Source: an uncultured Candidatus Cenarchaeum sp. (GTDB taxonomy: Archaea; Thermoproteota; Nitrososphaeria; Nitrososphaerales; Nitrosopumilaceae). From it: 64,000 nt of DNA. The notes beneath the pieces were generated by a model, which saw only the letters and a program-made list of their open reading frames with translations, had not been told where the DNA came from and did no database searches. The translations under genes were made by a program, and so were the position numbers. Shown in pieces: positions 1 to 64,000 of the stretch; positions within the stretch are counted from its first letter, which is position 1; each line of letters opens with the position of its first letter. Location of the stretch: contig OY282369.1 in the NCBI GenBank assembly GCA_958295735.1, forward strand, positions 248,001 to 312,000, written 5' to 3'.

Positions 1-143
1 GCCCGCCCGATCAAGCGGCCGGGGCGGTCCGCGGGGGCGCGCGTGCGCGGTCCCGCGCCCCGCGGCCGGGCGGCCCGGAATGCGGCGGGTCCCCGGGCCC
101 GCGGCCGGGGGCGGCGGGGTTCCGGCGGGGGCCGCGTGACGGC

Positions 144-851
144 GTGCCCAAGAACGGAATCGCGGTCGCCCCCGCACGGGACGTCTTCGACACGCTGAGG
201 TCCGTCAAGGAACGCGCGGCGGCCGTGGTGCTCGATCCTTGGTACAACCGGGGGGTGGGGGGAACGCGCGCCGACTACGACGACTGGCTGGGCAGGGTGG
301 TGGAAGCCTCCTTCGGCGCGGCCGACCACGTCTTTGTCTGGGGCTTTCCGGACATCGTGTGCCGCGTGCTGGGCCGCCTCCCGGAGGGCACGGAACTCGT
401 GGCGTGGCTCACGTGGTACTACAAGAACTGCCCCTCGGTGATACGCGGGTGGCGCCCCGCGCAGTACTCGTGCCTCCACCTGGCCGAAAAGGGCGCGGCC
501 GTGTACCCGGAGCACTTCATGACGCCGGAACAGGCGGAAAAATACCGGGCGGGCGGGATGAGGTACGTCCCGGGTCCGCCGTCCGTGATCGAGGCGCCGC
601 TCAACATAGGGTTCGTCGGGCGCGGCGAGCAGACGGGGCATCCCGCGCAGAAACCGGTCAAGGCGATAGAGCCGCTCGTGAAGATGTCGAGCATGGAGGG
701 CGATCTGATCGTGGATCCGATGTGCGGCGCGGGCACGACGGGGGTGGCGTGCGCGGGGCTCAAGCGCAGGGCCGTGCTGTCGGACGAGTCAAAAGAATAC
801 GTCAAGATCACCAAGGAAAGGCTGAAGTCGGCACGCGGGGGGCCCAAGTAG
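144..851 (+). CDS. Orphan DNA N4-cytosine/N6-adenine methyltransferase (beta-type)
   Basis: A 235-residue protein with the motif order of a beta-class amino-DNA methyltransferase. A DPWYN box near residue 31 stands in for the catalytic (D/S)PP(Y/W) motif IV. GHPAQKP followed by DPMCGAGTTG near residue 193 is the motif X/motif I SAM-binding region. The family transfers methyl groups from S-adenosylmethionine to an exocyclic amine of A or C. The start is a GTG. No restriction endonuclease or specificity subunit lies next to it, so it looks like a solitary methylase, either regulatory or a leftover of a restriction-modification system. The DPWY variant is unusual, and target base and site cannot be read from sequence. 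No clear TATA box is visible upstream. Confidence 0.8.
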   Translation: MPKNGIAVAPARDVFDTLRSVKERAAAVVLDPWYNRGVGGTRADYDDWLGRVVEASFGAADHVFVWGFPDIVCRVLGRLPEGTELVAWLTWYYKNCPSVIRGWRPAQYSCLHLAEKGAAVYPEHFMTPEQAEKYRAGGMRYVPGPPSVIEAPLNIGFVGRGEQTGHPAQKPVKAIEPLVKMSSMEGDLIVDPMCGAGTTGVACAGLKRRAVLSDESKEYVKITKERLKSARGGPK

Positions 852-1370
852 GCCGCGCGGGGATCAGCAAACGGCGCCGCCGGCGCCCGGCCCTTAAGCG
901 GCAGGGGGCGCTCTTTTTCGGCAGCCCCGGAACGGCCGCGGGCGGGGCGCGGCCGATCGAGGCCGCCGGGGATCCCGGCGCCGGCAGGGTCCCCGAAGAC
1001 CGGCGCCGGGGGAGGTGCCAGAACCGCGCGGACCGCGGCCGCGCGATGCCGGCGCGGAAAAACGCGGGGTTGTCGGGGGTGGGCGGGTACCCCGCGCCGG
1101 ACGCGGCAAAGCGCCCTTTGTTCGGCGGACGAACTCCGTGAACGTGTCCAGGTGGGCGGGTACCCCGCGCCGGACGCGGCAAAGCGCCCCAATCCAGACG
1201 GGCGGGCGCGGCCCGCCCCCGAGCGCGGGCGGCAGCCCGGCCGGCGGAGGAGCCGGTCGCCCGGGGCGCCGTTCCCAGATCCGGATGCCCGGGGGCCGCG
1301 CGGCCCGGCGCGGCCGCATCGGGCCGCCCCCGGAAAAAGGCTTAAGACGGGCGCCCTCCCCCGCCACCCC
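852..1370. other. Gene-free interval with a direct repeat pair
   Basis: GC-rich spacer with no supportable gene. It contains two 39-bp direct repeats and, at its right end (1341-1346), a CTTAAG TATA-like element serving the aldolase gene. Confidence 0.6.
1078..1189. repeat. Pair of 39-bp direct repeats, 73-bp period
   Basis: Positions 1078-1116 and 1151-1189 are identical (core GGGCGGGTACCCCGCG) and are separated by 34 bp. Only two units are present, so this is not a CRISPR array. Direct-repeat pairs of similar period occur at 25326/25397 and 57740/57811. Confidence 0.8.
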
Positions 1371-2156
1371 ATGGACTGGGGCCTCAAGAGCAGGATGGCC
1401 GACATAGTGAGGCCCGAGGACGGCAGGGCGGTCATGCTGGCGGTCGACCACGGGTACTTTCTGGGCCCCACCGAGAGGCTCGAGGATCCGGCCGCGGCCG
1501 TCGGGCCGCTCCTGGAGCACTGCGACTCGCTCATGGTGACGCGGGGCGTGCTGCGCAACTGCGTCGATGCGGCGCGCAGGGTCCCCGTCGTGCTCAGGGT
1601 GTCCGGCGGCGCCAGCATCGTGGGCGCCGACCTGTCCGACGAGCGGATAACCACCAGCGTGAAGGAGGCCGTGCGGCTCAACGCCAGCGCCGTCGCCATG
1701 TCGGTGTTCGTCGGGGCCAGGCACGAGCACCAGACCATAGCGGGCCTCGGCAGGCTGGTGAACGAGGCGGAGGAGTACGGCATCCCCGTGCTGGCGGTCA
1801 CCGCGGTCGGGAAGGAGATGGCCAGGGACGCGCGGTACCTCTCGCTGGCGTGCAGGATCGCGGCCGAGCAGGGGGCGCGCATCGTGAAGACGTACTACTG
1901 CGAGGGGTTCGAGAAGGTGGCCGGCTCGTGCCCCGTCCCGGTCATAATAGCCGGCGGCAAGAAGATCCCCGAGGCCGACGCGTTGCGGCTCGCCGCCGAC
2001 GCCGTGGCGGCCGGCGCCGCGGGGGTGGACATGGGCCGGAACATCTGGCAGTCGGACAGCCCGGTCCCGATGATCAAGGCCGTGCGCTCCATAGTGCACG
2101 GCGGGGCCGGGGCCGGGGAGGCCTACTCCGAGCACCTGGGCGGGCCGGCGGCCTGA
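1371..2156 (+). CDS. Class I aldolase/thiolase of the DeoC family, LsrF-like
   Basis: A 261-residue TIM-barrel protein that resembles bacterial LsrF (3-hydroxy-5-phosphonooxypentane-2,4-dione thiolase) along its whole length. It opens with MDWGLKSR, has AVDHGYFLGP near residue 24, the Schiff-base lysine in IVKTYY (Lys173), the phosphate-binding VIIAGGKK and a final GVDMGRNIWQS. The family also includes archaeal fructose-bisphosphate aldolases and the aldolase that makes the 3-dehydroquinate precursor, so the substrate is open. No lsr neighbours or AI-2 system are visible, which argues against a quorum role. The ATG at 1371 was chosen because a TATA-like CTTAAG lies 28 bp upstream and the homology starts there; the open frame extends further upstream only by composition. 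Confidence 0.8.
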   Translation: MDWGLKSRMADIVRPEDGRAVMLAVDHGYFLGPTERLEDPAAAVGPLLEHCDSLMVTRGVLRNCVDAARRVPVVLRVSGGASIVGADLSDERITTSVKEAVRLNASAVAMSVFVGARHEHQTIAGLGRLVNEAEEYGIPVLAVTAVGKEMARDARYLSLACRIAAEQGARIVKTYYCEGFEKVAGSCPVPVIIAGGKKIPEADALRLAADAVAAGAAGVDMGRNIWQSDSPVPMIKAVRSIVHGGAGAGEAYSEHLGGPAA

Positions 2157-2178
2157 GCCCGCGCGGTCCCGGCCGGCC

Positions 2179-2607
2179 CTACGGCGCCCGGGACATGTGT
2201 ATGTGCACTATCTTCCACGCGCCATCCCCCCGCCGCACCAGGACGAACGTGGCCCTGCCCTCCACCTCGATGCACTCCCCCGTGAACGACTTGTTGTCGA
2301 CCAGCATCCCCTTTTGCACTATCCCGAACGCGGCCACCGCCGCCCCGCCGAACACGCCCACCTTGGGCGACCTGATCTCGTAGCTGTAGTCCGAGATGCC
2401 CGCGAAGCGGAGCTCTTCCAGGGCTATGGTGGTCCGGAAGTCCTTCAGCCCGTACGGCGGGACGTCGCCGAAGCTCGAGAACCCGGGATCGTCCAGCTGC
2501 ACGTCGCGGAGCGAGGACAGTTCCTTGGTGGCGCCCACCTCGAAGAACCGGCGCACCACCCCCATGATCTCCCCGCGGTCCGCGTCCCCCTCCCCGCACT
2601 CAGGCAA
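2179..2607 (-). CDS. SnoaL/NTF2-like protein
   Basis: A 142-residue protein with the cone-shaped NTF2-like fold pattern: an N-terminal helix (MGVVRRFFE), a middle segment ending FGIVQKGML, and paired C-terminal strands around ATFVLVRRGDGAWKIVHIH. This is typical of DUF4440/SnoaL-type domains, which act as small ligand-binding or isomerase folds. No catalytic residues can be assigned. The start is taken as TTG at 2607 because GGTTTTTAACC (2629-2640 on the other strand) lies about 28 bp upstream; the next ATG is at 2565. The gene is convergent with the aldolase gene and stands alone. Confidence 0.65.
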   Translation of the reverse strand: MPECGEGDADRGEIMGVVRRFFEVGATKELSSLRDVQLDDPGFSSFGDVPPYGLKDFRTTIALEELRFAGISDYSYEIRSPKVGVFGGAAVAAFGIVQKGMLVDNKSFTGECIEVEGRATFVLVRRGDGAWKIVHIHMSRAP

Positions 2608-2673
2608 CGGCCTGCACGGCGCGGGCGCGGTTAAAAACCAGCCCCCGCGGCGGGAGGGCGGCCCGAACCCGGC

Positions 2674-2735
2674 GGGGGAGGGCGGCCCGCCGGCTGCCTG
2701 GCGCGGGGGAGGGCGGCCCGCCGGCTGCCTGGCGC
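2674..2735. repeat. 31-bp tandem repeat, two copies
   Basis: Two near-perfect 31-bp units (2674-2704, 2705-2735) built around GGGCGGCCCGCCGGCTGCCT. They sit in a 450-bp gene-free stretch (2608-3066) that also has a 17-base C run near 2814-2830. Confidence 0.8.
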
Positions 2736-2861
2736 GGGCGCGCGAGGCCGGCGGGGGCCGCGCCCCGGCGGCGCCGGGGATGCGGCAGCGCGCAAGGCCG
2801 GCTGCCCCCACCACCCCCCCCCCCCCCCCCGCGGCCAACGGGTACGCGGCCCCGCGCTGTG

Positions 2862-2947
2862 TAGACTTACGTCCATTGTGATCTAGGCGTGGGATCGCGG
2901 AGCGGATTGTTGCCGCTAGGCATGGTTTCGGTTTGGACGTAAGTCCA
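2862..2947. promoter_or_regulatory. Paired palindromic sites (TGGACNNNNGTCCA), possible operator
   Basis: TAGACTTACGTCCA at 2862-2875 and TGGACGTAAGTCCA at 2934-2947 are near-palindromes, and they are inverted copies of each other 72 bp apart. A third perfect-arm copy, TGGACGTGAGTCCA, lies at 60657-60670 just upstream of a TATA box. The size and symmetry suit a dimeric regulator site. The pair precedes the transposase gene, but no regulator can be named. Confidence 0.5.
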
Positions 2948-3042
2948 CACCCCGCGCTGCAGTTAACGCAAAAGTGGCGGAATCCGCCACCGAGGCCGGC
3001 GGCGATCCAAGGGGCCGGCCACCGGAAGATGCATAAAGGATA

Positions 3043-3088
3043 GTCCCTGGCGGCTTTTCAACCACCATGAAGAAAAGCCGCCTGGGAC
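3043..3088 (+). promoter_or_regulatory. Hairpin enclosing the transposase start codon
   Basis: GTCCCTGGCGGCTTTTC (3043-3059) pairs with GAAAAGCCGCCTGGGAC (3072-3088), 16 of 17 positions complementary. The 12-base loop holds the ATG at 3067. In mRNA this would fold the start codon into a loop, or block ribosomes in read-through transcripts, in the way some insertion sequences limit transposase synthesis. Confidence 0.7.
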
Positions 3089-4257
3089 GCATCAGGGGAG
3101 TGCCATACCAATATGAACGAATGATCGACATGGTGACCAAAGGCGTGGGCGTCTGCAAGTTCTCGGACGCCCCCAACGCCAAGTACGGGGCGCGCAACCT
3201 GGTCGGGTGCATCCTGGAGGCGGCCACGGGCAAGGGCAACATGGCCTGCGCCGCGGAGGCCAGGCGGGAGGCGCAGGAGGCTACCTGCACGGCCGGCGCC
3301 GACATGCCGTCGGGCGAGTGGGTGCGCCTGGCGATGCGCGGCGTGACTCCGGGCATGGCGGTCGGGGCGCTGTACGCGCAGATCTGCTACGTGCTGGCGG
3401 AGATGCGCCACGTCGGGAAGATCGACGACGAGCTCGACGTGGCGATCGACTTCCACAACGTGCGGCGCTTCGACAAGAAGCCCGGCCCGGAGCTTGTCCG
3501 CGGCGGGGACAAGGCGTCAAAGTCCAAGGCGTTCTACGAGACGTACTGCACCATACAGTGCCTCGTGGGCGGCCAGAGGCTCACGCTGGGCATGTTCCCG
3601 TACACCTCGGCCGACAGCCACGCCGTGGCCGTGCGCGCCCTGCTCGCCGCCTGCAGGAAGCACGGCGTGCGGCTGGGGAAGGTCATGATGGACCGCGAGT
3701 TCTTTTCGCAGTCAATGGTCTCCCTGCTCCAGGAATCGGGCGTCAAGTGGCTCATGCCGTGCCCGAACACGCCCTACGTAATACGGGCCCTCGCCGATTT
3801 CGAGGCAGGCAGGCGCGAGCGGGCCTCGGACGCGGTGATCACCTCGTCGGGGGGCCTGAAGTGCCCGTACACGATGGTGGTAACCGAAAGGAGATCCGGG
3901 AGCAAGAAGGACGACTGGCGCAAGGAGCCGCACGAAAAATACATCGCGTTCGCCACCAACGATCCGGGCATTGACGTGGACAAGTACTCCAAGCGCTGGG
4001 GCATAGAGACGAACTACCGGATGCTGGAATCGATGCGGGTCAAGACACGGAGCACCGGGCACGGTCCCCGGGTCATGTGCATGGCCATCACCATAATGCT
4101 CTTCAACGCGTGGGTGCTGGTTGGCGCGCTGGCCGGGCTGCCGGGCGACGCGGCCCGCGCGGGGCGCCCGATCAGGCTGCACTCGGCGCTGGTCGCCATG
4201 GCCGTCCTGGTGTGGTACCCGGACACGGGCCCGGGCCCGCCGCCAATTGCTCCGTAG
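3067..4257 (+). CDS. DDE transposase, ISH3/IS4 superfamily-like
   Basis: An intact 396-residue transposase. The catalytic triad is readable as Asp128 (AIDFHN), Asp209 (VMMDREFF) and Glu314 in YSKRWGIETNYRM, which is the Y-x2-R-x3-E signature of IS4-type enzymes, followed by VKTRS. The spacing and the RWGIE..YR box suit archaeal ISH3-like elements. It would cut and join element ends in a cut-and-paste reaction. The ATG lies in the loop of a strong hairpin (3043-3088), suggesting translational restraint. The frame is uninterrupted with all three acidic residues, so the element may still be active. Its last ~20 residues are proline-rich and may be a compositional extension. Confidence 0.85.
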   Translation: MKKSRLGRIRGVPYQYERMIDMVTKGVGVCKFSDAPNAKYGARNLVGCILEAATGKGNMACAAEARREAQEATCTAGADMPSGEWVRLAMRGVTPGMAVGALYAQICYVLAEMRHVGKIDDELDVAIDFHNVRRFDKKPGPELVRGGDKASKSKAFYETYCTIQCLVGGQRLTLGMFPYTSADSHAVAVRALLAACRKHGVRLGKVMMDREFFSQSMVSLLQESGVKWLMPCPNTPYVIRALADFEAGRRERASDAVITSSGGLKCPYTMVVTERRSGSKKDDWRKEPHEKYIAFATNDPGIDVDKYSKRWGIETNYRMLESMRVKTRSTGHGPRVMCMAITIMLFNAWVLVGALAGLPGDAARAGRPIRLHSALVAMAVLVWYPDTGPGPPPIAP

Positions 4258-4270
4258 ATAGTTTCTCCGC

Positions 4271-4315
4271 GGGTGGCCGCGCCGCGGGTGGCCGCGCCGC
4301 GGGTGGCCGCGCCGC
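4271..4315. repeat. 15-bp tandem repeat, three copies
   Basis: GGGTGGCCGCGCCGC is repeated three times without gaps just after the transposase stop. The rest of 4258-4600 is GC-rich and shows no gene. Confidence 0.9.
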
Positions 4316-4619
4316 GGCCCGCCCCGATCCTCCCGCGCGGCCCGCCGCGCCCGGCGGCGATCGCCCGCGCCATTCCCCGCGCGGCCGCCGCCGTTCCCGC
4401 GCCGCCCGTTCCGCCGGGGGATCCCGCGCGCCGCATCGCGCGCGGCCGCGCCCCTGCCCCGGCCCGCCGCGACTTTCCGCCGCCGCGCCCCGGGGCGCGC
4501 CGCCATAACCGCCGCGATCCCGCCCAACGCGGCCGCGGCCCGCCAGACCTCGCGTTTCCGGGGATTTTCGGGCCGGAAACGGCGTGCCGTGCGGCATACA
4601 TTTGCGTTAACTGGCTGAA

Positions 4620-4637
4620 AGTTAAATGTTTATTTAG
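4620..4637 (+). promoter_or_regulatory. Promoter of the nuclease-helicase cassette
   Basis: AGTTAAATGTTTATTTAG is the most AT-rich block in this area and lies 23-40 bp before the ATG at 4660, consistent with TATA-directed transcription of the two-gene operon. Confidence 0.65.
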
Positions 4638-4659
4638 GCAGGAGGCGCGGTTAGCACGC

Positions 4660-5457
4660 ATGGCGGCCTGCAACGCGCTGTTCAGCGGAAGTTGCGGCGC
4701 ATGGCGGTTTGAAGCATCCGAGATGTCTCTGGGACTGGAAGACGCCGACGGGCTTAGCTCCGTTGTCGAGGAAGCACTGCGCATAAAGCGCCAAAAGGCG
4801 CTAGAAGAAGACAGCACGGCACTTTCCTCATTACTAAAGGACTACAACGCCCTGCCATCCGAGCATGCCGAATCCGTCGATGCGGACGACGCGGTGGGCC
4901 TGCTTGGGGAGGCGGCATCCGAAATGCATCACGTAAAATGCCGGAAGCATACCCCGTTCTACATAAAGTGGAGAGACACCGGCACCAGCAAGTCGTCTGG
5001 GATAGATCTGATCTTTGAGCATGCGGGGCGCCTCGTTGCGGTAGAATGCAAGCATCCCCACGCGTCTGTGAGCAGAAGCGGCTACAAAGCATCCACAATG
5101 TTGCGTGCCATCAGGCGGGGCCTTTGGAGCCACAACGACGCCAGAACATGCACTTTTTTGACCAGGCTGTATGAGAGATACCTCAGACAAAAACGCCTAT
5201 TGGATGCCGGACGCGAAGATTCAAGCCGCGTAGCTGGAAGGATGGCAACAATCAAGAGATGCCTCATGGAGGACGGCGTGTGCGAGGAGGTGGTTCTAGT
5301 AGCAGACAAAACGCACGCTCTCGGCGCCGATCACGCCGCATTCATGTCGAGGCTACGCCTCGGGCAATTCCTGACCCGTTCGAACCGCGTCTCGGCCCTG
5401 TTACTCTTTGTGGCCGGACTGCACGAAATAACGGAGAATGCAAAGCATGCCGCGTGA
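4660..5457 (+). CDS. PD-(D/E)XK nuclease subunit of a Hachiman-like system (HamA/AbpA-like)
   Basis: A 265-residue protein with a restriction-endonuclease-like core: GLLGEA near residue 90, then GIDLIF (Asp116) and VAVECKH (Glu129, Lys131), giving D-x12-E-x-K. This layout, GEA helix then D and ExK strands, matches the DUF1837 type of HamA/AbpA nucleases, and the next gene is an SF2 helicase as in those systems. Inference: HamA-type effector held by, or working with, the helicase to degrade invading DNA. Its 3' end overlaps the helicase start by 20 nt, so the two are translationally coupled. The gene is AT-richer than its neighbours, suggesting transfer. Assignment to DUF1837 is by pattern only; another solitary PD-(D/E)XK family is possible. 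Confidence 0.6.
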   Translation: MAACNALFSGSCGAWRFEASEMSLGLEDADGLSSVVEEALRIKRQKALEEDSTALSSLLKDYNALPSEHAESVDADDAVGLLGEAASEMHHVKCRKHTPFYIKWRDTGTSKSSGIDLIFEHAGRLVAVECKHPHASVSRSGYKASTMLRAIRRGLWSHNDARTCTFLTRLYERYLRQKRLLDAGREDSSRVAGRMATIKRCLMEDGVCEEVVLVADKTHALGADHAAFMSRLRLGQFLTRSNRVSALLLFVAGLHEITENAKHAA

Positions 5458-8362
5458 ACCGTCCACCCGGAGCGGGTTTGGAGCATCGCTGATAGACATC
5501 ATGAGCGCCGCGGAAACCGATCGCGGCTCGCTCGAGTCGGCCGCAAGGGCGCTGGACGACCTGATAGAGTCCAACAACATACCCAGAAGTTACGAGTTCT
5601 TCGGCACTCTCTGCGCGGCGCTGGCGTACGACATAGCGAACGAGCCTTACGACGCCCGGAGGATGTACCAGCGGCTGGACAAATCAGATCATCCGAACCT
5701 CGAACACTTGGTGCTCTCAAAGTCAAACTCAAGATCCCTGACGGAGGCTTTCGGCCACATCGGCCTCCGGGAGCACGGACCACTTGCCGCCGGCCTGTCC
5801 AAAGTGCTGTCAAACCTGCGCGAACAGGAAGAACACCTCAAGAAGGCGCTGGATGGGGGTTTCCGGGACGACTACATGGTGCTGCTCGCCACGGTAGCCC
5901 TGTTCAACGACCTGCTGGGCGCCCTCGAAAATATGGACAGGGGCAGGATATCGGACATAAACGCGACCGCGAGCAAGATTAGCGAGGACCTCAAGTTGTT
6001 CTCGCCGGATCCCTGGATCGAGCTTACGGCCGTGCTCTGCCTGCAGCTGATCCGCAGGATCACCGAGCGATCCATACTGAATCTGGACATACCGGAGGAG
6101 ACGAAAAAGGCGCTGCAGCGCATCAAGTTCACGGAGCTCTGGACCCCGCAAAAGGATGCCGTGGACGGCGGGCTCCTGCGGGGGCGGAGCGTGGTGTACT
6201 CGTCGCCCCACGGCACGGGCAAGTCGTTATTGGCGTACCTTGCGGCGGGGAGCCTCAAGGCCGGCACGCAAATGGCGTACCTAGTTCCCACGCGCTCCCT
6301 CTCCGAGCAGGTATGCGCCGACCTGCGCAACGTGCTGGGCCCCACGCGCGAGATAGCCGTGTCAAGCAAGGACAGGACAGACCAAGACGATCGCGTATCC
6401 GAATGCGACGTGGTGGTGGCCACGTACGAAAAGATGGGCGCGCTCATCGGGAGAAGAAAAATAGATCCGTCGCGCATCCGCAACGTCATAGCCGACGAGA
6501 TCGACGTCCTCGGGGATCGGTCGCGCGGACTGAGGGCCGAGATGATGCTGACCAGGTTCCTGCGGGAGCCCCGCACGACGCAGTTGATCGGCATATCCGG
6601 TATGCTCAGGAAGGCCGATCTGGACAGGCTGTGCGCTTGGATGGGCGCGGTAGGAGTGTCAAGCTCGTGGAAGGGCACGAGGGTCAGGGAGGGAATCCTC
6701 CTCGACGGGACGCTGCACTGCATAGAAGGAGACGCGGAAGACATCCCGATGCCCGTCAAAGACGGCGCAACCGGACGCGAGAAAAAGACAGCAGCCGCGA
6801 TGCACTTTGCCGCGCGCGCCATCGCAGGCAGCGAGGCGGTCCTGATCTCGGTGACGGGGCGCGGGGAGGCATCAAGGCTGGCTCGGGACATCGCGCAGCA
6901 CGTCCGCAAGCCCCTCCTGCACAACTTGGACGTCGCGGACGCGCTGTCGGCAAAGAAGCGGATTCACGAGGCGGCGGCCGATCGGATAATGGAGATCGAG
7001 CCCATGACCCCGAGGTTCGGGCTGGATCTCGCGTCCATGCTAGAATGCGGCATCGCGTACCACCACGCCGGCCTGCCGAGCCGCTACAGGGAGATAGTGG
7101 AGGATGCCGTGCGGGACGGGGCGGCAGACGTGGTGGTAGCCACGCCGACGCTGGCTGCCGGAATGAACTTTCCGATAAAGACTGTCCTCTTTTTTGACGC
7201 AAAATACCGCGACGGCCGCGCGTGGAAGACCATAGAAAACAGGCAGTACCGGAACATCGCCGGCAGGGCCGGGAGGACGGGGCACCACAGGACGGCGGAG
7301 GCGATCGTCATAGCCTCCACGGGGGAGGAGTTCGACGAATACCGGAAGGCGTTCTGGCGGGAGCCGGATCCCCTGAGGTCGCCCCTCCGCAACGTGAGCG
7401 ATTCTGGGCCGGCCGCTGCCGCGTTGCGCTCGCAACTGCTGGGTTACGTCGCAGAACATCCCGGAACCGACGTGCGGGACATCCTGGAAAGCCTGCGCGG
7501 CACGTGGTTCTGGAGCCAGTCGCGCTCGGAAGCGGACAAGGCCGGCGTCGCCCGTTCGGTGGAATCGTCCCTGGACGCGCTCGCCGGCTACGGCCTGCTT
7601 TCGCGCGACGGCGGCCGCCTGCGGGCGACCGACGCTGGCCGGCTCGTCAGCGAGTCCATGCTGCCGCCGGACTCCGCTGGCAGCATCATCGCCGGCCTGA
7701 GGCGCGCGCTCGCGCGGGAACCGGGCGCGGGCGGGCGCACGGATGCGATCCTGGTCCTGGCCGGCCTGTCCGCGGATCTGTGGCCCTACGCCGGCAGGGC
7801 CAAGGGCATCAAGGTCCCCGACGGCGTGCAAAAGGCGGCGGACGATCTGTTCAGGGCTGACGGCATGCTGCTCAAGCCCCCCGAGCGCGAGCTCGCGGTG
7901 CGGGCGGCGAGCCTCCTGCACTACTGGATCAACTCGTCCACGGATTCCGAGATCCTGGCGGCCTGCGGGCACGATCGGCACTCGGTGCCGCCGGCGGGGG
8001 AAGAAATGGCGAGGGACGCGCACAGGACGCTGAAGCACGTCGCGTCCCTCGCCGCGCAGATCCGCGGCGCGGCCGCGGGCGCGGCGGCCGCGGGCGAGAT
8101 CCGCAGGGTGGCCGACTTTTGCAGGATCGGAAGCCGCGACGCGCTAGCCCGCGAGATCCTGGAGGCGGGGCTCGACCACGCGGGCCGGGACTCGGCGATC
8201 ATGATATCCAGGCGCGTCGGCCGGGGCAGGGACATGCGCTCCGTGTCGGAAGACGAGATCGTCTCCGCGTTTCCCGACAACCCGGATGCCGCCAGGCTGC
8301 TGTTCCGGGACATGCGCGGCGCGCGCGACGTCGCCCCGCCCGCCGGGACGAAGGCGGCCTGA
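5438..8362 (+). CDS. SF2 helicase of a Hachiman-like defence cassette (HamB/AbpB-like)
   Basis: A 974-residue (or 971 if the ATG at 5447 is used) superfamily 2 helicase. Motif I is SSPHGTGKS (Lys262), motif II ADEID (Asp353-Glu354), motif III GISGM, motif V VVATPTLAAGMNFP and motif VI QYRNIAGRAGRTG (from Gln603). This is the Ski2/Hel308-type core, preceded by about 240 residues of helical N-terminal domain and followed by about 330 residues of helical C-terminal domain. The overlap with the nuclease gene and the size fit HamB. Expected role: ATP-driven translocation on DNA that senses or unwinds phage DNA and licenses the nuclease. A chromosomal Hel308-type repair helicase is the alternative, but those are about 700 residues and not coupled to a nuclease. 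Confidence 0.75.
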   Translation: MQSMPREPSTRSGFGASLIDIMSAAETDRGSLESAARALDDLIESNNIPRSYEFFGTLCAALAYDIANEPYDARRMYQRLDKSDHPNLEHLVLSKSNSRSLTEAFGHIGLREHGPLAAGLSKVLSNLREQEEHLKKALDGGFRDDYMVLLATVALFNDLLGALENMDRGRISDINATASKISEDLKLFSPDPWIELTAVLCLQLIRRITERSILNLDIPEETKKALQRIKFTELWTPQKDAVDGGLLRGRSVVYSSPHGTGKSLLAYLAAGSLKAGTQMAYLVPTRSLSEQVCADLRNVLGPTREIAVSSKDRTDQDDRVSECDVVVATYEKMGALIGRRKIDPSRIRNVIADEIDVLGDRSRGLRAEMMLTRFLREPRTTQLIGISGMLRKADLDRLCAWMGAVGVSSSWKGTRVREGILLDGTLHCIEGDAEDIPMPVKDGATGREKKTAAAMHFAARAIAGSEAVLISVTGRGEASRLARDIAQHVRKPLLHNLDVADALSAKKRIHEAAADRIMEIEPMTPRFGLDLASMLECGIAYHHAGLPSRYREIVEDAVRDGAADVVVATPTLAAGMNFPIKTVLFFDAKYRDGRAWKTIENRQYRNIAGRAGRTGHHRTAEAIVIASTGEEFDEYRKAFWREPDPLRSPLRNVSDSGPAAAALRSQLLGYVAEHPGTDVRDILESLRGTWFWSQSRSEADKAGVARSVESSLDALAGYGLLSRDGGRLRATDAGRLVSESMLPPDSAGSIIAGLRRALAREPGAGGRTDAILVLAGLSADLWPYAGRAKGIKVPDGVQKAADDLFRADGMLLKPPERELAVRAASLLHYWINSSTDSEILAACGHDRHSVPPAGEEMARDAHRTLKHVASLAAQIRGAAAGAAAAGEIRRVADFCRIGSRDALAREILEAGLDHAGRDSAIMISRRVGRGRDMRSVSEDEIVSAFPDNPDAARLLFRDMRGARDVAPPAGTKAA

Positions 8363-8397
8363 TCCCGAATCCTCCGGGACGCGCCCCGCCCGCGCCC

Positions 8398-8778
8398 TCA
8401 AAAGCACCGCCGATCGATTATGGCGCCGAGGACGTCCTCGGTGGCGCGCCACGCGACGGCGCCGTCGCCCCCCCAGCACGTGAGGCGCAGCCCCGCCACC
8501 TCGAAGCTGTGGCGCCCGTGGATCACGGAGAGCTCGACGGCGGCGCCCCCGCCCCCGGCGGCGCCGTACGAGATGGCGCCGTCCGCGGCCAGGCCCGGCC
8601 GGACGCCCCCGTACGCGCCGTGCAGGGCTTCCACCTCCTCCAGCCCCATGAAGCGCTCCGCGTAGGCCCCCGGCCCCTCCGGAAAGTACGGGACGAGCGC
8701 GTACAGCGACAGCGCGGCGGCGAGGGTGGCCGCGGCGGCGGCCGTGGTCGACAGCACGAGCACCCCGAAGCGATCCAC
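8398..8778 (-). CDS. Small membrane-anchored protein, unknown function
   Basis: A 126-residue protein with one N-terminal hydrophobic segment (about residues 6-30, VLVLSTTAAAAATLAAAL) and a small soluble domain outside the membrane (including AVELSVIHGRHSF and GLRLTCWGG). No family is recognised. The GTG start at 8778 is supported by CTAATATG (8801-8808 on the other strand) 28 bp upstream. Convergent with the helicase gene. Confidence 0.6.
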   Translation of the reverse strand: MDRFGVLVLSTTAAAAATLAAALSLYALVPYFPEGPGAYAERFMGLEEVEALHGAYGGVRPGLAADGAISYGAAGGGGAAVELSVIHGRHSFEVAGLRLTCWGGDGAVAWRATEDVLGAIIDRRCF

Positions 8779-8888
8779 CGCGGGCCGGCGGGCCGCGGCG
8801 GCATATTAGGCATCGCCCGCCGCCGCCCCGCGGGCGGGAGGGTTTTTGTAGATCCGCCCCGCCCCGCCGGCATGGCCCGGGGCGCGCG

Positions 8889-10379
8889 GTGGTGACCACC
8901 CTGACCTTCCACGGCGGGGTGGACGAGATAGGCGGGAACAAGATCCTGCTGGAGGACAGGGGCACCAGGGTCTTCATCGACTTCGGGATGCAGATGGGCA
9001 GGGCCAACCGGTACTTCGCGCCGTTCCTCCCGCCCAGGAGGCTCTCCGGCATGGGCGACCTGATGGAGTTCGGCCTCCTGCCGCGCATGAGGGGGATATA
9101 CAGGAGGGACTATTCCAGGCACTCCGGGTACGGCGACCACGCCGAGGACACGGCGGTGGACGGGGTCCTGCTCAGCCACGCGCACGCGGACCACTGCGCG
9201 TACCTGCACTACCTCCGGCACGACATACCGGTGTACTGCTCCGAGGCGAGCGCCGCCGTGATGCGGTGCCTCCAGGAGACCGGCGGCGGCGACGAGTACG
9301 TGACGTACAGGGAGAACTTCAAGACGTACGCGAAGAGGGGGGGCGGGAGGGCCAGGGCCAGGACGGCCAAGACGCGCGAGGAGGCCCCCCGCGACATCAG
9401 GACGGTGCGGCCCGGAAAGAAGTTCCGCATAGACTCCATAGAGGTGGAGGCGGCCCCGGTCGACCACTCCCTCCCCGGCACGTACGGGTTCATAATACAC
9501 GCCTCCGGCGGGTCCGTGGGGTACACGGCCGACCTGAGGTACCACGGCAGGCGCGGGGGGGACACGAGGGCGTTCGTGGAAAAGTGCGCGGGGTCGGATC
9601 TCGACGCGCTGCTGTGCGAGGGCACGAGGATCGATGCCAAGAGGACCCGCACGGAGCTCGACGTCGAGCGCAGGGTCGCCGAGCACGTCGGCAAGGCGGG
9701 GAGGAGGGGCGGCCTCGCCGTCTGCACCTACCCGGTCCGCGACCTGGACAGGTTCCTCTCGTTCTACAACGCGGCCAAAAAGTCGGGGCGCCGCATGGTG
9801 GTGGACACGAAGCAGGCCTACCTCCTGAAGATCTTCAGCGAGACGGAGGCCCTGAGGGGAGAGTACCCGCCCCCCGACGACGGGCACCTGGGGATATTCG
9901 TGTCGAGGAAGTCGTGGGGCCTCCTCGGGGCAGGCGGGGATCCCGCGGAGGGCGACTATCCCGCGTGGGAGAGGGGGTTCCTCGACCACCCCAACATGGT
10001 CGACGGCGCGTACGTGCGGGCCAACCAGGGCCGGTGCCTGTTCTACTGCTCGGACTACAGGCTGACCGACCTCATCGACGTGAGGCCGGCGCCGGGATCC
10101 GCGTACGTGCGCTCGTCGACCGAGCCGTTCGACGAGGAGATGGCGCTCGACGAGGAGCGCGTCGGGAGGTGGCTGCGCCACTTCGGCCTGATGAGGAGCG
10201 GCTGCATGCTAGAGCGCGTCCACGTCTCGGGCCACGGGTCGGGCGAGCAGATACGGAGGGTCGTCTGCGGCGCGGGCGCGGGGTACGTCGTGCCGATCCA
10301 CACGGAGAAGCCCGGCGCGTTCAGCGGCCTGCACGGCAGCGTCAGGAGGGCCAAGCCCGGAAGCATCATGAAGATCTGA
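8889..10379 (+). CDS. Metallo-beta-lactamase/beta-CASP ribonuclease, RNase J-like
   Basis: A 496-residue enzyme with the zinc motif HAHADH (His97, His99, Asp101, His102), later DHSLPGTYGF and GYTADLRYHG, and the closing beta-CASP signature HVSGHGSGEQI...YVVPIHTEKPGAF. RNase J/CPSF-type proteins degrade or process RNA with this di-zinc site. An insertion of about 60 residues with a basic stretch (RARARTAKTREE) separates the early motifs. The GTG start at 8889 gives MVTTLTFHGGVDEIGGN, the expected first strand; an ATG at 8874 is out of frame. GTTTTTG at 8843-8849 may be the promoter, which would give a short leader. Confidence 0.8.
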   Translation: MVTTLTFHGGVDEIGGNKILLEDRGTRVFIDFGMQMGRANRYFAPFLPPRRLSGMGDLMEFGLLPRMRGIYRRDYSRHSGYGDHAEDTAVDGVLLSHAHADHCAYLHYLRHDIPVYCSEASAAVMRCLQETGGGDEYVTYRENFKTYAKRGGGRARARTAKTREEAPRDIRTVRPGKKFRIDSIEVEAAPVDHSLPGTYGFIIHASGGSVGYTADLRYHGRRGGDTRAFVEKCAGSDLDALLCEGTRIDAKRTRTELDVERRVAEHVGKAGRRGGLAVCTYPVRDLDRFLSFYNAAKKSGRRMVVDTKQAYLLKIFSETEALRGEYPPPDDGHLGIFVSRKSWGLLGAGGDPAEGDYPAWERGFLDHPNMVDGAYVRANQGRCLFYCSDYRLTDLIDVRPAPGSAYVRSSTEPFDEEMALDEERVGRWLRHFGLMRSGCMLERVHVSGHGSGEQIRRVVCGAGAGYVVPIHTEKPGAFSGLHGSVRRAKPGSIMKI

Positions 10380-10451
10380 CGGGGGGCGCCCCCGCGGGCG
10401 CGGGGACGGATCGGCGGGGCGCCCCCGCGGGCGCGGCCCCGCGCCCCTGAA

Positions 10452-10463
10452 CACTTAAAATTA
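10452..10463 (+). promoter_or_regulatory. Promoter of the ilvB-ilvH-leuA-leuB operon
   Basis: CACTTAAAATTA lies about 25 bp before the ATG at 10482, so the mRNA would be leaderless. No other TATA-like block is seen before the downstream genes of the operon. Confidence 0.75.
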
Positions 10464-10481
10464 CAGGTGCGGCGTTCCGTC

Positions 10482-12188
10482 ATGTCACGGTTGGACGACG
10501 GCGCAGGCAAGATGATCGGCGCGGAGGCCCTGATGAGGGCCCTGCGGAAGGAGGGGACCAGGCAGGTCTTCGGCCTGCCCGGCGGCGCCAACCTCCCAAT
10601 GTACGACGAGCTGTACAAGTCGGACATACGGCACATACTGGTGAGGCACGAGCAGTCGGCCGCCCACATGGCCGACGGGTTCGGCCGGGTCAGCAGGAAG
10701 CCGGGCGTCTGCTTCGCCACGTCCGGCCCCGGGGCGACCAACGTCCTCACGGGGATAGCCACGGCGCAGGCCGACTCGGCCCCCATGGTGGCCGTGACCG
10801 GCCAGGTACCCGTCAGCATGATAGGCCGCGACGCCTTCCAGGAGAGCGACATCATCGGCATGGCCAACCCGGTGGTAAAGTACGCGTTCCAGCCCAGGAG
10901 CGCCGCCGAGATACCAGGCGCCGTGCGCAAGGGCTTCTACATCGCCGAGACGGGCAGGCCCGGCCCCGTCCTGCTGGACATACCAAAGGACGTGCAGCAG
11001 AACGAGGCGGAGATGGAGTTCCCCGACGAGTTCAAGATAAGGGGGTACCACCCGTGGACAGACCCCGACATCGCCAGCGTGGAGAAGGCCCTGGGCATGA
11101 TCCTCTCCTCGCAGCGGCCGATAATACTGGCCGGCGGCGGGACCATCATATCCATGGCCTTCTCCGAGTTGCAGGCGGTGGCCGAGGCCCTCATGATGCC
11201 CGTGGTCACGACGTTCAAGGGCAAGGGCTCGTTCCCGGAGAACCACCCGCTCTCGCTGGGGCCCATAGGCATGCACGGGCACGCCGAGGCCAACAGGCTG
11301 ATGACCGAGGCCGACTGCGTCCTGGCCGTCGGCACGCGGTTCTCTGACCGCTCGGTGGGCACGTTCGAGGAGTTCGAGAAGAGGCTGAAGATAATACACA
11401 TGGACGTGGACCCTGCCGAGATAGGCAAGAACCAGCGCACCAGCGTGGCCGTGGTCGGCGACGTGAGGGCCTCGCTGAGGGTGATGGTCAAGATGCTGGC
11501 CTCGCGGGCGGCCCGCGGCGACGGGGGGGAGTGGCTCGGGCACGTCAGGGAGGTCAAGCGGTACTGGAAGGAGAACCTCAAGATACACCCCGGCGAGATG
11601 AGCGCGGCCCGCATACTGCGCAAGCTCCGCTCCGCCCTCCCGCCCGAGGCCGTGGTCACCACGGAGGTGGGCCAGCACCAGATGTGGGCCTCGCTGTTCT
11701 ACGACGTCATACAGCCGGGGACGTTCTTCAGTTCCACGGGGCTGGGGACCATGGGGTGGGGCTTCCCGGCGGCCATCGGGGCCAAGGTGGCGCGGCCCGG
11801 CGTCCCCGTGGTGGACATCGCCGGCGACGGCAGCTTCAACATGACCGAGAACTCGCTGGCGACCTCCGTGCTGGAGGACATACCCGTCATCGTGTTCCTG
11901 GTGAACAACTTCACCCTCGGGATGGTGGCCCAGTGGCAGCGCACGTTCTACGACCGCAGGATGATAGGCGTGGACCAGAAGCACTGCCCCGACTACGTGA
12001 AGCTGGCCCGGTCGTACGGCGCGCAGGGGCTGAGGGCCCAGTCGCTCGACGAGCTGGGGGCGGCGGTGAAGGAGGCCCTCTCCTCCGAGGTGGCCACCGT
12101 GATAGACATACCCATAGACCCCGAGGAGGACGTCCTGCCGTTCGTGGCGCCCGGCACGCCGCTCAAGGACATGATACTCCCGTCGTAG
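10482..12188 (+). CDS. ilvB: Acetolactate synthase, large catalytic subunit
   Basis: A 568-residue thiamine diphosphate enzyme that condenses two pyruvates, or pyruvate and 2-oxobutyrate, in valine/isoleucine synthesis. Visible are the N-terminal GGANLPMYDEL, the catalytic glutamate in RHEQSAAHMADGF, ATSGPGATN, the central Rossmann-like domain with DVDPAEIGKNQ, and the cofactor motif GDGSFNMTEN ending at LVNN. The ATG at 10482 is 25 bp below the TATA box; a GTG at 10467 is the alternative. The next gene follows directly after the stop, so the large and small subunits are co-expressed. Confidence 0.95.
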   Translation: MSRLDDGAGKMIGAEALMRALRKEGTRQVFGLPGGANLPMYDELYKSDIRHILVRHEQSAAHMADGFGRVSRKPGVCFATSGPGATNVLTGIATAQADSAPMVAVTGQVPVSMIGRDAFQESDIIGMANPVVKYAFQPRSAAEIPGAVRKGFYIAETGRPGPVLLDIPKDVQQNEAEMEFPDEFKIRGYHPWTDPDIASVEKALGMILSSQRPIILAGGGTIISMAFSELQAVAEALMMPVVTTFKGKGSFPENHPLSLGPIGMHGHAEANRLMTEADCVLAVGTRFSDRSVGTFEEFEKRLKIIHMDVDPAEIGKNQRTSVAVVGDVRASLRVMVKMLASRAARGDGGEWLGHVREVKRYWKENLKIHPGEMSAARILRKLRSALPPEAVVTTEVGQHQMWASLFYDVIQPGTFFSSTGLGTMGWGFPAAIGAKVARPGVPVVDIAGDGSFNMTENSLATSVLEDIPVIVFLVNNFTLGMVAQWQRTFYDRRMIGVDQKHCPDYVKLARSYGAQGLRAQSLDELGAAVKEALSSEVATVIDIPIDPEEDVLPFVAPGTPLKDMILPS

Positions 12189-12707
12189 GTGGGGCGCGTG
12201 GCGGAAAGCGGCGGCAGCGGGGGGCAGTGGGCCATACTGTCCATACTGGTCGAGAACAGGCCGGGCATACTGTTCAAGGTCACCCACCTGTTCAGGTCCA
12301 GGAACTTCAACATAGACAGCATCTCGGTCGGCGTCACCGAGGATCCGGACGTCTCCAGGATGACCATAACCACGTACGGCGACGAGAGGCAGGTGGCGCA
12401 GGTGGTCAAGCAGCTGGACAAGATGATCGACACCATAGAGGTGAGGCACCTCGACGAGCACAAGACCGTCTACCGCGAGCTCGTGCTGTTCAAGATAAGG
12501 CTGGGCAGCGCCAAGGACAGCATGGAGATCAACAAGCTGGCCGGCGCCTACGGGGCGAAGGTGCACGATGCCAGGAAGGACTCCATAATGGTGGAGCTGG
12601 CAGCCGCCCCCGACCAGGTGAGGGCCTTCGAGGAGCTGGCCGCCCCGTTCGGCATAACAGAGACGGCGCGCACGGGGATCGCCGCGCTGCAGAGGAGCGG
12701 GTCATGA
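12189..12707 (+). CDS. ilvH: Acetolactate synthase, small regulatory subunit
   Basis: A 172-residue ACT-domain protein. LSILVENRPGILFKVTHLF and the following FNIDSISVG form the N-terminal ACT domain that binds valine for feedback inhibition; KIRLGSAKDSMEINKLAGAYGAKVHD begins the second ACT-like half. It activates IlvB and confers regulation. The GTG at 12189 abuts the ilvB stop, and a second GTG at 12198 is equally usable. The stop overlaps the leuA start as ATGA, so translation is coupled. Confidence 0.93.
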   Translation: MGRVAESGGSGGQWAILSILVENRPGILFKVTHLFRSRNFNIDSISVGVTEDPDVSRMTITTYGDERQVAQVVKQLDKMIDTIEVRHLDEHKTVYRELVLFKIRLGSAKDSMEINKLAGAYGAKVHDARKDSIMVELAAAPDQVRAFEELAAPFGITETARTGIAALQRSGS

Positions 12708-14242
12708 CGCGCGTGAGGATCTTCGACACGACGCTGCGCGACGGCGAGCAGACGCCCGGGGTCTCGCTGTCCCCCGAGCAGAAGGTGGAGATAGCCGCGG
12801 CGCTGGACGGGCTGGGCGTGGACGCCATAGAGGCCGGCTTCCCGGTCGTCTCGGACGGCGAGGCGAGGGCGGTCAGGGCCGTCTGCGCCGAGGGCCTCTC
12901 GGCCGAGATCTGCGGCCTGGCGCGGACCGAGCGCGGGGACATAGACGCGGCCGCCGACGCGGGCCTGGGGTACGTGCACGCGTTCATAGCCACGTCCGAC
13001 ATACACCTGGAGCACAAGCTGAGGATCTCGCGCGACGCGGCCGTGGAGAAGGCGGTCGCGGCCGTGGAGTACGCCAAGTCCAGGGGGCTGCGGGTCGAGT
13101 TCTCGGCCGAGGACGCCACGAGGACCGACGCGGGGTTCCTCGCCAGGATCTTCGGCGAGGTGGCCCGCGCCGGCGCCGACAGGGTCGACATACCGGACAC
13201 CGTCGGGTACTCGACGCCCGCCCACATGGCCGAGATGGTGCGCGGCGCGGCCGAGGCCACCGGCGGCCTGCCGGTCAGCGTCCACTGCCACGACGACTTC
13301 GGGCTGGCCGTGGCCAACGCCGTCTCGGGGGTGCAGGCCGGGGCCGCGTGCGCCCACGTCACGGTCAACGGGATAGGCGAGAGGGCCGGCAACGCCTCGC
13401 TGGAGGAGTTCGCCATGGCGCTCCAGTGCCTCCGGTTCGGGGAGGCCTACGAGACGGGGATAGTGCCGGCCCGCATATACGAGGCCTCGCGGCTGGTCTC
13501 CAGGCTGGCCGGCGTCCAGGTGCAGCCCAACAAGGCCATAGTCGGGGAGAACGCGTTCGGGCACGAGTCGGGGATACACACCCACGGCGTGCTGAGCAAC
13601 CCCCTCACCTACGAGCCCATAAGCCCCGAGCTGGTCGGCCGCACCAGGCGGCTCCAGGTAGGCAAGCACGCGGGGATCCACGGCATGAACGCCATGCTGG
13701 AGGAGTACGGGATAAGGCCGGACAGGGAGCAGTCGCGGCTCATCCTGGAGAAGGTCAAGGAGGCCGGGGACAGGGGGGCCCACGTCACGGACGTGGAGCT
13801 GCTGTCCATGGCCGGCGACGTCATGCGGGACGGCGGGGCGGCGGGCAGCATAGTGAGGCTCGAGGGGTTCTCCGTGTCCACGGGGATAGGCACCATGCCC
13901 TACGCGTTCGTGAGGCTGGACATAGACGGGAAGAGGTTCTCGGCCACGGACTACGGCGTGGGCCCGGTGGACGCGTCCCTCAACGCCGTGCAGAAGATAA
14001 TCGGCAGGGCCTCGAGGATACGCATAGGGGACTACGGCCTCGCGTCCATATCCGGCGGCTCGGGGGCCTCGTGCGAGGTCACCGTCCGGGTGGAGGACGA
14101 GAAGGGGGGCAGCGTCTCGGCAAAGTCCGTCGGGGAGGACATCGTGACCACGAGCGTGAAGGCCGTCATCGACGGCATCAACCGCATAATGCTGAAGAGG
14201 GCCGTGGGCCCCGGCGCCGGGCCCGGGCGGCCCCCCGCGTAG
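12704..14242 (+). CDS. leuA: 2-Isopropylmalate synthase
   Basis: A 512-residue enzyme of the LeuA/CimA family that joins acetyl-CoA to a 2-oxoacid, the first step of leucine synthesis (2-oxoisovalerate). The TIM barrel starts with FDTTLRDGEQTPGV and contains VHCHDDFGLAVAN (metal-binding histidines) and NGIGERAGN. FGHESGIHTHGV marks the second metal and lid region. The C-terminal 130 residues form a LeuA regulatory dimer domain. R-citramalate synthase has the same architecture and cannot be excluded, but the next gene being leuB favours LeuA. It overlaps ilvH by 4 nt. Confidence 0.88.
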   Translation: MTRVRIFDTTLRDGEQTPGVSLSPEQKVEIAAALDGLGVDAIEAGFPVVSDGEARAVRAVCAEGLSAEICGLARTERGDIDAAADAGLGYVHAFIATSDIHLEHKLRISRDAAVEKAVAAVEYAKSRGLRVEFSAEDATRTDAGFLARIFGEVARAGADRVDIPDTVGYSTPAHMAEMVRGAAEATGGLPVSVHCHDDFGLAVANAVSGVQAGAACAHVTVNGIGERAGNASLEEFAMALQCLRFGEAYETGIVPARIYEASRLVSRLAGVQVQPNKAIVGENAFGHESGIHTHGVLSNPLTYEPISPELVGRTRRLQVGKHAGIHGMNAMLEEYGIRPDREQSRLILEKVKEAGDRGAHVTDVELLSMAGDVMRDGGAAGSIVRLEGFSVSTGIGTMPYAFVRLDIDGKRFSATDYGVGPVDASLNAVQKIIGRASRIRIGDYGLASISGGSGASCEVTVRVEDEKGGSVSAKSVGEDIVTTSVKAVIDGINRIMLKRAVGPGAGPGRPPA

Positions 14243-14253
14243 GTGGCCGCGCG

Positions 14254-15297
14254 GTGGGCGGGCCGTACGGGATATCGCTGATAACCGGCGACGGGATAGG
14301 CCCGGAGATCTCCGAGGCCGTCCTGGCCGTGCTCGGCGCGCTGGGGGGGCGGGGCCCGGCCCTGTCCGTGGAGAGGCTCGAGGCCGGCGACGGGGCGCTG
14401 GAGAGGACGGGGAGCGCCCTGCCCCGCGGGACGCTGGAGGCGGTGAGGCGGTCGGATGCCTGCCTCAAGGCCCCCGTGGGCGAGAGCGCGGCCGACGTCG
14501 TCGTGGCGCTGCGCAGGAAGCTCGACCTGTACGCCAGCGTGCGCCCCGCCCGCTCGTACCCCCACATGCCGGCGCTCAGGGACGGCATCGACATGGTCAT
14601 AGTGCGCGAGAACACGGAGGACCTGTACGCCGGGAACGAGTTCGAGGCCGGCGGCGCGCGGCGGGCGGCGGTCGCGCTGCGCATCATAACGGAAAGGGCG
14701 TCGGAGCGCATAGCCAGGTACGCCTTCGGGGAGGCCAGGCGCAGGGGCGGGAAGATGCGCGTCACGTGCGTGCACAAGGCCAACGTGATGAGGCTCACCG
14801 ACGGGCTGTTCGCGGGCGCGTGCGCCGCCGTCGCCGCGGAATACCCGGACGTGGCGTTCGACCAGATGTACGTCGACGCGTGCGCCATGAACCTGGTGCG
14901 CAGGCCCGAGTCGTTCGACGTCATCGTCACCACGAACCTGTTCGGGGACATACTGTCCGACGAGTCGTCCCAGGTCGCGGGCGGCCTGGGCGCGGCCCCG
15001 GCGGCGAACGTCGGGGACCGGTTCGCCATGTTCGAGCCGGTGCACGGGGCCGCCTTCGACATCGCGGGCAGGCAGGAGGCCAACCCCGCGTCGTTCATCC
15101 TCTCGGCCGCCATGATGCTGCGCTGGCTGTCCCACTCGCGCGGCGACGCCGAGTGCGCCGCGGCGGCCGGCCGCATCGAGCGCGCCGTGCACGGCGCCAT
15201 GGCGGACGGGATCAAGACCGCGGACGTGGGGGGCGACAGGAGCACCTCGGAGTTCGCCGAGGCCGTGGCCGGCAGGCTGGGCGGGGCCCCGGTCTAG
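14254..15297 (+). CDS. leuB: 3-Isopropylmalate dehydrogenase
   Basis: A 347-residue decarboxylating dehydrogenase: ITGDGIGPEIS at the start, LYASVRPARSYP, the substrate loop VRENTEDLYAGNEF, the catalytic HKANVM, and the metal/NAD signature NLFGDILSDESSQVAGGLG. Members oxidise 3-isopropylmalate, isocitrate or homoisocitrate. The operon context points to leucine synthesis. The GTG start at 14254 lies 12 nt after the leuA stop. leuC/leuD and ilvC/ilvD are not in the window. Its stop overlaps the stop of aspS on the other strand by 2-3 nt. Confidence 0.88.
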   Translation: MGGPYGISLITGDGIGPEISEAVLAVLGALGGRGPALSVERLEAGDGALERTGSALPRGTLEAVRRSDACLKAPVGESAADVVVALRRKLDLYASVRPARSYPHMPALRDGIDMVIVRENTEDLYAGNEFEAGGARRAAVALRIITERASERIARYAFGEARRRGGKMRVTCVHKANVMRLTDGLFAGACAAVAAEYPDVAFDQMYVDACAMNLVRRPESFDVIVTTNLFGDILSDESSQVAGGLGAAPAANVGDRFAMFEPVHGAAFDIAGRQEANPASFILSAAMMLRWLSHSRGDAECAAAAGRIERAVHGAMADGIKTADVGGDRSTSEFAEAVAGRLGGAPV

Positions 15298-16580
15298 GGC
15301 GTGAGCCTGTCGGGGTCCCGCGGGTACAGGACTGCCTCCCTCACGTTGTCCAGCCCCGCCAGCACCGTGACCAGCCTGTCCAGCCCCAGCCCCCACCCCG
15401 AGTGGGGCGGCATGCCCCACGAGAACGAGGCGAGGTGCCCCCCGAAGCCGGCGGGATCCAGGCCCTGCGCGGCCAGGCGCGAGCGGAGGGCTTCCGGATC
15501 GTGCAGGCGCATGCCCCCCGACGAGAGCTCCAGGTGGCCGTACTGGAGGTCGAACGAGCGCGAGAGATCCGGATCGTCGGCGCCCTCGCGTATGTAGAAC
15601 GGCTTGAGGGCCAGCGGCCAGTCGGTGATGAAGTAGAACCCGGGGTGCCGCCGGCCCAGCACCCGCAGGTGCGCGTCGGCCAGGTCGTCGCCGAACTCCA
15701 CGGCCTCGCCCTCCGAGGCGAGCTCGTCCACCGCCCGCGAGTACGCGATCCTCTCGAACGGGACAGGGGGGGGCCGCGGGAGGCCTCCCCCCGGCGCCCC
15801 GGCGCCGCCCGGCGCGGCCGCCGCGGCGGCCGCCGCGACGACCGACTCGAGCGTCCCCATGACGTCCTCGTGGTCGGCGAACGCCGCCTCCACGTCGACC
15901 GACGTGAACTCGCTCAGGTGCCTGCCGGTGTGCGACTTTTCGGCCCTGTAGAACGAGGAGATCTCGTACACGCGCCCCAGCCCCATGGTCGCCTGCTCCT
16001 TGTACAGCTGCGGGCTCTGGGCCAGGTACGCCCCCCTGCCGAAGTACTCCAGGGGGAACAGGTCGGCCCCCCCCTCGCTGGCGCTGCCTATTATCTTCGG
16101 GGTGGTTATCTCGGTGAACCCGGCGCCCGACAGGCTCCCGCGGATGGCGGCCAGCGCGCGGTGCCTCAGGCGGAACACCGCGGCGGTCCGCGGGCTGCGC
16201 AGGTCCAGCGCGCGCGCGTTGAGCCTGTTGTCCAGCCCGCTCTCCAGCCTGCCGGTCGGGTCGATGGGGAGCCTGCCGGCCGCCCTGCCCAGGACGTCTA
16301 TGCGGGCCGCCTCCACCTCGACGCCGCCGCCCCGGGCCCGCGTCTCCTTGACCGTCCCGGCCACCGACACGGCGCTCTGCCGCGTCAGCCCCGCCAGGGC
16401 CCCGCAGGCCTCCCCCCTGGCCACCGCCTGCACCACCCCCGTCTGGTCGCGCACCGTGAGGAACGCCATGGATGAGCCCATGCGCCGCACGTCCTCGACC
16501 CAGCCGCACACCACGACCTCGCGGCCCAGCGCGGATGCGCCGAGATCCCCGACGTCGTGGGTCCTCCCAAAGCCCGCCAA
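15294..16580 (-). CDS. aspS: Aspartyl-tRNA synthetase (archaeal type)
   Basis: A 428-residue class II synthetase. An OB-fold anticodon domain (VVVCGWVEDVRRMGSSMAFLTVRD) is followed by the catalytic domain: motif 1 around FTEITTPKI, the flipping loop SASEGGADLF, motif 2 RVYEISSFYRAEKSHTGRH, and motif 3 ending GWGLGLDRLV. It charges tRNA-Asp. Archaeal enzymes of this length are often non-discriminating and also make Asp-tRNA-Asn for GatCAB; the sequence alone does not settle this. An alanine/glycine/proline insert sits between motifs 2 and 3. The TTG at 16580 is chosen because an ACTATTATCG TATA block (16611-16620) and a GGAGG-like stretch lie upstream. Confidence 0.93.
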   Translation of the reverse strand: MAGFGRTHDVGDLGASALGREVVVCGWVEDVRRMGSSMAFLTVRDQTGVVQAVARGEACGALAGLTRQSAVSVAGTVKETRARGGGVEVEAARIDVLGRAAGRLPIDPTGRLESGLDNRLNARALDLRSPRTAAVFRLRHRALAAIRGSLSGAGFTEITTPKIIGSASEGGADLFPLEYFGRGAYLAQSPQLYKEQATMGLGRVYEISSFYRAEKSHTGRHLSEFTSVDVEAAFADHEDVMGTLESVVAAAAAAAAPGGAGAPGGGLPRPPPVPFERIAYSRAVDELASEGEAVEFGDDLADAHLRVLGRRHPGFYFITDWPLALKPFYIREGADDPDLSRSFDLQYGHLELSSGGMRLHDPEALRSRLAAQGLDPAGFGGHLASFSWGMPPHSGWGLGLDRLVTVLAGLDNVREAVLYPRDPDRLTP

Positions 16581-16669
16581 AGCCCCCTCCGCCTCCCGCC
16601 CCCGCGGTCGCGATAATAGTATTTCCCCGCGCGGCCGGCAGGGGGCGGCCCGCCCCGATCGCGGGGGGC

Positions 16670-17221
16670 TCACCCGGGGGCGCCGCGCAGCCTCGCGCGC
16701 AGGGCGGGCAGCTCGCGGTACAGGTCCATGGCGAACTTTTCGAACTCGTCGAACTCGCGGCCGACGTACTGCTCTATCAGGTCGTACCGCCGATCCGCGT
16801 ACCATTTCGGGACGGGCGCGCCCGAGCTCTGCTTGTCGGTCATCTCGTGCATGCCGGATCCCCGGAACTCGCCCCTGTTCATCAGTATGGCCACCTGGTG
16901 CAGGTCTATGTGCGGGCCGAATATGATGCAGATTCCTGGCAGGCCGTACTTTTCGGCCTTGCCGGACAGGAAGAGGTGCTCGAACCTCAGGTTGTACCCC
17001 ACGGGCACGAACGCGAACTCGTCGGCGGACGCGATGGCCGTCTCCTTCACCAGGCGCTCCAGCATGGGGCGCTCCCCGCCGCACTCCCACTCCTTGAGCA
17101 CCGTGAGCTCGCCGGACCTCGCCCCCGTGTACCGGTTGAGCGCGGCGTACTGGACGGTCACTATGCTGTGCGAGCCGGGCTTGACCCCCGTGGTCTCTAT
17201 GTCCAGGTAAAAGTTCCCCAA
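16670..17221 (-). CDS. DnaQ/RNase H-like DEDD 3'-5' exonuclease
   Basis: A 183-residue protein starting NFYLDIETTG, the Exo I motif (D-x-E) of DEDD exonucleases. VGYNLRFEHLFL resembles Exo II with Phe/Glu in place of the usual Asp, and DLHQVAIL plus EFDEFEKFAMDLYREL sit where Exo III is expected. It resembles the predicted PolB-like exonucleases, which trim 3' ends of nucleic acid. The second acidic residue is not clear, so activity is uncertain. The TTG at 17221 is taken as the start because CTATTAGG (17243-17250, other strand) lies about 26 bp upstream. It is head-to-tail with aspS. Confidence 0.65.
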   Translation of the reverse strand: MGNFYLDIETTGVKPGSHSIVTVQYAALNRYTGARSGELTVLKEWECGGERPMLERLVKETAIASADEFAFVPVGYNLRFEHLFLSGKAEKYGLPGICIIFGPHIDLHQVAILMNRGEFRGSGMHEMTDKQSSGAPVPKWYADRRYDLIEQYVGREFDEFEKFAMDLYRELPALRARLRGAPG

Positions 17222-17250
17222 CGCCGGCTCCTCCCGTCCCCGCCTAATAG

Positions 17251-17746
17251 GGATTGTGCCGGGATCGCGGCGCCGGTCCCAAAAGCGGCGGCCCCCCATC
17301 CCATTCGCCGGACACGATGCTTCCCCCCCGCCCGCTTGCCCGTCACAACACCGGCCCCGGGCGGCGGCATCAGGAATGCCCCGGCGGGCGCCTCTTTTCC
17401 CCGCTTCGTGGGCGCGCGCCTCCCGCCGCGGTTGTGCCGCTCGATCAGCCCTGCCGCCGGATCCGTCGGTCCCGACGGGCGGAATGCGTCCCGCGCGCGG
17501 CCCGCGGGAGGGCCGCGGACGGTCCTGCGATGCGGCGCGCCGGCGAATCCCGGCAGCCCGCGCGGCAGCTCCCCGCGGAACCGCTCAAGCTTGCCGCCGG
17601 TGCGCGGGTGGCCGATGCGGGCCGGCGCGCGCCGTGCGTCCGGCCCGGCCTGCTCCCCGGACTCCGCCCCGCCCCCCGGCCCGGGCGCGCGCGTGCAGGA
17701 GGCAGCCGCTTTCGGGAGCGCGCGGCGCCCCGGCGCGCCGGCAATC
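17251..17746. other. Gene-free GC-rich interval
   Basis: Roughly 500 bp between two divergent promoters. Open frames here show no family resemblance, and I see no RNA gene or repeat. The right end (17747-17755, CCTAAAATA) is the promoter of the dehydrogenase gene. Confidence 0.6.
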
Positions 17747-17775
17747 CTAAAATACGCAGCGCGCGCGGCTCCCGC

Positions 17776-18666
17776 GTGAAGGTCGGGGTGGCCGGCACCG
17801 GGATGCTGGGGGCCGCCGTGGCGCGGCGCCTGCTGGACAGGGGCGCCGAGGTGTCCGTCTGGAACAGGACGCGCGGGAAGGCCGAGGCGCTCGCGGCGGC
17901 GGGCGCCAGGGTGGCCCCGACGCCCGGCGGGGCGGCCGCCGGATGCGACGCGGTGATAACGTGCGTGAGGGACGGGGCCGCCGTGAGGGAGGTGGCGTTC
18001 GGCGCGGGCGGGATAGCGCTGGGGCCGGACAGGCCCGCCGTCTGCGACATGAGCACCATAACGCCGGAAGAGTCGCGCCGCGTGTCGGCCGGGTACGCCG
18101 CGAGGGGCTTCGACGCGCTGGCCGCGCCGGTCATGGGAGGGCCCGACGCGGCCGCCGAGGGGCGGCTGGTCGTCATGGCCTCGGGCAGCGCGGGGGCGTT
18201 CAAGCGGTGCGGGGGCGCGCTGGAGGCGGTCGCCGACAGGATCTTCTACCTGGGCGGCGCGGCCGGGGCGGCCCACTCGGTAAAGCTGGCGATGAACCTG
18301 CAGATAGCCGCGCTGGCCCTCTCCCTGTCGGAGGGGATAGCCCTGGCCCGCGGCGCCTCGGTGGATCCCAAGTCGTTCCTGGAGGTGCTCAACGCGACGT
18401 ACTTTGGCACGGGGATGAGCAGGAAGAAGGCGTACCGGATGATCGAGGGGAGGTTCGAGCCCACGTTCACCCTGGGCAACCTGGGCAAGGACCTCCGGGC
18501 CGCGACGGAGACGGCCCGCTCCCTGGGGCTGGAACTCCCGCTGTGCTCCCTGGCCGAGGGCGTCTACGCGAGGGCCGAAGAGGGGGGCCTGGGCGGGCTG
18601 GACTATACCGGGATACTCAGGCACGTGGAGGGGCTCGGGCGGGAGCCCCCGCGGGGCGCGGGCTAG
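17776..18666 (+). CDS. Beta-hydroxyacid dehydrogenase (3-hydroxyisobutyrate/6PGDH-like)
   Basis: A 296-residue NAD(P)-dependent enzyme. The N-terminal Rossmann motif VAGTGMLGAAVARRL is followed by VWNRT, which hints at NADP. CDMSTITPEESR and APVMGGPDAAAEG form the substrate loop, and SVKLAMN contains the catalytic lysine. The C-terminal half is the helical 6PGDH fold. Members reduce short 2- or 3-keto/hydroxy acids or succinic semialdehyde, so the substrate is not determinable here. The GTG start at 17776 is 25 bp below a CCTAAAATA TATA box; the long upstream open frame is noise. It stands alone. Confidence 0.85.
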   Translation: MKVGVAGTGMLGAAVARRLLDRGAEVSVWNRTRGKAEALAAAGARVAPTPGGAAAGCDAVITCVRDGAAVREVAFGAGGIALGPDRPAVCDMSTITPEESRRVSAGYAARGFDALAAPVMGGPDAAAEGRLVVMASGSAGAFKRCGGALEAVADRIFYLGGAAGAAHSVKLAMNLQIAALALSLSEGIALARGASVDPKSFLEVLNATYFGTGMSRKKAYRMIEGRFEPTFTLGNLGKDLRAATETARSLGLELPLCSLAEGVYARAEEGGLGGLDYTGILRHVEGLGREPPRGAG

Positions 18667-18855
18667 GCGGCCGGCGGGCTTCCGGGGGCCCGCCGCCGGG
18701 CGGGCGGATCGGCGCCGGCCGGGGGAGCGCGGATCCCCCCGCCGGCAGGAGCTGCCTCCCGCGGCGCCGTGCCGGCATCCCCGCCCCCTCCCCCGGCCGG
18801 CCCTTTCCGGGATTTTCCCCGGGGGGATGCGCCGGCCGGGCTTCGGCGGGCCCCC

Positions 18856-19085
18856 TCATTCGTGGCCCTTCAGCGCGATGCCGTGCTCGGCCAGCTTCTT
18901 GAGGAAGCGGTCCACTTCCTCCTTTTCCCTGGCCATGTAGTCCCGGCGGTCGGGCGGCCACGGGGGGGCCCGGCGGCATCGCGGCCGTCCCGCCCGCCGG
19001 GCGCGCCCCCGCGCTTTCCCGCGGCGAAAAAGTCGGCGTAGCGCCCGGGCGAGATGCCGGCGTACGGCCTGAGGCGCACCACGCC
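18856..19085 (-). pseudogene. C-terminal fragment of an AvcD-like dCTP deaminase
   Basis: Read on the minus strand, LRPYAGISPGRYADFF followed, in another frame, by RRDYMAREKEEVDRFLKKL matches in order the end of the intact AvcD-like protein at 26.6-28.0 kb (FKPFMGIAPKRYIDLF ... GEYLKNEDAVVKRLHKAM). A frameshift separates the two pieces and the catalytic zinc motifs are absent. This is a decayed tail of the family 7 kb from its relatives. The last 26 residues (18856-18936) are in one open frame ending TGA. Nothing else is seen between 18667 and 19470. Confidence 0.55.
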
Positions 19086-19504
19086 CGCCTCAGGACCCCC
19101 CTCGGCGGCCGGGCCGCCGGGCCGCGCGCCGGCGCGGCCCTTCGGGCCCGGCGGGGCGGATGCGGGCGGCCGCGCGGCGGTCCGCGGCGCGCGCGGGGAT
19201 GCGGCGGGGGAACGCGGGAGCGCCAAGCGCCGGCCGGCGCCCCGGCGGCCGCGCCGCGGGCGCCGGCGCCCCGGCGGCCGGTTCCGGCCCGCGCCTGCCA
19301 TCCACGATGCGGGCAGCCGGCGCGGCGGTTATGGGTGCTCGCTTTCGCGCCCCGCGGCGCCCCGCCGGCCGGCCCGCGCGCGGCCCCGTCCCCGCCCCGC
19401 GGGCGCGGATCCCGCCGTCGGGATCGCCTTCGCGGCCGCCGGGCGCGCCGCCCCGCGGCCGGCCCCCCCGCCACAGATAATTAGGACCGCGGCCCCCCAA
19501 AGGC

Positions 19505-20266
19505 ATGCGGTTGCAGGGCAAGGTGGCCGTCGTCACCGGCGCCTCGAGCGACATAGGCGCCAGCATCGTGGGCAGGTTCGTGCGGGAGGGCGCCAAGGTG
19601 GCCCTGCTCGGGAGGAGGCTGGAGGCCCTCGAGGCCGTCAGGTCCGGGATAGGCGGCGCCGCCCGCGAGTCGACCGCGTCCGTCGTGTGCGACGTCACCG
19701 ACGAGGGGCAGGCCGTCCAGGCCGTGGACATGGTAACCGGCAGGTACGGCAGGATAGACGTGCTCGTGAACGGGGCCGGCGCCCTCAGCGATCCCGTGCA
19801 CTTCCACTCCATGAGGACGCAGGAGATAAAGAGGCTCGTGCACGCCAACATGCTCGGGGTCTTCTTCCCCACGAAGGCGGCGCTGGCCAAGATGTACGAG
19901 GCCCGCGGCGGCTCCATAGTGAACATCGGCTCGGTCTCCGGGAGGCGGGCGGTGCCGCGCGTGCACCTCGCCGCGTACTCGTCGACGAAGGCGGCGGTGG
20001 CCATGTTCACGAAGTCGATAGCCGTCGAGTACGCGAGGAGGAACGTGAGGTGCAACTGCATAAACCCGGGCATAGTCAACTCCGGGATGATAAAGCCGTA
20101 CCTCGAGGATCCCGGCGCCAGGAAGGTGCTGGAAGACAGCCTCCCCCTCAACCGCATAGGCGAGCCGGAGGACGTGGCCAACGCCGTCCTGTTCATGGCG
20201 TCCGACGAGTCGAGCTGGATAACGGGGACGGTGCTCGACGTGGACGGCGGAAGATCGGCCGCCTGA
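19505..20266 (+). CDS. Short-chain dehydrogenase/reductase
   Basis: A 253-residue classical SDR. VVTGASSDIGASIV is the cofactor motif, LVNGAGAL stands for NNAG (Gly replaces the second Asn), and NIGSVSG with YSSTKAA supplies the catalytic Ser, Tyr and Lys. NPGIVNSGM follows, and the closing VDGG is typical of FabG-like members. LLGRRLEA after strand 2 suggests NADPH. It reduces a keto group or oxidises an alcohol; the substrate is unknown. The ATG at 19505 is 24 bp below ATAATTAG (19477-19484). Confidence 0.88.
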   Translation: MRLQGKVAVVTGASSDIGASIVGRFVREGAKVALLGRRLEALEAVRSGIGGAARESTASVVCDVTDEGQAVQAVDMVTGRYGRIDVLVNGAGALSDPVHFHSMRTQEIKRLVHANMLGVFFPTKAALAKMYEARGGSIVNIGSVSGRRAVPRVHLAAYSSTKAAVAMFTKSIAVEYARRNVRCNCINPGIVNSGMIKPYLEDPGARKVLEDSLPLNRIGEPEDVANAVLFMASDESSWITGTVLDVDGGRSAA

Positions 20267-20268
20267 CG

Positions 20269-20871
20269 CTACCCGCCGGCGGCGCGCCCGCGCAGCATGG
20301 CGGCCCTGGCGAGCAGCCTCGCCAGGCGTATGGGCTCCGGCGCGGCGCCCTGCAGGGTCACCGAGTCGAGCAGGCGGCGCGCCTCGCCCGAGGTGCACCC
20401 TGCGGCGCGGACGGAGACCTCGCCCGAGGTGCGCAGCCCCACGCGCCGCCTCTCCCCGAGCGCGCGGTACGCGGCGATCCGCCCGGCCGCGCCGCCGGGG
20501 AACCGGCGCCCCGCCATGGCGCCCCTGTCCAGCGGCGCGCCGCGCGGCGCCCCGCGGCCCACCGAGACGACGGGCACCCCCAGGGCGCCGTGGATCCGCC
20601 GTATGTCGGCCACGTTGTACATGGACATCACGGGGCCGGAGATCAGCGCGTACCGCACGTCCGGCCGCGCGAGCCTGGCGCACATCTCCAGTATGGAATC
20701 GGTGGCGTCCGTCCCCCAGACGGTCGCCCCGCCCAGCGCCATCCCGTCCACCACGCGGTCGCCCCGCACCACGACCGCGGCCAGGAACGACCTGGCCGAG
20801 CGCCGCTCAAAGCTCTCGGCTATCCCCAGCCCGCGGATCCCCGCCTTGCCGGACGCGAGGCCGCCGCGCAT
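20269..20871 (-). CDS. DUF99 (UPF0215) family protein
   Basis: A 200-residue archaeal conserved protein. The order GLGIAESF, FLAAVVVRGDRVVDGMALG, TDATDSILEM, ALISGPVMSMYNVADI and VPVVSVGRG matches DUF99, whose fold resembles endonuclease V-like RNase H domains; its function is unproven. The ATG overlaps the stop of the 39-residue membrane peptide upstream (TGATG), indicating coupling. Convergent with the SDR gene, only 2 bp apart. Confidence 0.75.
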   Translation of the reverse strand: MRGGLASGKAGIRGLGIAESFERRSARSFLAAVVVRGDRVVDGMALGGATVWGTDATDSILEMCARLARPDVRYALISGPVMSMYNVADIRRIHGALGVPVVSVGRGAPRGAPLDRGAMAGRRFPGGAAGRIAAYRALGERRRVGLRTSGEVSVRAAGCTSGEARRLLDSVTLQGAAPEPIRLARLLARAAMLRGRAAGG

Positions 20872-20990
20872 CAGCGGCCCCCGCCGCCGCGCCCGCGCGC
20901 GAACAGCCGGTACCCGAGCGCCGCCGCGCCGAGCAGCGCGGCCGACGCCAGCGTCCAGGCCAGGAACGCGCCCGCGTCGAGCTCCGCCAT
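20871..20990 (-). CDS. 39-residue single-pass membrane peptide
   Basis: MAELDAGAF, a transmembrane helix (LAWTLASAALLGAAALGY) and a basic tail (RLFARGRGGGGR). The ATG at 20990 lies 25 bp from a TATA box (21011-21018), and the stop overlaps the DUF99 start by one base. The overlap and promoter support a real small gene; its role is unknown. Confidence 0.6.
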   Translation of the reverse strand: MAELDAGAFLAWTLASAALLGAAALGYRLFARGRGGGGR

Positions 20991-21007
20991 GCCCCGTTCC
21001 GGGGTCA

Positions 21008-21022
21008 AACACCTAAATACAT
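21008..21022. promoter_or_regulatory. Shared divergent promoter
   Basis: AACACCTAAATACAT reads as a TATA box on both strands (CCTAAATAC and GTATTTAGG). It sits 25 bp from the ATG at 20990 and 27 bp from the GTG at 21041, so one AT block may serve two leaderless transcripts. Confidence 0.6.
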
Positions 21023-21040
21023 TTGAGGCCTGGGAATCCC

Positions 21041-21247
21041 GTGCCGGAGCTGGTCTGCGAGGAATGCGGCAAGAGGATGTTCCACGAGAACGAGACCACC
21101 CTGAAGGTGGAGGCCAAGATACACGGCAAGTTCTGCAGGAAGCGGGAAGGCTCCGCGCACAGCTACATGCACCGCGACCCGCTCCACCCCGGGCCGTTCG
21201 ATCCGGAGCGCCAGGCGGACACCGACGGCTCCCCCGTGCTCAAGTGA
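21041..21247 (+). CDS. Small Cys-containing protein, unknown function
   Basis: A 68-residue protein starting PELVCEECGKRM, with a further cysteine (KFCRKREG) and two histidines (HSYMHRD) that could complete a zinc site. It is charged and soluble. The GTG at 21041 is chosen from the promoter distance. The family is not recognised; small zinc-ribbon-like proteins of this kind are common in archaea. Confidence 0.6.
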   Translation: MPELVCEECGKRMFHENETTLKVEAKIHGKFCRKREGSAHSYMHRDPLHPGPFDPERQADTDGSPVLK

Positions 21248-21415
21248 GACGCCGCCCCCCGGCCCGGATCGGGGGAGGCCGGCCCCCGCGCCCCCGTTCC
21301 CGGCCCGCGGATCGCCCGCCCGGCCCGCCCCGCGGCCCGCGCGCGCGGGAGGGGCCGCCGCCTGGAGCGCGCCCGCACGGCAAGACAGATTTACCGCCCC
21401 GCCCCGGCCGCGCCG

Positions 21416-22669
21416 TTGGCCGAAGAGTCGTACGACGTGGTGGTGGTAGGGGCGGGCCCCGCGGGCTCGTCGGCGGCGCGGTGCGCGGCCGCCGCCGGCG
21501 CGCGGGTGGCCCTCCTGGAGAGGGAAGAAGAGGTGGCCGCCACCGTGAGGACCAGCGGGGTCACGTGGGTGGAGGACGCCGAGGCGTTCGGGATACCCCG
21601 CCGGTGCTACAACGCCGTGAGCAACTACGGGTTCTGCTCCCCGTCCAACAGCGTAGTCGTGAGGGGCGCCGGGCCGGGGGCGGCCGTCCTCGACGTGAGG
21701 GGGACGTACCGCTGGCTGGCCGGGAAGGCCGAGGAGGCGGGGGCGGAGATCCGTACCGGGACGGCCGCGACGGGGGCCGTCGTGGAGGGCGGCAGGGTCG
21801 TCGGCGTGGACGCCGCCTCGGGCGGCTCGCGCCGCAGGTTCCGCGCCGGGGTGGTGGTCGACGCGAGCGGGTTCCATTCGGTGGTCGCCAACTCGGCCGG
21901 CCTCGCCGCCCCGTGGAGGAGGTTCGGGGCCGGCGCGGAGTACGAGGCGCGCGCCGAGCGGGCGGATCCGGACACGTGGTGGCTGATGGTCGGCAGCGCG
22001 TACTCGCCTGCCGGCTACGCCTGGATATTCCCGCTCGGGGGGAGAATGGTGAGGGTGGGCGTCGGGGTGGGCAAGCCCGACTCCGCGGTCGATCCGGCGC
22101 GCCGGCTGGACGAGCTGGTGCGGGACAGGCCGGGCCCCCTGGCCGGCCTCGGCAGGCTCGACGTCGTGGAGTCGCACAGGGGGCTCATACCCAACGGGGG
22201 CCTGGCCAGGAGGACCGCGTACGACGGCCTGCTGCTCGCCGGCGACTCGGCGGGCCAAGCCAACCCCCTCGTGCTGGAAGGCATAAGGTACGCCATACGG
22301 TTCGGCGGCGATGCCGGCCGCGCGGCCGCCTCGGCGGCGGCCTCGGGCGACGCCTCGGCGGCGGCGCTCGGCGCGTACGAGGCGGGGTGGAGGGCCGCCG
22401 TCCAGTCGAGGATACGCGCGGCCGGGAGGGTGCAGGACAGGTGGATGCGCCTGGACGACGCGCAGTGGGACAGGGAGCTGGACGCGATGAGGGGCCTCAG
22501 CGCGGACGAGTTCCTGGACTTCATACGGGCGGACTTTGGGCTGTTCGGGATGGCCGGGATGGCCGCGCGGCATCCGGGGGCCGCCGCGAAGAGGCTGTTC
22601 TGGATGGTGAGGGACGCGGCATCGCGGCGCCCCGCCGGCGGGGGGGCGCCGCGGCACGCCACGGGCTAG
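21416..22669 (+). CDS. Geranylgeranyl reductase-like FAD oxidoreductase
   Basis: A 417-residue flavoprotein of the GGR/digeranylgeranylglycerophospholipid reductase family: VVVVGAGPAGSSAAR binds ADP, LLERE follows the second strand, VVDASGFHSVV is the mid motif, and LLLAGDSAGQANPLVLEGIRYA is the GD motif and substrate region. These enzymes saturate the isoprenoid chains of archaeal lipids or quinones. The YxWxFP-like signature appears as YAWIFPLG. The TTG at 21416 is 24 bp below GATTTACC (21388-21395). Membrane lipid or menaquinone side-chain reduction is the best guess. Confidence 0.82.
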   Translation: MAEESYDVVVVGAGPAGSSAARCAAAAGARVALLEREEEVAATVRTSGVTWVEDAEAFGIPRRCYNAVSNYGFCSPSNSVVVRGAGPGAAVLDVRGTYRWLAGKAEEAGAEIRTGTAATGAVVEGGRVVGVDAASGGSRRRFRAGVVVDASGFHSVVANSAGLAAPWRRFGAGAEYEARAERADPDTWWLMVGSAYSPAGYAWIFPLGGRMVRVGVGVGKPDSAVDPARRLDELVRDRPGPLAGLGRLDVVESHRGLIPNGGLARRTAYDGLLLAGDSAGQANPLVLEGIRYAIRFGGDAGRAAASAAASGDASAAALGAYEAGWRAAVQSRIRAAGRVQDRWMRLDDAQWDRELDAMRGLSADEFLDFIRADFGLFGMAGMAARHPGAAAKRLFWMVRDAASRRPAGGGAPRHATG

Positions 22670-23637
22670 CGGCCCCCGCCCGCGGCGGGGGGGCGCCCGT
22701 CCCGCCGATCCCGGGCGCGCCCCCGCGCGGCGCGGCCGGCGCCGGCTTTTCCGCCGCGGCCGCCCCCCGCGGCGGCTTCCGCCGCCCCCCCGCGGGGCCG
22801 GGCTCCGGCGGTCCCCACGGATTCGCGGCTGCCGGGGATCGCGGCCGGCCCGCCGCGGCCGCGGCTCGGGCGGCCCGGCGCGCCCGCGATCGGGGCGCCG
22901 CCCGGCTTTTCGCGGGACCCGGAACCGGGGCCGCGGCGGCGCGGGGCGCGGCCCGCGCCAGGCGTCACGGCCGGCGGCGGCGCGGGGCGCGGCCCGGATG
23001 CGCGGCGATCGCCGCCCCGGCCTTTTTTCGGCGCCCTTTCCCGCGCGCGGGCCCGCGCCCGCCGCGATCCGGGCGCGGGATCGGGGGGCGGCCCGCTGCC
23101 GCCGGGCGCGGTTCCGGCTTGCGCCCGAGCCCGCGCTTTCCCGCGGCCCGGGGCCGGTTCCGGGCGCTGCGGCCGGGGCCTCTTGGCCGAAAAGCCCATC
23201 CTGCGCATGAAGCCGTACGCGGTGCCGGCGGAGTACGTCACGCCGAATTTTTCCTCGACGTGCAGCGCGAGCAGCCGCGCCGTCCACGCCTCCCGCTCGA
23301 ACCCGCAGCTTCGCGGGCCCGCTGCCAGGTCCGCGCGCAACTGCTCCCGCTGCCCCGGATCGAGCCTGCTCTGCGGGCCCGCCGGGGGGGCGACGCGCCG
23401 GCCGTCGACGCCCGACCGGGCGGCGCGCGCGAGCCAGCCGCGGACGGTCGAGCGCGGCTGCTTCAGCGAGGCCGCTATCTGCCGCACCGACGCGCCGTCC
23501 TTGCGCAGGGCGCACGCTATCAGCATGACCGCGTCCCCGGGATCCGTCGCCGCCTTTTGCATCCTTTGCAGGATATCCACGGGCGTGCCGGGCAGGAACT
23601 CCTCGCCCGCCGGTATCGCGGGGCTGCCGGCGCTCAT
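22666..23637 (-). pseudogene. IS630-type transposase, N-terminal HTH half only
   Basis: The first about 165 residues match archaeal IS630 OrfA: FLPGTPVDILQRMQ, a helix-turn-helix (VRQIAASLKQPRSTVRGWL), a second HTH (GFEREAWTARLLALHVEEKF) and YGFMRRMGFSAKRPRPQ. Downstream the frame becomes Arg/Ala/Pro/Gly low-complexity sequence with no DDE triad, so the catalytic half is missing or degraded beyond recognition. It starts 68 bp beyond the broken end of the AvcD-like fragment, so it may have caused that break. Confidence 0.65.
23064..23118 (+). repeat. Dispersed 55-bp repeat family R2, copy A
   Basis: GCGATCCGGGCGCGGGATCG ... GGCGCGGTTCCGGC. Near-identical copies lie at 35708-35762 (+), 44637-44692 (+) and 60599-60652 (-), all outside intact genes, so this is a genome-level interspersed repeat. 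Confidence 0.7.
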
Positions 23638-23704
23638 GGCGCCGGCCGCGCGGGGGCCCTGGCGCCGCGGCAGGGAGCGCGCCGGTTCGGCGGCTTGCTG
23701 CAGA

Positions 23705-24508
23705 TCATGCCCGCTGCTCCCGGTCCCCCTCCCCGCACTCGCAGTTCCCGGCGGCCTTGGCGGCGCCGGTGGCGACCACGGCGCCGTCCCGGTCCAGTAT
23801 GGCGGCCCCCGCCCGCCCGGACGGGGAGGTCGATCTCTCGGAGCTTGCCGCCGCGTGGAACATGCCGTACTCGTCCGCGGTCGGCCGGATGGACGTGTCC
23901 CCGAACACCAGCCTGATGAACCGGTCGACGTGCGGCCGCGCCTCCACCCCGTCGGCGGGAGGGACGAAATAGTCGCCCATTTTGAAGGCCGCGTCCAGGT
24001 CGTACCCCCCCTCCGTCCCGCCGGCGCGCCGGTCCCGCCGGACGAGGGCCTCCGCGCGCGGCCCGAGCCTCGCCACGAGCGCCGCGAGTTGCCCCTCGGA
24101 CATGCGCGCGGAGATCAGCAGGAGGCGTTCCCCGAAGGTCTTCCTGAGCAGCTCCACCTCCGCGGGGTCCCGCACCGTCATCATGACGTAGGCGTGGCCG
24201 CCGCGCGGCATCTCGCCCGAGCCCGTCGCGCCCTTCCTCAAGCGCCGTACCTCGGCGATGCCCAAGGCGGCCACGGCGCCCGCGCCCTCCTTGGCGCGCA
24301 GGGCGTCCGCGCGGTCCAGCGCCGACTCCAGCCAGGCGCCGCCCCCCGGCCCCCCCGGCCCCTGGACGGCCCCGTCGAGGGATATCGGCTCCGAGGTGAA
24401 CCCGAACCGCCCGAGGGACTCCGCGACGTGCCCGTATATGGTGTCCAGATCCGCCCCGAGCGCCCCGATCAGCCCGACGACCAGCTCCGGCCTGTACATC
24501 CCGCCCAC
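23705..24508 (-). pseudogene. AvcD-like dCTP deaminase, N-terminal half (truncated)
   Basis: A 267-residue open frame aligning with the first half of the intact AvcD-like protein: RPELVVGLIGALGADL (degenerate P-loop-like start), RLLLISARMSEGQL, FIRLVFGDTSIRPTADEYGMFHAAA and GAAILDRDGAVVATG. It then stops just inside the deaminase domain, before the HAE and PCxxC zinc motifs, with an unrelated Cys/Glu tail. It cannot be a deaminase. A TATA-like CTATAATC (24531-24538) still sits 25 bp from the GTG at 24508, so the fragment could be expressed. Its missing end is replaced by the IS630 fragment. Confidence 0.75.
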
Positions 24509-24591
24509 GGCGCGGGGGCGCCGCGGCTGGCTATAATCATTTGTTTCCGGGATTGCGCATTCCCGGTAGTGCGTGGGGTCACGTGCCTGCT

Positions 24592-24665
24592 GGCCGCAGG
24601 CGTGAAAACGACTACGTTGATCCGCGTTCACGCCTGCGGGGCGGGGGTCGCCGACCCCGTGCCGG
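24592..24665 (+). repeat. Dispersed repeat family R1, single copy
   Basis: GGCGTGAAAACGACTACG followed by TTGATCCGCGTTCACGCC and a GGGGGTCGCCGACCCCG hairpin. The same pattern appears inverted at 35340-35408 and in tandem at 62548-62830. Confidence 0.75.
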
Positions 24666-24832
24666 GTAGCCCGTCCCGCAACCGCGCCCGCGGCGGCCGC
24701 GGCGGGGCGGTTTTTCACGCCCAAAATTCGAGTTGTGTGGCGGGCTATTTCCGGGGGCGGTGCGGGGCCGGCCGAACTCCGCTTTTTCGCGGAAAGTCGC
24801 GATTCGGCCGCCGCTGCGCGCGGCCGTAGGCC

Positions 24833-25890
24833 GTGCGGCGCGGGCAGGCGCAAGGCGTGCGGGGGACCGGAGCCGGAGGCGGCCCGCCGCGACGCGGACG
24901 AGCGGAAGGCCGGGCGCGGCGGGCCGGATTCCAAGCGCGGCGGGCGGTGCAGTTGTGGATCGCGAGATTCCGCGCGGGCGGGGTGGGCGGCCTCCACGGC
25001 CTCCCCGGAAGGGGAAAGCGCCCGGAGTGCGACGCCGACAAGGTGGCAGGGCTTGCGCCCAGCCCGAGCAGGAAGAACGCCCCCACGCCGGAGAGCCTGC
25101 GCGAGCTGGCGCGGCGCAGGCTGCACGTCTCATGCAGCGTGGTCAACATGAGGGCGATCATGCACAAGGCGGGATTCCCGCGCAAGGCGTCCGCGGCCGG
25201 GCCGGGCAACGCGGCAGATCCGGCCGATGTGGAAAAGTGGCAAAAAGGCGCAAAAGGTCAATTTCTTTTGCCACAGAGCGCGGCGAGCGCGTTGTCGTGA
25301 CGGACGAGCCGGCATTCGCCAGGGCCGGCAGGAACGGCGGCAAGCTGCGGAGCCCGCCAGATTGCTGCCGTGCCCGAGCCAAGCACGCAGCCCGGTCGGC
25401 AGGAACGGCGGCAAGCCGCGGAGCCCGCTAGGGGAGAGGATCGGGCGGCGAGGCCGGGCAGCCGGGACAAGGCGGCGGCGTACGGCGCCGTCGCGGGCGA
25501 CGGCACGGGGGTGATGCGCGCGTTCGACAAGTTCGGCGGGGCGAACTTCGCCAACTACGCAGATCGGTCGCGCGGGAAGTGCCCGGAAGGGGCGCCGGCG
25601 ATCATGGACAGCGCGGCGCGGCGCGGTTTCAAGAAGGTCGGGAGGCACCCGGAGAGGAACACGGAGGCGGGGGCGCTGCGCCTGCCGGCCGCCGGGCCGG
25701 TGCCGAGCGCGATCGGGGGGATCCGGAGGCGGGCAAAGCGCGGGCTGATCACGCCGGAGTCGCGCGAGGCGGCGGGCGAACTAAGGGCAGCCGTCTCGGA
25801 GCATTTCAGGACACGCTCCGTCAAGATCGACGTCTACGAGTATCCGCAGCGCGGCGTTTGGGACAGACTGACAGCCAATAGGCAGCAAAG
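24833..25890 (+). pseudogene. IS630-family transposase remnant
   Basis: In one frame, interrupted by a TGA near 25298, the IS630 plan is readable: LWIARFRAGGVGGLHG (HTH), TPESLRELARRRLHVSCS, MHKAGFPRK, ADVEKWQKGAK, then the catalytic half (AAYGAVAGDGTGVMRAFDKF, IMDSAARRGFKK) and GGIRRRAKRGLI. The Glu of the usual NPIEx2W box is lost, so it is dead. A 32-bp direct repeat pair (25326/25397) lies at the junction of the halves. Confidence 0.6.
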
Positions 25891-25899
25891 TTCGCCCCG

Positions 25900-26530
25900 C
25901 GCCGCAGGGGCGGGGGCGGCGGGGCGATCGGCGCGCGCGCGGGCGGGCACGGGGGATGCGCGGCCGCGGGCGGCCGCCGCCCGCGCGGGGCGTTCGATCC
26001 GGGCGGAAAGCGCCTGGACCGCAGGTCCCGCTGGCCGCGCGACGCCGGGCACGCCGCGGGCGCGCGCGGGGCGCGTCCGGACGCGCGCCTCCCGGCCGAG
26101 GACCTGCCGCGCGCGTGCGCGTGAGCCGTCCTGCCGCGCGCCGGCGGGGCGCCGTCGGCGCGGCCGCGTCGGGCCGCGGAGCCGGCACTCGGAGGCGCGC
26201 CGGACCGGCGCGGGGGCCCGGTCGGCGGGCGGCTGGAAAAGCCTGCCGCCGGGATCGACGGGGCCGTGCCGATCCTGCTCGCGTTCCCGGAGTACCCGGA
26301 GGCGGAGCCGGCCGACGACTCTCCGGGGCGCGCCCTGCGCTGCGACGTGGCGCTCCGCGGGACAAGCAGGCAGATCGGGGGAGGCCCGGCACCCACGGGG
26401 CGCATGCCCGGCTTCGTGGCGCGCGTCCTGGCCCGGAGGGCGCGCGGCAGGGGCGCGGCCGCGGAAGTGGCAAAGCCGGCCCGGGCGCGGGGCGCAGCAA
26501 CCGGCGCGGGGGGGCGCTGGCCCCATACCG
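25900..26530. other. Gene-free GC-rich interval
   Basis: Very GC-rich DNA between the IS630 remnant and the AvcD-like gene. The open frames on both strands are low-complexity Arg/Ala/Pro and I recognise nothing in them. Confidence 0.5.
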
Positions 26531-26578
26531 CTTATGAAAGCGAATAGTTATAACTGCTCGATATCAAACGCCGGTATC

Positions 26579-28048
26579 TTGGACGACAAACTCAGGCCGG
26601 AACTGGTCGTCGGGGTGATCGGCGCGCTGGGGACGGACATGGGCCGCGTCCGCGATGCGATCGCCGTGGCGCTGGCCCCGGTCAAGTACAGAACGGAAGA
26701 CATAGATCTCGGCGCCGCGGTGTCGGAGGTCGGGGGCCTGGGAACGCCCGCGGGGGGCGGCACCGAGCACGACAGGATCTCGTCCAGGATGGAGCGCGGC
26801 AACGAGCTGGAACGCGCCGCGGGGCCGGGCGCCGCCGCGTCCCTGGCGGTGGCCATGATGCAGAGGTCCCGCGAGCGCGTCGCGGGATCCGCGGAAAAGC
26901 CGGCCGCCGGCCGCGCCTGCGTGCTCGGGCCGATCACGCGCCCCAGCGAGATCAAGGTGCTTCGCGGCGCGTACGGCGGGCGGCTCCTGCTCGTCTCCGC
27001 GTACTCGCCGAGGGACGCGAGGATCAAGGAGCTGGAGAAAACGGTGGGGGATCGGGCCGGGCTCCTCGTCGACAGGGACTACCACGAGGAGGGCGGCGCC
27101 GGGCAGTCGGTGAGGGATGCGTTCCAGGTTGCGGACTTTTTCTTGGTCGTGTCGGATCTGAAATCCGTCCGGCGCCACACCGGCCGGTTCTTCGAGCTGG
27201 TATTCGGCAACACGTTCCACACCCCGACCTTGGAGGAGTCGGGCATGTTCCACGCGTTTGCGGCCGCCCGCCTGTCCTCGTCCATGTCCCGGCAGGTAGG
27301 GGTGGCCGTACAGGACGCGAGGGGGAATCTGCTCGCCACCGGCGTCAACGAGGTGCCCAAGGCGGGAGGCGGCGTCTACGCTGCCGGGGACGAGCCCGAC
27401 TGGCGCGAGTTCAGGCGCGGGTACGACTCGAACCGGAGGGAGCGCGACGCGATGCTCGCGGACGCGCTCTCGCGCCTCGGGCGGGCCGGCCTGCTCTCGG
27501 CGGAATGCGGGGGCATGAGCGGCGAGGAGATCGCGGCCATGGTGCGGCAAACCGCCGATCTGTCGGGGATGAAGATCATGGGCGTGACCGAGTACGGCAG
27601 GGAGGCGCACGCCGAGATGGACGCCCTGGCGGGCGCCGCCAGGCGCGGCGTGCCGGTATGCGGCTGCATCATGTACTGCACCACGTTCCCCTGCCACGTC
27701 TGCGCGAAGCTCATCGTGGATGCAGGCATACGGTTGCTCGTATTCGTGGAGACGTACGAAAAGAGCCACGCCGGGAAGCTGTTCGCAGACTCGATCAGCG
27801 TGGAAAGCCCGCAGGAGGGCAAGGTGCACTTCAAGCCGTTCATGGGCATCGCGCCCAAGCGCTACATAGACCTCTTCACCATGGGCAGGCGCAAGGACGC
27901 GTCCGGCAGGAAGGCGGAATGGAATGCCGCCGAGGCCGTCCCGAGGCTGCTCCCCTACGGGGAGTACCTGAAGAATGAGGATGCGGTCGTGAAACGCCTG
28001 CACAAAGCAATGGCCGAAAACGGCCTCTCGCCGAACTATGCCGAATGA
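26579..28048 (+). CDS. Anti-phage dCTP/dCMP deaminase, AvcD-like
   Basis: A 489-residue two-domain protein. The N-terminal domain starts RPELVVGVIGALGTDM, a P-loop-kinase-like fold with degenerate Walker A, and includes RLLLVSAYSPRDARI and FFELVFGNTFHTPTLEESGMFHAFAA. The C-terminal cytidine-deaminase domain has HAEMDAL (His344, catalytic Glu346) and FPCHVC (Cys372, Cys375), the complete zinc site. This is the architecture of AvcD/DCD proteins, which deaminate dC nucleotides during phage infection and starve replication. The TTG at 26579 is chosen because AGTTATAAC (26546-26554) lies 28 bp upstream; an ATG at 26534 is the alternative. Its end overlaps a small ORF. Confidence 0.85.
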   Translation: MDDKLRPELVVGVIGALGTDMGRVRDAIAVALAPVKYRTEDIDLGAAVSEVGGLGTPAGGGTEHDRISSRMERGNELERAAGPGAAASLAVAMMQRSRERVAGSAEKPAAGRACVLGPITRPSEIKVLRGAYGGRLLLVSAYSPRDARIKELEKTVGDRAGLLVDRDYHEEGGAGQSVRDAFQVADFFLVVSDLKSVRRHTGRFFELVFGNTFHTPTLEESGMFHAFAAARLSSSMSRQVGVAVQDARGNLLATGVNEVPKAGGGVYAAGDEPDWREFRRGYDSNRRERDAMLADALSRLGRAGLLSAECGGMSGEEIAAMVRQTADLSGMKIMGVTEYGREAHAEMDALAGAARRGVPVCGCIMYCTTFPCHVCAKLIVDAGIRLLVFVETYEKSHAGKLFADSISVESPQEGKVHFKPFMGIAPKRYIDLFTMGRRKDASGRKAEWNAAEAVPRLLPYGEYLKNEDAVVKRLHKAMAENGLSPNYAE

Positions 28049-28052
28049 GAAG

Positions 28053-28060
28053 GCTTATAC
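28053..28060 (+). promoter_or_regulatory. Promoter of the first 43-residue ORF
   Basis: GCTTATAC, immediately after the AvcD stop, lies 27 bp before the GTG at 28083. The same box and spacing recur at 30435-30442 and 31101-31108 before the other two copies. Confidence 0.65.
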
Positions 28061-28082
28061 CGCAACCCGACCAGCACTAACC

Positions 28083-28214
28083 GTGGAAGAAAAACTTGAG
28101 AAAGGCTGGCTGAAGGAACAGATGGAAAAGTCGGTAGCGCGCTTTGACAAGCTGCCCAAGTGGAAGCAGGACATGCTCCTTGCCCGGCTAGAGTACGATC
28201 TGCGGGAAGAGTAG
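28083..28214 (+). CDS. 43-residue charged protein, copy 1, downstream of avcD
   Basis: A small acidic/basic helical protein (EEKLEKGWLKEQMEKSVARF, then LPKWKQDMLLARLEYDLREE). An in-frame ATG at 28038 overlaps the avcD end and would give 58 residues, but the TATA box 27 bp upstream favours a leaderless GTG. Three paralogues in 3 kb keep open frames while the adjoining AvcD pieces decay, implying selection or very recent duplication. Position next to an AvcD effector suggests a partner, antitoxin or regulator; in bacteria that role is played by the AvcI RNA. No homologue is recognised. Confidence 0.65.
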   Translation: MEEKLEKGWLKEQMEKSVARFDKLPKWKQDMLLARLEYDLREE

Positions 28215-28277
28215 GCAGCCGGGCGCGCCGCTTCCCGCCCGCTGATTCCCGGAAACGGGCGGCGCGGGATCGCGGCG

Positions 28278-28738
28278 GGCCGCCGATCTGTCGGGGACGG
28301 GATCGCGGGCGCGGCCGGGCACGGGAGGGAAGCGCGCGCCGGGACGGACGGGATCGCGGGCGCGGCGTGCCGGCAAGGGACCGCGCCGCGCCCGCGCGAA
28401 GCATGCGGCGGCCGCCGGCATGCGGCGGCCCGCCTTCGTCGGGACGCGCGGGAACAGCCGCGCAGGGGAGCCGTCCGCCGGCTCGATCGGCGCGGAAAGC
28501 CCCCGGGAGGGCAGGGCGCGCTTCAAGCCGTTCGCGGGCATCGCGCCCAAGCGCTACATAGACCTCTTCACCATGGGCAGGCGCAAGGACGCGGCCGGCA
28601 GGAAAGCAGAATGGAATGCCGCCGAGTCCGTCCCGAGGCCGCTCCCCCACGTGGAGTACCTGGAGAAGGAGGATGCGGTCGTGGACCGCCTGCGCAAAGC
28701 AATGGCCGAAAACGGCCTCTCGCCGAACCATGCCGAAT
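28278..28738 (+). pseudogene. AvcD-like C-terminal fragment, unit B
   Basis: The unit begins at CGCCGATCTGTCGGGG, which also occurs inside the intact gene at 27553. Degraded sequence follows, then a clean open frame from SPREGRARFKPFAGIAPKRY to MAENGLSPNHAE. It lacks HAE/PCxxC. The stop codon is interrupted by the inserted element at 28739, so the frame now reads about nine codons into the element. It is nearly identical to unit C. Confidence 0.75.
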
Positions 28739-28789
28739 TGTGTTGTATGAAAATCATGTCACACTAACTCCGGGCCACGAGTGGGCAGT

Positions 28790-29313
28790 TTTGCCAGTCT
28801 GTGCCAGCCGAAGCGGATGGCCGGCTTCCTGATCGGCAAGCAGATCGAATACGCAAGAAGGGGCGCAAGGCGTCCTGGACGGCCCGGGAGATCAGGGTGA
28901 CCCCGGGGCACGCGCGAAGGCCGCTCGCGGAGTGCGGGCGGGCCTCCCGCGGTTCGCCGGCAGGCCGGGGCCCCCGCGCAGATCAGCAAGCGGGATGCCG
29001 TGCCGGTGGCGCGGCAGCGCGGGAAGGCGCATGCGGGGGGTTTTTCCAGGCCATGCTGGCCGCAAGGCGGACGGCCGGCTTCCTGACCGACAGGCAGATC
29101 GAACACGCGGCAAGGCGACACGGGAAGGGGCGCAAGGCGTCCGGGACGGCCCGGGAGATCGAGGCCCCGGGGCACGCGCGAAGGCCGCTCGCGGAGTGCG
29201 GGCGGGCGGGCGGGCGGGCCTCCCGCGGTTCGCCGGCAGGCCGGGGCCCCCGCGCAGATCAGCAAGCGGGATGCCGTGCCGGTGGCGCGGCAGCGCGGGA
29301 AGGCGCATGCGGG
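28790..29313 (+). repeat. Internal ~260-bp tandem duplication inside the element
   Basis: Roughly 28790-29036 and 29052-29313 share long stretches (for example CCGGCTTCCTGA and GATCAGCAAGCGGGATGCCG), at a period of 263-276 bp. The reading frames of the old left-arm gene are broken in both. Confidence 0.75.
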
Positions 29314-29559
29314 CGTCCGGCGCACCGCCGGTGCGCTGGGGGTCGATCACGCTACAAGCTGCGACAAGGCCCGCAGGATCGCGAGGGACGGCGGACCGGC
29401 GGCGCCGTCCCAGGCCGAGCCGGGGCGCGGGAGACGTGTCCGGTTTGAGAGGCGGCACTCCGGCGCCATGCAGCGCGCGGGCCGGCGCTAGACGAAGGAT
29501 TCGCGCTTCGAGAGCCCCTGCCTGCGCTGCCGACCGGTAAAAATTTCGCCGCGAATGGC

Positions 29560-30126
29560 GGTGTTCAGTTAGCAGTTTGGCCCCGAAGGGCGAAGTTGTT
29601 AGTGAACGGCGGCACGGCCGCGCGTCCCGGCGATTCGTCCCGATGCGCGGCGGGGGCCGGCACGTTGGGGGATGCGGCCCCGGACGGCGCGGAGGCCGCG
29701 CCGCGCGCGGCCGCGAAGCAGTTCGGCGCGCCCGCGACGATGCTGCCCGGCGGCGGCTCGCGCTTCGCGGGCCGGGGAGGCCGCAAAAAGGGCGGCAGCG
29801 GGGCGCCCCGCGGATCGTGGCGGCCGGCCGCATCCGGGAGCGGACTGCCGGCCGGCGGCACTGATCTGACAAACGGCCGCCCCTGCCGCCCGCGGACCAT
29901 CGGCAAGCTGGGGAGGTCCTTCGTGACCGCGGAGGCGGAGATCGGGCACCGCGAAAGCCTGTCGGAATTCGTCGCGTTTTACAGCGGACGAGGGCTTCGC
30001 TGCTCGCCGGACGCCGCCAGCTTGGAGACACCGCCCGGGGCGTTCTCCGCCGGGGAGGCCGCGGGAGCGATCAAGAAGAACAACCCTCGCCGGACGGAGG
30101 AGGACGCGAGCGAGCAGGCGACGTGA
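29560..30126 (+). pseudogene. Integrase-core (rve-type) transposase remnant
   Basis: The end of the frame is well preserved: IGKLGRSFVTAEAEIGHR, SLSEFVAFYSGRGLRC, ETPPGAFSAGEAAGAIKKNN. This is the C-terminal part of an rve/DDE transposase (canonical pattern NGKLERxxGT...FxxFYNxxRxHxSL...ETPxxAF). Upstream FAGRGGRKKGG resembles the region before the catalytic Glu, but the acidic triad is not readable. A homologous, more decayed copy is on the minus strand at 40980-41590. Confidence 0.65.
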
Positions 30127-30464
30127 TTCCATGCGACGCGGCTGCGCGGGGGCCCCGACCCGTCGGCGAACCGCTGGAGGCCCGCCCGCCCGCCCGCCCG
30201 CCCGCACTCCGCAAGCGGCCTTCGCGCGTGCCTCGGGCTCACCCTGAACTCCCGGGCCGTCCCGGACGCCATGCGCCCCTTCCTGCGCAGCCTTGTTGCG
30301 TATTCGATCTGCTTGCCGATCAGAAGCTCGCCGGCGGCTCTGCGCTGGCATAGCCTAGCAAAACCGCCCGCCGGCCGCCCAAAGTTAGTGTGACCTAATT
30401 TTCATACAACACACGAACCATGCCGAATGAGAAGGCTTATACCGCAGCCCGACCAGCACTAACC

Positions 30465-30596
30465 GTGGAAGAAAAACTTGAGAAAGGCTGGTTGAAGGAA
30501 CAGATGGAAAAGTCGGTAGCGCGCTTTGACAAGCTGCCCAAGTGGGAACAGGACATGCTCCTTGCCCGGCTAGAGTACGATCTGCGGGAAGAGTAG
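30465..30596 (+). CDS. 43-residue charged protein, copy 2
   Basis: Differs from copy 1 by only about three bases (LPKWEQDM instead of LPKWKQDM). It has the same upstream TATA box (30435-30442) and GTG start. It sits directly after the right end of the inserted element. Confidence 0.65.
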   Translation: MEEKLEKGWLKEQMEKSVARFDKLPKWEQDMLLARLEYDLREE

Positions 30597-30670
30597 GCAG
30601 CCGGGCGCGCCGCTTCCCGCCCGCTGATTCCCGGAAACGGGCGTGGAGGCGCGGTTAGGAGCGCGGCGGG

Positions 30671-31096
30671 CCGCCGATCTGTCGGGGACGGGATCGCGGG
30701 CGCGGCGCGGAGGCTCGCGCCTGCAAGGGACCGGCCCCGTACCGCGCACGTTCCCCCGCCGCGCCCGCGCGAAGCATGCGGCGGCCCGCCTTCGTCGGGA
30801 CGCGCGGGAACAGCCGCGCAGGGGAGCCGTCCGCCGGCTCGATCGGCGCGGAAAGCCCCCGGGAGGGCAGGGCGCGCTTCAAGCCGTTCGCGGGCATCGC
30901 GCCCAAGCGCTACATAGACCTCTTCACCATGGGCAGGCGCAAGGACGCGGCCGGCAGGAAAGCAGAATGGAATGCCGCCGAGTCCGTCCCGAGGCCGCTC
31001 CCCCACGTGGAGTACCTGGAGAAGGAGGATGCGGTCGTGGACCGCCTGCGCAAAGCAATGGCCGAAAACGGCCTCTCGCCGAACCATGCCGAATGA
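30671..31096 (+). pseudogene. AvcD-like C-terminal fragment, unit C
   Basis: The same structure as unit B: a start at CGCCGATCTGTCGGGG, a degraded segment, then an open frame from MRRPAFVGTRGN through RFKPFAGIAPKRYIDLF to LSPNHAE and a TGA that overlaps the ATG at 31086. It lacks the deaminase active site. Confidence 0.75.
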
Positions 31097-31130
31097 GAAG
31101 GCTTATACCGCAACCCGACCAGCACGTACC

Positions 31131-31262
31131 GTGATGGAAAAATTCGAGAAGGGCGAGTTGGGGAAACAGATAGAAGAGTCGGCAGCGCGTTTTGAGAAGC
31201 TGCCCAAGTGGGAACAGGACATGCTCCTTGCCCGGCTAGAGTACGATCTGCGGGAAGAGTAG
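31131..31262 (+). CDS. 43-residue charged protein, copy 3 (diverged)
   Basis: A paralogue with the N-terminal half changed (MEKFEKGELGKQIEESAARF) and the C-terminal half identical to copy 2 (LPKWEQDMLLARLEYDLREE). Promoter box at 31101-31108, start GTG 31131 or ATG 31134. The concentrated N-terminal divergence could reflect a changed partner. Confidence 0.65.
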   Translation: MMEKFEKGELGKQIEESAARFEKLPKWEQDMLLARLEYDLREE

Positions 31263-31336
31263 GCAGCCGGGCGCGCCGCTTCCCGCCCGCTGATTCCCGG
31301 AAACGGGCGTGGAGGCGCGGTTAGGAGCGCGGCGGG

Positions 31337-31352
31337 CCGCCGATCTGTCGGG
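31337..31352 (+). repeat. Start of a fourth AvcD-fragment unit, cut by an element
   Basis: CCGCCGATCTGTCGGG repeats the first bases of units B and C and is then interrupted by element sequence, so the tandem array once continued. Confidence 0.6.
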
Positions 31353-31590
31353 CGTGTTGTGTGAAAAATAGGTCGCACCATAGGTTGCAGGCGGGCGGTT
31401 TTGCCAGGCCATGCCAGCCGAAGCGGATGGCCGGCTTTCCGATCGGCAAGCGGATCGAATACGCAAGAAGTGGGGCCGGAGGGACGCAAGACATCATGGT
31501 CGGCCCGGGAGATCAAGTGGGCCCCGAGGCACGCGCAAAGGCCGCTCGCGGAGTACGGGCGGACGGGCGAGCCGCCCACGATCTGCCGGC
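31353..31590 (+). mobile_element. Left-end remnant of the 31-bp-TIR element
   Basis: CGTGTTGTGTGAAAAATAGG and the following about 200 bp (for example GGCCGGCTTTCCGATCGGCA) match the left arm of the element at 28739. No right end is found, and the next sequence is a different inverted-repeat element. Confidence 0.65.
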
Positions 31591-31593
31591 CCA

Positions 31594-32247
31594 GTATATC
31601 CTAGGTGTAGGTTTTGAGCGCGGCTCCGGCGCGGCTCCGGCGCGGCCCCGGCACCTTGCACGCACTCGTCCTCCCCCCCGTCCCGCTACCCGCCGCGCCT
31701 CCTGACGGCTGTGGCCGGCCCGCGCGCCGGGAGTTCCGGGCCGATTCAGTTTTTTTTTTTTTTTTTTTTGCGCCCGCACTTCTTCCATCCGCCGCCCCGG
31801 CGCCGGACGCGGGCAGGCGCCGCCCCGGCGCGCCCGGCGGGTCCCGCCGCCTGCGGCCGGGGCCGGGGCCTGCGGCCGCCCCGTCCCGGAGCCGGGCCGA
31901 TGCCTCGGATGTGTTCCGCGCGCCGCCCGCGCCGTGCGCTATTTTCCGCGATCGCCGACGAACGATCCCAGGGATTCCACGATGCGCTCCGCGGACTGCC
32001 CATGGTGGGCTTCTCGCCGCCACGCGCGCGTAGTCGGCAGTCCCGCACGCCGCGTTGTGCCTCTTCCCCGTTCCGATGCACAGCATCTCGAGCAGCCTGC
32101 ACGCGGCCTTCGGCGCGAGGAAACCGTCATGCCGGTTCGCGGGCATGCCGCCTGGCCTCGCCGTCGCGGAAATCAAAATGCGCGAATGCGTAGATCTTTG
32201 CGCAGCAGCGCCGGGGCCGAGGCCGAAGCCCGCGCCGGGGATCCGCC
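31594..32247 (-). mobile_element. MITE-like element, interrupted copy
   Basis: Its ends and two blocks (31594-31690 and 32055-32247) match, in reverse orientation, the 243-bp element at 47139-47381. About 365 bp of unrelated DNA, including a run of 20 T (31750-31769), separates the blocks. Both copies can encode a peptide with FLAPKAACRL, so part may once have been coding. Confidence 0.6.
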
Positions 32248-32282
32248 GGGGCGGCCGCGGGGGCGGCCGTTCCGGCGGCGGA

Positions 32283-35200
32283 TCAGCGCACCTCGAAAAA
32301 GTCCGTGACCGACATGTCGTGGTACGTGAGGCGCACCGCGTGCATGCCGGGCCCGAACCGCGAGGCGTCTATGGAGAGCGAAAAGTGCCCCGCCGCCGAG
32401 TCGCGCAGGGCCTCCTCGTGGACCTTTTCCCCCCGCTGGTCGTACACGTCCAGATGCATCTCCTCGCCGAACGCGATCGCCTTCTCCACCGCGCCCGACA
32501 CCACGAGGCGGGAGCCGGCCGCGTCGTACGAGGCCTCCACGGCCGCCGTGGGCAGCCTCTCCGGCAGGTAGCGGTCTATGGCGGCCCGCAGCGAGGCCAG
32601 CCCGCGCTCCGCGCGCCCCGCGTCACCCGATCCGACTGCCTCCCGCGCCTCGGCGGCCGCGGCGGCCACCTCGCTGCTGCCCGCGCCGCCGAACCGCGCG
32701 GCGAACCCCTCCAGCTCCTCCAGCTCGCGCGCGGACGCGGACGCGGCGGCGTCCCGCTCCGTGTACTCGTAGGCCGGCTCCTCCGGCACGTACACGAGGC
32801 GCGAGGCCCGGTGGCCGTCCCACTCCAGCATCGCCGCGTACAGGCCCGGCTCGGCCGGCGCGCGCCACCTGGTGTGGAACGCGCCCTCGCGCGTGTCCGT
32901 GAACTCCAGCGTGCTGTGCAGCGCGGCGTCCTGGTCGCGCACGGAGACCCGCACCTCCTCGCGCTCCCGCACGCGCTTGTCCAGGTGCCCCGAGAGCACC
33001 CACGAGTCGCGCTCCGCGTCGTATTCTATGTCGTACATTATCTTCGGGTGCCCCTGGGCCAGGTTCTCCTGCAGGAACGCGCCGACGGCCGCTATGCGCT
33101 CCTCGGCGCCCGCGAAGTCCCCGCCGTCGATGGCGGCCGTGGCCGACCTCTCCAGCTCGGCGTACTCGCCCTCGTGCGGCCCAAAGTCGGCGCCGCGGAA
33201 GTTGCCGACCGCCGCGGCCATGGCGCCCAGCCGCGCGCGCAGGTCCTGCCTCTTCAGCCCGTCCAGGCTGTATCCCGACTCGGAGCCGCGCGGGTCGTCC
33301 GCGTAGGCGCCGGAGACGGCCTGCCACTCCTCGAACAGGGCGCGCACCGCCGCGTCGGCGGCGTCCAGGTCCCCCGCGATCACCATGTTCCGCGCGCCGT
33401 CCAGGCGCGAGTCCACCGAGCCGGCGAACTCGGTGTACCCCGGCAGGAACCGGTTGCTCTGCACCCCCAGGCCGGCCAGGTCCTCCAGCGACTTCGCGCG
33501 CTGCAGTATGTCGCCGGCCCTGGCGCGGCGGGCCTCGTCGGTGTACGAGTCCAGCTCCTCCCGTATTACGGGGGCCGACTCGCTGGCCCACGCCAGCAGC
33601 ACCTCGATGCGGTCGATGCGGGCCGCCGACGGGCTGCCCGAGCGCATGCCCTCCGCCGTCGCCACGACGCGGAGCGCGTCGTCTATGCGGGCCAGGTTGG
33701 CATAGTCCGCCTGCATCTCGGCCTTGGCCCTGAGCGTCTCGTACTCCAGGCGCAGGACTGCCAGAGGGCTGCGCCCCTCGCGCAGCTCGGTGAGCGTCCC
33801 GTCGAACTCGGCCACCGCGCCCAGGATCTCGCCCGCCGAGCGCGCCGCCGAGACCCTGGCGAGCAGCTCCTTCCACTCCTGGACCGGGGCCGCCCCCCCG
33901 GCGGACCGCGACAGCTCTATGACCTTGGTTATCCTGGAGGAGATCTCCACGGCGGACCGCATGTCGCGGATCTCCGCCGCCGAGTCCAGTATGTCGTCCA
34001 CCGACGAGGCCGACCCCATGCGGCCCACGAGCCTGTCCCAGTCCGGGGCTATCGCGCGCACCAGGTCGGAGCCGCCCGCCGCCGCGCCGGCCCTCCCCCC
34101 GTCCACGAACCTCTTCACGCCGTCCAGATCCCGCAGCAACCGGGCGGCCTCGTGCAGCCGGGCCACCTTCGGCCCCTCGGCGAGCAGCGCCTCCAGGTCC
34201 GGCGCCGCTGCCAGGCCGGGCAGCGCGGACTTCCACTCGGCCTGCACGAACCCGTACAGCGTGTTGTTCTTCCGGGACACGATCTCGAGGTACCGCATCT
34301 CCGTCATCATGTCCAGCGCCCTGCCCAGCTCGTCCGCGTACAGCGGGGCCGTCCCCCTCGCGAACACCAGGGCGAGCTGCTCCTTCACGGCGCCGCTCAC
34401 GAACGGGCTGGTCTTGGTCATCAGGTTCTGCACGGACTGCTCCAGCTGGGCGTACGTGGGCTGCTTGCGCGCCGCGCCCTTTTCCGGGTCCAGGTTGCGT
34501 ATCGCCACGTACGCGTCGCTCATCCGGTCGGCGGCCGCCCCCCGGTCCCCCATCATGTAGTAGAACGCCGCCGCGTACGCCTCCTTTTCCACGCGTAGCG
34601 CGGCGGCGCCCCCGTCCTGGGCGTCCAGCGCCTGGACGGCCGACTCGAGCGCGGGCCTGAACCGCCAGTCCAGCGAGTGCGTCGCGCCGTCCGGCTGCCG
34701 CGGGCCCGTCCACAGGTCCGCGTATATCCCCGCGAGCTCCTCCAGGTGGGCCGCGCCGCTGCCGTTGCCGGCCGCGGCCAGGCGCTTCCTGTACGGCTCC
34801 GCGTCGGCCGCGCGCGCGGCGTCGATCGAGGCGATCTTCGCGTTCACCAGGACCGCCGCCGCCGCGGCGCGCTGCCGGTCGGACGGCTCCGCGCGCTGCT
34901 CGCCGGACAGCGAGAACCGCGCCTCCGCGGAATGTTCGCCGTAGAACATGAGCGCCCTGTACTCGCCCGGCAGCCCGCACGCGGACCCCCTCAGCGGGAT
35001 GCTCTCCGTGATGAACGCCCCGCTGCCAAGCGGCGAGAGCTGCTGTATCCTGCACAGGTTGCCGGCGGGGTTCACGACCTGCAGTATGAGGTACGAGCCG
35101 GGCTCCGCGCGCGCTATCTTCCCGAACAGGAACGCCGACTCTCCCCGGGAATACGCCTCGCCGCCCCCCAGCACGGAGATCGCCCCGGAGGAGGGCTGCG

Positions 35201-35288
35201 CCTCCTGTGCCGCCGCCCCCGGCGCCGCCAAGATCGCGGCGGCTGCCGCCGCCAAGATCGCGGCGGCTGCCGCACGGCCCGCTTGCAT
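32283..35288 (-). CDS. Large secreted helical protein (thaumarchaeal, unknown function)
   Basis: A 1001-residue exported protein. The signal peptide (MQAGR, then AAAAAILAAAAAAILAAPG with an AAAQ cleavage region) is followed by a beta domain near the N-terminus (SYLILQVVNPAGNLCRIQQL). About 550 residues of alanine-rich helices follow, then two beta-sandwich-like modules near residues 740-810 and 900-1000 (DAERDSWVLSGHLDKRV; DAAGSRLVVSGAVEKAI), both of the type seen in thaumarchaeal surface proteins. No PEFG tail or membrane anchor is visible. The ATG at 35288 is about 28 bp below CTTAAGTAA (35311-35320, other strand). Likely cell-surface or pseudoperiplasmic; no activity is inferred. Confidence 0.7.
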   Translation of the reverse strand: MQAGRAAAAAILAAAAAAILAAPGAAAQEAQPSSGAISVLGGGEAYSRGESAFLFGKIARAEPGSYLILQVVNPAGNLCRIQQLSPLGSGAFITESIPLRGSACGLPGEYRALMFYGEHSAEARFSLSGEQRAEPSDRQRAAAAAVLVNAKIASIDAARAADAEPYRKRLAAAGNGSGAAHLEELAGIYADLWTGPRQPDGATHSLDWRFRPALESAVQALDAQDGGAAALRVEKEAYAAAFYYMMGDRGAAADRMSDAYVAIRNLDPEKGAARKQPTYAQLEQSVQNLMTKTSPFVSGAVKEQLALVFARGTAPLYADELGRALDMMTEMRYLEIVSRKNNTLYGFVQAEWKSALPGLAAAPDLEALLAEGPKVARLHEAARLLRDLDGVKRFVDGGRAGAAAGGSDLVRAIAPDWDRLVGRMGSASSVDDILDSAAEIRDMRSAVEISSRITKVIELSRSAGGAAPVQEWKELLARVSAARSAGEILGAVAEFDGTLTELREGRSPLAVLRLEYETLRAKAEMQADYANLARIDDALRVVATAEGMRSGSPSAARIDRIEVLLAWASESAPVIREELDSYTDEARRARAGDILQRAKSLEDLAGLGVQSNRFLPGYTEFAGSVDSRLDGARNMVIAGDLDAADAAVRALFEEWQAVSGAYADDPRGSESGYSLDGLKRQDLRARLGAMAAAVGNFRGADFGPHEGEYAELERSATAAIDGGDFAGAEERIAAVGAFLQENLAQGHPKIMYDIEYDAERDSWVLSGHLDKRVREREEVRVSVRDQDAALHSTLEFTDTREGAFHTRWRAPAEPGLYAAMLEWDGHRASRLVYVPEEPAYEYTERDAAASASARELEELEGFAARFGGAGSSEVAAAAAEAREAVGSGDAGRAERGLASLRAAIDRYLPERLPTAAVEASYDAAGSRLVVSGAVEKAIAFGEEMHLDVYDQRGEKVHEEALRDSAAGHFSLSIDASRFGPGMHAVRLTYHDMSVTDFFEVR

Positions 35289-35339
35289 CACCGTCCGCGG
35301 CGGTCCGGCCTTACTTAAGATTTGGCCGCTGCCCGCCGT

Positions 35340-35497
35340 GCGAGGTCGGCAACCCCCGCTCTGCAGGTGCGAATCCGGATCAGCGAAGGCGTTCCGCGCC
35401 CGTGACGGACGGGTGCGTGACCCCGTGCTGCCCGCCGCCCCCGCCCCCGCCGCCGGGCGCGGACCCGGATCGGCGGAAGCGCCTCCGCGCCCGCGCC
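35340..35497 (-). repeat. R1 repeats, two degenerate tandem copies
   Basis: On the minus strand 35340-35408 reads GGCGCGGAACGCCTTCGCTG then ATCCGGATTCGCACCTG, and 35457-35497 repeats it imperfectly. These match the 98-bp tandem array at 62.5 kb. The 540-bp interval up to 35827 holds no gene; it also has a 14-base C run (35633-35646). Confidence 0.65.
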
Positions 35498-35707
35498 CGC
35501 GGCAGGCGGGCGGGCGGGCGGCCCCGCGCCGCGAAGGCCGCGCCGTCCCCGCGCGGCGGGGCGGCCCCGGATCCTCCTCCCGGCCCGGCATCGGCGAAGC
35601 CCGATGCGGCGCGCGGCGCCGCGGCGCCGGCACCCCCCCCCCCCCCGCGCCCGGGGCCGGGCCGGCCGGCACGCGCGGGGCCGGCCGGGCGCGGGCCCGC
35701 GTCCTCC

Positions 35708-35762
35708 GCGATCCGGGCGCTGGATCGGGGGCGGCCCGCCGCCGCCGGGCGCGGTTCCGGCC
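35708..35762 (+). repeat. Dispersed repeat R2, copy B
   Basis: The same 55-bp unit as at 23064, with a few substitutions, about 35 bp upstream of the methyltransferase promoter. Confidence 0.65.
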
Positions 35763-35827
35763 AGGGGCGCGGGCGCGCGCCCGGCCGGGCCGCCAACCTT
35801 GAAATCGCGGCCGGCCCGGGGCGCGGC

Positions 35828-36463
35828 GTGGACGCGGTGGGGAGGCTGTTCGACGAGTGGGCGGGCAGCGGCAGGGCCGGGCTCATGGAGAGGGAGCACG
35901 GGAGGAGCGTGCGGGCGTTCCTGGCGGGGGTCAGGCTGGGCGGGCCCTCGTTCTCCTTCCTCGACGTGGGCTGCGGCAACGGCTGGGCCGTCAGGATGAT
36001 CGCCCGCGCGCCCGGCTGCGGGGCGGCCGTGGGCATAGACAAGAGCGGCGGGATGGTGCGGCTGGCCCGCTCGCTCGCCGCGTCGGAAAAGGAGGAATAC
36101 GCGGCCGCCGCCCTGGAGGAGTGGGACGGGGGCGGCAGGATGGGCCGCTTCGACTACGCCTTCGCGATGGAGTCCCTGTACTACGCGGACTCGATGCCCG
36201 CGGCCCTGCGCAGCGTGCGGAGGCTGCTGAGGAGGGGCGGGACGTTCTTCTGCGGGACGGACTACTACGGGGAGAACGCGGCGACTGCGGGCTGGGGCGC
36301 GAAAGTGGGCCTGCGCATGCACAGCATGCCGAGGGCCGGGTGGAGGCGGCTGTTCAGGGACGCCGGGTTCGATGCGGCCACCAGGCTGGTGAAGGATCCC
36401 GGGAGCCGCAAAAAGTGGAGGCGGGAGATGGGGACGCTGTTCGTCACGGGGACGAAGCGGTAG
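35828..36463 (+). CDS. Class I SAM-dependent methyltransferase
   Basis: A 211-residue Rossmann methyltransferase. FLDVGCGNGWAVRMIA is motif I, VGIDKSGGMVRLAR carries the acidic residue that binds the SAM ribose, and YAFAMESLYYADSM with LLRRGGTFFCG form motifs IV-VI. The substrate is unknown; small-molecule methyltransferases of the UbiE/Methyltransf_11 type look like this. The GTG at 35828 is 27 bp below CTTGAAAT (35798-35805). Its stop lies 20 bp inside the 3' end of the convergent substrate-binding protein gene. Confidence 0.8.
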   Translation: MDAVGRLFDEWAGSGRAGLMEREHGRSVRAFLAGVRLGGPSFSFLDVGCGNGWAVRMIARAPGCGAAVGIDKSGGMVRLARSLAASEKEEYAAAALEEWDGGGRMGRFDYAFAMESLYYADSMPAALRSVRRLLRRGGTFFCGTDYYGENAATAGWGAKVGLRMHSMPRAGWRRLFRDAGFDAATRLVKDPGSRKKWRREMGTLFVTGTKR

Positions 36464-38984
36464 GGCGGCGCCCGCGCCGGCGGCGGGCCGCGACCGCCGC
36501 CGCGACCGCGGCGGCGGCGGCTGCCGCAACGGCGGCGGCTGCCGCGGCCTCCCCGCCGGCGCCGCCCTGCCGCCCGCCGGCATCGGGCGCCTCCGGCCCC
36601 GCCCCTGGGAGGGGCGGCGGCCCGGGCGGCCCCCCTCCCGCGGGATCGACGGCCAGGAAGCTCACCGCGTGCCGGTCGGGGCGGAGCACGCCGTCCGAGA
36701 CCGCGAACAGCTCCAGGTCGTTGGCCCCCAGGCCCAGGCGCGCCGTCTCGCCCCCGCCCAGCCGTATCGCGGCGGAGCCGGACGAGACGTCGGCCGCGCC
36801 CGACGCGATCTCCCGGCCGGCGGGATCGGACACAAAGTAGCGCAGCGCCGTCGAGTCGGCCGCCTCGACCTCCACGGACAGCGGCTCCCCCCTGAGCGCG
36901 GTGTCGGGCGCGTATACGGCAGATATGCGCGGGAACCTGACGTCCTCCAGCCGCTGCCACGTCCCCGCGGGGAACGGGTACGAGTCGTCGGCGAAGGCGC
37001 GCGCCAGCATGGTGCGGGACTCGGGGGCGTAGCCTTCCAGGTAGAACGGGCCGTTGCTTATGACGGCGTGGCCCCTGTCCGCTATCCAGCCCAGGGAGGC
37101 CGAGTACCTGCCGGCAAAGTACTCCGCGTCCCCGAACCGCGCCAGCGGCGGGGGGGGCTCCCCCGACCCGGCCATCGAGCGCAGGGCGCCGGCCACCAGC
37201 GCCGCGTCGTTCGGGACCACCAGGGAGAGCCACCCCGCGCCCCTGCTCGCCGCGCCCGACTTGGAGAACGAGGCGCGCCCGTCCAGCACCACCTCCTCCA
37301 TCGCCGCGTAGATCTCCCACGGCATCACGGCCCACGGCGAGGCCCACGAGGCGATCTCGGACTCGTCGAAGTGCCAATAGTCCACGTACACCTCCATGGT
37401 GTCCCCGTCGAGCGGCCTGACCCCCACCAGCGTCCCGGCCGACGGGGCGGCCCGCGGCGTGTACTCGGAGTCGAAGGTGTCGTCCCCCTCCCCTCCCCCG
37501 GTGCCCCACTCCGAGGCAAAGTACACAGAGTACAGCACGTCGTTCATGTCCATCGGCTCCCCGTGGTGCCAGTCGGACAGCGCGAAGTCGAACGTGACCC
37601 TGGCCCCGGCGCCCGTCCCGGGCGGCACCTCCTCCCAGTCCCGCAGCTCCGGGCTCCACCGGATAGCGCCCTGCGGGACGGCCACTTCCAGGCCGCGCCC
37701 CGGCGCGTCCACGCCCCATTCCGCGCGCACCGGCATGCTCTCCCCGGAGTGGGGGTGGCTGAATATCGCGGGGTCGTACAGCGCGTTCCACACGTGCCTG
37801 CTGTAGCTGTCCCCCAGCCCGGCGACCGGGTTCCAGGCGCCCTGGTAGATCTGCTTGACGCCCACGTCCAGCGAGCCCGACGCGGTGCGGGCGTTTATCG
37901 GGGTGAACCTGCTCGGGACGCCGGCGGCCAGGTCGTTCACCACCCCCTCCACGCCGTCCGAGGCCACGTACCGGTCCACCTTGGCGGCCAGGAACACGCG
38001 GACGGACTCGCGGATCCCCGCCTCGGTCGCCTCGCGCACGAGGGCCGCCCGCTCCCCGGCCGAGCCGAACCCGCCCGAGTATATCGCCCTCGTGACGTCG
38101 TCGAGCCCCTCGTTCTCGTAGTTCCAGTACGAGGGGTCGTTGAACCCCGGCATGGACGAGAACCACGGCGCGTACATCTGGCTCAGCCCCACGGAATCGT
38201 ACCGGACGAACGCCGAGCGGCCGCCCCACCCCTCGGTGTACAGCGACCATTCCATGTCGGCCGGATCCGACCCGTACACGACGGCGAAGGCCTTGTTCAG
38301 GTCGCCGTAGTCCCGCTCCACGGAAAAGCCGGCATCCTCCAGCTCGGCGGCCAGCACCTCGCCCACGGACTTCCTCACGGGGTCGTCGCTGCGTATGAAC
38401 AGCCGCACCACGACGGGCTCGCCGCCGTGCTCCCACGCGCCGCCCGGGCCGCGCGAGGCCCCCGCCGCCTCCATGGCCCCGCCCGCCATGGAGCGGGCCA
38501 GGGCGGGGCTGTACTCGAAGTTGAACTGCCGGACGGCCTCCAGTATGTCCATGTAGTCCGGATCGAACGGCCCGTAGTTGGACACCATGGGCACGCCGTA
38601 CCCGCCCATCAGCTCGTTCACCACGAGCCCCCTGTCCACCATATAGTTGAGCGCGAACCGCACCTCCCGCAGCGAGAACGGGTTGAGGGCCCCCGAGGCC
38701 GGCTCCGCGGGGTTCGCCAGGATGCTGTACGAGCCCCCCGTGGAGTCGTACACGCGGAGCCCCTCCCTGTCCCGCGGATCCTCCACCCTGTCGGGGGGCA
38801 CCGCGTGGTAGTACACGTCCAGGTTCCCGGCCCTCACCTCCTCGAGGGCGGTGTTCTCGTCCAAATACTGCACGAACCGGACGGAGTCGACGTGCGTCCC
38901 CTGCGCGGCCCAAGCGGCGGCGGGGGCGGCCAGCAGGCAGCAGGCGGCGATGGCGGCCGCCGGGAGGGGGGGCGAGGCCCTCAC
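36444..38984 (-). CDS. Solute-binding protein family 5 (peptide/nickel-type), membrane-anchored
   Basis: An 846-residue exported protein with a signal peptide (AAAIAACCLLAAPAAAWA) and the long two-lobed family-5 fold: EVRFALNYMVDRGLVV, FDFALSDWHHGEPMDMNDV and AVISNGPFYLEGYAPESRTM are the recognisable DppA/OppA landmarks. The C-terminus has a Pro/Gly linker, an alanine-rich transmembrane helix and an RRRRGRR stop, so it is tethered to the membrane. It would capture peptides, nickel chelates or similar solutes for an ABC importer, but no permease or ATPase gene is nearby. The GTG start overlaps the DUF2070 stop by 4 nt, so it is the third gene of the Sec61 beta operon. Confidence 0.85.
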   Translation of the reverse strand: MRASPPLPAAAIAACCLLAAPAAAWAAQGTHVDSVRFVQYLDENTALEEVRAGNLDVYYHAVPPDRVEDPRDREGLRVYDSTGGSYSILANPAEPASGALNPFSLREVRFALNYMVDRGLVVNELMGGYGVPMVSNYGPFDPDYMDILEAVRQFNFEYSPALARSMAGGAMEAAGASRGPGGAWEHGGEPVVVRLFIRSDDPVRKSVGEVLAAELEDAGFSVERDYGDLNKAFAVVYGSDPADMEWSLYTEGWGGRSAFVRYDSVGLSQMYAPWFSSMPGFNDPSYWNYENEGLDDVTRAIYSGGFGSAGERAALVREATEAGIRESVRVFLAAKVDRYVASDGVEGVVNDLAAGVPSRFTPINARTASGSLDVGVKQIYQGAWNPVAGLGDSYSRHVWNALYDPAIFSHPHSGESMPVRAEWGVDAPGRGLEVAVPQGAIRWSPELRDWEEVPPGTGAGARVTFDFALSDWHHGEPMDMNDVLYSVYFASEWGTGGGEGDDTFDSEYTPRAAPSAGTLVGVRPLDGDTMEVYVDYWHFDESEIASWASPWAVMPWEIYAAMEEVVLDGRASFSKSGAASRGAGWLSLVVPNDAALVAGALRSMAGSGEPPPPLARFGDAEYFAGRYSASLGWIADRGHAVISNGPFYLEGYAPESRTMLARAFADDSYPFPAGTWQRLEDVRFPRISAVYAPDTALRGEPLSVEVEAADSTALRYFVSDPAGREIASGAADVSSGSAAIRLGGGETARLGLGANDLELFAVSDGVLRPDRHAVSFLAVDPAGGGPPGPPPLPGAGPEAPDAGGRQGGAGGEAAAAAAVAAAAAAAVAAAVAARRRRGRRPTASSP

Positions 38985-40771
38985 CGCAGCAGCAGGAGGC
39001 CCGCCACGAACAGGGCGACGCAGCCGGCCATGAACGACTTTGAGAGCAGCAGCGCCCTGTCGAGGGCCGCGGTATAGTCAGCGAATATCTTGGGGCCCAT
39101 CACCTTCACGCGCGTGCTGCTCTCCAGCACCTCGAAGGTCGCGGGGCGCACGTCGGCCTCGGCCCTGCGCGCCATCTCCAGGTACCAGCCGGCTATGCGC
39201 TCCATCGGGGTCACCAGCCCGAACTGGTAGTAGCCCTGCTTGGTGCGCACCGTCGTCTGCGAAAAGTGCGTGTCCGACGTGCAGATCTCCAGCAGGCGGT
39301 GCCCGCGCTCCCCCAGCCGGGACACGACGTACTCGCGCACCCCGTTCTCCATGTTGTTCGAGTCGGCCCACCCCAGGAGGTACCGCCTGCCGCCCAGCCG
39401 GAGGCAGAGCATCCCCAGCCCCCCCATCCCCAGGTCCTCCGCCGCGTCCGTCCCGTCCGCGCCGGCCGAGCCGGCGTAGCCGAACTCGAAAGGGTGGTCC
39501 TCCCTGGCCATCAGCGTGTCCAGGCACGACTTTGCCGCCTTGAGCATGTCCCCCGCGTCGGGCCCGGATATCTCCCCGCCCATCGCGTTGTGGCAGTCGA
39601 CCAGCATGGCCCTCCCGAAGCCGCGGTTCCTGGCGTACGACTCCACCTCGCTCTTCATCTGCGTGGGCAGGTCCTCCATCCCGTGCGGGGACAGCGAGAG
39701 GAACAGCAGCGCGTTCCGCCCGAACCTAAGCCCGAGCACGCGGGAGCGGTTTATCTGGACGGCGACCGGCTCCGTGCAGGAGGGCCCGCTGCCGCCGGAG
39801 GCGCGCCGCGCCGCCGACAGGCCGCTCAGGTAGCTCTCCACCTGCTTCCGGGACGGGAGGTTGAGGGCGTGGTCGGAGATGCTGTGCATGACCATCGCGG
39901 AGCTGCCCAGGCTCCTGCATATGAGGTACGGTATGTTGCTGCCCCCTATCGGGTGGTACGGGCCCGGGTGTATCCCGGGCAGCACGAGCCGCACGTCGGG
40001 GCCTCCCCCCCGCGGCACGAGCCTCAGCTGGGAGGTCGACACGCTGGAATGGCGCGAGGAGCCCTCTATCATCTCCTCGATCTCCGCGTGGTCGCTGCTG
40101 CGGGACGAGAGGTACGCCTGCACCAGGCGGTGGGTGCTCCTCACCCCCGGCCTGCCCGCCCTGTCCGTCAGGCGCGACCACGCCGTCGTTATGCCGAGGA
40201 AGGCCAGGCCCAGGCCGGCGGTCGCCGGATCGGCCAGGAGGGCCGCCCCGGCCTCCGGGCCCGCCACGGCCAGCAGCACCGCCACCGGCTGCGCGAGGCA
40301 GATCGCCCAGGCCCTCCGCAGGCCCACCCCGAGGGTGGTGGTCAGTATGCCGAGGCGGAAGCTGGCGAAGACGAACGCCCCGAGCGCCGCCACCTCGGCG
40401 GGCGCGCCCTGCCCCCCGCCCCCCAGCACCGCGTGGGCCGCCAGCCCGGACAGGCAGACCAGCAGCCAGACCACGCTGCCGAACAGCGACATGTGCAGCG
40501 CCTTGGAATACTCCTTGTTGCGTATGATCCGCGAGTCGGCCGCCTGCGTGGCGGCCAGCGCCGCGGCGGCCGCCGCCACCGAGGCCAGCAGCGGCAGGTG
40601 GCCCCCCTCCTGCCCCCACCCCCAGCCGGCCCCGTACCACGCGTGCACGACGGCCGCGACGGCCGCCACGAGGCCCACGGACATGGCCAGCGACAGCAGG
40701 TACGATGAGGGGGTGAGCAGGGTCAGCGAGTACTTTGCGTGTATCCTCGACACGTCGCCGCTTGCCGGCAT
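38981..40771 (-). CDS. DUF2070 family archaeal membrane protein
   Basis: A 596-residue protein with about six N-terminal transmembrane segments (from SSYLLSLAMSVGLVAAVAAV to around residue 195), a large soluble domain with LVLPGIHPGPYHPIGGSNIPY, LFLSLSPHGMEDLP, VDCHNAMGG and TSDTHFSQTTVRTKQGYYQ, and a last helix (SFMAGCVALFVAGLLLL). The histidine-rich HPGPYHP and DCHN boxes are hallmarks of DUF2070 and suggest a metal-dependent active site, unproven. The family is widespread in archaea and often sits with Sec genes. It lies 4 nt downstream of Sec61 beta, suggesting a link to protein export. Confidence 0.85.
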   Translation of the reverse strand: MPASGDVSRIHAKYSLTLLTPSSYLLSLAMSVGLVAAVAAVVHAWYGAGWGWGQEGGHLPLLASVAAAAAALAATQAADSRIIRNKEYSKALHMSLFGSVVWLLVCLSGLAAHAVLGGGGQGAPAEVAALGAFVFASFRLGILTTTLGVGLRRAWAICLAQPVAVLLAVAGPEAGAALLADPATAGLGLAFLGITTAWSRLTDRAGRPGVRSTHRLVQAYLSSRSSDHAEIEEMIEGSSRHSSVSTSQLRLVPRGGGPDVRLVLPGIHPGPYHPIGGSNIPYLICRSLGSSAMVMHSISDHALNLPSRKQVESYLSGLSAARRASGGSGPSCTEPVAVQINRSRVLGLRFGRNALLFLSLSPHGMEDLPTQMKSEVESYARNRGFGRAMLVDCHNAMGGEISGPDAGDMLKAAKSCLDTLMAREDHPFEFGYAGSAGADGTDAAEDLGMGGLGMLCLRLGGRRYLLGWADSNNMENGVREYVVSRLGERGHRLLEICTSDTHFSQTTVRTKQGYYQFGLVTPMERIAGWYLEMARRAEADVRPATFEVLESSTRVKVMGPKIFADYTAALDRALLLSKSFMAGCVALFVAGLLLLR

Positions 40772-40775
40772 GCTC

Positions 40776-40943
40776 TCACGGGACCAGGAAGATGTCCATG
40801 AGCCACGAGGCCACGATGAGGCTTATGGGTATCGTGATCACGATCTTGGGGCTTATCTTGAACCCCTTGGTCTCGTCCTCGAAGAACCGGAGGAGGCCCG
40901 CGCTCGAGGCCGGGAGCGGCGCGCCCTTTTTCTTGCTGCTCAT
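40776..40943 (-). CDS. Preprotein translocase subunit Sec61 beta
   Basis: A 55-residue tail-anchored protein: MSSKKKGAPLPASSAGLLRF, a short amphipathic part with FEDETKGFKISP, and one transmembrane helix (IVITIPISLIVASWLMDIF). This is the archaeal Sec61 beta pattern, the small accessory subunit of the SecYE channel. The ATG at 40943 is 26-30 bp below GATTTTTAAG (40969-40978, other strand), the promoter for the three-gene operon with DUF2070 and the solute-binding protein. Confidence 0.9.
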   Translation of the reverse strand: MSSKKKGAPLPASSAGLLRFFEDETKGFKISPKIVITIPISLIVASWLMDIFLVP

Positions 40944-40979
40944 ACGCGACGGTGGGGCCAGATCTCGGCTTAAAAATCT

Positions 40980-41938
40980 TGTCCGGCGGGCCAGGGTACG
41001 CGCTCGCCGCAGAACGCGGAGAATTCCGGCGGGCTCTCGCGGCGCGCGATCCCGCCTCCCCGGCCCTGAAGAGACCCCCCCCCCCCCGGCCCGACGCCGG
41101 ACCGCGGGCGGCAACGGCGGCCGCTTGCCAGATCGGCGCCGCGCTCCGGCAGATCTCCCCCTGGCGCGGCCGGCCGCCGCGATCCCTTTGGAGCCTTCCC
41201 GCCGCCCTTTCTGCGGCATCCCCGGCCCGCGAAGCGCGGGCCGTCGCCGGCCGGCAACGCCGCGGGCTCGCCGGACCGCTTCGCGGCCCCGCGCGGCGCG
41301 GCCGCCGCGTTGCCCGGGGCCGCCTCGGGCATGCCGGCGCCCGCCGCGCATCGGGACGGGTCGCCGGGGCGCGCGGTCGTGCCACCGTTCACCGAAAACT
41401 TCGCCCTTTGGGGCCAAACTGCCGCCCGCGCGGCACCGCCCGCGGCGAAATTTTCGGCGGCCGGCAGCGCGTGCCGAAGCTTCCGGGGCGCGAATGCTTC
41501 ATTTCGCGCAGGCCCTCGCGCCGCGCGGCGCCGGAGCGCCGCTTCCCGCGCCCCGGCTCGGCCGAAGACGGCGCCGCCTGTCCGCATCCTCCGCGATCCC
41601 GCAGGCCGCGCCGCGGATCATGGCGCGGCCGGCCCCCGGCGCCCCGCCCGCGCCGCCGGATCGGCCTCCCGCCCGGCGATCCGCGCGGGAGGCCCGCCGG
41701 GGCGCCGGGGCGCGGGCGGCCCGCCCGCCCGCATTCCGCGGGCAGCCCCCGCTCGCGCCTCCGGGCCGCCTCGATCTCCTAGGCCGTCCCGGACGTCCTG
41801 CGCCCCCCTTGCGCTTCCTGTTCGCGCGTTTGATCCGCCCGTCGATCAAGAAGCCCACCGTCTGCTTTCGTGGCCGGCATGGCTAGAAAAACCGCCCGCC
41901 GGCCGCCCGGAGTTAGCGCGGCCTGATTTTCACGCAAC
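40980..41938 (-). mobile_element. Second, decayed copy of the 31-bp-TIR element
   Basis: On the minus strand the end at 41938 reads GCGTTGCGTGAAAAT and then GCGCTAACTCC, matching the TIR at 28739. Further in, NGGTTARPGDPSRCAAGAGM and RFAGRGCRRKGG match the transposase remnant of the first element, in broken frames. The other end is lost at the Sec61 beta promoter. A long C run lies near 41075. Confidence 0.65.
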
Positions 41939-41962
41939 GCAAATGCCAGCGCCGGCGACGAA

Positions 41963-41977
41963 TGTTTATATATTAGA
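41963..41977 (+). promoter_or_regulatory. Promoter of tfb
   Basis: TGTTTATATATTAGA is the strongest TATA box in the window, 28-34 bp before the TTG at 41997. It begins only about 25 bp after the end of an insertion-element remnant. Confidence 0.75.
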
Positions 41978-41996
41978 AAGAGGATCCGGGGCGGCT

Positions 41997-42908
41997 TTGG
42001 CGGGGAGGAGGAGCGCGAAGGGCAGGTGCCCGCGGTGCGCGAAGGGCGCGGTGCTGACCGACGGGGGCACCGGCGAGAGGTTCTGCGGCGCGTGCGGGTA
42101 CGTCGTGACGGACAAGGCCGAGGAGCCGGGCCCCGAGTGGCGCTCCTTCTCCAAGGACGACCGCGGGAGCAGGAGCAGGGCCGGCGTGCCCACCTCGCTG
42201 GCGATGCACGACATGGGGCTGGCCACCGTGATCGGCCCCGCGGACAGGGACGCGACGGGAAAGCCCCTGTCCGCATCCATGAAGAGCACCATAGACAGGC
42301 TCCGCACGTGGGACAGCCGCAGCCAGGTGCACGAGCCCGTGGACAGGAACTTCCGGCAGGCGTTCGGCGAGCTGGACAGGCTCAAGGACAAGCTGGCCGT
42401 GGGGGATGCCGTGGTGGAAAAGTCCGCGTACATCTACAGGAAGGCGCTGGAGAAGGGGCTGGTCAGGGGCCGGTCCATATCCGCCCTCATAGCCTCGGCG
42501 CTGTACGCGGCCTGCCGCAACACCGAGACCCCGCGCACCCTCAAGGACGTGGGCAGCGCGAGCAACATAAAGCGCAAGGACATAGCCAGGTGCTACAGGC
42601 TGCTCATCAGGGAGCTCGACCTGAACATGCCGGTGGTCGATCCGGTCAAGTGCGTGTCCAGGATAGCCAGCAAGGCCGACCTCACGGAAAGGACCAAGCG
42701 CGATGCGGCCCGCATACTGCGCACCGCGGAGAGGAGCCGCATATCGGCGGGCAAGGACCCCATGGGGCTGGCCGCCGCCGCCCTGTACGTGGCGTGCGTG
42801 AACAACAACGAGGGCAGGACGCAGCGCGACGTGGCCGAGGCGGCCGGGGTGACCGAGGTCACCATACGGAACCGGTACAAGGGCCTCAAGACCGCGCTCA
42901 ACGTGTAG
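41997..42908 (+). CDS. tfb: Transcription initiation factor B (TFB)
   Basis: A 303-residue TFIIB homologue that bridges TBP-DNA and RNA polymerase. The N-terminal zinc ribbon has Cys11, Cys14, Cys30 and Cys33 (RCPRCAKG ... FCGACGY). A B-reader/linker with PGPEWRSFSKDDRGSRSRAG and then two cyclin repeats follow, starting RNFRQAFGELDRLKDKL and CVSRIASKADLTERTKRDA; VTEVTIRNRYKGLKTAL is the DNA-contacting helix-turn-helix at the end. The TTG start gives the ribbon at the usual distance from the N-terminus and fits the TATA spacing. Thaumarchaea carry several TFBs; which one this is cannot be told. Confidence 0.95.
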   Translation: MAGRRSAKGRCPRCAKGAVLTDGGTGERFCGACGYVVTDKAEEPGPEWRSFSKDDRGSRSRAGVPTSLAMHDMGLATVIGPADRDATGKPLSASMKSTIDRLRTWDSRSQVHEPVDRNFRQAFGELDRLKDKLAVGDAVVEKSAYIYRKALEKGLVRGRSISALIASALYAACRNTETPRTLKDVGSASNIKRKDIARCYRLLIRELDLNMPVVDPVKCVSRIASKADLTERTKRDAARILRTAERSRISAGKDPMGLAAAALYVACVNNNEGRTQRDVAEAAGVTEVTIRNRYKGLKTALNV

Positions 42909-42922
42909 GCGCGGGCCGGCGC

Positions 42923-43963
42923 TCAGGGCGCGGGTTCCGGGCCGGGATCCCGCCCCGGGCCCGCCTCCCGGGCCGCGCGGCGCGCGGCCGCCGCCTGCGC
43001 CGCCATGAACGCGGCGGCGAGGGCCCCGGCCGCCACGAGCAGCGCCTCCAGCGACGCCATCGCGGGATGCGAAAAGGCCTCCCCGATCGTGACGGATGCC
43101 AGCTCGGCCACGAGCAGCGCGTGGGCGTACAGGAAGTAGTTGGCCGCCCAGTGGACCACGAGCGCGGGGGCCAGGCCGTAGCGGTAGTAGACCCACCCGA
43201 GTATGAGCCCGCTGGCCGTCGCCTGCGCCAGCTTGCCGGCGCCCCACCCGTCGCCCGAGGCCACGTGCGACGCGCCGAACAGCGCGGCGGTCAGCACTAT
43301 CATGGCGGCGGCGGCGCGGGAGCCGCGCGCCCCGAGCTCGGCCCGCGGGTGCCACAGGGCGCGCAGGAACGAGCGGGCCGAGGCGCCGGCCCCCGAGAAG
43401 AACAGGTACATCGGGATGCCGATCAGCATGACGCGGAACCCGATCTCTTCGGCTAGCGGCGCCGCGGTGATTCCGAGGAACCGCTCCAGGTCGCTGCCGG
43501 CGGGGGGCGGCTCTATGCCCACGCCCGCCAGCTCCTGCGCCGCCCCGATGGCGGCGGAGGCGGCCACCAGCACCGCGAACCACGCGATCGCCGCCACCAT
43601 GTAGTTCGTGCGCCCCCCTTCCCCTCCCCCGAGCGCGCCGCGCGCGCGCCCCCCCGACATGATGCAGGACAGCTCGGCGAGCATCGTCCTGCGCGGGCCC
43701 ATCGCCGCCACCGCGAAGACCACGGCGTGCGCGCACCACGCCGCGACGAACGCGTCCCCCAGGAGCACCCCCGCCGGGACGCTCACGCCGATTCCCGCCA
43801 CGAACACGTCCAGCGTCTCCAGCGGGTACCCGTGGTCCACGCCCCCGCCCGCCGTGTTGAAGACCACGTACGCGCCGGCGGGGAACGAGGCCAGCATCAT
43901 GCCGAACACGACGGCCGCCGCCGCGCAGAACGCCGCGCCGAGGGGCCGCGCCGCCGCCCCCAC
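42923..43963 (-). CDS. CPBP family intramembrane metalloprotease
   Basis: A 346-residue polytopic protein with the three CPBP (Abi/CAAX protease) motifs: EEIGFR (Glu172, Glu173, Arg177), FGASH (Phe229, His233) and HWAAN (His271, Asn275). About eight hydrophobic segments are visible. Members cleave prenylated or membrane-bound substrates inside the bilayer; in archaea the substrates are unknown. The GTG at 43963 has no TATA box near it, and aIF1 ends 67 nt upstream, so the two may be co-transcribed. The C-terminus is a Glu/Pro/Arg tail. Confidence 0.85.
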   Translation of the reverse strand: MGAAARPLGAAFCAAAAVVFGMMLASFPAGAYVVFNTAGGGVDHGYPLETLDVFVAGIGVSVPAGVLLGDAFVAAWCAHAVVFAVAAMGPRRTMLAELSCIMSGGRARGALGGGEGGRTNYMVAAIAWFAVLVAASAAIGAAQELAGVGIEPPPAGSDLERFLGITAAPLAEEIGFRVMLIGIPMYLFFSGAGASARSFLRALWHPRAELGARGSRAAAAMIVLTAALFGASHVASGDGWGAGKLAQATASGLILGWVYYRYGLAPALVVHWAANYFLYAHALLVAELASVTIGEAFSHPAMASLEALLVAAGALAAAFMAAQAAAARRAAREAGPGRDPGPEPAP

Positions 43964-44030
43964 CCTACGCCCCCCCGCGCCGGGCGCCCCGGCCCGCAGC
44001 GGCTGACGCCAACGGCCCCCGCATCCCTGG

Positions 44031-44339
44031 CTAGTGCAGCTCTATGCTGGACTCGGCGAACCCCAGGTTCACCAGCGTGGACTTTATGGTGTCGCGGTGG
44101 TCGCCCTGTAAGAAGACGTACCCCTCCTTGGCGGTCCCGCCGCACGCGTACCTGTTCTTGAGCTCCTTGGCCACGTTGTCGAGGTCGTTGAGCTTCGGAT
44201 CGAGGCCCTCTATCATGGTGCCCTTTTTCTTGAAGCGGCGGGTCTCCAGCCGGATGACGATCTTGGTGCTGTCCTTTGCCAGATCGTAGCAGGCGCACAG
44301 GTCCTCCGGGAGGCCGCAGGTGTTACAGATTACCGCCAT
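44031..44339 (-). CDS. Translation initiation factor aIF1 (SUI1/YciH)
   Basis: A 102-residue SUI1-domain protein preceded by a small zinc site (Cys5, Cys8, Cys15, Cys17 in CNTCGLPEDLCAC). The body contains IVIRLETRRFKKKGTMIEGL, LKNRYACGGTAKEGYVFLQG and DTIKSTLVNLGF, the canonical eIF1 motifs that monitor start-codon selection on the small ribosomal subunit. The ATG at 44339 is about 30 bp from CTTTAATAG (44368-44376, other strand). Confidence 0.93.
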   Translation of the reverse strand: MAVICNTCGLPEDLCACYDLAKDSTKIVIRLETRRFKKKGTMIEGLDPKLNDLDNVAKELKNRYACGGTAKEGYVFLQGDHRDTIKSTLVNLGFAESSIELH

Positions 44340-44389
44340 TCGTCCGCGGTTCGCCCGCCCCGCTCACTATTAAAGCCTATCCGAGCGGG

Positions 44390-45490
44390 CAGCGCAGCCC
44401 GCGGCCGCGCCCGCGGCGGCCGCGGCGGGCGGCCTTTCGCGCCCGAAAGCGGGGCGGGGCCGCGCGCGGGCTCGCGCCCGCCGCCCCCGAAAGCCGCCCC
44501 GGGCCGGCGCGGCGGGGCCCGCCCCCGCGCCCGCCCGCATCCGGCAGGCGGGGCGCCGCCCGCGCCGGGGCGCCGCGGCATCGGGATCCGGGGGCCGGGC
44601 CAACCCCGCGCGGGGCCGGCGGGGATCCGCGTCAGCCGCGGACCGGGCGCGGGATCGGGGGGCGGCTCGCCGCCGCCGGGCGCGGTTCTGGCCCGGGCCC
44701 GCCCCCGCGCGGCCGGCGCCCGGCGGGGCGGGGCCGTCCCGGGGACGAAGCCGCGGCTGCCGGGCGGGCCGCATCAAAACGGCAGGCCGCCGCATCCCGC
44801 CGGCTTTTCGCCCCCGCCGCGGTCTCCCCGATCGGGGCGCGCGGGGCCGCCGCGGGGCCGCATCCGCCGGCTTCCGCCGCCCCCCGCGGCCGGGACGATC
44901 CGGCAATTCGCCCGCCCCGCGCGCGGCGGGCGGCCGGAACGCCGTGCCGGGCGCGGCGGCCGCGGCGCGCGAGGCGAGCCGGGCGGGCGAAGCACGTCGA
45001 TGGAAACCGGCGCGCGCGATCACCGGCATGCCGGGATGCGCGGGCAGCGCTCCAAGCCGGCGGCATTGCCCCGGGAGGGAGTGCGGCGCGGCCGTCGCCG
45101 GCATGCCGCAAAGCGGGAGCGGGGCGCGCGGCGGGATCCGCGCGCGCTACGCGGTAAAAAAAAAAGCGGGGCAGGCCGGCCTCCGACACGGGCATGTCGG
45201 CGTCGAGCGCATCCGCCGCGCGATTCCACACGCTGCTCGCGCGCGTTGCCCGGCAGGGAACACGGGCTTTTGCTGCGGCGTGGCGGCGGCCCGGGAGCCG
45301 ACGCCCGGGGCAAGCACGGCGAAGAAACGGATCATTCAGCAATCTGCGGCCCGCGCGCCCGGCGGATGCCGGTTTTGCGCGCGGTTGCGGCGAGCCGGAG
45401 CGCGGGGCACGGCGGGATGCGCAGGCAGGGCGCCGACGTGGCGGTGGCCAACGACGTGGGCGACCCCGGGCACGCGGGGAACCCGCGCGG
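44390..45490. other. Gene-free GC-rich interval
   Basis: About 1.1 kb with no convincing gene on either strand. It holds a copy of repeat R2 (44637-44692) and otherwise only compositional open frames. A TATA-like CTTATAG at 45501-45507 near its end may drive the XRE/ImmA gene with a leader of about 125 nt; that leader contains an out-of-frame ATG (45538) for a 28-residue peptide. Confidence 0.5.
44637..44692 (+). repeat. Dispersed repeat R2, copy C
   Basis: GGGCGCGGGATCGGGGGGCG and GCCGCCGGGCGCGGTTCTGG match the R2 unit at 23064. Confidence 0.65.
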
Positions 45491-45656
45491 CAACAGCGTG
45501 CTTATAGTGACGCGGGCGGGAGAAAGAGGCGGGCAAGATGGCAGAAAAAGGAGCGCGTGGCCGCGGCCGCGGGGGCCGAGATCGGCAGGCAGGCAGGCCG
45601 GCGGCGGGAGAGGGAGGCGGTTGAGCGGGAGAAGGAGGCGGCGGGAGACCATAAGC

Positions 45657-46793
45657 ATGGAGCCCGAGGTCGCGCGGTGGCTCATAGCGGGCAGCGGCTG
45701 GGACGTCAGGGAGCTGGCGGAAAAGATCAGGGTCTCCGAGCCGCGGATCACGGGCTGGATGGAGGGGGAGAAGATCAGCCTGCCGCAACTGAAAAGGCTG
45801 GCAAGGCGCGTAAAGCGGCCCGTCGCGCTGTTCCTGCTGAAAAAGCCGCTCGAGGAGAGCAAGGCGACGGACTACAGGATACTCGCCGGCGTGGACGGGG
45901 AGCGCCTGTCCCACGAAACCATCGTGTCGATCAGGAAGGCGCGCTGGCTGCAGTTGGTCGCAGTAGAGATGATGGGAAGGATCGGGATGAGCGGGCGGCC
46001 CAAGATCGGATCCGGAACTGCGCCGGATGAGCTCCCCAAGGAGGCGGCCCGGAGGGAGATGAAGCGGCTCAGGGCCGCGGCACCCCAGCGCCTCAAGGCA
46101 TCCAACGCCCGCGAGTTATACGGGGAACTGAGGATCGCCATAGAATCCCTCAACGTGCTGGTGTTCCAAGCGCCTATCGACGTGGAACAGGTGCGCGGGC
46201 TCGCGCTCTCGAGCACGGAGCCGAACGCGATACTGGTGAGCAGCAGGGACGCGTACGAGGCCAGGATGTTTGCGCTGCTCCACGAGTACGGACACCTGCT
46301 GCTTCGCAAGGGCGACGGGATGTGCAACCCGGCGGCGGACAGGGAAGGAAACGGCAGGAGTGGGAAAAGGGCGGAACGGTGGTGCGACGAATTCGCGGCG
46401 GAAGCGCTCATGCCGGAGGAAGAGTTCCGCGGGGAGCTCCGCAGGCACGAAGACGCGGGCGCAGATGCGCGGAAAATAGCCGAACTGCTCGCCAGGAGGT
46501 TTGGGACGAGCGGGAGGGCGGCCACGATACGCGCCGTAAAGGTGGCAGGCAAAAGGCGGGCGGGCGCCTACCGGCGCCTTTTGAAAGAGCCTCCAAGCCC
46601 AGATGCCCGCAAGACGGGCGGAGGCGCCGGCGGTGCGAGTCCAGCCACAGCGTGCGTAAGCAGACGGGGAAGAATGTTCGTCTCGCTGGTTTTTGAGGCG
46701 AGTGCGCGCAGAACTATCACCACCAAGGACGTGATCGACTTCCTGGGAGTCGGCCTGAAGCAGGTAGACGGGGTGCGGGAGGCCGCAGGCTGA
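45657..46793 (+). CDS. XRE-family HTH + ImmA/IrrE metallopeptidase
   Basis: A 378-residue fusion. Residues 8-62 are an XRE helix-turn-helix (DVRELAEKIRVSEPRITGWM ... LKRLARRVKRPVALFLLKKP). Residues 160-300 are an ImmA/IrrE (DUF955) zinc peptidase with HEYGH (His209, Glu210, His213) and the third-ligand helix WCDEFAAEALMP (Glu245). Such proteins sense stress or phage and cleave repressors, and the XRE-ImmA type often pairs with a downstream DUF4411 PIN-like toxin. That partner is here but broken. The ATG at 45657 is preceded by GGAGG-like sequence; a TTG at 45621 is in frame. Confidence 0.88.
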   Translation: MEPEVARWLIAGSGWDVRELAEKIRVSEPRITGWMEGEKISLPQLKRLARRVKRPVALFLLKKPLEESKATDYRILAGVDGERLSHETIVSIRKARWLQLVAVEMMGRIGMSGRPKIGSGTAPDELPKEAARREMKRLRAAAPQRLKASNARELYGELRIAIESLNVLVFQAPIDVEQVRGLALSSTEPNAILVSSRDAYEARMFALLHEYGHLLLRKGDGMCNPAADREGNGRSGKRAERWCDEFAAEALMPEEEFRGELRRHEDAGADARKIAELLARRFGTSGRAATIRAVKVAGKRRAGAYRRLLKEPPSPDARKTGGGAGGASPATACVSRRGRMFVSLVFEASARRTITTKDVIDFLGVGLKQVDGVREAAG

Positions 46794-46794
46794 C

Positions 46795-47063
46795 ATGGGT
46801 TGCACGTACGTCGCGGACGCCGGCGCCTCCATGGATCTGAACGCGTGGCATCCAAAGACCGCGTTTCCGTCGCTCGGAAAAATTTGGCGAACCGGCAAAG
46901 GCGCGCATCGTCTCTCCAGGAGAGGCGGGAGACGGGACAGACGGGAGCAATGACGTCGTCTGGAACTGGTGCCATAAGCGCGAGTGGGCGTTTCGCGAGG
47001 CAGATAAAGACGCGTTAATAACAGTAGAAAAGACCACTCACGAATACCTACTCGACGCAGGGG
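46795..47063 (+). pseudogene. DUF4411 (PIN-like toxin) remnant
   Basis: The frame from ATG 46795 gives TYVADAGASMDLNAWHPKTA and FPSLGKIW, matching the DUF4411 start (a Y-x-x-D-x2-S-x-I/M-D-L pattern then FPSLW). It then stops at 46953. A +1 frame continues the family: NDVVWNWCHKREWAFREADK and HEYLLDAG. A frameshift plus loss of the C-terminal half make it non-functional. It follows the XRE/ImmA gene by one base, the normal operon arrangement. Confidence 0.65.
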
Positions 47064-47138
47064 CCGGGATCGGCGGGGAGGCGGGCCGGCGGAAAGGAGG
47101 GGGGCGGCCGGGCAGCGGCAGGCGGCGGGCGCGGGGCC

Positions 47139-47381
47139 GGTAGATCCCGGGCGTAGGTTTCGGGCGCGGCCCCGGCGCCACTATGCAGATATCTGCACGG
47201 TCAAGTATTCTGATTTTCGCGATGGCGAGGCCAAACGGCACACCCGCGCGCTGGCAGGACCGTTTTCTCGCGCCGAAGGCCGCGTGCAGGCTGTGCAAAA
47301 GGCCGGGCATCGGGACGGGGAATAGGGCGAGTGCGTGCAAGGTGCAGGGGCCGCGCCCAAAATCTGCACATAGGATCTACC
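47139..47381 (+). mobile_element. 243-bp MITE-like element
   Basis: The ends 47139-47179 and 47341-47381 are inverted repeats (both start GGTAGATCC and contain GGGCGCGGCCCC; 32 of 41 identical). A second, interrupted copy lies inverted at 31594-32247. A small element with TIRs and no complete gene fits a non-autonomous transposon. It sits between the DUF4411 remnant and the next gene's promoter. Confidence 0.7.
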
Positions 47382-47483
47382 GGCACGGCGGGACGACGCG
47401 CGAGAGCCCTGGGGCGCGCCGGGGCGGGCGCGGCAAAGTCCGCCACACCTCGCGTTCAAATAAGAGGCCGCGGTGCACCCGGC

Positions 47484-48455
47484 GTGGAAGTGAGGGGGGA
47501 AACGGAGCGCGTGGTGATAGGGCTGGGGGTGGTCATGCGGAACATCGGCAACTTCGACATGTCCAGTTTCGGGGGGAGGACGAGGCTGCAGGCGACGGTC
47601 TACCTGCTGCAGTCATTTGGCCTCTATCTGGGGTACGGGTTCTCGTGGTACATCCGCGGGCCGTACTCGCCGCACCTTGCCAGAAACGGGTTCGCGCTGC
47701 AGGAAGACTACGAGAACATCCCGCCGGGCCCGTTTGCCTCCAGGGCGGCCAGGTCCAGGTTCGCCAAGTTCGCGAGATTCATGGCCGACAAAAAGGACGA
47801 TGCTGACCGGCTCGAGGCGCTCGCGTCGATCCACTTTTTGAAGAGGATCCGCCCCGGCGCGGCGAAGTCTCTGGTACTGGCGCGCGTGAGGAAAAAGCAG
47901 CCTTATTTCTCGGGGGAGCAGATCGAGGGCGGCTGGAAAGAGCTCGCGGAGCAGGGGTTGTTGCCCGCGGACGCACCCAAGCGCGGTCGCGGGCACACGG
48001 CGGCCGGGAGGAGTCCCGGGGACGGGAGTCGCCGCAGCGCGCCGGCGGGGCTCGAGGGCAGGACGACTGAGTTCCCGCAGTCGGCGGTGGCGCCGGGCCT
48101 CCCGAAAGACTACCGCGCGCTGGCGAAGACGCTCGGCGGTTTCGAGGACCGCGCCGCCTTTTTCATGCTGTACGATGCCGCGTGTTCCCCGCGGCCGGCG
48201 GCCGCCATAGAGAAAATCCACGTCGACGTCTTCAAGAACAGGAGAATCACGCCCCCGGAGATGTCGGAAGGCCTCGTGGAGACGGTGCGCATCATGGCGG
48301 ACAAGGCCCTCATGCGGCAGATCAGGGAGAGCCAGAAGGAGGTGGATGCGGGGCTGGTAGTGCCGTGGGAAGAGATACGGGATGACGCGGAAGATGCGGG
48401 CGGCGGGGCGAGGGCGCGGGGAAGCGCGGCCGCCTGCGTCCGGCGGGCGCGCTAG
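47484..48455 (+). CDS. Unknown two-domain protein, YwgA/Panacea-like N-terminus
   Basis: A 323-residue protein. The first half (TRLQATVYLLQSFGLYLGYG, FSWYIRGPYSPHLARNG) has the LQ-x3-YLLQ ... F-x-WY-x2-GPYSP pattern of YwgA/SocA-like domains found in toxin-antitoxin and phage contexts. A Gly/Arg linker near residue 165 leads to a helical second half ending in QIRESQKEVDAGLVVPWEEI, which resembles the tail of small antitoxins. Function unknown. The GTG at 47484 is about 26 bp below TTCAAATAAG (47455-47464). Its neighbours (XRE/ImmA, DUF4411 remnant, MITE) mark an accessory island. Confidence 0.6.
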   Translation: MEVRGETERVVIGLGVVMRNIGNFDMSSFGGRTRLQATVYLLQSFGLYLGYGFSWYIRGPYSPHLARNGFALQEDYENIPPGPFASRAARSRFAKFARFMADKKDDADRLEALASIHFLKRIRPGAAKSLVLARVRKKQPYFSGEQIEGGWKELAEQGLLPADAPKRGRGHTAAGRSPGDGSRRSAPAGLEGRTTEFPQSAVAPGLPKDYRALAKTLGGFEDRAAFFMLYDAACSPRPAAAIEKIHVDVFKNRRITPPEMSEGLVETVRIMADKALMRQIRESQKEVDAGLVVPWEEIRDDAEDAGGGARARGSAAACVRRAR

Positions 48456-48572
48456 CGCGGGCCGCGGCCGCCCTGCCGGCGGGCGCTCCCGCCCGCACCG
48501 GATCCGCGCCCCGCCCGGCGCCGCCGGCCCCGCGCGCGGCCGGCGGGGCGGCCCGCCGGCGCGGGAAGCGCG

Positions 48573-50807
48573 CTACGACATGTCCACTATGACGGCCGCC
48601 CTGCCGGGGGCGGCGGCCCCCGCCCCGGGGGCGGCGCCCGTCCCGACCTCGGCCATCACGGCCTCCAGCATGTGGGCCGGCGAGGTGAGCCCCGAAAAGT
48701 CCATCATCTGCATCTCGTTGACGAGGCAGACCTGGGGGGCGATCCCCGAGCCGCGCGACTCCAGGTAGTCGTCCAGATCCTCCACCAGCGATATGGCCCC
48801 CCCCTGCATCACGCGGCCGTTGCGGTACGAGAGCTTCTGCCTGCCGTGCCGGTCCAGCACCACCACGTGGTGCCTGTTCCTCCTGCTGAACAGCCGCTTT
48901 TCCGTGGCGTGGCCGACGAAGACCATGTGGTGGCCAGACTCGAACGGCATGTCCACCTGGTCCGGATCCATCCCCATAATCTCGGCGGCCCGCAGCCGCG
49001 CCTCCTCCGCGCCGAACCTGCCGCGGCCGGCCGCCCACGGGGCCGCCGCCCCGTCCATCCCCACGCTGCCCACGGCCGCCACGCGCAGCACCGACTTTTC
49101 CGGGAAGAACTCGCTGTCGACCACCACCGACTCCGGGACGGCGCCCTTGGCCACGATGGCCTCGTGTACCTTCCTGTGCGCCCCGGACACGAGGCCCGGC
49201 GACGGCTCGGACATGGCGACCTCGGCCTCCTCCCGCATCATCGACGAGGCCACCCCTATGGAGGAGATCACCTCGGCGTGCGCCGCCTTTTCGTACGGGA
49301 TCCCGAGCCGCTTGGCGACGAACGGGACCAGGACGGACGCCCCGCCCCCGCCCCCTATTATCCGGGCGGCGGAGCGCTTCATGCGGAACTCCTTGAGCGC
49401 CTTGGACACGGCGGCCGTCACCTCGAAGGCCGAGATCTGCATCACGGAGAACGCCGCCTCCGAGTACGAGACGCCGACGGCATCCCCGAGCTTGGCGAGG
49501 GCCGCCCTGGCCGCATCCCCCCCCGCGTGCGCGTAGTCGCCCTCCTCCACCAGCCCGAGCGCGTTGGCCGCGCAGGTGTTCGTTATCGCGTACGTCCGCC
49601 CGCCGGCGCACTCGATCGCCGCGTACTCCTCCTCGTCCCCCTCGCGCGGGGCCACCTTCACCACCCTGCCGCCGCGCAGCTCGCCGGGGTCGGCGTAGCA
49701 CGAGTACCGCATGCCGGCCACGTGCGCGCTGCGGGGGCCCACCCGGTCCACCCTGCCCCCGCGCAGCGCCACCATGCTCCCGCCCGCCACGCCCAGCACC
49801 CGGACGTCCAGCGAGCGCACGCACGTGGGGTGGTCCTTTATGGTGACGTAGCGCATCTCCGGCCTGCCGTTGCGTATGACGCACACGTTCGTGCTGGTCC
49901 CCCCGACCTCCACGAACACGGCGTTGCTGGCCCGCAGGTACAGCAGCGCGCCGGCCACGCTGGCCGCCGGGCCGGACAGCACCGTGAGTATGGGGGTGGT
50001 CCTGAAGGTCTCCATGCTGGTCACGCCGCCGTCGCCCTTCATCACCATCAGGGGCGCCCGCGCGCCGGCGTCCCGCACGGCGCCCTCCACGTACCGGGCG
50101 ACCCTGAGCGTCTTGGGCAGCACGCTGGCGTTGACGGCCGCCGTCAGCGTCCTGATCTCCAGCCCGTACGCGCCGGATACCTCGTGGGAGCACGTCGCCG
50201 GGAGGCCCATCTCGGCGGCCCGCTCCGCCACGAAGTCCTCGTTGGACGGATCGTCCACCCCGAACGCCTCGGCGGCCACCACCACCTCGGCCCCCTCGCC
50301 GCGCAGCCCGTCCACCGCCGCCCGCACGTCCTCGCCGGTTATGAGGCGGGAGGTGTCCAGGAACCGGTGGGCCGAGCGCAGGCCGCGGCGCCCCGCCCCC
50401 GTCCCGCCGCCGCCCAGCCTGGTCCTCTTCACAACGTCCCTCTTTTCCGGCCCCACGCCCATCGCGACTATGCCCACCTTGTGCGTGTCGGACTCCAGCA
50501 GGGCGTTTATGGCCTGCGTGGTGCTGTGCGAGATGAGCTCGATCTCGTCCAGCCGGATCCCCGAGCCGGCCACCAGGCGCCCCAGTGCGTCGACTATCCC
50601 CTCCGAGACGCCCCGCTCCGCCGAGTGGGTGGTGGGAACCGTGGAGCTGGCCAGGATCTCCCCCGTCGCGGCGTCCAGGGCGACCCCCTTGGTGAACGTG
50701 CCGCCCACGTCCATGCCGACCCGGATCCGCCTCCGGCCGCCGCCATCCGCGGGGCCGCCATCCGCGGGGCCGCCATCCGCGGGGCCGCCATCCCGCCCGC
50801 TAGGCAC
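48573..50807 (-). CDS. Hydantoinase/oxoprolinase (HyuA-like) family protein
   Basis: A 744-residue ASKHA-fold protein: IRVGMDVGGTFTKGVALD is the phosphate-1 loop, SHSTTQAINALLE follows, MVMKGDGGVTS and FVEVGGTSTNVCVI are the HyuA core, and IIGGGGGASVLVPFVAKRLG is the adenosine region. Family members use ATP to open 5-oxoproline or hydantoin rings or to carboxylate acetone-like ketones; the HyuB partner is not seen. The N-terminus has a repeated GGPAD (three 15-bp repeats, 50744-50795) before the domain, so translation may truly start later. The GTG at 50807 overlaps the FTR1 stop by 8 nt, implying a shared operon. Confidence 0.82.
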   Translation of the reverse strand: MPSGRDGGPADGGPADGGPADGGGRRRIRVGMDVGGTFTKGVALDAATGEILASSTVPTTHSAERGVSEGIVDALGRLVAGSGIRLDEIELISHSTTQAINALLESDTHKVGIVAMGVGPEKRDVVKRTRLGGGGTGAGRRGLRSAHRFLDTSRLITGEDVRAAVDGLRGEGAEVVVAAEAFGVDDPSNEDFVAERAAEMGLPATCSHEVSGAYGLEIRTLTAAVNASVLPKTLRVARYVEGAVRDAGARAPLMVMKGDGGVTSMETFRTTPILTVLSGPAASVAGALLYLRASNAVFVEVGGTSTNVCVIRNGRPEMRYVTIKDHPTCVRSLDVRVLGVAGGSMVALRGGRVDRVGPRSAHVAGMRYSCYADPGELRGGRVVKVAPREGDEEEYAAIECAGGRTYAITNTCAANALGLVEEGDYAHAGGDAARAALAKLGDAVGVSYSEAAFSVMQISAFEVTAAVSKALKEFRMKRSAARIIGGGGGASVLVPFVAKRLGIPYEKAAHAEVISSIGVASSMMREEAEVAMSEPSPGLVSGAHRKVHEAIVAKGAVPESVVVDSEFFPEKSVLRVAAVGSVGMDGAAAPWAAGRGRFGAEEARLRAAEIMGMDPDQVDMPFESGHHMVFVGHATEKRLFSRRNRHHVVVLDRHGRQKLSYRNGRVMQGGAISLVEDLDDYLESRGSGIAPQVCLVNEMQMMDFSGLTSPAHMLEAVMAEVGTGAAPGAGAAAPGRAAVIVDMS

Positions 50808-53034
50808 CGCCGGCGCCGCCCCTGGACTTGCGCATGCCCGCCACCATCCTCTCCTTCCGCGGGCGGAGCACCAGCACGTACGTGGATGCGGCCACGTACA
50901 CGCCGCACAGGACCGCCTGCGCCACCACCGTCTCCAGCGTGGGGTATATGCCGGTCATCGTGGCCATGTTTATGTCCAGCCTCGGCACCGTGCCGATCAT
51001 GCTGGTGTACGGCACGATGTCGAGCACCTGCAGCTCCCGCACGGCGTTGCCCAGGAACGCTATGGACAGGTAGGCCCCTATGCCCATCGTGAGGCCGAAC
51101 AGGACGCGCAGCGGGAGGCGCCGGCCCAGCCTGCGCATCACGTAGTACAGGAGCAGCAGCGAGGCCATGCCGGCCACGAAGCCCAGCCCGACGTACGCCT
51201 CCATGTACTTTGCGAACCCGAGCATGGCCTGGTAGAACAGGACCGTCTCGAAGCCCTCCCTGTACACGGTGAAGAAGGCGAGCATGACGAAGACCATGAC
51301 GCTGCCCGTGGTGGTGGCCTGCCAGACCTTGGCCTTGACGAACTCCATCCACTTTTTGTGCTCGATCTTGTTCAGTATCCAGAAGCTCACGTAGAACAGG
51401 ACCGCCGTGGCGGAGAGCGCCGCCACCGCCTCGATGAGCTCGCGGCTCGCGCCGGATATCTCCACCACGTACGAGGCCGCGAACCAGGTGGCCGCGGTCG
51501 CCCCCACGGCCGCGAGCACCCCGTAGTACACGTACGGCTTGAAGCGGGAGTTCCTCGAGGCCTCGAGGTACGTCAGTATGGCGCCCAGTATCAGGACCGA
51601 CTCGAGGCCCTCCCGGAATATTATGGCGAAGGACGCGGAGAACGCTATGGCGGGGGCCAGCTGGCCCGTCCCGGTGACCAGCCTCTCGGACTCGTCGAGG
51701 TTCCGCTCTATCCTCGTGGCCGCCTCCCGGACCTCCCCGTACGGGGCCTCCCGCTTTATGAGGTTGCGCAGGTCGGCGAACAGGTACTCCACCTCCAGCG
51801 TGAAGTCCGGGTCTATGGGCCGCAGCGGGATCTCCACGTACTCGTAGCTGTCCAGGTACGCGGTGCGGGCCGTGGCGTACGCCGACTGGACGTCCCCGGC
51901 CTCGTAGTGCGCGAGCATCTCCCCCAGGCTGGCCCGGATGGAGTCGATCTCGCCGCGCACCCCCGACCGCTCGTCCTCCGTGGTCTCGCCCGCCCCCTTC
52001 CTCACCCCGCCGAACGAGGGGGAGGCCAGGGCCTCTGGGTACGCGGACGCGAGCGCCGCGACCTTGGCCTCGCCCTCGTCGAGCGAGGGGAGTATCGTGC
52101 CCTCGAGGAACGCGCGGATCTCGGCGGGGTCCCCCCCCTCCCGCACCATGGAGCGGAGGTCCTCCCTCATCTGCACCTCCAGCCGGTGCATGTGCTCGGC
52201 GTCGGCCGCCTCGAGCTCCGGCTCCAGGTACTCGAAGTTCTCGAGGTACGCCTCTATGGCCAGGTCCTCGGCCTCGGCGTAGTCCCCCGCGTCCACGGCC
52301 ACCAGGAGGCGGCCGTACAGGGCGCGTATGTTCTCGTACAGGCCGGCCGAGTCGTGCAGCAGCGTCTCGGTGCCCAGCAGGTCCCTCTGCACGGCGCTGA
52401 CCAGCGATCCCACCCTGGAAAAGTCGCCCCTGGCGGCCGCCGTCGACTCGATGGAGTCGAGGAACGAGATCTGCTCGACGTCCAGCATCGACCCGGGATC
52501 GGCGTCGGCCTCGAACACCGCCTTGGATCTGGAGAACAGGGCGGCGGCTATGCGGTGCGCCGCCTCCGACTCCCCGCCGCCCTCCGATGCCAGGGCGTAC
52601 TGCTCGTCGGCCGCGTTGAGCATCATCACCACCGCCTGGCGCGGGCCGCCTGCCGGCGCGGCGCCGTACCCGCCCACCATGGACGCGGCGGCCGCGATCC
52701 GGGCGGCGGCATCGGTCCCCGGGATGGACGGCGGGACATCCAGCAGCGCGACGTGGATCTCGGCGGCCGGCGCGCCCCCCTGCCCGGGCGGCGGCAGCCC
52801 GGACATCCCGGCGATGAACTGCCGCGAGGCGAACTCGGCCGCGTGCGCCGCCCCCGCCTCGTCGCCCTCCCCCAGGAGGGCCGCGGCCACGCTCAGCCCT
52901 ATCCCGGCCTCCTCCAGCGCGGCCGGCGCCGCCGGGGGCTCCTGGGACGAGGCGGCGGGGAGCGAGGCCAGGGCCGCCGCCGCGAGGGCCGCCGCCGCGA
53001 GGAGCGGCATCGCGGGCGGACGTTGGGGCTTCAC
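50800..53034 (-). CDS. FTR1/EfeU-type iron permease with large extracellular domain
   Basis: A 744-residue protein. After a signal peptide come about 430 residues outside the membrane, with two repeats of a helical module (AYLENFEYLEPELEAADAEH; AYLDSYEYVEIPLRPIDPDF). Seven transmembrane segments follow, with the iron-transport motifs IIFREGLESVLIL (about residue 475) and VYREGFETVLFYQ (about 592). FTR1 proteins move oxidised iron across the membrane. The same extracellular module occurs once in the PEFG-CTERM protein next door. The GTG at 53034 is about 26 bp from GATTAATATT (53056-53065, other strand). HyuA follows in the operon. Confidence 0.88.
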   Translation of the reverse strand: MKPQRPPAMPLLAAAALAAAALASLPAASSQEPPAAPAALEEAGIGLSVAAALLGEGDEAGAAHAAEFASRQFIAGMSGLPPPGQGGAPAAEIHVALLDVPPSIPGTDAAARIAAAASMVGGYGAAPAGGPRQAVVMMLNAADEQYALASEGGGESEAAHRIAAALFSRSKAVFEADADPGSMLDVEQISFLDSIESTAAARGDFSRVGSLVSAVQRDLLGTETLLHDSAGLYENIRALYGRLLVAVDAGDYAEAEDLAIEAYLENFEYLEPELEAADAEHMHRLEVQMREDLRSMVREGGDPAEIRAFLEGTILPSLDEGEAKVAALASAYPEALASPSFGGVRKGAGETTEDERSGVRGEIDSIRASLGEMLAHYEAGDVQSAYATARTAYLDSYEYVEIPLRPIDPDFTLEVEYLFADLRNLIKREAPYGEVREAATRIERNLDESERLVTGTGQLAPAIAFSASFAIIFREGLESVLILGAILTYLEASRNSRFKPYVYYGVLAAVGATAATWFAASYVVEISGASRELIEAVAALSATAVLFYVSFWILNKIEHKKWMEFVKAKVWQATTTGSVMVFVMLAFFTVYREGFETVLFYQAMLGFAKYMEAYVGLGFVAGMASLLLLYYVMRRLGRRLPLRVLFGLTMGIGAYLSIAFLGNAVRELQVLDIVPYTSMIGTVPRLDINMATMTGIYPTLETVVAQAVLCGVYVAASTYVLVLRPRKERMVAGMRKSRGGAGGA

Positions 53035-53090
53035 GCGGTCGCCCGCAGCGGGCGGAATATTAATCAGTTTTCGGATCAAGTTGCACCGGG

Positions 53091-54857
53091 TCAGGGCGGG
53101 GCCGAGAGCCGGAGGCCCGGGCGGGCGGAGGCGGCGGCTACCGCCGCGACGGCGGCCGCGGCCAGGACGATCACCGCCACCGTCCCGAACTCTGGGACTA
53201 CCGCGGCCACCGCGTTCATCTTGTCCAGCACGGCGTCGATCTGCGCCTCCACCTCGGGCACCGGGGCGCCGTCCCGCATCATGCCGCGCAGCTCCTCGCG
53301 CATCATCACCTCCACCTCCTCCATGAGCTCCCGCTCGCCCGCCCGGACGAGCGGCGCCTCGAGGAACTCGTAGTTGTCCAGGTACGCCTTCGTGGCGTAG
53401 CTGAGCGCCAGGTCCTCGTTGCCGGCGCCGTACGCCGCCCTGGCGTCGGCCAGCAGCGCGTTGATGTTCTCGACGTATTCCAGCAGGCTGGCCTCCTCCG
53501 CGCGCATCCCGGCAGCCTCGTCGAGCTCGCGCATTATGGCGCTGGTGGCATCGTCCACCTCGCCGGGCGGGGCGCGGGCCGCGTACGCCGCGTCCACGCT
53601 GTCGAACAGGCCGTCTATATCGCCGGCTACCCCGGCGTCCACGTCGCCCCTCATGCCCTCGAATATCTCGCCGGCGCGCCACACGAACGCGGAGCCGTCC
53701 TGGAACTCGGCCATCTCCACAATGGCGCCGCCCTCCACGGCCTCGCCGTACTCGGCTATCGAGGTCTCGAGCAGCCCCTTCATGAGCATCATGCGGAACA
53801 CGGGATCGGAGCTGAGCGGCTCGCCGACCACCGCCCGCCTGGCCGCCTCCACCGCCTCCTTGGCCTCGTCGACCGCCGCCTGGGCCCGCGCCCGCGGCAC
53901 GTCGGTGCCGGCGCGGTCCTTCAGGCCCTCCAGGATCCCGGCCACGCGCCGGTCCAGCTCGGGATCCGCGGATGCCAGGGCGGGCTTCATGGCATCGTAC
54001 AGCTCGGCCACGGGGTGGGTGGCGTGGGCCGCGGCGAGCCCGGCGTTGCCCTCGTCGAGGTTGAGCTCGAGCGCCCGAAAGTGGCCGAGCATCTCCTCCA
54101 GGCCCGAGGCGAAGTCCAGGCGCTCGCCCGCGTAGGCGACCTCCCAGAGCTCGTGTATGATCCCGCCCGTTATCGCGGCCACCTCGCCGGGCGGGGCGCG
54201 GGCCGCGTACGCCGCGTCCAGGTCGGAGAACAGGCCGTCTATCTCGCCGGCCGCCCCGGCGTCCACGTCGCCCCTTATGCCCGCGAATATCTCGCCGGCG
54301 CGCCACACGAACGCGGAGCCGTCCTGGAACTCGGCCATCTCCACAATGGCGCCGCCCTCCACGGCCTCGCCGTACTCGGCTATCGAGGTCTCGAGCAGCC
54401 CCTTCATGAGCATCATGCGGAACACCGTGTCGGAGCTCAGCTCGTCGCCGACCACCGCCCGCCTGGCCGCCTCCACCGCCTCCTTGGCCTCGTCGACCGC
54501 CGCCTGGGCCCGCACCCGCGGCACGTCGGTGCTGGCGCGGTCCTTCAGGCCCCCCAGGATCCCGGCCACGCGCCGGTCCAGCTCGGGATCCGCGGAGGCC
54601 AGGGCGGGCTTCATGGCATCGTACAGCTCGGCCACGGGGTGGGTGGCGTGGGCCGCGGCGAGCCCGGCGTTGCCCTCGTCGAGGTTGAGCTCGAGCGCCC
54701 GAAAGTGGCCGAGCATCTCCTCCAGGCCCGAGGCGAAGTCCAGGCGCTCCGCCGTGCTCAGGCCGTCGGCCGCGGCGTGGGCCGGCTGCGGCATGGCGGC
54801 GAGCGCGAGCGACATGGCTGCGGCCACCGAAACCGCGCCGATCGCGTGCATGCTCAC
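53091..54857 (-). CDS. PEFG-CTERM surface protein with internal duplication and FTR1-like module
   Basis: A 588-residue secreted protein: signal peptide (VSVAAAMSLALAAMPQPAHA), two nearly identical 208-residue repeats (each starting ERLDFASGLEEMLGHFRALE and containing FRMMLMKGLLETSIAEYGEA), then one module (AYLDNYEFLEAPLVRAGERE) shared with the neighbouring FTR1 permease. It ends VPEFGTVAVIVLAA, a helix and an Arg, the thaumarchaeal PEFG-CTERM sorting signal processed by an archaeosortase. Likely a cell-surface iron-binding or scaffold partner of the permease (inference). The GTG at 54857, 26 bp from TTATAA (54881-54886), or the ATG at 54851 is the start. Confidence 0.85.
   Translation of the reverse strand: MSMHAIGAVSVAAAMSLALAAMPQPAHAAADGLSTAERLDFASGLEEMLGHFRALELNLDEGNAGLAAAHATHPVAELYDAMKPALASADPELDRRVAGILGGLKDRASTDVPRVRAQAAVDEAKEAVEAARRAVVGDELSSDTVFRMMLMKGLLETSIAEYGEAVEGGAIVEMAEFQDGSAFVWRAGEIFAGIRGDVDAGAAGEIDGLFSDLDAAYAARAPPGEVAAITGGIIHELWEVAYAGERLDFASGLEEMLGHFRALELNLDEGNAGLAAAHATHPVAELYDAMKPALASADPELDRRVAGILEGLKDRAGTDVPRARAQAAVDEAKEAVEAARRAVVGEPLSSDPVFRMMLMKGLLETSIAEYGEAVEGGAIVEMAEFQDGSAFVWRAGEIFEGMRGDVDAGVAGDIDGLFDSVDAAYAARAPPGEVDDATSAIMRELDEAAGMRAEEASLLEYVENINALLADARAAYGAGNEDLALSYATKAYLDNYEFLEAPLVRAGERELMEEVEVMMREELRGMMRDGAPVPEVEAQIDAVLDKMNAVAAVVPEFGTVAVIVLAAAAVAAVAAASARPGLRLSAPP
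53530..54749 (-). repeat. 624-bp direct duplication inside the PEFG-CTERM gene
   Basis: Copy 1 spans 54126-54749 and copy 2 runs from 54125 down to about 53530, with an exact 624-bp period (208 codons) and few differences. The low divergence means a recent duplication or gene conversion, and it preserves the frame. Confidence 0.9.
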
Positions 54858-55025
54858 GCCCGCCCGCGAAACTGGTAGCGTTATAAGTCGTCGCCGCCGC
54901 ACGTGCGGGTATTACACGTTCCTGTAACGACCCAGGTTGCGCCGGGGCGCATGCAGGAAGATGCGGCGGGCGGGGGGCGCCCCGGCCGCGCAGGCAGGAC
55001 CGCCGCCGCGCGGCCGCAGCGGCGC

Positions 55026-55170
55026 GCGCCCGGGGCCGGCGCGGCGCCGCTTAATTCGCAACGTCGCGCGCGCCCGGGGCCGGCGCGGCGCCGCTTAATT
55101 CGCAACGTCGCGCGCGCCCGGGGCCGGCGCGGCGCCGCTTAATTCGCAACGTCGCGCGCGCCCGGGGCCG
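55026..55170. repeat. 44-bp tandem repeat, three units plus partial
   Basis: Units with CTTAATTCGCAACGTCGCGC recur at 55050, 55094 and 55138, joined by CGGGGCCGGCGCGGCGCCG. Each unit contains a TATA-like CTTAATT followed by a GC-only palindromic stretch. The array lies between divergent genes (54857 and 55584); the rest of 54888-55550 holds no gene. Confidence 0.9.
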
Positions 55171-55583
55171 TAGTCTTCCCTGCCCCACAGGGGCGCGGGG
55201 AAACGCCGTGGGGGAGGGCGCCGCCCGCGTGCCGCGGGCGGTTCACGGCGCCGAACGGCGGGGGCGCCGCCCGCGTGCCGCGGCAACCGGGGCGCGGCGC
55301 CGGAAGCGCGGCGGGGTATCCGAGGCGGGCGGGGCCCGCCGCGGGAACGGCCGGGGCGGCAGCTGGGCGGCGCCCGCCGCCCGCACGCGGCGCGACAGAA
55401 TCCGCCCGCGGCGGCGCGCCCGCGCCAGCCGGGGCACCCCGCGGCCGCCGGGCGCCGGCGGGCGGGCGGGCGCGCCGGCGGACGGGGAACGGGGGCGCCC
55501 CTGCCGATCCGGATCCGCGGCGGGCGGGGCCCGCGGCGCGGCGGGCGGCGAATTTTTTTATTGCGGCGCGGGATGCGGCCCGC

Positions 55584-56084
55584 GTGGACGGCAGGGAGGC
55601 GGCAAAGGAGGCGGCGAGGATGCTGCTGGACGGCGCCACGCTGAAGAAAGAGCCGTGCCCGTACTGCGGGGGGGTCAGGGTGATGCGGGGCGGGCACGCC
55701 CTGTGCGTGGGATGCGGAAGGAAGCCGGAGGCCGGAAGGCAGCCGGGCGCGGCCGGGGCGGCGGAAGCGCGCAAGGGCGCGGCCGGGGCGGCGGAAGCGC
55801 GCAAGGGCGCGGCCGGGGCGGCGGAAGCGCGCAAGGGCGCGGCCGGGGCGGCGGAAGCGCGCAAGGGCGCGGCCGGGGCGGCGGAAGCGCGCAAGGGCGC
55901 GGCCGGGGCGGCGCTACAGGCAGGGCTCGCGGCCCTGGTCGACGAGCTCGGCCGCGAGGGCGATTCCGGGGCGCGGCGCGGGATCCTGAAGGCCATACGC
56001 TCGGCGGCGAGGGCCGCGGAGGCGCTGGAAGGGGCGGGCCGGGGCCGCGGGCCCCCGCGCGGCGCGGGGCCGCGGGCCCCCTAG
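55584..56084 (+). CDS. UPF0148 / autoantigen p27-like zinc protein with repeat insert
   Basis: A 166-residue protein. AARMLLDGATLKKEPCPYCG and CVGCG give the four-cysteine ribbon (Cys25, Cys28, Cys41, Cys44) typical of archaeal UPF0148 (Sjogren/scleroderma autoantigen 1-like) proteins. A low-complexity insert of five GAAGAAEARK decapeptides follows, then a helical C-terminus (LAALVDELGREGDSGARRGI). Function unknown, perhaps in RNA or ribosome-linked work. The GTG at 55584 is about 27 bp below TTTTTTTATT (55553-55562). The decapeptides come from a 30-bp tandem repeat, so length may vary between strains. Confidence 0.8.
   Translation: MDGREAAKEAARMLLDGATLKKEPCPYCGGVRVMRGGHALCVGCGRKPEAGRQPGAAGAAEARKGAAGAAEARKGAAGAAEARKGAAGAAEARKGAAGAAEARKGAAGAALQAGLAALVDELGREGDSGARRGILKAIRSAARAAEALEGAGRGRGPPRGAGPRAP
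55745..55915 (+). repeat. In-frame 30-bp tandem repeat, five full units plus partial
   Basis: GGCCGGGGCGGCGGAAGCGC followed by GCAAGGGCGC repeats at 55751, 55781, 55811, 55841 and 55871, then a partial at 55901. The units are identical, encode GAAGAAEARK, and keep the frame of the UPF0148 gene. Confidence 0.95.
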
Positions 56085-56105
56085 CCCCCGGCGGGGGCGC
56101 CCCCG

Positions 56106-56756
56106 CTACGGCGCGAGGCCCGGCATCAGGGCGGCGATCCTCCCGCACAGGGCCGGCTTTTCGTTCCGCGCCAGGCAGTACCGCACGTCCGCCTCGTCGT
56201 CGATGTCCATCATGACGCGGCGCGCCAGCACGAGCGAGGCGTTGCCGCCGGCCGCCCTCCGCCCGGCGTCCAGGTGGATGCGGTAGCTGTCCTCGTCGTA
56301 GTGCGTGCGCATGAGGCGCGGCGGCGCGCGCAGCAGCGCGTTGGTGCCGTCCAGCCTGCGGGACGGCACCACCACGACGCACGGGCGCGGGGTGGCGAGG
56401 CGGCGCAGGAGGTCTATGTCGCCGGGCGTGACGAACGGGGCGTCCTGCGGCAGCACGAGCGTGGCGTCGGCGGCGCCGTCCAGCGCGGCGTCGGCCAGCG
56501 CGACCGCGGCGTTGACCCCGGCCTCCGAGCCCTCCCTCACGGGCTCGGCCCCGAACCGTTCCGCCATGCGGAGCGCCTCGGCGTCCGCGGAGACCACCAC
56601 GGACGAGGAAACCCCGGGGGAGAGCGAGACGGTGCGAAGCACCTCCTCCAGCATGATCCTGCACAGCTCCTCCCTGCCCCGCCCGGAAAGGGCCGCGAGC
56701 CGCGACTTTGCGCGCGGGAAGCCCTTCACGGGGACTATCACGGACAGCCGCGGCAA
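56106..56756 (-). CDS. cofC: 2-Phospho-L-lactate guanylyltransferase
   Basis: A 216-residue nucleotidyltransferase: LSVIVPVKGFPRAKSRLA is the CofC nucleotide-binding start, with VVVSADAEAL, AGVNAAVALA, LVLPQDAPFVTPGDI, VVVPSRRLDGTNALL and DEDSYRIHLDAG all in family order. It activates 2-phospholactate (or PEP) with GTP to feed CofD in coenzyme F420 synthesis. The TTG at 56756 lies one base after the cofD stop, so the pair forms an operon. Confidence 0.92.
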   Translation of the reverse strand: MPRLSVIVPVKGFPRAKSRLAALSGRGREELCRIMLEEVLRTVSLSPGVSSSVVVSADAEALRMAERFGAEPVREGSEAGVNAAVALADAALDGAADATLVLPQDAPFVTPGDIDLLRRLATPRPCVVVVPSRRLDGTNALLRAPPRLMRTHYDEDSYRIHLDAGRRAAGGNASLVLARRVMMDIDDEADVRYCLARNEKPALCGRIAALMPGLAP

Positions 56757-56757
56757 C

Positions 56758-57696
56758 CTAGACGCGCACTTGCTTTATGATGAAGGATGCGAGGGCCTGC
56801 TCGGCCGCCTTTGTCCTCATCAGTATGCGGGTGTCGTACACCTGCACGTCCAGGTTGCGTATGCGCTTGGCCATGGCGCGGTCCTTTGTGTCTATCACGA
56901 TGTTGGCGCAGACGTCCGAGTACATGGTGGCCAGCCCGTACGGGCTGGTCTCTATGCCGGCCGCCGCCATGTAGTCGCCGGCCGGCCCGCTCACGGCGCT
57001 GTCCCCTATGAGGGGGCTGACCGCCACCACCTTCTTCCTTATCTTGACCAGCTCCTTGCGGACGCCCTTGACCTGCAGCATGGGGCCGATGCTGGTGAGC
57101 GGGTTGCCCGGGGCCAGTATCACCAGATCCGAGTCGTGCATGGCGTTTATCGCCTCCGGGTTGGGCCTGGCCTTCTCGCACCCCACGTACTGGATGCCCT
57201 CCACCTTGTCGCGGCCGCGGTACTTGACCCAGAACTCCTGCAGGTGCATGTCCCCCTTTGACGTGGTTATGCGCGTCTCGACGCTGTTGTCGGTGATCGG
57301 TATTATCCTGGTGCTGACGGCGAACCTCTCGCACATCCACTTGGTTATGTCAGCCAAGTTGCGGCCGTTCTTCAGCATGTTGGTGCGTATGAGGTGGGTC
57401 GCCGTGTCGCGGTCGCCCATGCGGAACCACGTCTCCTCGCCGAAGACCTCCATCTGCCGCAGGAAGTTGAACGTGTCCTTTTTGATCCCCCACCCGCGGT
57501 CGTAGTCCAGCAGGTCGGCCAGGCCGTACACGATGGTGTCGATGTCGGGGCACATGTACAGCCCGTACAGCCAGTAGTTGTCGCCCACGTTGCTCACCAC
57601 GGTGACGTCGCCCGTCTTGCCCACCAGGCCGCGCACGAGCTTGACCGAGCCCGTCCCGCCGGCCAGTATGGTGATCACCGCGTCGCCGCTCCGCAC
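56758..57696 (-). CDS. cofD: 2-Phospho-L-lactate transferase (F420 biosynthesis)
   Basis: A 312-residue protein starting ITILAGGTGSVKLVRGL, then VVSNVGDNYWLYGLYMCPDI and FGEETWFRMGDRDTATHLIRT, VILAPGNPLTSIGPML and VSPLIGDSAVSGPAGDYM, all CofD landmarks. It transfers the phospholactyl group to the deazaflavin Fo. The start is taken as GTG 57696, about 30 bp from the GTAATATG box (57724-57731, other strand); GTG 57678 would also keep the domain. It is followed by cofC with a 1-bp gap. CofE and CofG/H are not in the window. Confidence 0.93.
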   Translation of the reverse strand: MRSGDAVITILAGGTGSVKLVRGLVGKTGDVTVVSNVGDNYWLYGLYMCPDIDTIVYGLADLLDYDRGWGIKKDTFNFLRQMEVFGEETWFRMGDRDTATHLIRTNMLKNGRNLADITKWMCERFAVSTRIIPITDNSVETRITTSKGDMHLQEFWVKYRGRDKVEGIQYVGCEKARPNPEAINAMHDSDLVILAPGNPLTSIGPMLQVKGVRKELVKIRKKVVAVSPLIGDSAVSGPAGDYMAAAGIETSPYGLATMYSDVCANIVIDTKDRAMAKRIRNLDVQVYDTRILMRTKAAEQALASFIIKQVRV

Positions 57697-57739
57697 AACA
57701 CGGGGGCCGGCGCCGCCCCCGCACATATTACCCTTTCAA

Positions 57740-57839
57740 GGGGCGCGCGGCGGGGCCGGATCCTGCGCGCGAACGCGCTCGACTCCACGTGCACGGCAGG
57801 ACGCTTCCGAGGGGCGCGCGGCGGGGCCGGATCCTGCGC
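57740..57839. repeat. 29-bp direct repeat pair, 71-bp period
   Basis: GGGGCGCGCGGCGGGGCCGG followed by ATCCTGCGC occurs at 57740-57768 and 57811-57839 in the divergent intergenic region upstream of cofD. Nothing else is seen from 57740 to 58025 apart from a partial R2-like stretch near 57970. Confidence 0.8.
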
Positions 57840-58057
57840 CCCCGGGCCCGCGGCGCGTTCCGGCGGGGCCCGGGCGGCGGGGGCGGGGGGCGCGGCCGGC
57901 CCGGGCCCGCGCCCGCGTGACGGGCGGCCGGCCCGCCGCCAAGCTGCCAGCGCCTGGGGGGCGCGGCCGGCCCGCCGCCGGAGGGCGCGGTTCCGGCGGG
58001 CGCGCGGCCCCGCGCCCGCCAAGCCGGTTTTTAATACCGGTTCGGGGTATACTTATT

Positions 58058-59497
58058 ATGGCCTCGCGGAACAGCGCGCGCGTGAACGCCGCGGCCTGCA
58101 CGCTCGGCATCCTGCTCGCCGGCATCGCCGTGGCCGCCGGCTCCGCCCCCGGCGAGGCCCGCGCGGCCCAGCTGGACGCGGTCATAAACCCGAACGAGGA
58201 GACCTCCGAGTTCCGTGTCACGTACCAGAGGACCGCGCTGGTCACGTACGGGGAGGAGGGCAGCGTGGGCGAGATGCTCAGGGGCGGCTCGTGGACGTAC
58301 GCCGCGTCCGGGTCGTCCGCCAACGACACCGACGTGGCGGCCTTCAGGGACGCGCTCAACGCCAAGATCGCCGCGGACGGCAGCGGCGCCAGGATCGCCG
58401 AGATGTCCGTAGAATACGCGGCCGACATGAGGGGCAGGCAGACCAACGCCGCCATCGACTACAAGCTGGTCATAAGCGGCGAGCTCGCGGACTACAACAT
58501 CGCCAAGGCCGGCGGGGTGAGCGGCCAGACGCTGGTGGACCTCGGGTGGAGGGGCCTCTCCGTGGGCGGCCCCGTCGAGATAGGCGGCGTGGAAGTGAAC
58601 ATGCCCATGTCCGCCATAGCCGAGAACGAGCCGGAGCTGCGCGCGCAGATGAGGGGCTCGGAGGCCGAGGAGGTGCTGAGCACCCCGCTCGTGAACGCCG
58701 AGGCCATAAGGGACCAGCCGCTGGCCAACTGGCACTTCCTGTTCGACCCCACCGGGATAGGCGCGGATGCCGGGACGTTCGGCCTGTCCGACACCATAAA
58801 GGGCTTCGTGCTGTCCGCGTACACGATGGGCGAGAGCAGCCTGAGGGAGGGGCGGCAGGTGGAGGTGGAGCTGCACGGCGGGTTCTCCTCCGACAAGGAG
58901 TACGACGTGAGGACCGTGCAGTCCTCCGACTCGGCCACCCTCAGGGTAATAGGCCTCGCCGTCATAGACAGTTTGGGGGACCTGGAGATAGTCGGGGTCA
59001 CCCCGACCGCGCCGGAGGGCTACGGCCAGACGGCCACGGGCGACTTTCCGGTGGCCATCATATACGGGATGGCGGGGCTGGCCGCCGTCGGGGGCGGGGC
59101 GTTCTTCGTGTTCAGCAGCAGGCAGCTGAAGAAGGAGGCGGGCCAAGGCCAGACCGGGATAGACCCGGCGAGGCTCACCGGGTACCAGACGAGCGCCAGC
59201 GCCGGAGGGTACCGGACCAACAGGGGCGAGGCGCAGCTCGCCGACGACACGGACTACAGGCAGACCAGGAGCGTGTACGATGCGGCCGAGGCGCAGCCCC
59301 CGCGGCAGGCGCCCCCGCCCGCGTCGGCGGCGGCGCCCGCGGAGGACGCGGCGCCCGCGGAGGACGCGGCGTGCGGATGCGCGGCCTCGGCGGACTCGGG
59401 GAACGAGTGCGACTGCCAGATGCAGGCGCACTGCCTGTGCGATGCCGCGTGCGGATGCGGGTCGCCCGTGTGCGCCGAGGCCGTCCGCGACATGTGA
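58058..59497 (+). CDS. Exported membrane-anchored protein with Cys-rich tail
   Basis: A 479-residue protein: signal peptide (LGILLAGIAVAAGSA), an extracellular domain of about 310 residues (including NWHFLFDPTGIGADAGTFGL and GRQVEVELHGGFSSDKEYDV), one transmembrane helix (VAIIYGMAGLAAVGGGAFFV, about residues 332-352), a polar cytoplasmic linker, and a tail with ten cysteines in CGC, CDC, CLC and CGCG groups among the last about 45 residues. The tail looks like a soft-metal (copper or zinc) site. The family appears thaumarchaeal; function unknown. The ATG at 58058 is 25 bp below TTTTTAATACC (58029-58038). Confidence 0.75.
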   Translation: MASRNSARVNAAACTLGILLAGIAVAAGSAPGEARAAQLDAVINPNEETSEFRVTYQRTALVTYGEEGSVGEMLRGGSWTYAASGSSANDTDVAAFRDALNAKIAADGSGARIAEMSVEYAADMRGRQTNAAIDYKLVISGELADYNIAKAGGVSGQTLVDLGWRGLSVGGPVEIGGVEVNMPMSAIAENEPELRAQMRGSEAEEVLSTPLVNAEAIRDQPLANWHFLFDPTGIGADAGTFGLSDTIKGFVLSAYTMGESSLREGRQVEVELHGGFSSDKEYDVRTVQSSDSATLRVIGLAVIDSLGDLEIVGVTPTAPEGYGQTATGDFPVAIIYGMAGLAAVGGGAFFVFSSRQLKKEAGQGQTGIDPARLTGYQTSASAGGYRTNRGEAQLADDTDYRQTRSVYDAAEAQPPRQAPPPASAAAPAEDAAPAEDAACGCAASADSGNECDCQMQAHCLCDAACGCGSPVCAEAVRDM

Positions 59498-59698
59498 CGC
59501 GCCGGCCCCCGCCCCGTTCCGCCTTTGCCGCCCGCCCGACCGCGATTCCGCCCGCCCGACCGCGGGTCCCCGCCCCGTTCCGCCCGCGGCCGCGCGGCCC
59601 GCCGGCGGCCGCCTGCCGGCGCGGGCGGGATGCCCCGGCGGGGGCCGCGCAGGCGGCGGCCGTTCTTTGAATGCGGGCGCGGACTGCGCCGCGCCCGC

Positions 59699-59989
59699 CG
59701 CGTGCCAGGAGTAACCCTCCTTCTGTTCTAGCGGCATTACGCTTTGCGGCCCACCCGAGCCGGGTGCAGGATCCCGTGGCTCCGTCCGGCCTTGCTCCGT
59801 GCGGGGCGGTTGTTCCATTCCGCGCTTGGAAACCTCAGGCGTCCCGCCATCACCGTGCTCCAAGCCGGATCCATTTCTGTGCCGTTGCCGGCCATCTCTG
59901 GCCACCCATCTCCGGATCGCACATCCTGCATGGAGGGAGGAGTTTCCTCTGCCGTAGCAGCAGCCGCGCTCTGGCTCGCGCCCCACGCA
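59699..59989 (-). ncRNA. rnpB: RNase P RNA
   Basis: Read on the minus strand the transcript has the archaeal RNase P core in order: GCGUG (P1 5' strand), GGCAGAGGAAACUCCUCCCU (CR I/P4 5'), GGCACAGAAAUGG (CR IV-like), CACGGAGCAAGGCCGG (the CGGAGCAAGG box), then AGAACAGAAGGAGGGUUAC (CR V/P4 3', whose GGAGGG pairs with CUCCCU) and CACGC closing P1. Size is about 290 nt. A TATA-like CTTTCAAATC (60002-60011, other strand) lies 22-25 bp before the predicted 5' end. It is the catalytic RNA that removes 5' leaders from pre-tRNA. No protein frame is conserved here. Confidence 0.85.
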
Positions 59990-60011
59990 CCGGGAGGGCA
60001 GGATTTGAAAG

Positions 60012-60590
60012 TTGCGGATCCCGGGGCGCGCGAAGCCGGGCCGCTTCACGGCCATCATGCCGGCGCCTTCGGCATTATTGCTCGCTTTCCGCCCCGCGGC
60101 CGCATGGTCCCGAAACCGGCCCGCTTCCCGGCGGGCGCGATGCGCCACCCCCGCGGCCCCGCCCCCGGCCGTTTGGCCCCTTTCGGGCATCCGCGCGAGC
60201 GCCCTGCCGGTCTCCGGCGCGCCTTGGCCGGGGGGCCGCGGGGGCCGCCGCGGCCGCGCCGGCGGGAGGATCCGCCCGGCCCGCCGGGCCGCATCGGTTT
60301 CCTCCGGCTCCCGCCGCGGGATCCCTCCGGCCCGCCGTCGGCAGGGGGATGCCGGGCCCCGGCCCTAGCGCGCCGGCATCCGGCCGCGGGGCCTCCTTTC
60401 GAGATCAGCATCCCCCCGCCGCCCCGTCCACGCCCCGGCGCAGGGCCGGGACCCGCGATCGATGCGGGCTCGCCGTTCCCGGCGGCATTTCCCGGCGCGC
60501 GGCGGGCCGCGTTCGGCGGGGCCGCCCGCGGCCGGCCTGCCGGCGGCCGTCCCCGGGCGCGGCCGGCCGGCGCTGCGCCGGAGTGCAGAC
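60012..60590. other. Gene-free GC-rich interval
   Basis: About 580 bp upstream of rnpB with only compositional open frames. Its right end carries repeat R2 copy D (60599-60652, minus), immediately before the palindrome at 60657. Confidence 0.5.
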
Positions 60591-60598
60591 TCGCGCCC

Positions 60599-60652
60599 AA
60601 ACCGGAACCGCGCCTAGCAACGGCAACCGCCCCCCGATCTCGCGCCCGGATC
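60599..60652 (-). repeat. Dispersed repeat R2, copy D
   Basis: Minus-strand GATCCGGGCGCGAGATCGGG and GGCGCGGTTCCGG match R2. It ends 4 bp before the TGGACNNNNGTCCA palindrome. Confidence 0.6.
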
Positions 60653-60656
60653 ACGG

Positions 60657-60698
60657 TGGACGTGAGTCCACGCGCGCCGGAGGCGCCAACGTTAATAG
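60657..60698 (+). promoter_or_regulatory. Palindromic operator-like site plus TATA box
   Basis: TGGACGTGAGTCCA (60657-60670) sits about 20 bp upstream of GTTAATAG (60691-60698), which is about 26 bp from the GTG at 60721. The palindrome matches the pair at 2862-2947. A site just upstream of the BRE/TATA suits an activator or repressor. Confidence 0.55.
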
Positions 60699-60720
60699 CC
60701 GTAGCTCCGGCCCCCGCGCC

Positions 60721-61950
60721 GTGGGCGGCGGGGCGCGGGGCGGGGCGGTCGCGGCTGTCGCGGTCGCGGCCGGGCTCGCGGTGGCGGCGGCGGCGGGGCA
60801 AGCGGCTTGGGCGCAGGAGCCGCAGATCGCCACGTTCCAGGAGACCGTCCAGGTGATAGCGGATCCCGCGGGCGGCGGGGCGTCGGCGTCGATCGTGCTG
60901 CAGAGCACGAGCCCGCAGGAGATCAGGGTGCCGGCCGCCCTGGAGTCGAGGATACTCGAAGACGGCAGGATCACCGCCATAGTAGTGACCAACGAGGACG
61001 GATGCGTCCTCGGGGTGCGGGGCGAGTCGTGCGTGATGATCAACACGGAAAGGGATCCCGAGTGGGGGGGCATCGAGGGCACGCAGGAGCGGGCCTCCGC
61101 CATAGGCCGCGAGTTCGTGGGGGCGGTAAACGAGCTGCTCGACGTCGACGCGCGGTACCACTCCACGTTCGTGCACCACCGCGACGAGGCCAACGTGGCC
61201 CTGGACACGTCGGGGGCCGTCTCCGGCAGGAACACCGTCTCGGCCGTGTTCACGATGCCCATGGAGGCGACCGACTCCATGTACGCAAAGGCGTCCGCCC
61301 TGCTGCTCTCCCGCCAGATAAGGGAAGCGGGCGGGTTCTACGACGCGGCGGCGGCCCTGTCGTCCAGCGAGAGCGCCAAGATGTCCTTCTCGATGATACC
61401 GCACGGGACCGGCATCCTGTACCAGCTGAAGATCACCGCGTACCACGAGGATGCGGCGGCGCCCGGGGAGGCCCTGAGGCCGCTGGAGCTGCTCGGGGCC
61501 GGGGAGCTGTCGAGGTCGGACCACTTTTCGGACGGCTTCTACCCGTTCAACTCCATAGTGAGGGTCCAGGTGCTGGGCGGCGGCGCCGTCTCCGGGGCCG
61601 AGCCGCCGTTCGTCGAGTCCAGGACGGTGGACGGCATGCAGGTCCCCGCCGACATCGGCGGCTCCGGCTGGCTGTCCGCCTCGGAGCCCGGCCAGCCGCC
61701 GGCCGAGGCGGTGTTCCTGTTCGGGGACCTGCAGTCGGTGCGCGACGGCCGGCTGTCGGTCACGCTCGCGCCCCCCGCGGGCGGGGAGGGGGCCGGGGCC
61801 GGGGAGGGGGCCGGGGCCGGGGAGGGGGCCGGGGATTGGATAAGCCACGAGCAGGCCATAGTGGCCGCCGTCGCGATAGCGGGCGCCGGGGGCGCGGCCG
61901 CCTTCTTCCTCAGGGGGTACGGGCGGGCGCGGGGGAGCGGGTCAGACTAG
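60721..61950 (+). CDS. Membrane-anchored exported protein, unknown function
   Basis: A 409-residue protein: a signal sequence (AVAAVAVAAGLAVAAAAGQA, cleavage near AWAQ), an extracellular domain of about 340 residues with a disulfide-capable pair (DGCVLGVRGESC), TVSAVFTMPMEATDSMYAKA and MSFSMIPHGTGILYQLK, a GEGAGAGEGAG linker from a short tandem repeat (61788-61830), and a C-terminal helix (IVAAVAIAGAGGAAAFFL) with a basic stop. It has the same layout as the protein at 58058, without the Cys tail. The GTG at 60721 is set by the TATA box. It overlaps the convergent arginine decarboxylase gene by 9 bp. Confidence 0.7.
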   Translation: MGGGARGGAVAAVAVAAGLAVAAAAGQAAWAQEPQIATFQETVQVIADPAGGGASASIVLQSTSPQEIRVPAALESRILEDGRITAIVVTNEDGCVLGVRGESCVMINTERDPEWGGIEGTQERASAIGREFVGAVNELLDVDARYHSTFVHHRDEANVALDTSGAVSGRNTVSAVFTMPMEATDSMYAKASALLLSRQIREAGGFYDAAAALSSSESAKMSFSMIPHGTGILYQLKITAYHEDAAAPGEALRPLELLGAGELSRSDHFSDGFYPFNSIVRVQVLGGGAVSGAEPPFVESRTVDGMQVPADIGGSGWLSASEPGQPPAEAVFLFGDLQSVRDGRLSVTLAPPAGGEGAGAGEGAGAGEGAGDWISHEQAIVAAVAIAGAGGAAAFFLRGYGRARGSGSD

Positions 61951-62493
61951 CAGGCACGCGGCGGCGAACACCGTAGTCCACTTGCCGTCCTTGTCGCCCA
62001 CGGCGGTCTGGGTGACGTTCTGCGTCCTGTATATCGCACCGGATATGTTCCACTGCTGCCGCTTTTCGTCCCAGCTCTTGTCTATGTCGAACGGTATGCC
62101 GAGGGAGGACGCCAGCATCTGCGCGGCGACGTCCTCGGCGTAGTCGCCGGCCGTCTTTTCCGACTGGCCGAAAGAGTCGTACTCGGAGAGGTACCCGTAC
62201 TTGCTGGGATCCTTGGGCCGGGCCACCCCCACCGACGCGGCCACGAGCCTGTGGGGCTCGCTGGTCTGGTTCTTCGAGTATATGGTGAACAGTATCTGGC
62301 CCGGCTTTATCTCCTTGAGCCCCTCGTTGCGCGACAGGAGCTTGGCGTTGGGCGGGAATATGCTGGAGATGAGGACCAGGTTGGTCCCGGCTATCCCCGC
62401 GGCCCGCAGCGCGTACTCAAAGCTGGTCAGCTTGTCGTCGTGTATCCCCTTGCCCTTGGTGAGGAACAGCCTCTTGGCGACCAGGTCAAGCAT
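61942..62493 (-). CDS. pdaD: Pyruvoyl-dependent arginine decarboxylase
   Basis: A 183-residue proenzyme. LVLISSIFPPNAKL holds the self-cleavage site (between Ser43 and Ser44), where Ser44 becomes the pyruvoyl group. LTSFEYALRAAGIAGTNL, GQILFTIYSKNQT and VAASVGVARPKDPSKYGYLS are family landmarks. It makes agmatine for polyamine synthesis and, in archaea, for tRNA-Ile agmatidine. The ATG at 62493 is about 26 bp from CATAAATAATTA (62514-62525, other strand). Confidence 0.93.
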   Translation of the reverse strand: MLDLVAKRLFLTKGKGIHDDKLTSFEYALRAAGIAGTNLVLISSIFPPNAKLLSRNEGLKEIKPGQILFTIYSKNQTSEPHRLVAASVGVARPKDPSKYGYLSEYDSFGQSEKTAGDYAEDVAAQMLASSLGIPFDIDKSWDEKRQQWNISGAIYRTQNVTQTAVGDKDGKWTTVFAAACLLV

Positions 62494-62534
62494 TCCGGCA
62501 GGGCGGCCGGCGGTAATTATTTATGTTTTCGCGG

Positions 62535-62830
62535 GCCGCGGGAGCACGAGGTCGCGTGCCCGCGGTCACGGGCGTGGAAACGACTTTGCTGATCCAGATT
62601 CGCGCTGGGGAGTGGGGGGTGCTGACACCATACCCGCGGGAGCGCGAGGTCGCGTGCCCGCGGTCACGGGCGTGGAAACGACTTCGCTGATCCAGATTCG
62701 CGCCTGAGTGGGGGCTGCCGGCCCCGCGCCCGCGGGCGGCGCGGGATCGCGCGCCCGCCGGCCGCGGGCGCGGAAGCGCCCCCGCCAATCCGGGTTCGCG
62801 CCAGGGGGGCTGCCGGCCCCGCGCCCCGGC
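62535..62830. repeat. 98-bp tandem array of repeat R1, three units
   Basis: GTCGCGTGCCCGCGGTCACG begins units at 62551 and 62649, with a degenerate third from about 62747. Each contains GGCGTGGAAACGACTT, CTGATCCAGATTCGCG and a G-rich then C-rich end. It fills the whole interval between two minus-strand genes. Single copies are at 24592 and 35340. Confidence 0.85.
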
Positions 62831-62839
62831 CGCGCCCCG

Positions 62840-64000
62840 CTAGCAGTTCACGCCGTACGTGACGATCTGCGATATGAAGTCGGCCTCGAGATCTTCCAGC
62901 TCCGACAGGTCGATCCGGAAGTCGACGTCCACGCTGCCGCCCGGCGGCGTCCCTCCCGGTATCTCGGTGCCCGCCGCCAGCGGGGTTGAGTCGGCCAGCC
63001 TGGGGGAGGCGCCGGCCAGGCCCACGGACATCTCCGTGAGCGAGAACGGCAGCGGGGGCCCCGGCAGGGGGGCGCCGCCACGGAACTGCGACCAGTCCGT
63101 GGCGGTCACGGACACGGGGGGCATCGGGGCGGCTCCCGTGTTCGTTATGGTCTGCCTCGCCGGCCCGCTCCTGCTCCCCGGCGACAGATCGGGCAGGGCG
63201 AGCTCCGACTTTTCCAGGGCCATCCCGCACCTGTCTATGCCGCGGAGCAGATCCGGGGCCCGCTCCCACTCCGCCGCCGCATCGGAGACCGACCACGCGC
63301 CGTACGTGATGGGCAGCCGCAGGTCGCCGGAGCTGTCCATGCCCGTGCGGCCGAGCGGGCCGCCGTCCAGGGCGGCCGCCCTCGCCACGTTCCCCCCCGC
63401 CTCGGACTGGTTGCCCCCGGCCAGCGCCAGGGCCCTGCCGATCACGCGCGCGGCCTCGTACGCGGCGTACGCCGGCGTGGCCGATCCGGCGGGGCCCGGC
63501 GGGCCCGCGGCGCCGTACGCTACGTCGTCAACGTAGTCCGTCGCGGCATTCCGCTCCACGGCGAACTGGACGGCGGACAGCCGCACGTCCCTGGCCAGCT
63601 GCACGGCCGCCGCATCCGATATCACGAGGGGGGACGCGGTCACCCCGCCGCCGGCCCCCGCCCCCGCGCCGCCGGCCGCGAACCATGCAGACCTGTCCCG
63701 CACGGGGCTGTCCCCCCGCATGCTCCCCGCGATGGCGGCCAGTTCCGAGTCCGAGCCCATATACACGACGGCCGCGCTCCTGGCGCTCCCGCTCCCGGCC
63801 GCCGCCAGGACGGCGGCCTCTATAGATGCGGCGGCCGCGCCGCCCCCGCCTTCCGCGAACTCCACGGGCTCGCCGACCGGTATCCCGAGCGGCGCCAGGT
63901 CGGATGCGAGCGGCCCGAGCAGGCCGTATTCCGGGCCGTACAGGTCGGCCTGCACCACGGGGACTATGGCGCCGTACCCGCCCCGCGCCACCTCCGTCGC
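62840..64000 (-). CDS. Periplasmic-binding-protein-like (branched-chain amino acid type) protein, partial
   Basis: The last about 387 residues of a protein whose start lies beyond the window; the frame is open to base 64000. GYGAIVPVVQADLYGPEYGL, AAVVYMGSDSELAAIAGSM and LPITYGAWSVSDAAAEWERA resemble type 1 periplasmic binding proteins (LivJ-like) that bind amino acids or similar ligands. The last about 110 residues (QTITNTGAAPMPPVSVTATD ... VDVDFRIDLSEL) form an Ig-like beta module. Probably an exported solute receptor. The C-terminus ends in a cysteine with no anchor. Confidence 0.65.
   Translation of the reverse strand, partial: ATEVARGGYGAIVPVVQADLYGPEYGLLGPLASDLAPLGIPVGEPVEFAEGGGGAAAASIEAAVLAAAGSGSARSAAVVYMGSDSELAAIAGSMRGDSPVRDRSAWFAAGGAGAGAGGGVTASPLVISDAAAVQLARDVRLSAVQFAVERNAATDYVDDVAYGAAGPPGPAGSATPAYAAYEAARVIGRALALAGGNQSEAGGNVARAAALDGGPLGRTGMDSSGDLRLPITYGAWSVSDAAAEWERAPDLLRGIDRCGMALEKSELALPDLSPGSRSGPARQTITNTGAAPMPPVSVTATDWSQFRGGAPLPGPPLPFSLTEMSVGLAGASPRLADSTPLAAGTEIPGGTPPGGSVDVDFRIDLSELEDLEADFISQIVTYGVNC

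Follow-up and report, generated by a model that had tools for sequence, protein, structure and literature searches.

The window, a 64,000-nucleotide stretch (GC content, 72%) of the single-contig, 3.17-Mb genome of an uncultured Candidatus Cenarchaeum sp., carries a full-length avcD gene followed by a short array in which a small companion ORF and the end of avcD recur. The features of this region, in window coordinates, are as follows.

26548..26554, + strand: TATA box of avcD (TTATAAC), read from the sequence
26579..28048, + strand: avcD, AvcD-type dCTP/dCMP deaminase of 489 aa with a TTG start; both zinc motifs (HAE, PCHxC) intact
28054..28061, + strand: TATA element CTTATACC serving companion ORF 1, shortly after the stop codon of avcD
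28083..28214, + strand: companion ORF 1; GTG start, 43 aa, profile matches in bacteria and archaea
28418..28738, + strand: avcD tail remnant of unit 2, without the active site; 86% to avcD
28739..30413, no strand given: insertion sequence with inverted repeats TGTGTTGTATGAAAATNANGTCACAC; 1,675 bp, separating tail 2 from companion ORF 2
30465..30596, + strand: companion ORF 2; GTG start, 43 aa, TATA element intact at 30436-30443
30774..31093, + strand: avcD tail remnant of unit 3, from sequence comparison with avcD
31131..31262, + strand: companion ORF 3; GTG/ATG start, first half exchanged for a variant akin to copy b of locus L026
31353..31600, no strand given: terminal part of another copy of the insertion element, closing the array after unit 3

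The avcD product matched the Pfam family dCMP_cyt_deam_1 (1.1e-13) and, over residues 5 to 480, the PADLOC dCTPase model (1.2e-117), and thus has the full-length architecture including the N-terminal domain. Both zinc motifs expected of a deaminase, HAE and PCHxC (the latter at about 27692-27706), are conserved in the AvcD alignment. The nearest archaeal relatives of the gene were found in Nitrosopumilus and Nitrosocosmicus. Its TATA box, AATAGTTATAAC, was also identified upstream of several avcD paralogues.

A sequence-only reading of this locus had described three small open frames with GTG starts and a constant distance to a TATA box, and these were seen: each of the three companion ORFs has CTTATACC 27 nt ahead of its start, a spacing consistent with leaderless mRNA. 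An alternative in-frame ATG is located 45 nt before the GTG (28038 for ORF 1) and would produce an 11-bp overlap with the stop end of avcD. The same reading had proposed tandem units and the start of a fourth. The pair of avcD tail and ORF is indeed present twice more, although unit 2 is split by the 1,675-bp insertion sequence, which has a 15-bp target duplication on either side (CGAACCATGCCGAAT; 28724-28738 and 30414-30428). There is no fourth unit, because the repeat ends at 31352 and another copy of the insertion element begins there. The inverted repeats of this element occur as 14 ends in the genome, several in facing pairs, and the genome as a whole is rich in insertion elements and dispersed palindromic repeats. 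A candidate regulatory element shared by avcD and the companion, GGCGTGAAAACGCCTTCGCTGATC, was rejected, as it proved to be a dispersed palindromic repeat of ∼100 bp with 90 matches.

The repeated portion of avcD starts at 27726, just past PCHxC, and for that reason the deaminase part of the repeats lacks the active site, as had been noticed. Also borne out was the changed first half and identical second half of companion copy 3. The 19 base differences between copies 2 and 3 are confined to 84 bp that cover the first half of the ORF and reach back slightly beyond the start codon, and the ∼150 bp that follow are identical. Tails 2 and 3 have 2 differences in 323 bp and are identical over a compared 318 nt. 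The pattern in copy 3 is that left by gene conversion, a short exchange with a variant resembling copy b of L026.

Across the genome, 12 full-length avcD genes (46 to 98% identical to the window gene) and 36 companion ORFs, 33 sound (one to five per array) and 3 decayed, were identified. Each full-length avcD has one to five companions 3′ of it, and none is without one. The companions adjoin avcD in nine loci and lie 1.9 to 3.7 kb away in L017, L024, and L025; those in L017 and L025 have unrelated upstream DNA, with the TATA box still present. Among 24 aligned units, the start codon was ATG or GTG in all 24 and the TATA element was found at constant spacing in 23. Decayed copies were located at L020 and in the last units of L022, L027, and L028, and two variant types alternate within the L022 array. 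Neither avcD nor the companion was found in the genome of a genus mate, and among 300 related genomes avcD otherwise occurs as a single gene in three.

To what extent the avcD tails matter was judged from the other arrays. In L018, L022, L023, and L027, the tails are decayed or no longer recognizable, while the companion and its TATA box, at unaltered spacing, persist; in L018, L022, L023, and L029, the companion shows 0 to 16 differences per 120 bases and the upstream flanks have diverged by 30 to 60%. Because the companion promoter sits where avcD ends, copying promoter and ORF brings an avcD tail along, and the tails are, on these comparisons, best explained as hitchhikers of that promoter. 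The sequence-only reading had offered them as decoys, a role made unlikely by their decay where TATA box and companion stay. That they are functional decoys, or C-terminal regulators made separately in the manner of RpnS, which inhibits RpnL (PMC10327210), would fit the long open frames retained by the tails of the window and L026 and has the RpnS precedent; given the loss of tails elsewhere, changes without synonymous bias (dN 0.152, dS 0.123), and no start signal of their own seen, we regard it as highly improbable.

The companion family was then sought beyond this genome with a profile built from the companion copies of the window genome alone. It was run on the neighborhoods (up to 1.5 kb) of 105 other avcD genes, drawn from viral contigs and GTDB genomes, which together hold 4,725 small ORFs. 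At a cutoff of E < 0.5, 28 of the 29 matches fell among the 284 ORFs lying directly downstream on the same strand, and one fell elsewhere. An iterated search placed the companion at 62 loci, and about 6 more have it in longer predicted ORFs, bringing the share to about 65% of the 105. Carriers are archaea and members of many bacterial phyla, with E. coli O157, Vibrio, Pseudomonas, and Photorhabdus among them; WP_000021256.1, annotated as a hypothetical protein of E. coli O157 directly behind a dCTP deaminase, is a member. A conserved ORF of 40 to 60 residues behind other archaeal avcD genes, suggested as a check on the sequence-only reading, was present in Nitrosocosmicus, Nitrosopumilus D6, and G010, with a weak candidate at a fourth archaeal locus (L063). 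The companion is not specific to archaea, and the suggested novelty of a protein partner in an archaeon is not supported, given its presence behind avcD in many bacteria.

Linkage to avcD was close. Across 21 additional genomes, almost every credible match adjoins avcD or an avcD fragment; an intact orphan companion (L235) lies in a multicopy Acidimicrobiia genome, and the match at L233 was false. No credible match away from avcD was found in 300 related genomes, weak matches in G234, G249, G003, and G148 being chance hits distant from any avcD. The small-protein gene is thus genetically linked to a toxin-like gene, as in type II toxin-antitoxin systems. On a 123-row FastTree phylogeny of avcD with many open forks, companion presence required 11 changes compared with 33 in shuffles, and companion distances followed avcD distances (Mantel r, 0.75; p, 0.0005). 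No fusions of AvcD and companion genes were found, and tblastn searches of plasmid and phage records with bacterial queries gave no match to the companion.

Coding selection was assessed inside and outside the window genome. In single-copy bacteria, companion pN/pS was about 0.15 to 0.45 (0.15 to 0.44 over five bacterial groups; for example, 0.24 in Pseudomonas, 0.42 in Photorhabdus, 0.15 in Rhodocyclales, and 0.16 in Nitrospira), indicating purifying selection, and 1.26 in the multicopy Acidimicrobiia pair. Companion copies of the window genome gave about equal rates of nonsynonymous and synonymous change. This comparison is not diagnostic, since the full-length avcD genes of the same genome gave ratios mostly of 0.5 to 1.0 by the same method, so that composition bias or diversifying selection is inseparable from relaxed constraint; within-genome dN/dS was therefore discarded as proof of coding. 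The coding-selection check proposed earlier thus came out evenly balanced on average inside the genome and in favor of a protein in bacteria of ordinary composition. A chance ORF is ruled out by the cross-phylum profile test together with codon selection in bacteria. Taken at the sequence level, the results indicate that the small ORF belongs to a true gene family and is a conserved companion of AvcD, and the pN/pS values and cross-phylum alignment argue that the putative antitoxin is, as in type II systems, selected as a protein.

Members of the family are about 36 to 70 aa long with a core of [W/L]PxWK; the W is present in every row of the cross-phylum alignment and the P in nearly all. The companion was modeled as a predicted two-helix hairpin (mean pLDDT, 91), for which searches of solved structures returned designed repeat proteins and chance matches only, and no DNA-binding domain was seen. 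No family in Pfam, NCBIfam, or PADLOC passed the threshold for the companion. Several bacterial companions matched phrog_38465 (2.7e-13, 9.1e-6, and 0.0013), and the window companion did not, its best PHROG match being phrog_3236 at 0.055. In the open-access library searched, AvcI appears as an RNA and no paper was found to describe a protein partner for AvcD; primary papers on dCTP deaminase defense may mention one.

The avcD genes that lack the companion lie mainly on other branches of the tree and have other small ORFs. One such ORF, on the same strand and upstream of avcD, ends in K[LI]xW or similar and was found in Vibrio and on E. coli and Klebsiella plasmids; it was present at 0 of 69 loci of the downstream class and occupies the upstream position given for the AvcI RNA (PMC9455884). 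A second is divergent, lies 60 to 160 bp upstream, and characterizes an alphaproteobacterial/proviral branch (18/20 loci, versus 8/69 downstream-class loci; p, 8e-11).

The companion is small and adjacent to avcD, has its own promoter, outnumbers avcD, occurs as orphan copies (L020 and L235), and is mutually exclusive with the other small ORFs located where AvcI is described; together, these traits suggest a protein that keeps AvcD in check. By analogy, the companion is most likely a candidate protein antitoxin or inhibitor; the step is one of analogy because the inhibitor known from another AvcD class, in bacterial relatives, is the AvcI RNA (PMC10511110). The antitoxin, inhibitor, or adaptor guessed at from the sequence therefore still names the right candidates, the small ORF being a conserved AvcD companion. 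On balance, we consider it probable, by a modest degree, that the locus pairs an AvcD defense gene with a small protein holding AvcD inactive, and that the arrays raise dosage and carry variants. The small protein would bind AvcD and keep it inactive in the manner of an antitoxin; infection, or loss of a labile inhibitor, would free AvcD, which would deaminate dCTP/dCMP and starve viral DNA synthesis. With avcD expanded to 12 genes, the tandem arrays would raise companion dosage, and exchange between units may yield companion variants suited to diverged AvcD paralogues. We infer that the companion is transcribed and translated in vivo, binds and inhibits AvcD, and releases it upon infection.

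An AvcD-activating or sensing role would suit a small neighboring protein equally well, and variation within the arrays bears on this. In five pairs of recent units (window 2-3, L022 b-c, L022 d-e, L026 b-c, and L027 b-c), picked for near-identical flanks, the companion differed at 67 of 600 sites and the flanks at 54 of 1,302, with L018 b-c as a counterexample. This excess hints at selection for variants, and exchange tracts could be its source; concentration of variation in the first helix was seen in the window and L026 but does not hold as a general rule (Fisher p, 0.63). Were the companion a protein activator, adaptor, or infection sensor, with variant arrays widening the range of triggers recognized, its frequent variability relative to the flanks and the alternating types of L022 would be accounted for. 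The way the pairs were chosen and the L018 case weaken that argument, and an independent promoter, copies in excess of avcD, and orphans fit an inhibitor better than a required subunit, making this role unlikely in our estimation. Somewhat less unlikely, though still doubtful, is that amplification is a neutral by-product of a high-GC genome rich in repeats and transposons; the gene would be real and its copy number functionless, a reading that does not exclude the others. The abundance of insertion elements and palindromic repeats and the decay of terminal units speak for it, while preservation of companion and TATA box in 33 of 36 copies, as the avcD tails rot, speaks against it.

That the active element is instead an AvcI-like RNA and the reading frame incidental draws on the precedent of AvcI, a noncoding RNA beside avcD in V. 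cholerae, V. parahaemolyticus, and E. coli (PMC10511110, PMC9455884). Conservation at the protein level across phyla and purifying selection on codons weigh against it, as do the downstream position of the companion, the sequence 3′ of the ORF, which is unconserved between array families and shows no common fold, and a search of Rfam that gave no match in window positions 23 to 33 kb; we hold it to be very unlikely. A broader form of the inhibitor reading, which we put forward tentatively, is that avcD genes generally have a small protein regulator encoded at one of three alternative sites, the downstream one being an antitoxin, here in recombining variant arrays serving 12 paralogues. The three positions are downstream ([W/L]PxWK), upstream and ending in K[LI]xW (the site of the AvcI RNA), and divergent upstream.

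Catalogues treat AvcD either as a single-gene defense system or as the toxin partner of an RNA antitoxin, and a conserved protein companion behind most AvcD relatives would alter both annotation and the view of its control. Companion/AvcD pairs in culturable bacteria are directly testable, and the archaeal arrays would document how the regulator of a toxin is multiplied and diversified in nature.

Compared with known systems, the PADLOC dCTPase model consists of a single gene, whereas here avcD has a companion. The PHROG family phrog_38465 covers part of the bacterial companions, but it has no assigned function and leaves the window protein unmatched. The Rpn intragenic toxin-antitoxins (RpnL/RpnS) likewise have C-terminal pieces of an antiphage enzyme apart from the full-length gene; the AvcD tails differ in having no detected start signal and in being decayed in most arrays. 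With type II toxin-antitoxin pairs that have a downstream antitoxin, the locus shares a toxin-like enzyme gene followed by a gene for a small helical protein, often overlapping or tightly spaced, and orphan antitoxin-like copies; it differs in that no DNA-binding domain was seen and each companion here has its own promoter. Closest is the AvcD/AvcID type III toxin-antitoxin system, with the same deaminase architecture, zinc motifs, and small regulatory element beside avcD. In AvcID, that element is a noncoding RNA upstream of the gene, whereas here it is a conserved protein-coding gene downstream, found in an archaeon, in tandem copies, and alongside 12 avcD genes.

The tandem array of avcD tails and companion ORFs is accompanied by AvcD fragments, an insertion element family and a variant companion at another locus, as follows.

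23705-24540, minus strand, window: truncated and divergent AvcD N-terminal half, 37-39% identical, with the catalytic part absent.
28739-30413, window: member of an insertion element family whose inverted repeats (TGTGTTGTATGAAAATNANGTCACAC) are 26 bp long; another copy begins at 31353.
G000:C1:244396-245092, elsewhere in the archaeal genome: additional AvcD fragments.
L019:3213-2974, minus strand: companion with an N-terminal extension carrying a duplicated DHPGDDEYWSAP peptide.

The insertion element generates a long target duplication (15 bp for the window copy at 28739-30413), and 14 of its ends were counted genome-wide. Just past the array, a run of ∼20 T residues lies at about 31750-31769 in surroundings of 72% GC. 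Companion copies at locus L024 contain an HDDYWAAP stretch related to the duplicated peptide of the L019 companion.

A MITE-like palindromic element of about 100 bp, with ends GTATGAGGTCA/TGACCTCGTAC and core GGCGTGAAAACGCCTTCGCTGATC, was also dispersed through the genome (90 matches; none with the reversed control), including window copies at 24599, 62571 and 62669. The element also precedes avcD in L018 and the companions in L025; ahead of the companions in L017 it is present in degenerate form. At L200, L205, L209 and L212, a second dispersed repeat (GTGTAGACTTACGTCC...GGACGTAAGTCT) has inserted within or next to the palindromic element.

In an uncultured Acidimicrobiia bin (L071, L079, L222 and L235), AvcD nested among paralogues of the Cenarchaeum archaeon, and four companion ORFs were present, one without avcD nearby. 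Lateral transfer, together with a second expansion, is the likely explanation; the alternative is that archaeal contigs were wrongly binned.

Other AvcD classes carry alternative small ORFs. In a 21-member branch (including L123, L124, L103, L129, L133, L068, L069 and L128), 18 of the 20 testable loci had a divergent ORF of 48-80 amino acids at a distance of 60-160 bp upstream. Some of these ORFs (KLEPGWLxRDV) resemble the downstream companion. A different class (L248-L251, L154, L155, L131 and L132) carried a same-strand ORF with a C-terminal K[LI]xW or similar motif, which was found in none of the 69 loci with a downstream companion. This ORF lies 13-130 bp upstream of avcD, the position described for the AvcI RNA.

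Follow-up and report, generated by a model that had tools for sequence, protein, structure and literature searches.

Among described systems, the nearest counterpart of the locus analysed here is EfeUOB/EfeUOM, in which an FTR1-family permease (EfeU) is paired with an extracytoplasmic, all-helical partner carrying an M75 domain (EfeO or EfeM). To our knowledge, FTR1 permeases are regarded as oxidase-coupled and not ATP-dependent. Bacterial permeases of the FetMP/P19-cFtr1 and cytochrome c/FTR1 types have N-terminal modules related to those described below. According to the available excerpt of PMC9174327, EfeM consists of a pair of four-helix bundles that carry HxxE and acidic metal sites. Literature on FTR1 in Nitrosopumilus or ammonia-oxidizing archaea includes PMC6776035 and PMC9723733, of which excerpts were consulted. 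No relevant report on FTR1 together with a hydantoinase/oxoprolinase was found in the open-licence PMC literature, and listings there for iron permease and oxoprolinase hold only unrelated work. Excerpts from the same literature on PEFG-CTERM proteins show no link to FTR1, and those on thaumarchaeotal iron permeases deal with ZIP-type or unspecified permeases.

The window, i.e. the whole 64,000-nucleotide stretch that was analysed (an uncultured Candidatus Cenarchaeum sp., contig OY282369.1, positions 248,001 to 312,000), carries three genes on the reverse (-) strand, to which all features below also belong. A surface protein of 588 residues with a PEFG-CTERM-like tail (53091..54857), or of 603 residues if read from an alternative GTG start at 54902, is followed by an FTR1 family permease of 736 residues featuring a long extracytoplasmic N-terminal region (50800..53010). 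AT-rich stretches, possibly promoters, lie 5' of both genes at the locus. The third gene, read from its first start, encodes a HyuA-like protein of the hydantoinase/oxoprolinase A family (48573..50807). There is an 8-nt overlap between this ORF and the stop of FTR1; HyuA belongs to the same unit, and the two may be translationally coupled. We consider it probable (about 0.7) that the three genes form an FTR1-type uptake unit for a metal, probably iron, in which one partner is tethered to the surface and putatively binds metal, and the other is cytosolic and resembles an ATPase.

The permease matches PF03239 with 65.3 bits (cut-off 25.3), and its homologues are 47-65% identical. Two REGxE motifs, REGLE (residues 466-470, 51601..51615) and REGFE (residues 584-588, 51247..51261), are invariant in 16 aligned FTR1s and fall within predicted, putatively transmembrane helices (451-484 and 571-599, respectively). 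Membership in the FTR1 family suggests iron as the substrate; the protein scores below the cut-offs of both TIGR00145 (111.8 of 303.8 bits) and the EfeU equivalog (72.1 of 255 bits). No cytochrome c domain was matched in the window FTR1. Foldseek returned no usable match with the FTR1 model, and sequence searches of the PDB found no convincing relative of either FTR1 or the surface protein.

The outer part of the permease and the surface protein are homologous. The initial annotation had placed a helical module twice in the FTR1 N-terminus and once before the PEFG tail, and this count holds: FTR1 has the motif at residues 254 (AYLENFEYLE) and 384 (AYLDSYEYVE), and the surface protein at residue 491 (AYLDNYEFLE). 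The motif had been spelled AYL(D/E)xxE(F/Y), whereas the sequences read AYL[DE]-x-[FY]-E-x-x-E. The common module is real and larger than a single motif, as both proteins are built from four-helix bundles of approximately 95 residues. In Smith-Waterman alignments, the surface protein module scored 142 against FTR1 module 1 (shuffle mean 31.7, sd 5.8) and 106 against module 2 (shuffle mean 28.5, sd 5.3), and none of 1000 shuffles reached these scores. A profile of the first module (M1) built from FTR1s retrieved the window surface protein with an E-value of 7e-14 among 654 ORFs searched. Profile-profile comparison, based on a family alignment from which the window protein was left out, matched family module M to FTR1 M1 at 99.8% (E 8e-29) and to M2 at 99.4% (E 6e-21). 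Deprived of its last module, the surface protein still aligns with the outer part of FTR1 better than 300/300 shuffles do, and FTR1 residues 125-218 match family module B (hhalign 96%). The FTR1 outer region reads A'-B'-M1-M2. Bundle A' (residues 28-114, 52669..52929), with four predicted helices, is a tentative match to module A (hhalign 45% only); bundle B' (residues 122-212, 52375..52647) matches module B; M1 spans residues 219-318 (52057..52356); and M2 (residues 345-447, 51670..51978), which also occurs in bacterial FTR1s, adjoins the membrane part.

Bundles of the surface protein are arranged in the order A-B-A-B-M. The two A-B pairs (54126..54749 and 53502..54125), each 208 residues or 624 nt long, are tandem copies in which 183/208 residues are identical, 45/624 nt differ and the longest identical run measures 152 nt. 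An AlphaFold2 model (pLDDT 89.7), in which residue 1 corresponds to protein residue 240, covers the second pair and module M (53232..53519). Conserved positions in the second pair are H20, H39, H42, E46 and E130, Y131, E145, D148, and Y253, E258, E261 and E277 are invariant in module M (model numbering); among polar positions, conservation is highest at H, E, D, Y and R. Like other PEFG-CTERM surface proteins of Thaumarchaeota, the window protein ends in VPEFG, a hydrophobic stretch and a basic C-terminal end (residues 553-575, 53133..53201), and it scores 22.5 and 23.1 bits against TIGR04296 (cut-off 25). The same profile matches 13/21 homologues at E <=0.1 (best 1.9e-12). The PEFG tail is, however, only one of several ends in the family: anchors, which include PEFG-CTERM and CFI-box-CTERM ends, vary by lineage while the bundles stay, and two module proteins (L206 and L215) have N-termini that may be read as lipobox-like.

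Foldseek searches with the model ranked the periplasmic EfeU partners EfeM (7q1g) third and EfeO (7wgu) fourth; neither is significant by E-value, since all matches have E >=0.18. Relatives obtained by VIA-align were mostly generic four-helix bundles. M75 does not match the window protein and is absent from the families listed for a set of 21 homologues; it matches 2/18 module proteins (best E 3e-9) and exceeds the cut-off in 1/20 genomes, inside the module gene. Because unrelated helical families score as well as 9e-10 (DUF1771) in comparable scans, the M75/imelysin resemblance is suggestive only, and the module protein is not filed under M75. One homologue weakly matches FEA1-related lipoproteins (E 0.026), among chance-level matches. 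Compared with EfeUOB, module proteins have three or more bundles of about 95 residues, and HyuA stands in place of EfeB. EfeB-type DyP peroxidases (PF04261) were found in 0/20 FTR1 genomes (control match in 3/14), and P19 (PF10634), the partner in FetMP, in 0/20 genomes tested (control match in 1/14).

The HyuA-like protein matches PF01968 with 170.3 bits (cut-off 22.9) as well as PF05378, domains also present in hydantoinase/oxoprolinase A and in acetophenone and acetone carboxylase subunits, and its profile matches solved members of the family. It differs from these enzymes in carrying GGTFTK (50688..50705), where relatives not linked to FTR1 have GGTFTD, and TCAAN (49563..49577), which is of the TDA type in 6yra and 5l9w. 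GGTFTK and GGTSxN, in which K and N replace D of the relatives, are found in 66/66 distinct HyuA ORFs of the FTR1 system, and TCAAN in 65/66. Five relatives without FTR1, as well as 7hk5 and 6yra, have D at both positions (GGTxTD and GGTxxD); in 5l9w_b, the residue at the second of these (GGTxxD) is K. HyuB (PF02538) was found in 0/20 FTR1 genomes tested, with a control match in 6/14. In a tree of 24 sampled sequences, the five HyuAs not linked to FTR1 group on one side (100/100) and bacterial FTR1-linked HyuAs likewise share one side, less firmly supported (81/69), UBA141 forming a long branch. This tree reveals no recent transfer among the sampled sequences and does not settle the origin. 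The protein may use ATP.

HyuA and FTR1 occur together. In 151 family genomes, 46 carry both genes, 103 neither, 2 only FTR1 and 0 only HyuA; in the two FTR1-only genomes (G120 and G130), FTR1 lies at contig ends. HyuA is directly behind FTR1 in 39/40 fetched loci from eleven genera, with overlapping ORFs in 38, and in the 40th the contig ends at that point. In Nitrososphaeraceae the two genes co-occur and are not adjacent. The linkage of a HyuA-type protein is the strongest of the links and better supported than initially claimed; every one of the 46 genomes encoding it has FTR1. The module profile matches 52/151 genomes and none of the other 99. In 48 of the 52, a match is bound to arise because they encode FTR1, of which the module is a part; four match without FTR1. 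A separate module protein is encoded in 46/48 FTR1 genomes, against an M module in 4/103 genomes lacking FTR1 (G069, G076, G125 and G135, which are 98%, 89%, 70% and 61% complete), and lies near FTR1 in 23/40 loci (up to about 8 kb examined on each side), which supports the earlier suggestion of a surface-anchored partner. No module ORF was found beside FTR1 in the other 17 loci, one of which has a contig-end piece. L062 was left out of the search results for module ORFs near FTR1 because its extra match comes from the detached front part of the FTR1 in that locus. A family profile including the PEFG tail matched 151/151 genomes; because of that tail the tally is background, and from it only strong matches, at E <1e-20, were used, next to a search with the module alone.

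That the module might be a generic helical repeat of unrelated secreted proteins is rejected for the AYL module but not for modules A and B. The latter also occur in proteins of about 300 residues in FTR1-lacking genomes; besides the four genomes with the M module, eight such genomes have A/B-only relatives, with no FTR1 among their neighbours. Both groups indicate that FTR1 is not needed for some of the modules to function. Among the few A/B-only relatives whose neighbours were looked at, no common metal theme was seen.

If the three genes act as one metal-uptake unit on an oxidase-dependent permease, probably for iron, the PEFG protein would be a surface-tethered, permease-free relative of the FTR1 outer domain. 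Conserved His/Glu/Tyr clusters of its bundles would bind metal outside the membrane and hand it to the matching FTR1 bundles, from which it would pass to the REGLE/REGFE transmembrane path. At the cytoplasmic side, HyuA would depend on a nucleotide and either accept the incoming metal, release it or drive its entry. The cluster suggests partners for a metal-uptake permease previously thought to have none. On the more tentative reading that HyuA drives or gates the permease from inside, no FTR1 branch before this one would have had a dedicated nucleotide-dependent partner, and the partner that ammonia-oxidising archaea have been reported to lack would be accounted for. Iron supply shapes where these archaea live. 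The cluster provides two concrete candidate partners that can be expressed and assayed, a HyuA branch without HyuB gains a candidate function, and the HyuA signature is a simple marker for spotting the system in any genome.

The same machinery could move another metal, such as cobalt, copper, manganese or lead, or export it; we hold this to be unlikely. FTR1 has a relative, PbrT, that takes up lead. In 22/40 loci a gene of the CbtA type (cobalt family; PF09490, E 4.6e-54 for one member) lies close to FTR1, usually on its upstream side, so the metal could be a different one, and small TrmB/ArsR-like regulator genes, again mostly upstream, accompany FTR1 in 24/40. Copper dependence is also heavy in ammonia oxidisers (PMC7785015, excerpt). 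Iron import is favoured, however, by the intact FTR1 hallmark motifs and by the loci of g6, g10, g13, g15 and g19, in which no CbtA-cluster gene was seen beside FTR1. Excerpts of PMC9174327 and PMC10783030 describe characterised FTR1 members that move iron, and an excerpt of PMC9723733 counts ammonia-oxidizing archaea with FTR1 as having Fe-specific uptake. It is more open to debate, though still doubtful, whether HyuA is instead a metabolic enzyme, an ATP-dependent lactam/imide hydrolase acting on an organic ligand that enters with the metal, outside the permease machinery. The relatives with solved structures are N-methylhydantoinase, 5-oxoprolinase and acetophenone carboxylase, and the nearest HyuAs without FTR1 lie directly behind genes for a citrate transporter (three haloarchaea), an NhaC-type transporter (one) or a "transporter" (Selenomonas), so that transporter pairing may be a habit of this HyuA branch. 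The absence of HyuB from the 20 FTR1 genomes tested and the invariant K and N replacements argue against such an enzyme; as far as we know, FTR1 moves ions and not chelates.

A structural or adhesive surface-layer role for the PEFG protein, whose stable four-helix bundle would be near FTR1 for historical reasons, appears very unlikely. Four-helix bundles are a common fold, vinculin and catenin are among the Foldseek matches, and both the tandem A-B duplication and the A/B-only relatives would suit such a role. Yet the conserved positions are ligand-type residues, the M module is rare where FTR1 is missing, and the cluster persists across domains while anchors change. Least credible of all is that the genes are neighbours by chance or merely by descent, with no functional tie. 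Samples drawn from a single family are not independent, but the patchy and joint presence and absence of the two genes largely refutes this explanation; the adjacency of HyuA and FTR1 across eleven genera and the recurrence of the cluster in four bacterial records also speak against it.

In support of the metal-uptake reading, the order module protein - FTR1 - HyuA is found in Thaumarchaeota UBA141 and, among bacteria, in Deinococcus taeanensis, a Deinococci MAG, an Actinomycetota MAG and an Anaerolineae MAG (Chloroflexota). Bacterial FTR1s also bear the module: that of Pasteurella has three M-type stretches, and those of Cupriavidus and Xanthomonas one M-type and one B-type stretch each. Contrary to what had been proposed, the system is therefore not specific to Thaumarchaeota. 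Tentatively, and with less confidence than for the locus itself, a metal-uptake system common to Archaea and Bacteria may exist, consisting of FTR1, a free tethered bundle protein and a dedicated, putatively ATP-binding GGTFTK HyuA as driver or gate. In tblastn searches, one piece of the archaeal FTR1 extends over two genes in D. taeanensis, that of the module protein and that of FTR1. In its make-up the archaeal permease resembles the two bacterial proteins fused into one, and such fusions are a classic mark of proteins that are physical partners.

Three minus-strand genes form the cluster in the window, which covers positions 248001-312000 of its source genome, a single 3.17-Mb contig with 65-76% G+C. 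They encode a surface protein with a PEFG-CTERM-like tail (PEFG protein, 54857-53091), the FTR1 permease (53010-50800; PF03239, 65.3 bits against a cut-off of 25.3) and a HyuA-like protein of the hydantoinase/oxoprolinase A family (50807-48573; PF01968, 170.3 bits, cut-off 22.9). The start of the HyuA-like ORF and the end of FTR1 share 8 nt. No Pfam family was found for the module, the PEFG protein having no match over the cut-off. The family is taken to consist of ammonia-oxidising archaea (AOA), because the named homologous loci include Nitrosopumilaceae, Nitrosopelagicus, Nitrosarchaeum and Nitrososphaera. An ORF on the plus strand (55275-56084) encodes a stretch resembling a CxxC zinc ribbon and, after it, five AAGAAEARKG-like repeats.

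The initial annotation had noted an AYL module twice in FTR1 and once in the PEFG protein, and the module is indeed found at FTR1 residues 254 and 384 and at PEFG protein residue 491. The PEFG module aligns with those of FTR1 with scores of 142 and 106, which none of 1000 shuffles reached (means of approximately 32 and 29). Modules, four-helix bundles of about 95 residues, are of three kinds, A, B and M, the last of which holds the AYL[DE]x[FY]ExxE motif; FTR1 counterparts are called A', B', M1 and M2. Profile-profile comparisons, in which the alignment of module proteins excluded the window protein and the FTR1 alignment included the window FTR1, matched module M to M1 (99.8%) and M2 (99.4%), FTR1 125-218 to module B (96%), module A to module M (97%), and module A to the front of FTR1 at 45% only; no reversed-profile control exceeded 20%. 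The layout is therefore A-B-A-B-M in the PEFG protein and (A')-B'-M1-M2-membrane part in the FTR1 of AOA. Predicted AlphaFold2 models agree with this organization. In them, the last 349 residues of the PEFG protein form three four-helix bundles and a C-terminal helix (pLDDT 89.7, pTM 0.81), and FTR1 forms four bundles of this type with long helices after them (pLDDT 84.1; the low pTM of 0.53 makes bundle placement unsure). A layout resembling A-B-A-B-M also occurs in other loci (L036, L041, L052 and L136). The window PEFG gene carries two tandem copies of a 624-nt unit (53502-54749, minus strand), which agree at 183 of 208 residues and throughout their first 152 nt.

Conservation in the module protein was assessed in 15-19 homologues, window rows excluded, with model residue 1 corresponding to protein residue 240. 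H20, H39 and H42 are each conserved at 71%, E46 and E145 at 94%, E130 at 100%, and D148 is D or E in 94%; Y253, E258, E261 and E277 of module M are invariant. Such conserved polar positions point to putative ligands. In the model of bundle M, E258 and E261 (helix 2) and E277 (helix 3) lie at similar heights and flank the turn at 267-269; these three residues are a putative metal site.

HyuA lies directly behind FTR1 in 39 of 40 fetched loci from eleven genera, the contig of the fortieth ending there. The two ORFs, taken from their first starts, overlap by 4-62 nt in 38 loci, and in one locus HyuA starts 7 nt past the last FTR1 base. Among 80 named loci, many of them from the same genomes as the 40, FTR1 is immediately followed by HyuA in 35 and, by frame search, in two more (L219 and L221). 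In Nitrososphaeraceae both genes are present and separated, in some by 1.5-7 kb on the same strand. A module ORF is present in 23 of the 40 loci. In nine it immediately precedes FTR1 on the same strand (spacing 52-110 nt, 80 in the window), in 12 it comes right after HyuA, and in two it is nearby on the opposite strand. No module ORF was found in the fetched stretches of the other 17, one of which has a piece of it at the contig end. CbtA-family genes (22/40 loci) and small TrmB/ArsR-like regulator genes (24/40) occur near FTR1, mostly upstream, for example at L051 5955-7445. In L062 (8007-10207), from the otherwise good genome G092, FTR1 is split into ORFs of 241 and 469 aa, and the HyuA behind it is intact.

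FTR1 is present in 48 of 151 family genomes: 52 match its profile, and four of these have modules only (G069, G076, G125 and G135). A module-only profile matches the same 52 (E <= 1e-4) and none of the remaining 99. Because FTR1 itself contains the module, the 48 match by construction, and the informative figures are the M module in 4 of 103 genomes without FTR1 and the separate module proteins. The latter were found in 46 of 48 FTR1 genomes (strong profile matches, counted by hand); of the two exceptions, G077 has a 157-aa fragment from the same cluster at a contig end, and the G106 contig ends within HyuA. With A/B-only proteins counted, module protein and FTR1 are associated (46/2 vs 12/91; Fisher p 5e-25, relatedness ignored). 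The FTR1-linked type of HyuA is found in 46 of the 151 genomes, every one FTR1-positive, which upholds the HyuA linkage proposed initially; G120 and G130, the two with FTR1 and no such HyuA, have FTR1 at contig ends. In the phylum sample, the FTR1 profile matches 38 of 300 genomes. Modules sit on FTR1 only in the same family and in the Nitrososphaeraceae-like family f3, two genomes of family f2 have the module protein alone, and other matches are mostly short FTR1s that match in the membrane part. Of 44 genomes selected by their HyuA matches (41 from f3 as well as G542, G414 and G460), 43 also match the FTR1 profile, G519 and G531 via modules only.

The initial annotation suggested a partner specific to Thaumarchaeota; module and cluster occur in Bacteria as well. 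In tblastn searches against plasmids, bacterial cytochrome c/FTR1 permeases hold the FTR1 region with module M2. One match, in Deinococcus taeanensis, spans two adjoining genes annotated as hypothetical protein and FTR1 family protein; the next gene, annotated as hydantoinase/oxoprolinase, shares 4 nt with FTR1. Of the 379 positions of the archaeal module-protein profile, the hypothetical protein of 330 aa, accession WP_225523685.1, matches 36-346 (E 1e-64), and it has no Pfam match up to E 0.01; the archaeal HyuA profile finds the HyuA at E 1e-167. The order module protein-FTR1-HyuA recurs in thaumarchaeal UBA141 and in MAGs of Actinomycetota (L206), Anaerolineae (L215) and Deinococci (L219), and a Frankiales MAG (L221) has FTR1-HyuA with no module ORF found. 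Bacterial clusters are few and mostly from MAGs, in which single contigs may be misbinned; that of D. taeanensis is on a complete plasmid. The Deinococcus module protein, used as query, found no second plasmid record. Since FTR1 is short (M2 and membrane part) in D. taeanensis (399 aa) and UBA141 (409 aa), the long FTR1 of AOA is apparently a fusion of an A-B-M module protein and a short FTR1, with a free copy kept. Archaeal module proteins end in PEFG-CTERM or CFI-box-CTERM, and the N-termini of the bacterial ones in L206 and L215 resemble lipoprotein signals; anchors differ between lineages, the body being the same.

The 66 distinct HyuA ORFs of the fetched loci, which are FTR1-adjacent or, in Nitrososphaeraceae, elsewhere in an FTR1-bearing genome, all feature a GGTFTK-type K and GGTSxN, and 65 feature TCAAN. 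A HyuA-only query found relatives in eight plasmid records (>90% coverage, 34-40% identity), of which seven, including D. taeanensis, were examined. In three haloarchaea the gene just before HyuA is annotated as a citrate transporter, in one record HyuA stands behind an NhaC-type gene and in Selenomonas behind a "transporter"; the unannotated Streptomyces record has no FTR1 match within 12 kb. Five aligned relatives without FTR1 have GGTFTD and GGTS(T/S)D. K/N is therefore linked to FTR1, and D/D to other neighbours. A tree separates the two sets with 100/100 support. At the TCAA position, the known enzymes 6yra and 5l9w have TDA-type letters. HyuB was found in none of 20 FTR1 genomes tested. 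The FTR1-linked HyuA may be a nucleotide-binding protein of altered chemistry in the service of the permease. The start region of the window HyuA (50700-50807, minus strand) encodes three tandem PADGG, absent from 15 aligned relatives. In haloarchaeal plasmid loci with HyuA only (L224 3572-7136, L225 3678-7136, L226 3555-7136 and L227 3678-7136), a citrate- or NhaC-type transporter gene comes right before HyuA, a small gene overlaps HyuA, and an FAD-dependent oxidoreductase is nearby.

We see the module protein as a probable EfeO-like partner in function, family membership being kept apart, because DyP peroxidase and P19 were not found in the same 20 FTR1 genomes, the one M75 match among them falls inside a module protein, and EfeM and EfeO rank third and fourth in Foldseek (E 0.2, not significant). 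Of the proposal of a surface-anchored partner of FTR1, the partnership and the HyuA link are supported and the taxonomic restriction is not. We infer that iron is the metal, that metal is bound and that HyuA has a role in the FTR1 system. The HyuA link of FTR1 and a cluster spanning Archaea and Bacteria are new.

Secreted proteins with A/B and without M, about 300 aa long (one of 401 aa), occur mostly in AOA without FTR1 (L107 7088-9280, L108 7401-8306 and L228-L234). They end in a conserved PACV/PACI...GW domain, and in L107 two copies precede an ABC permease gene.
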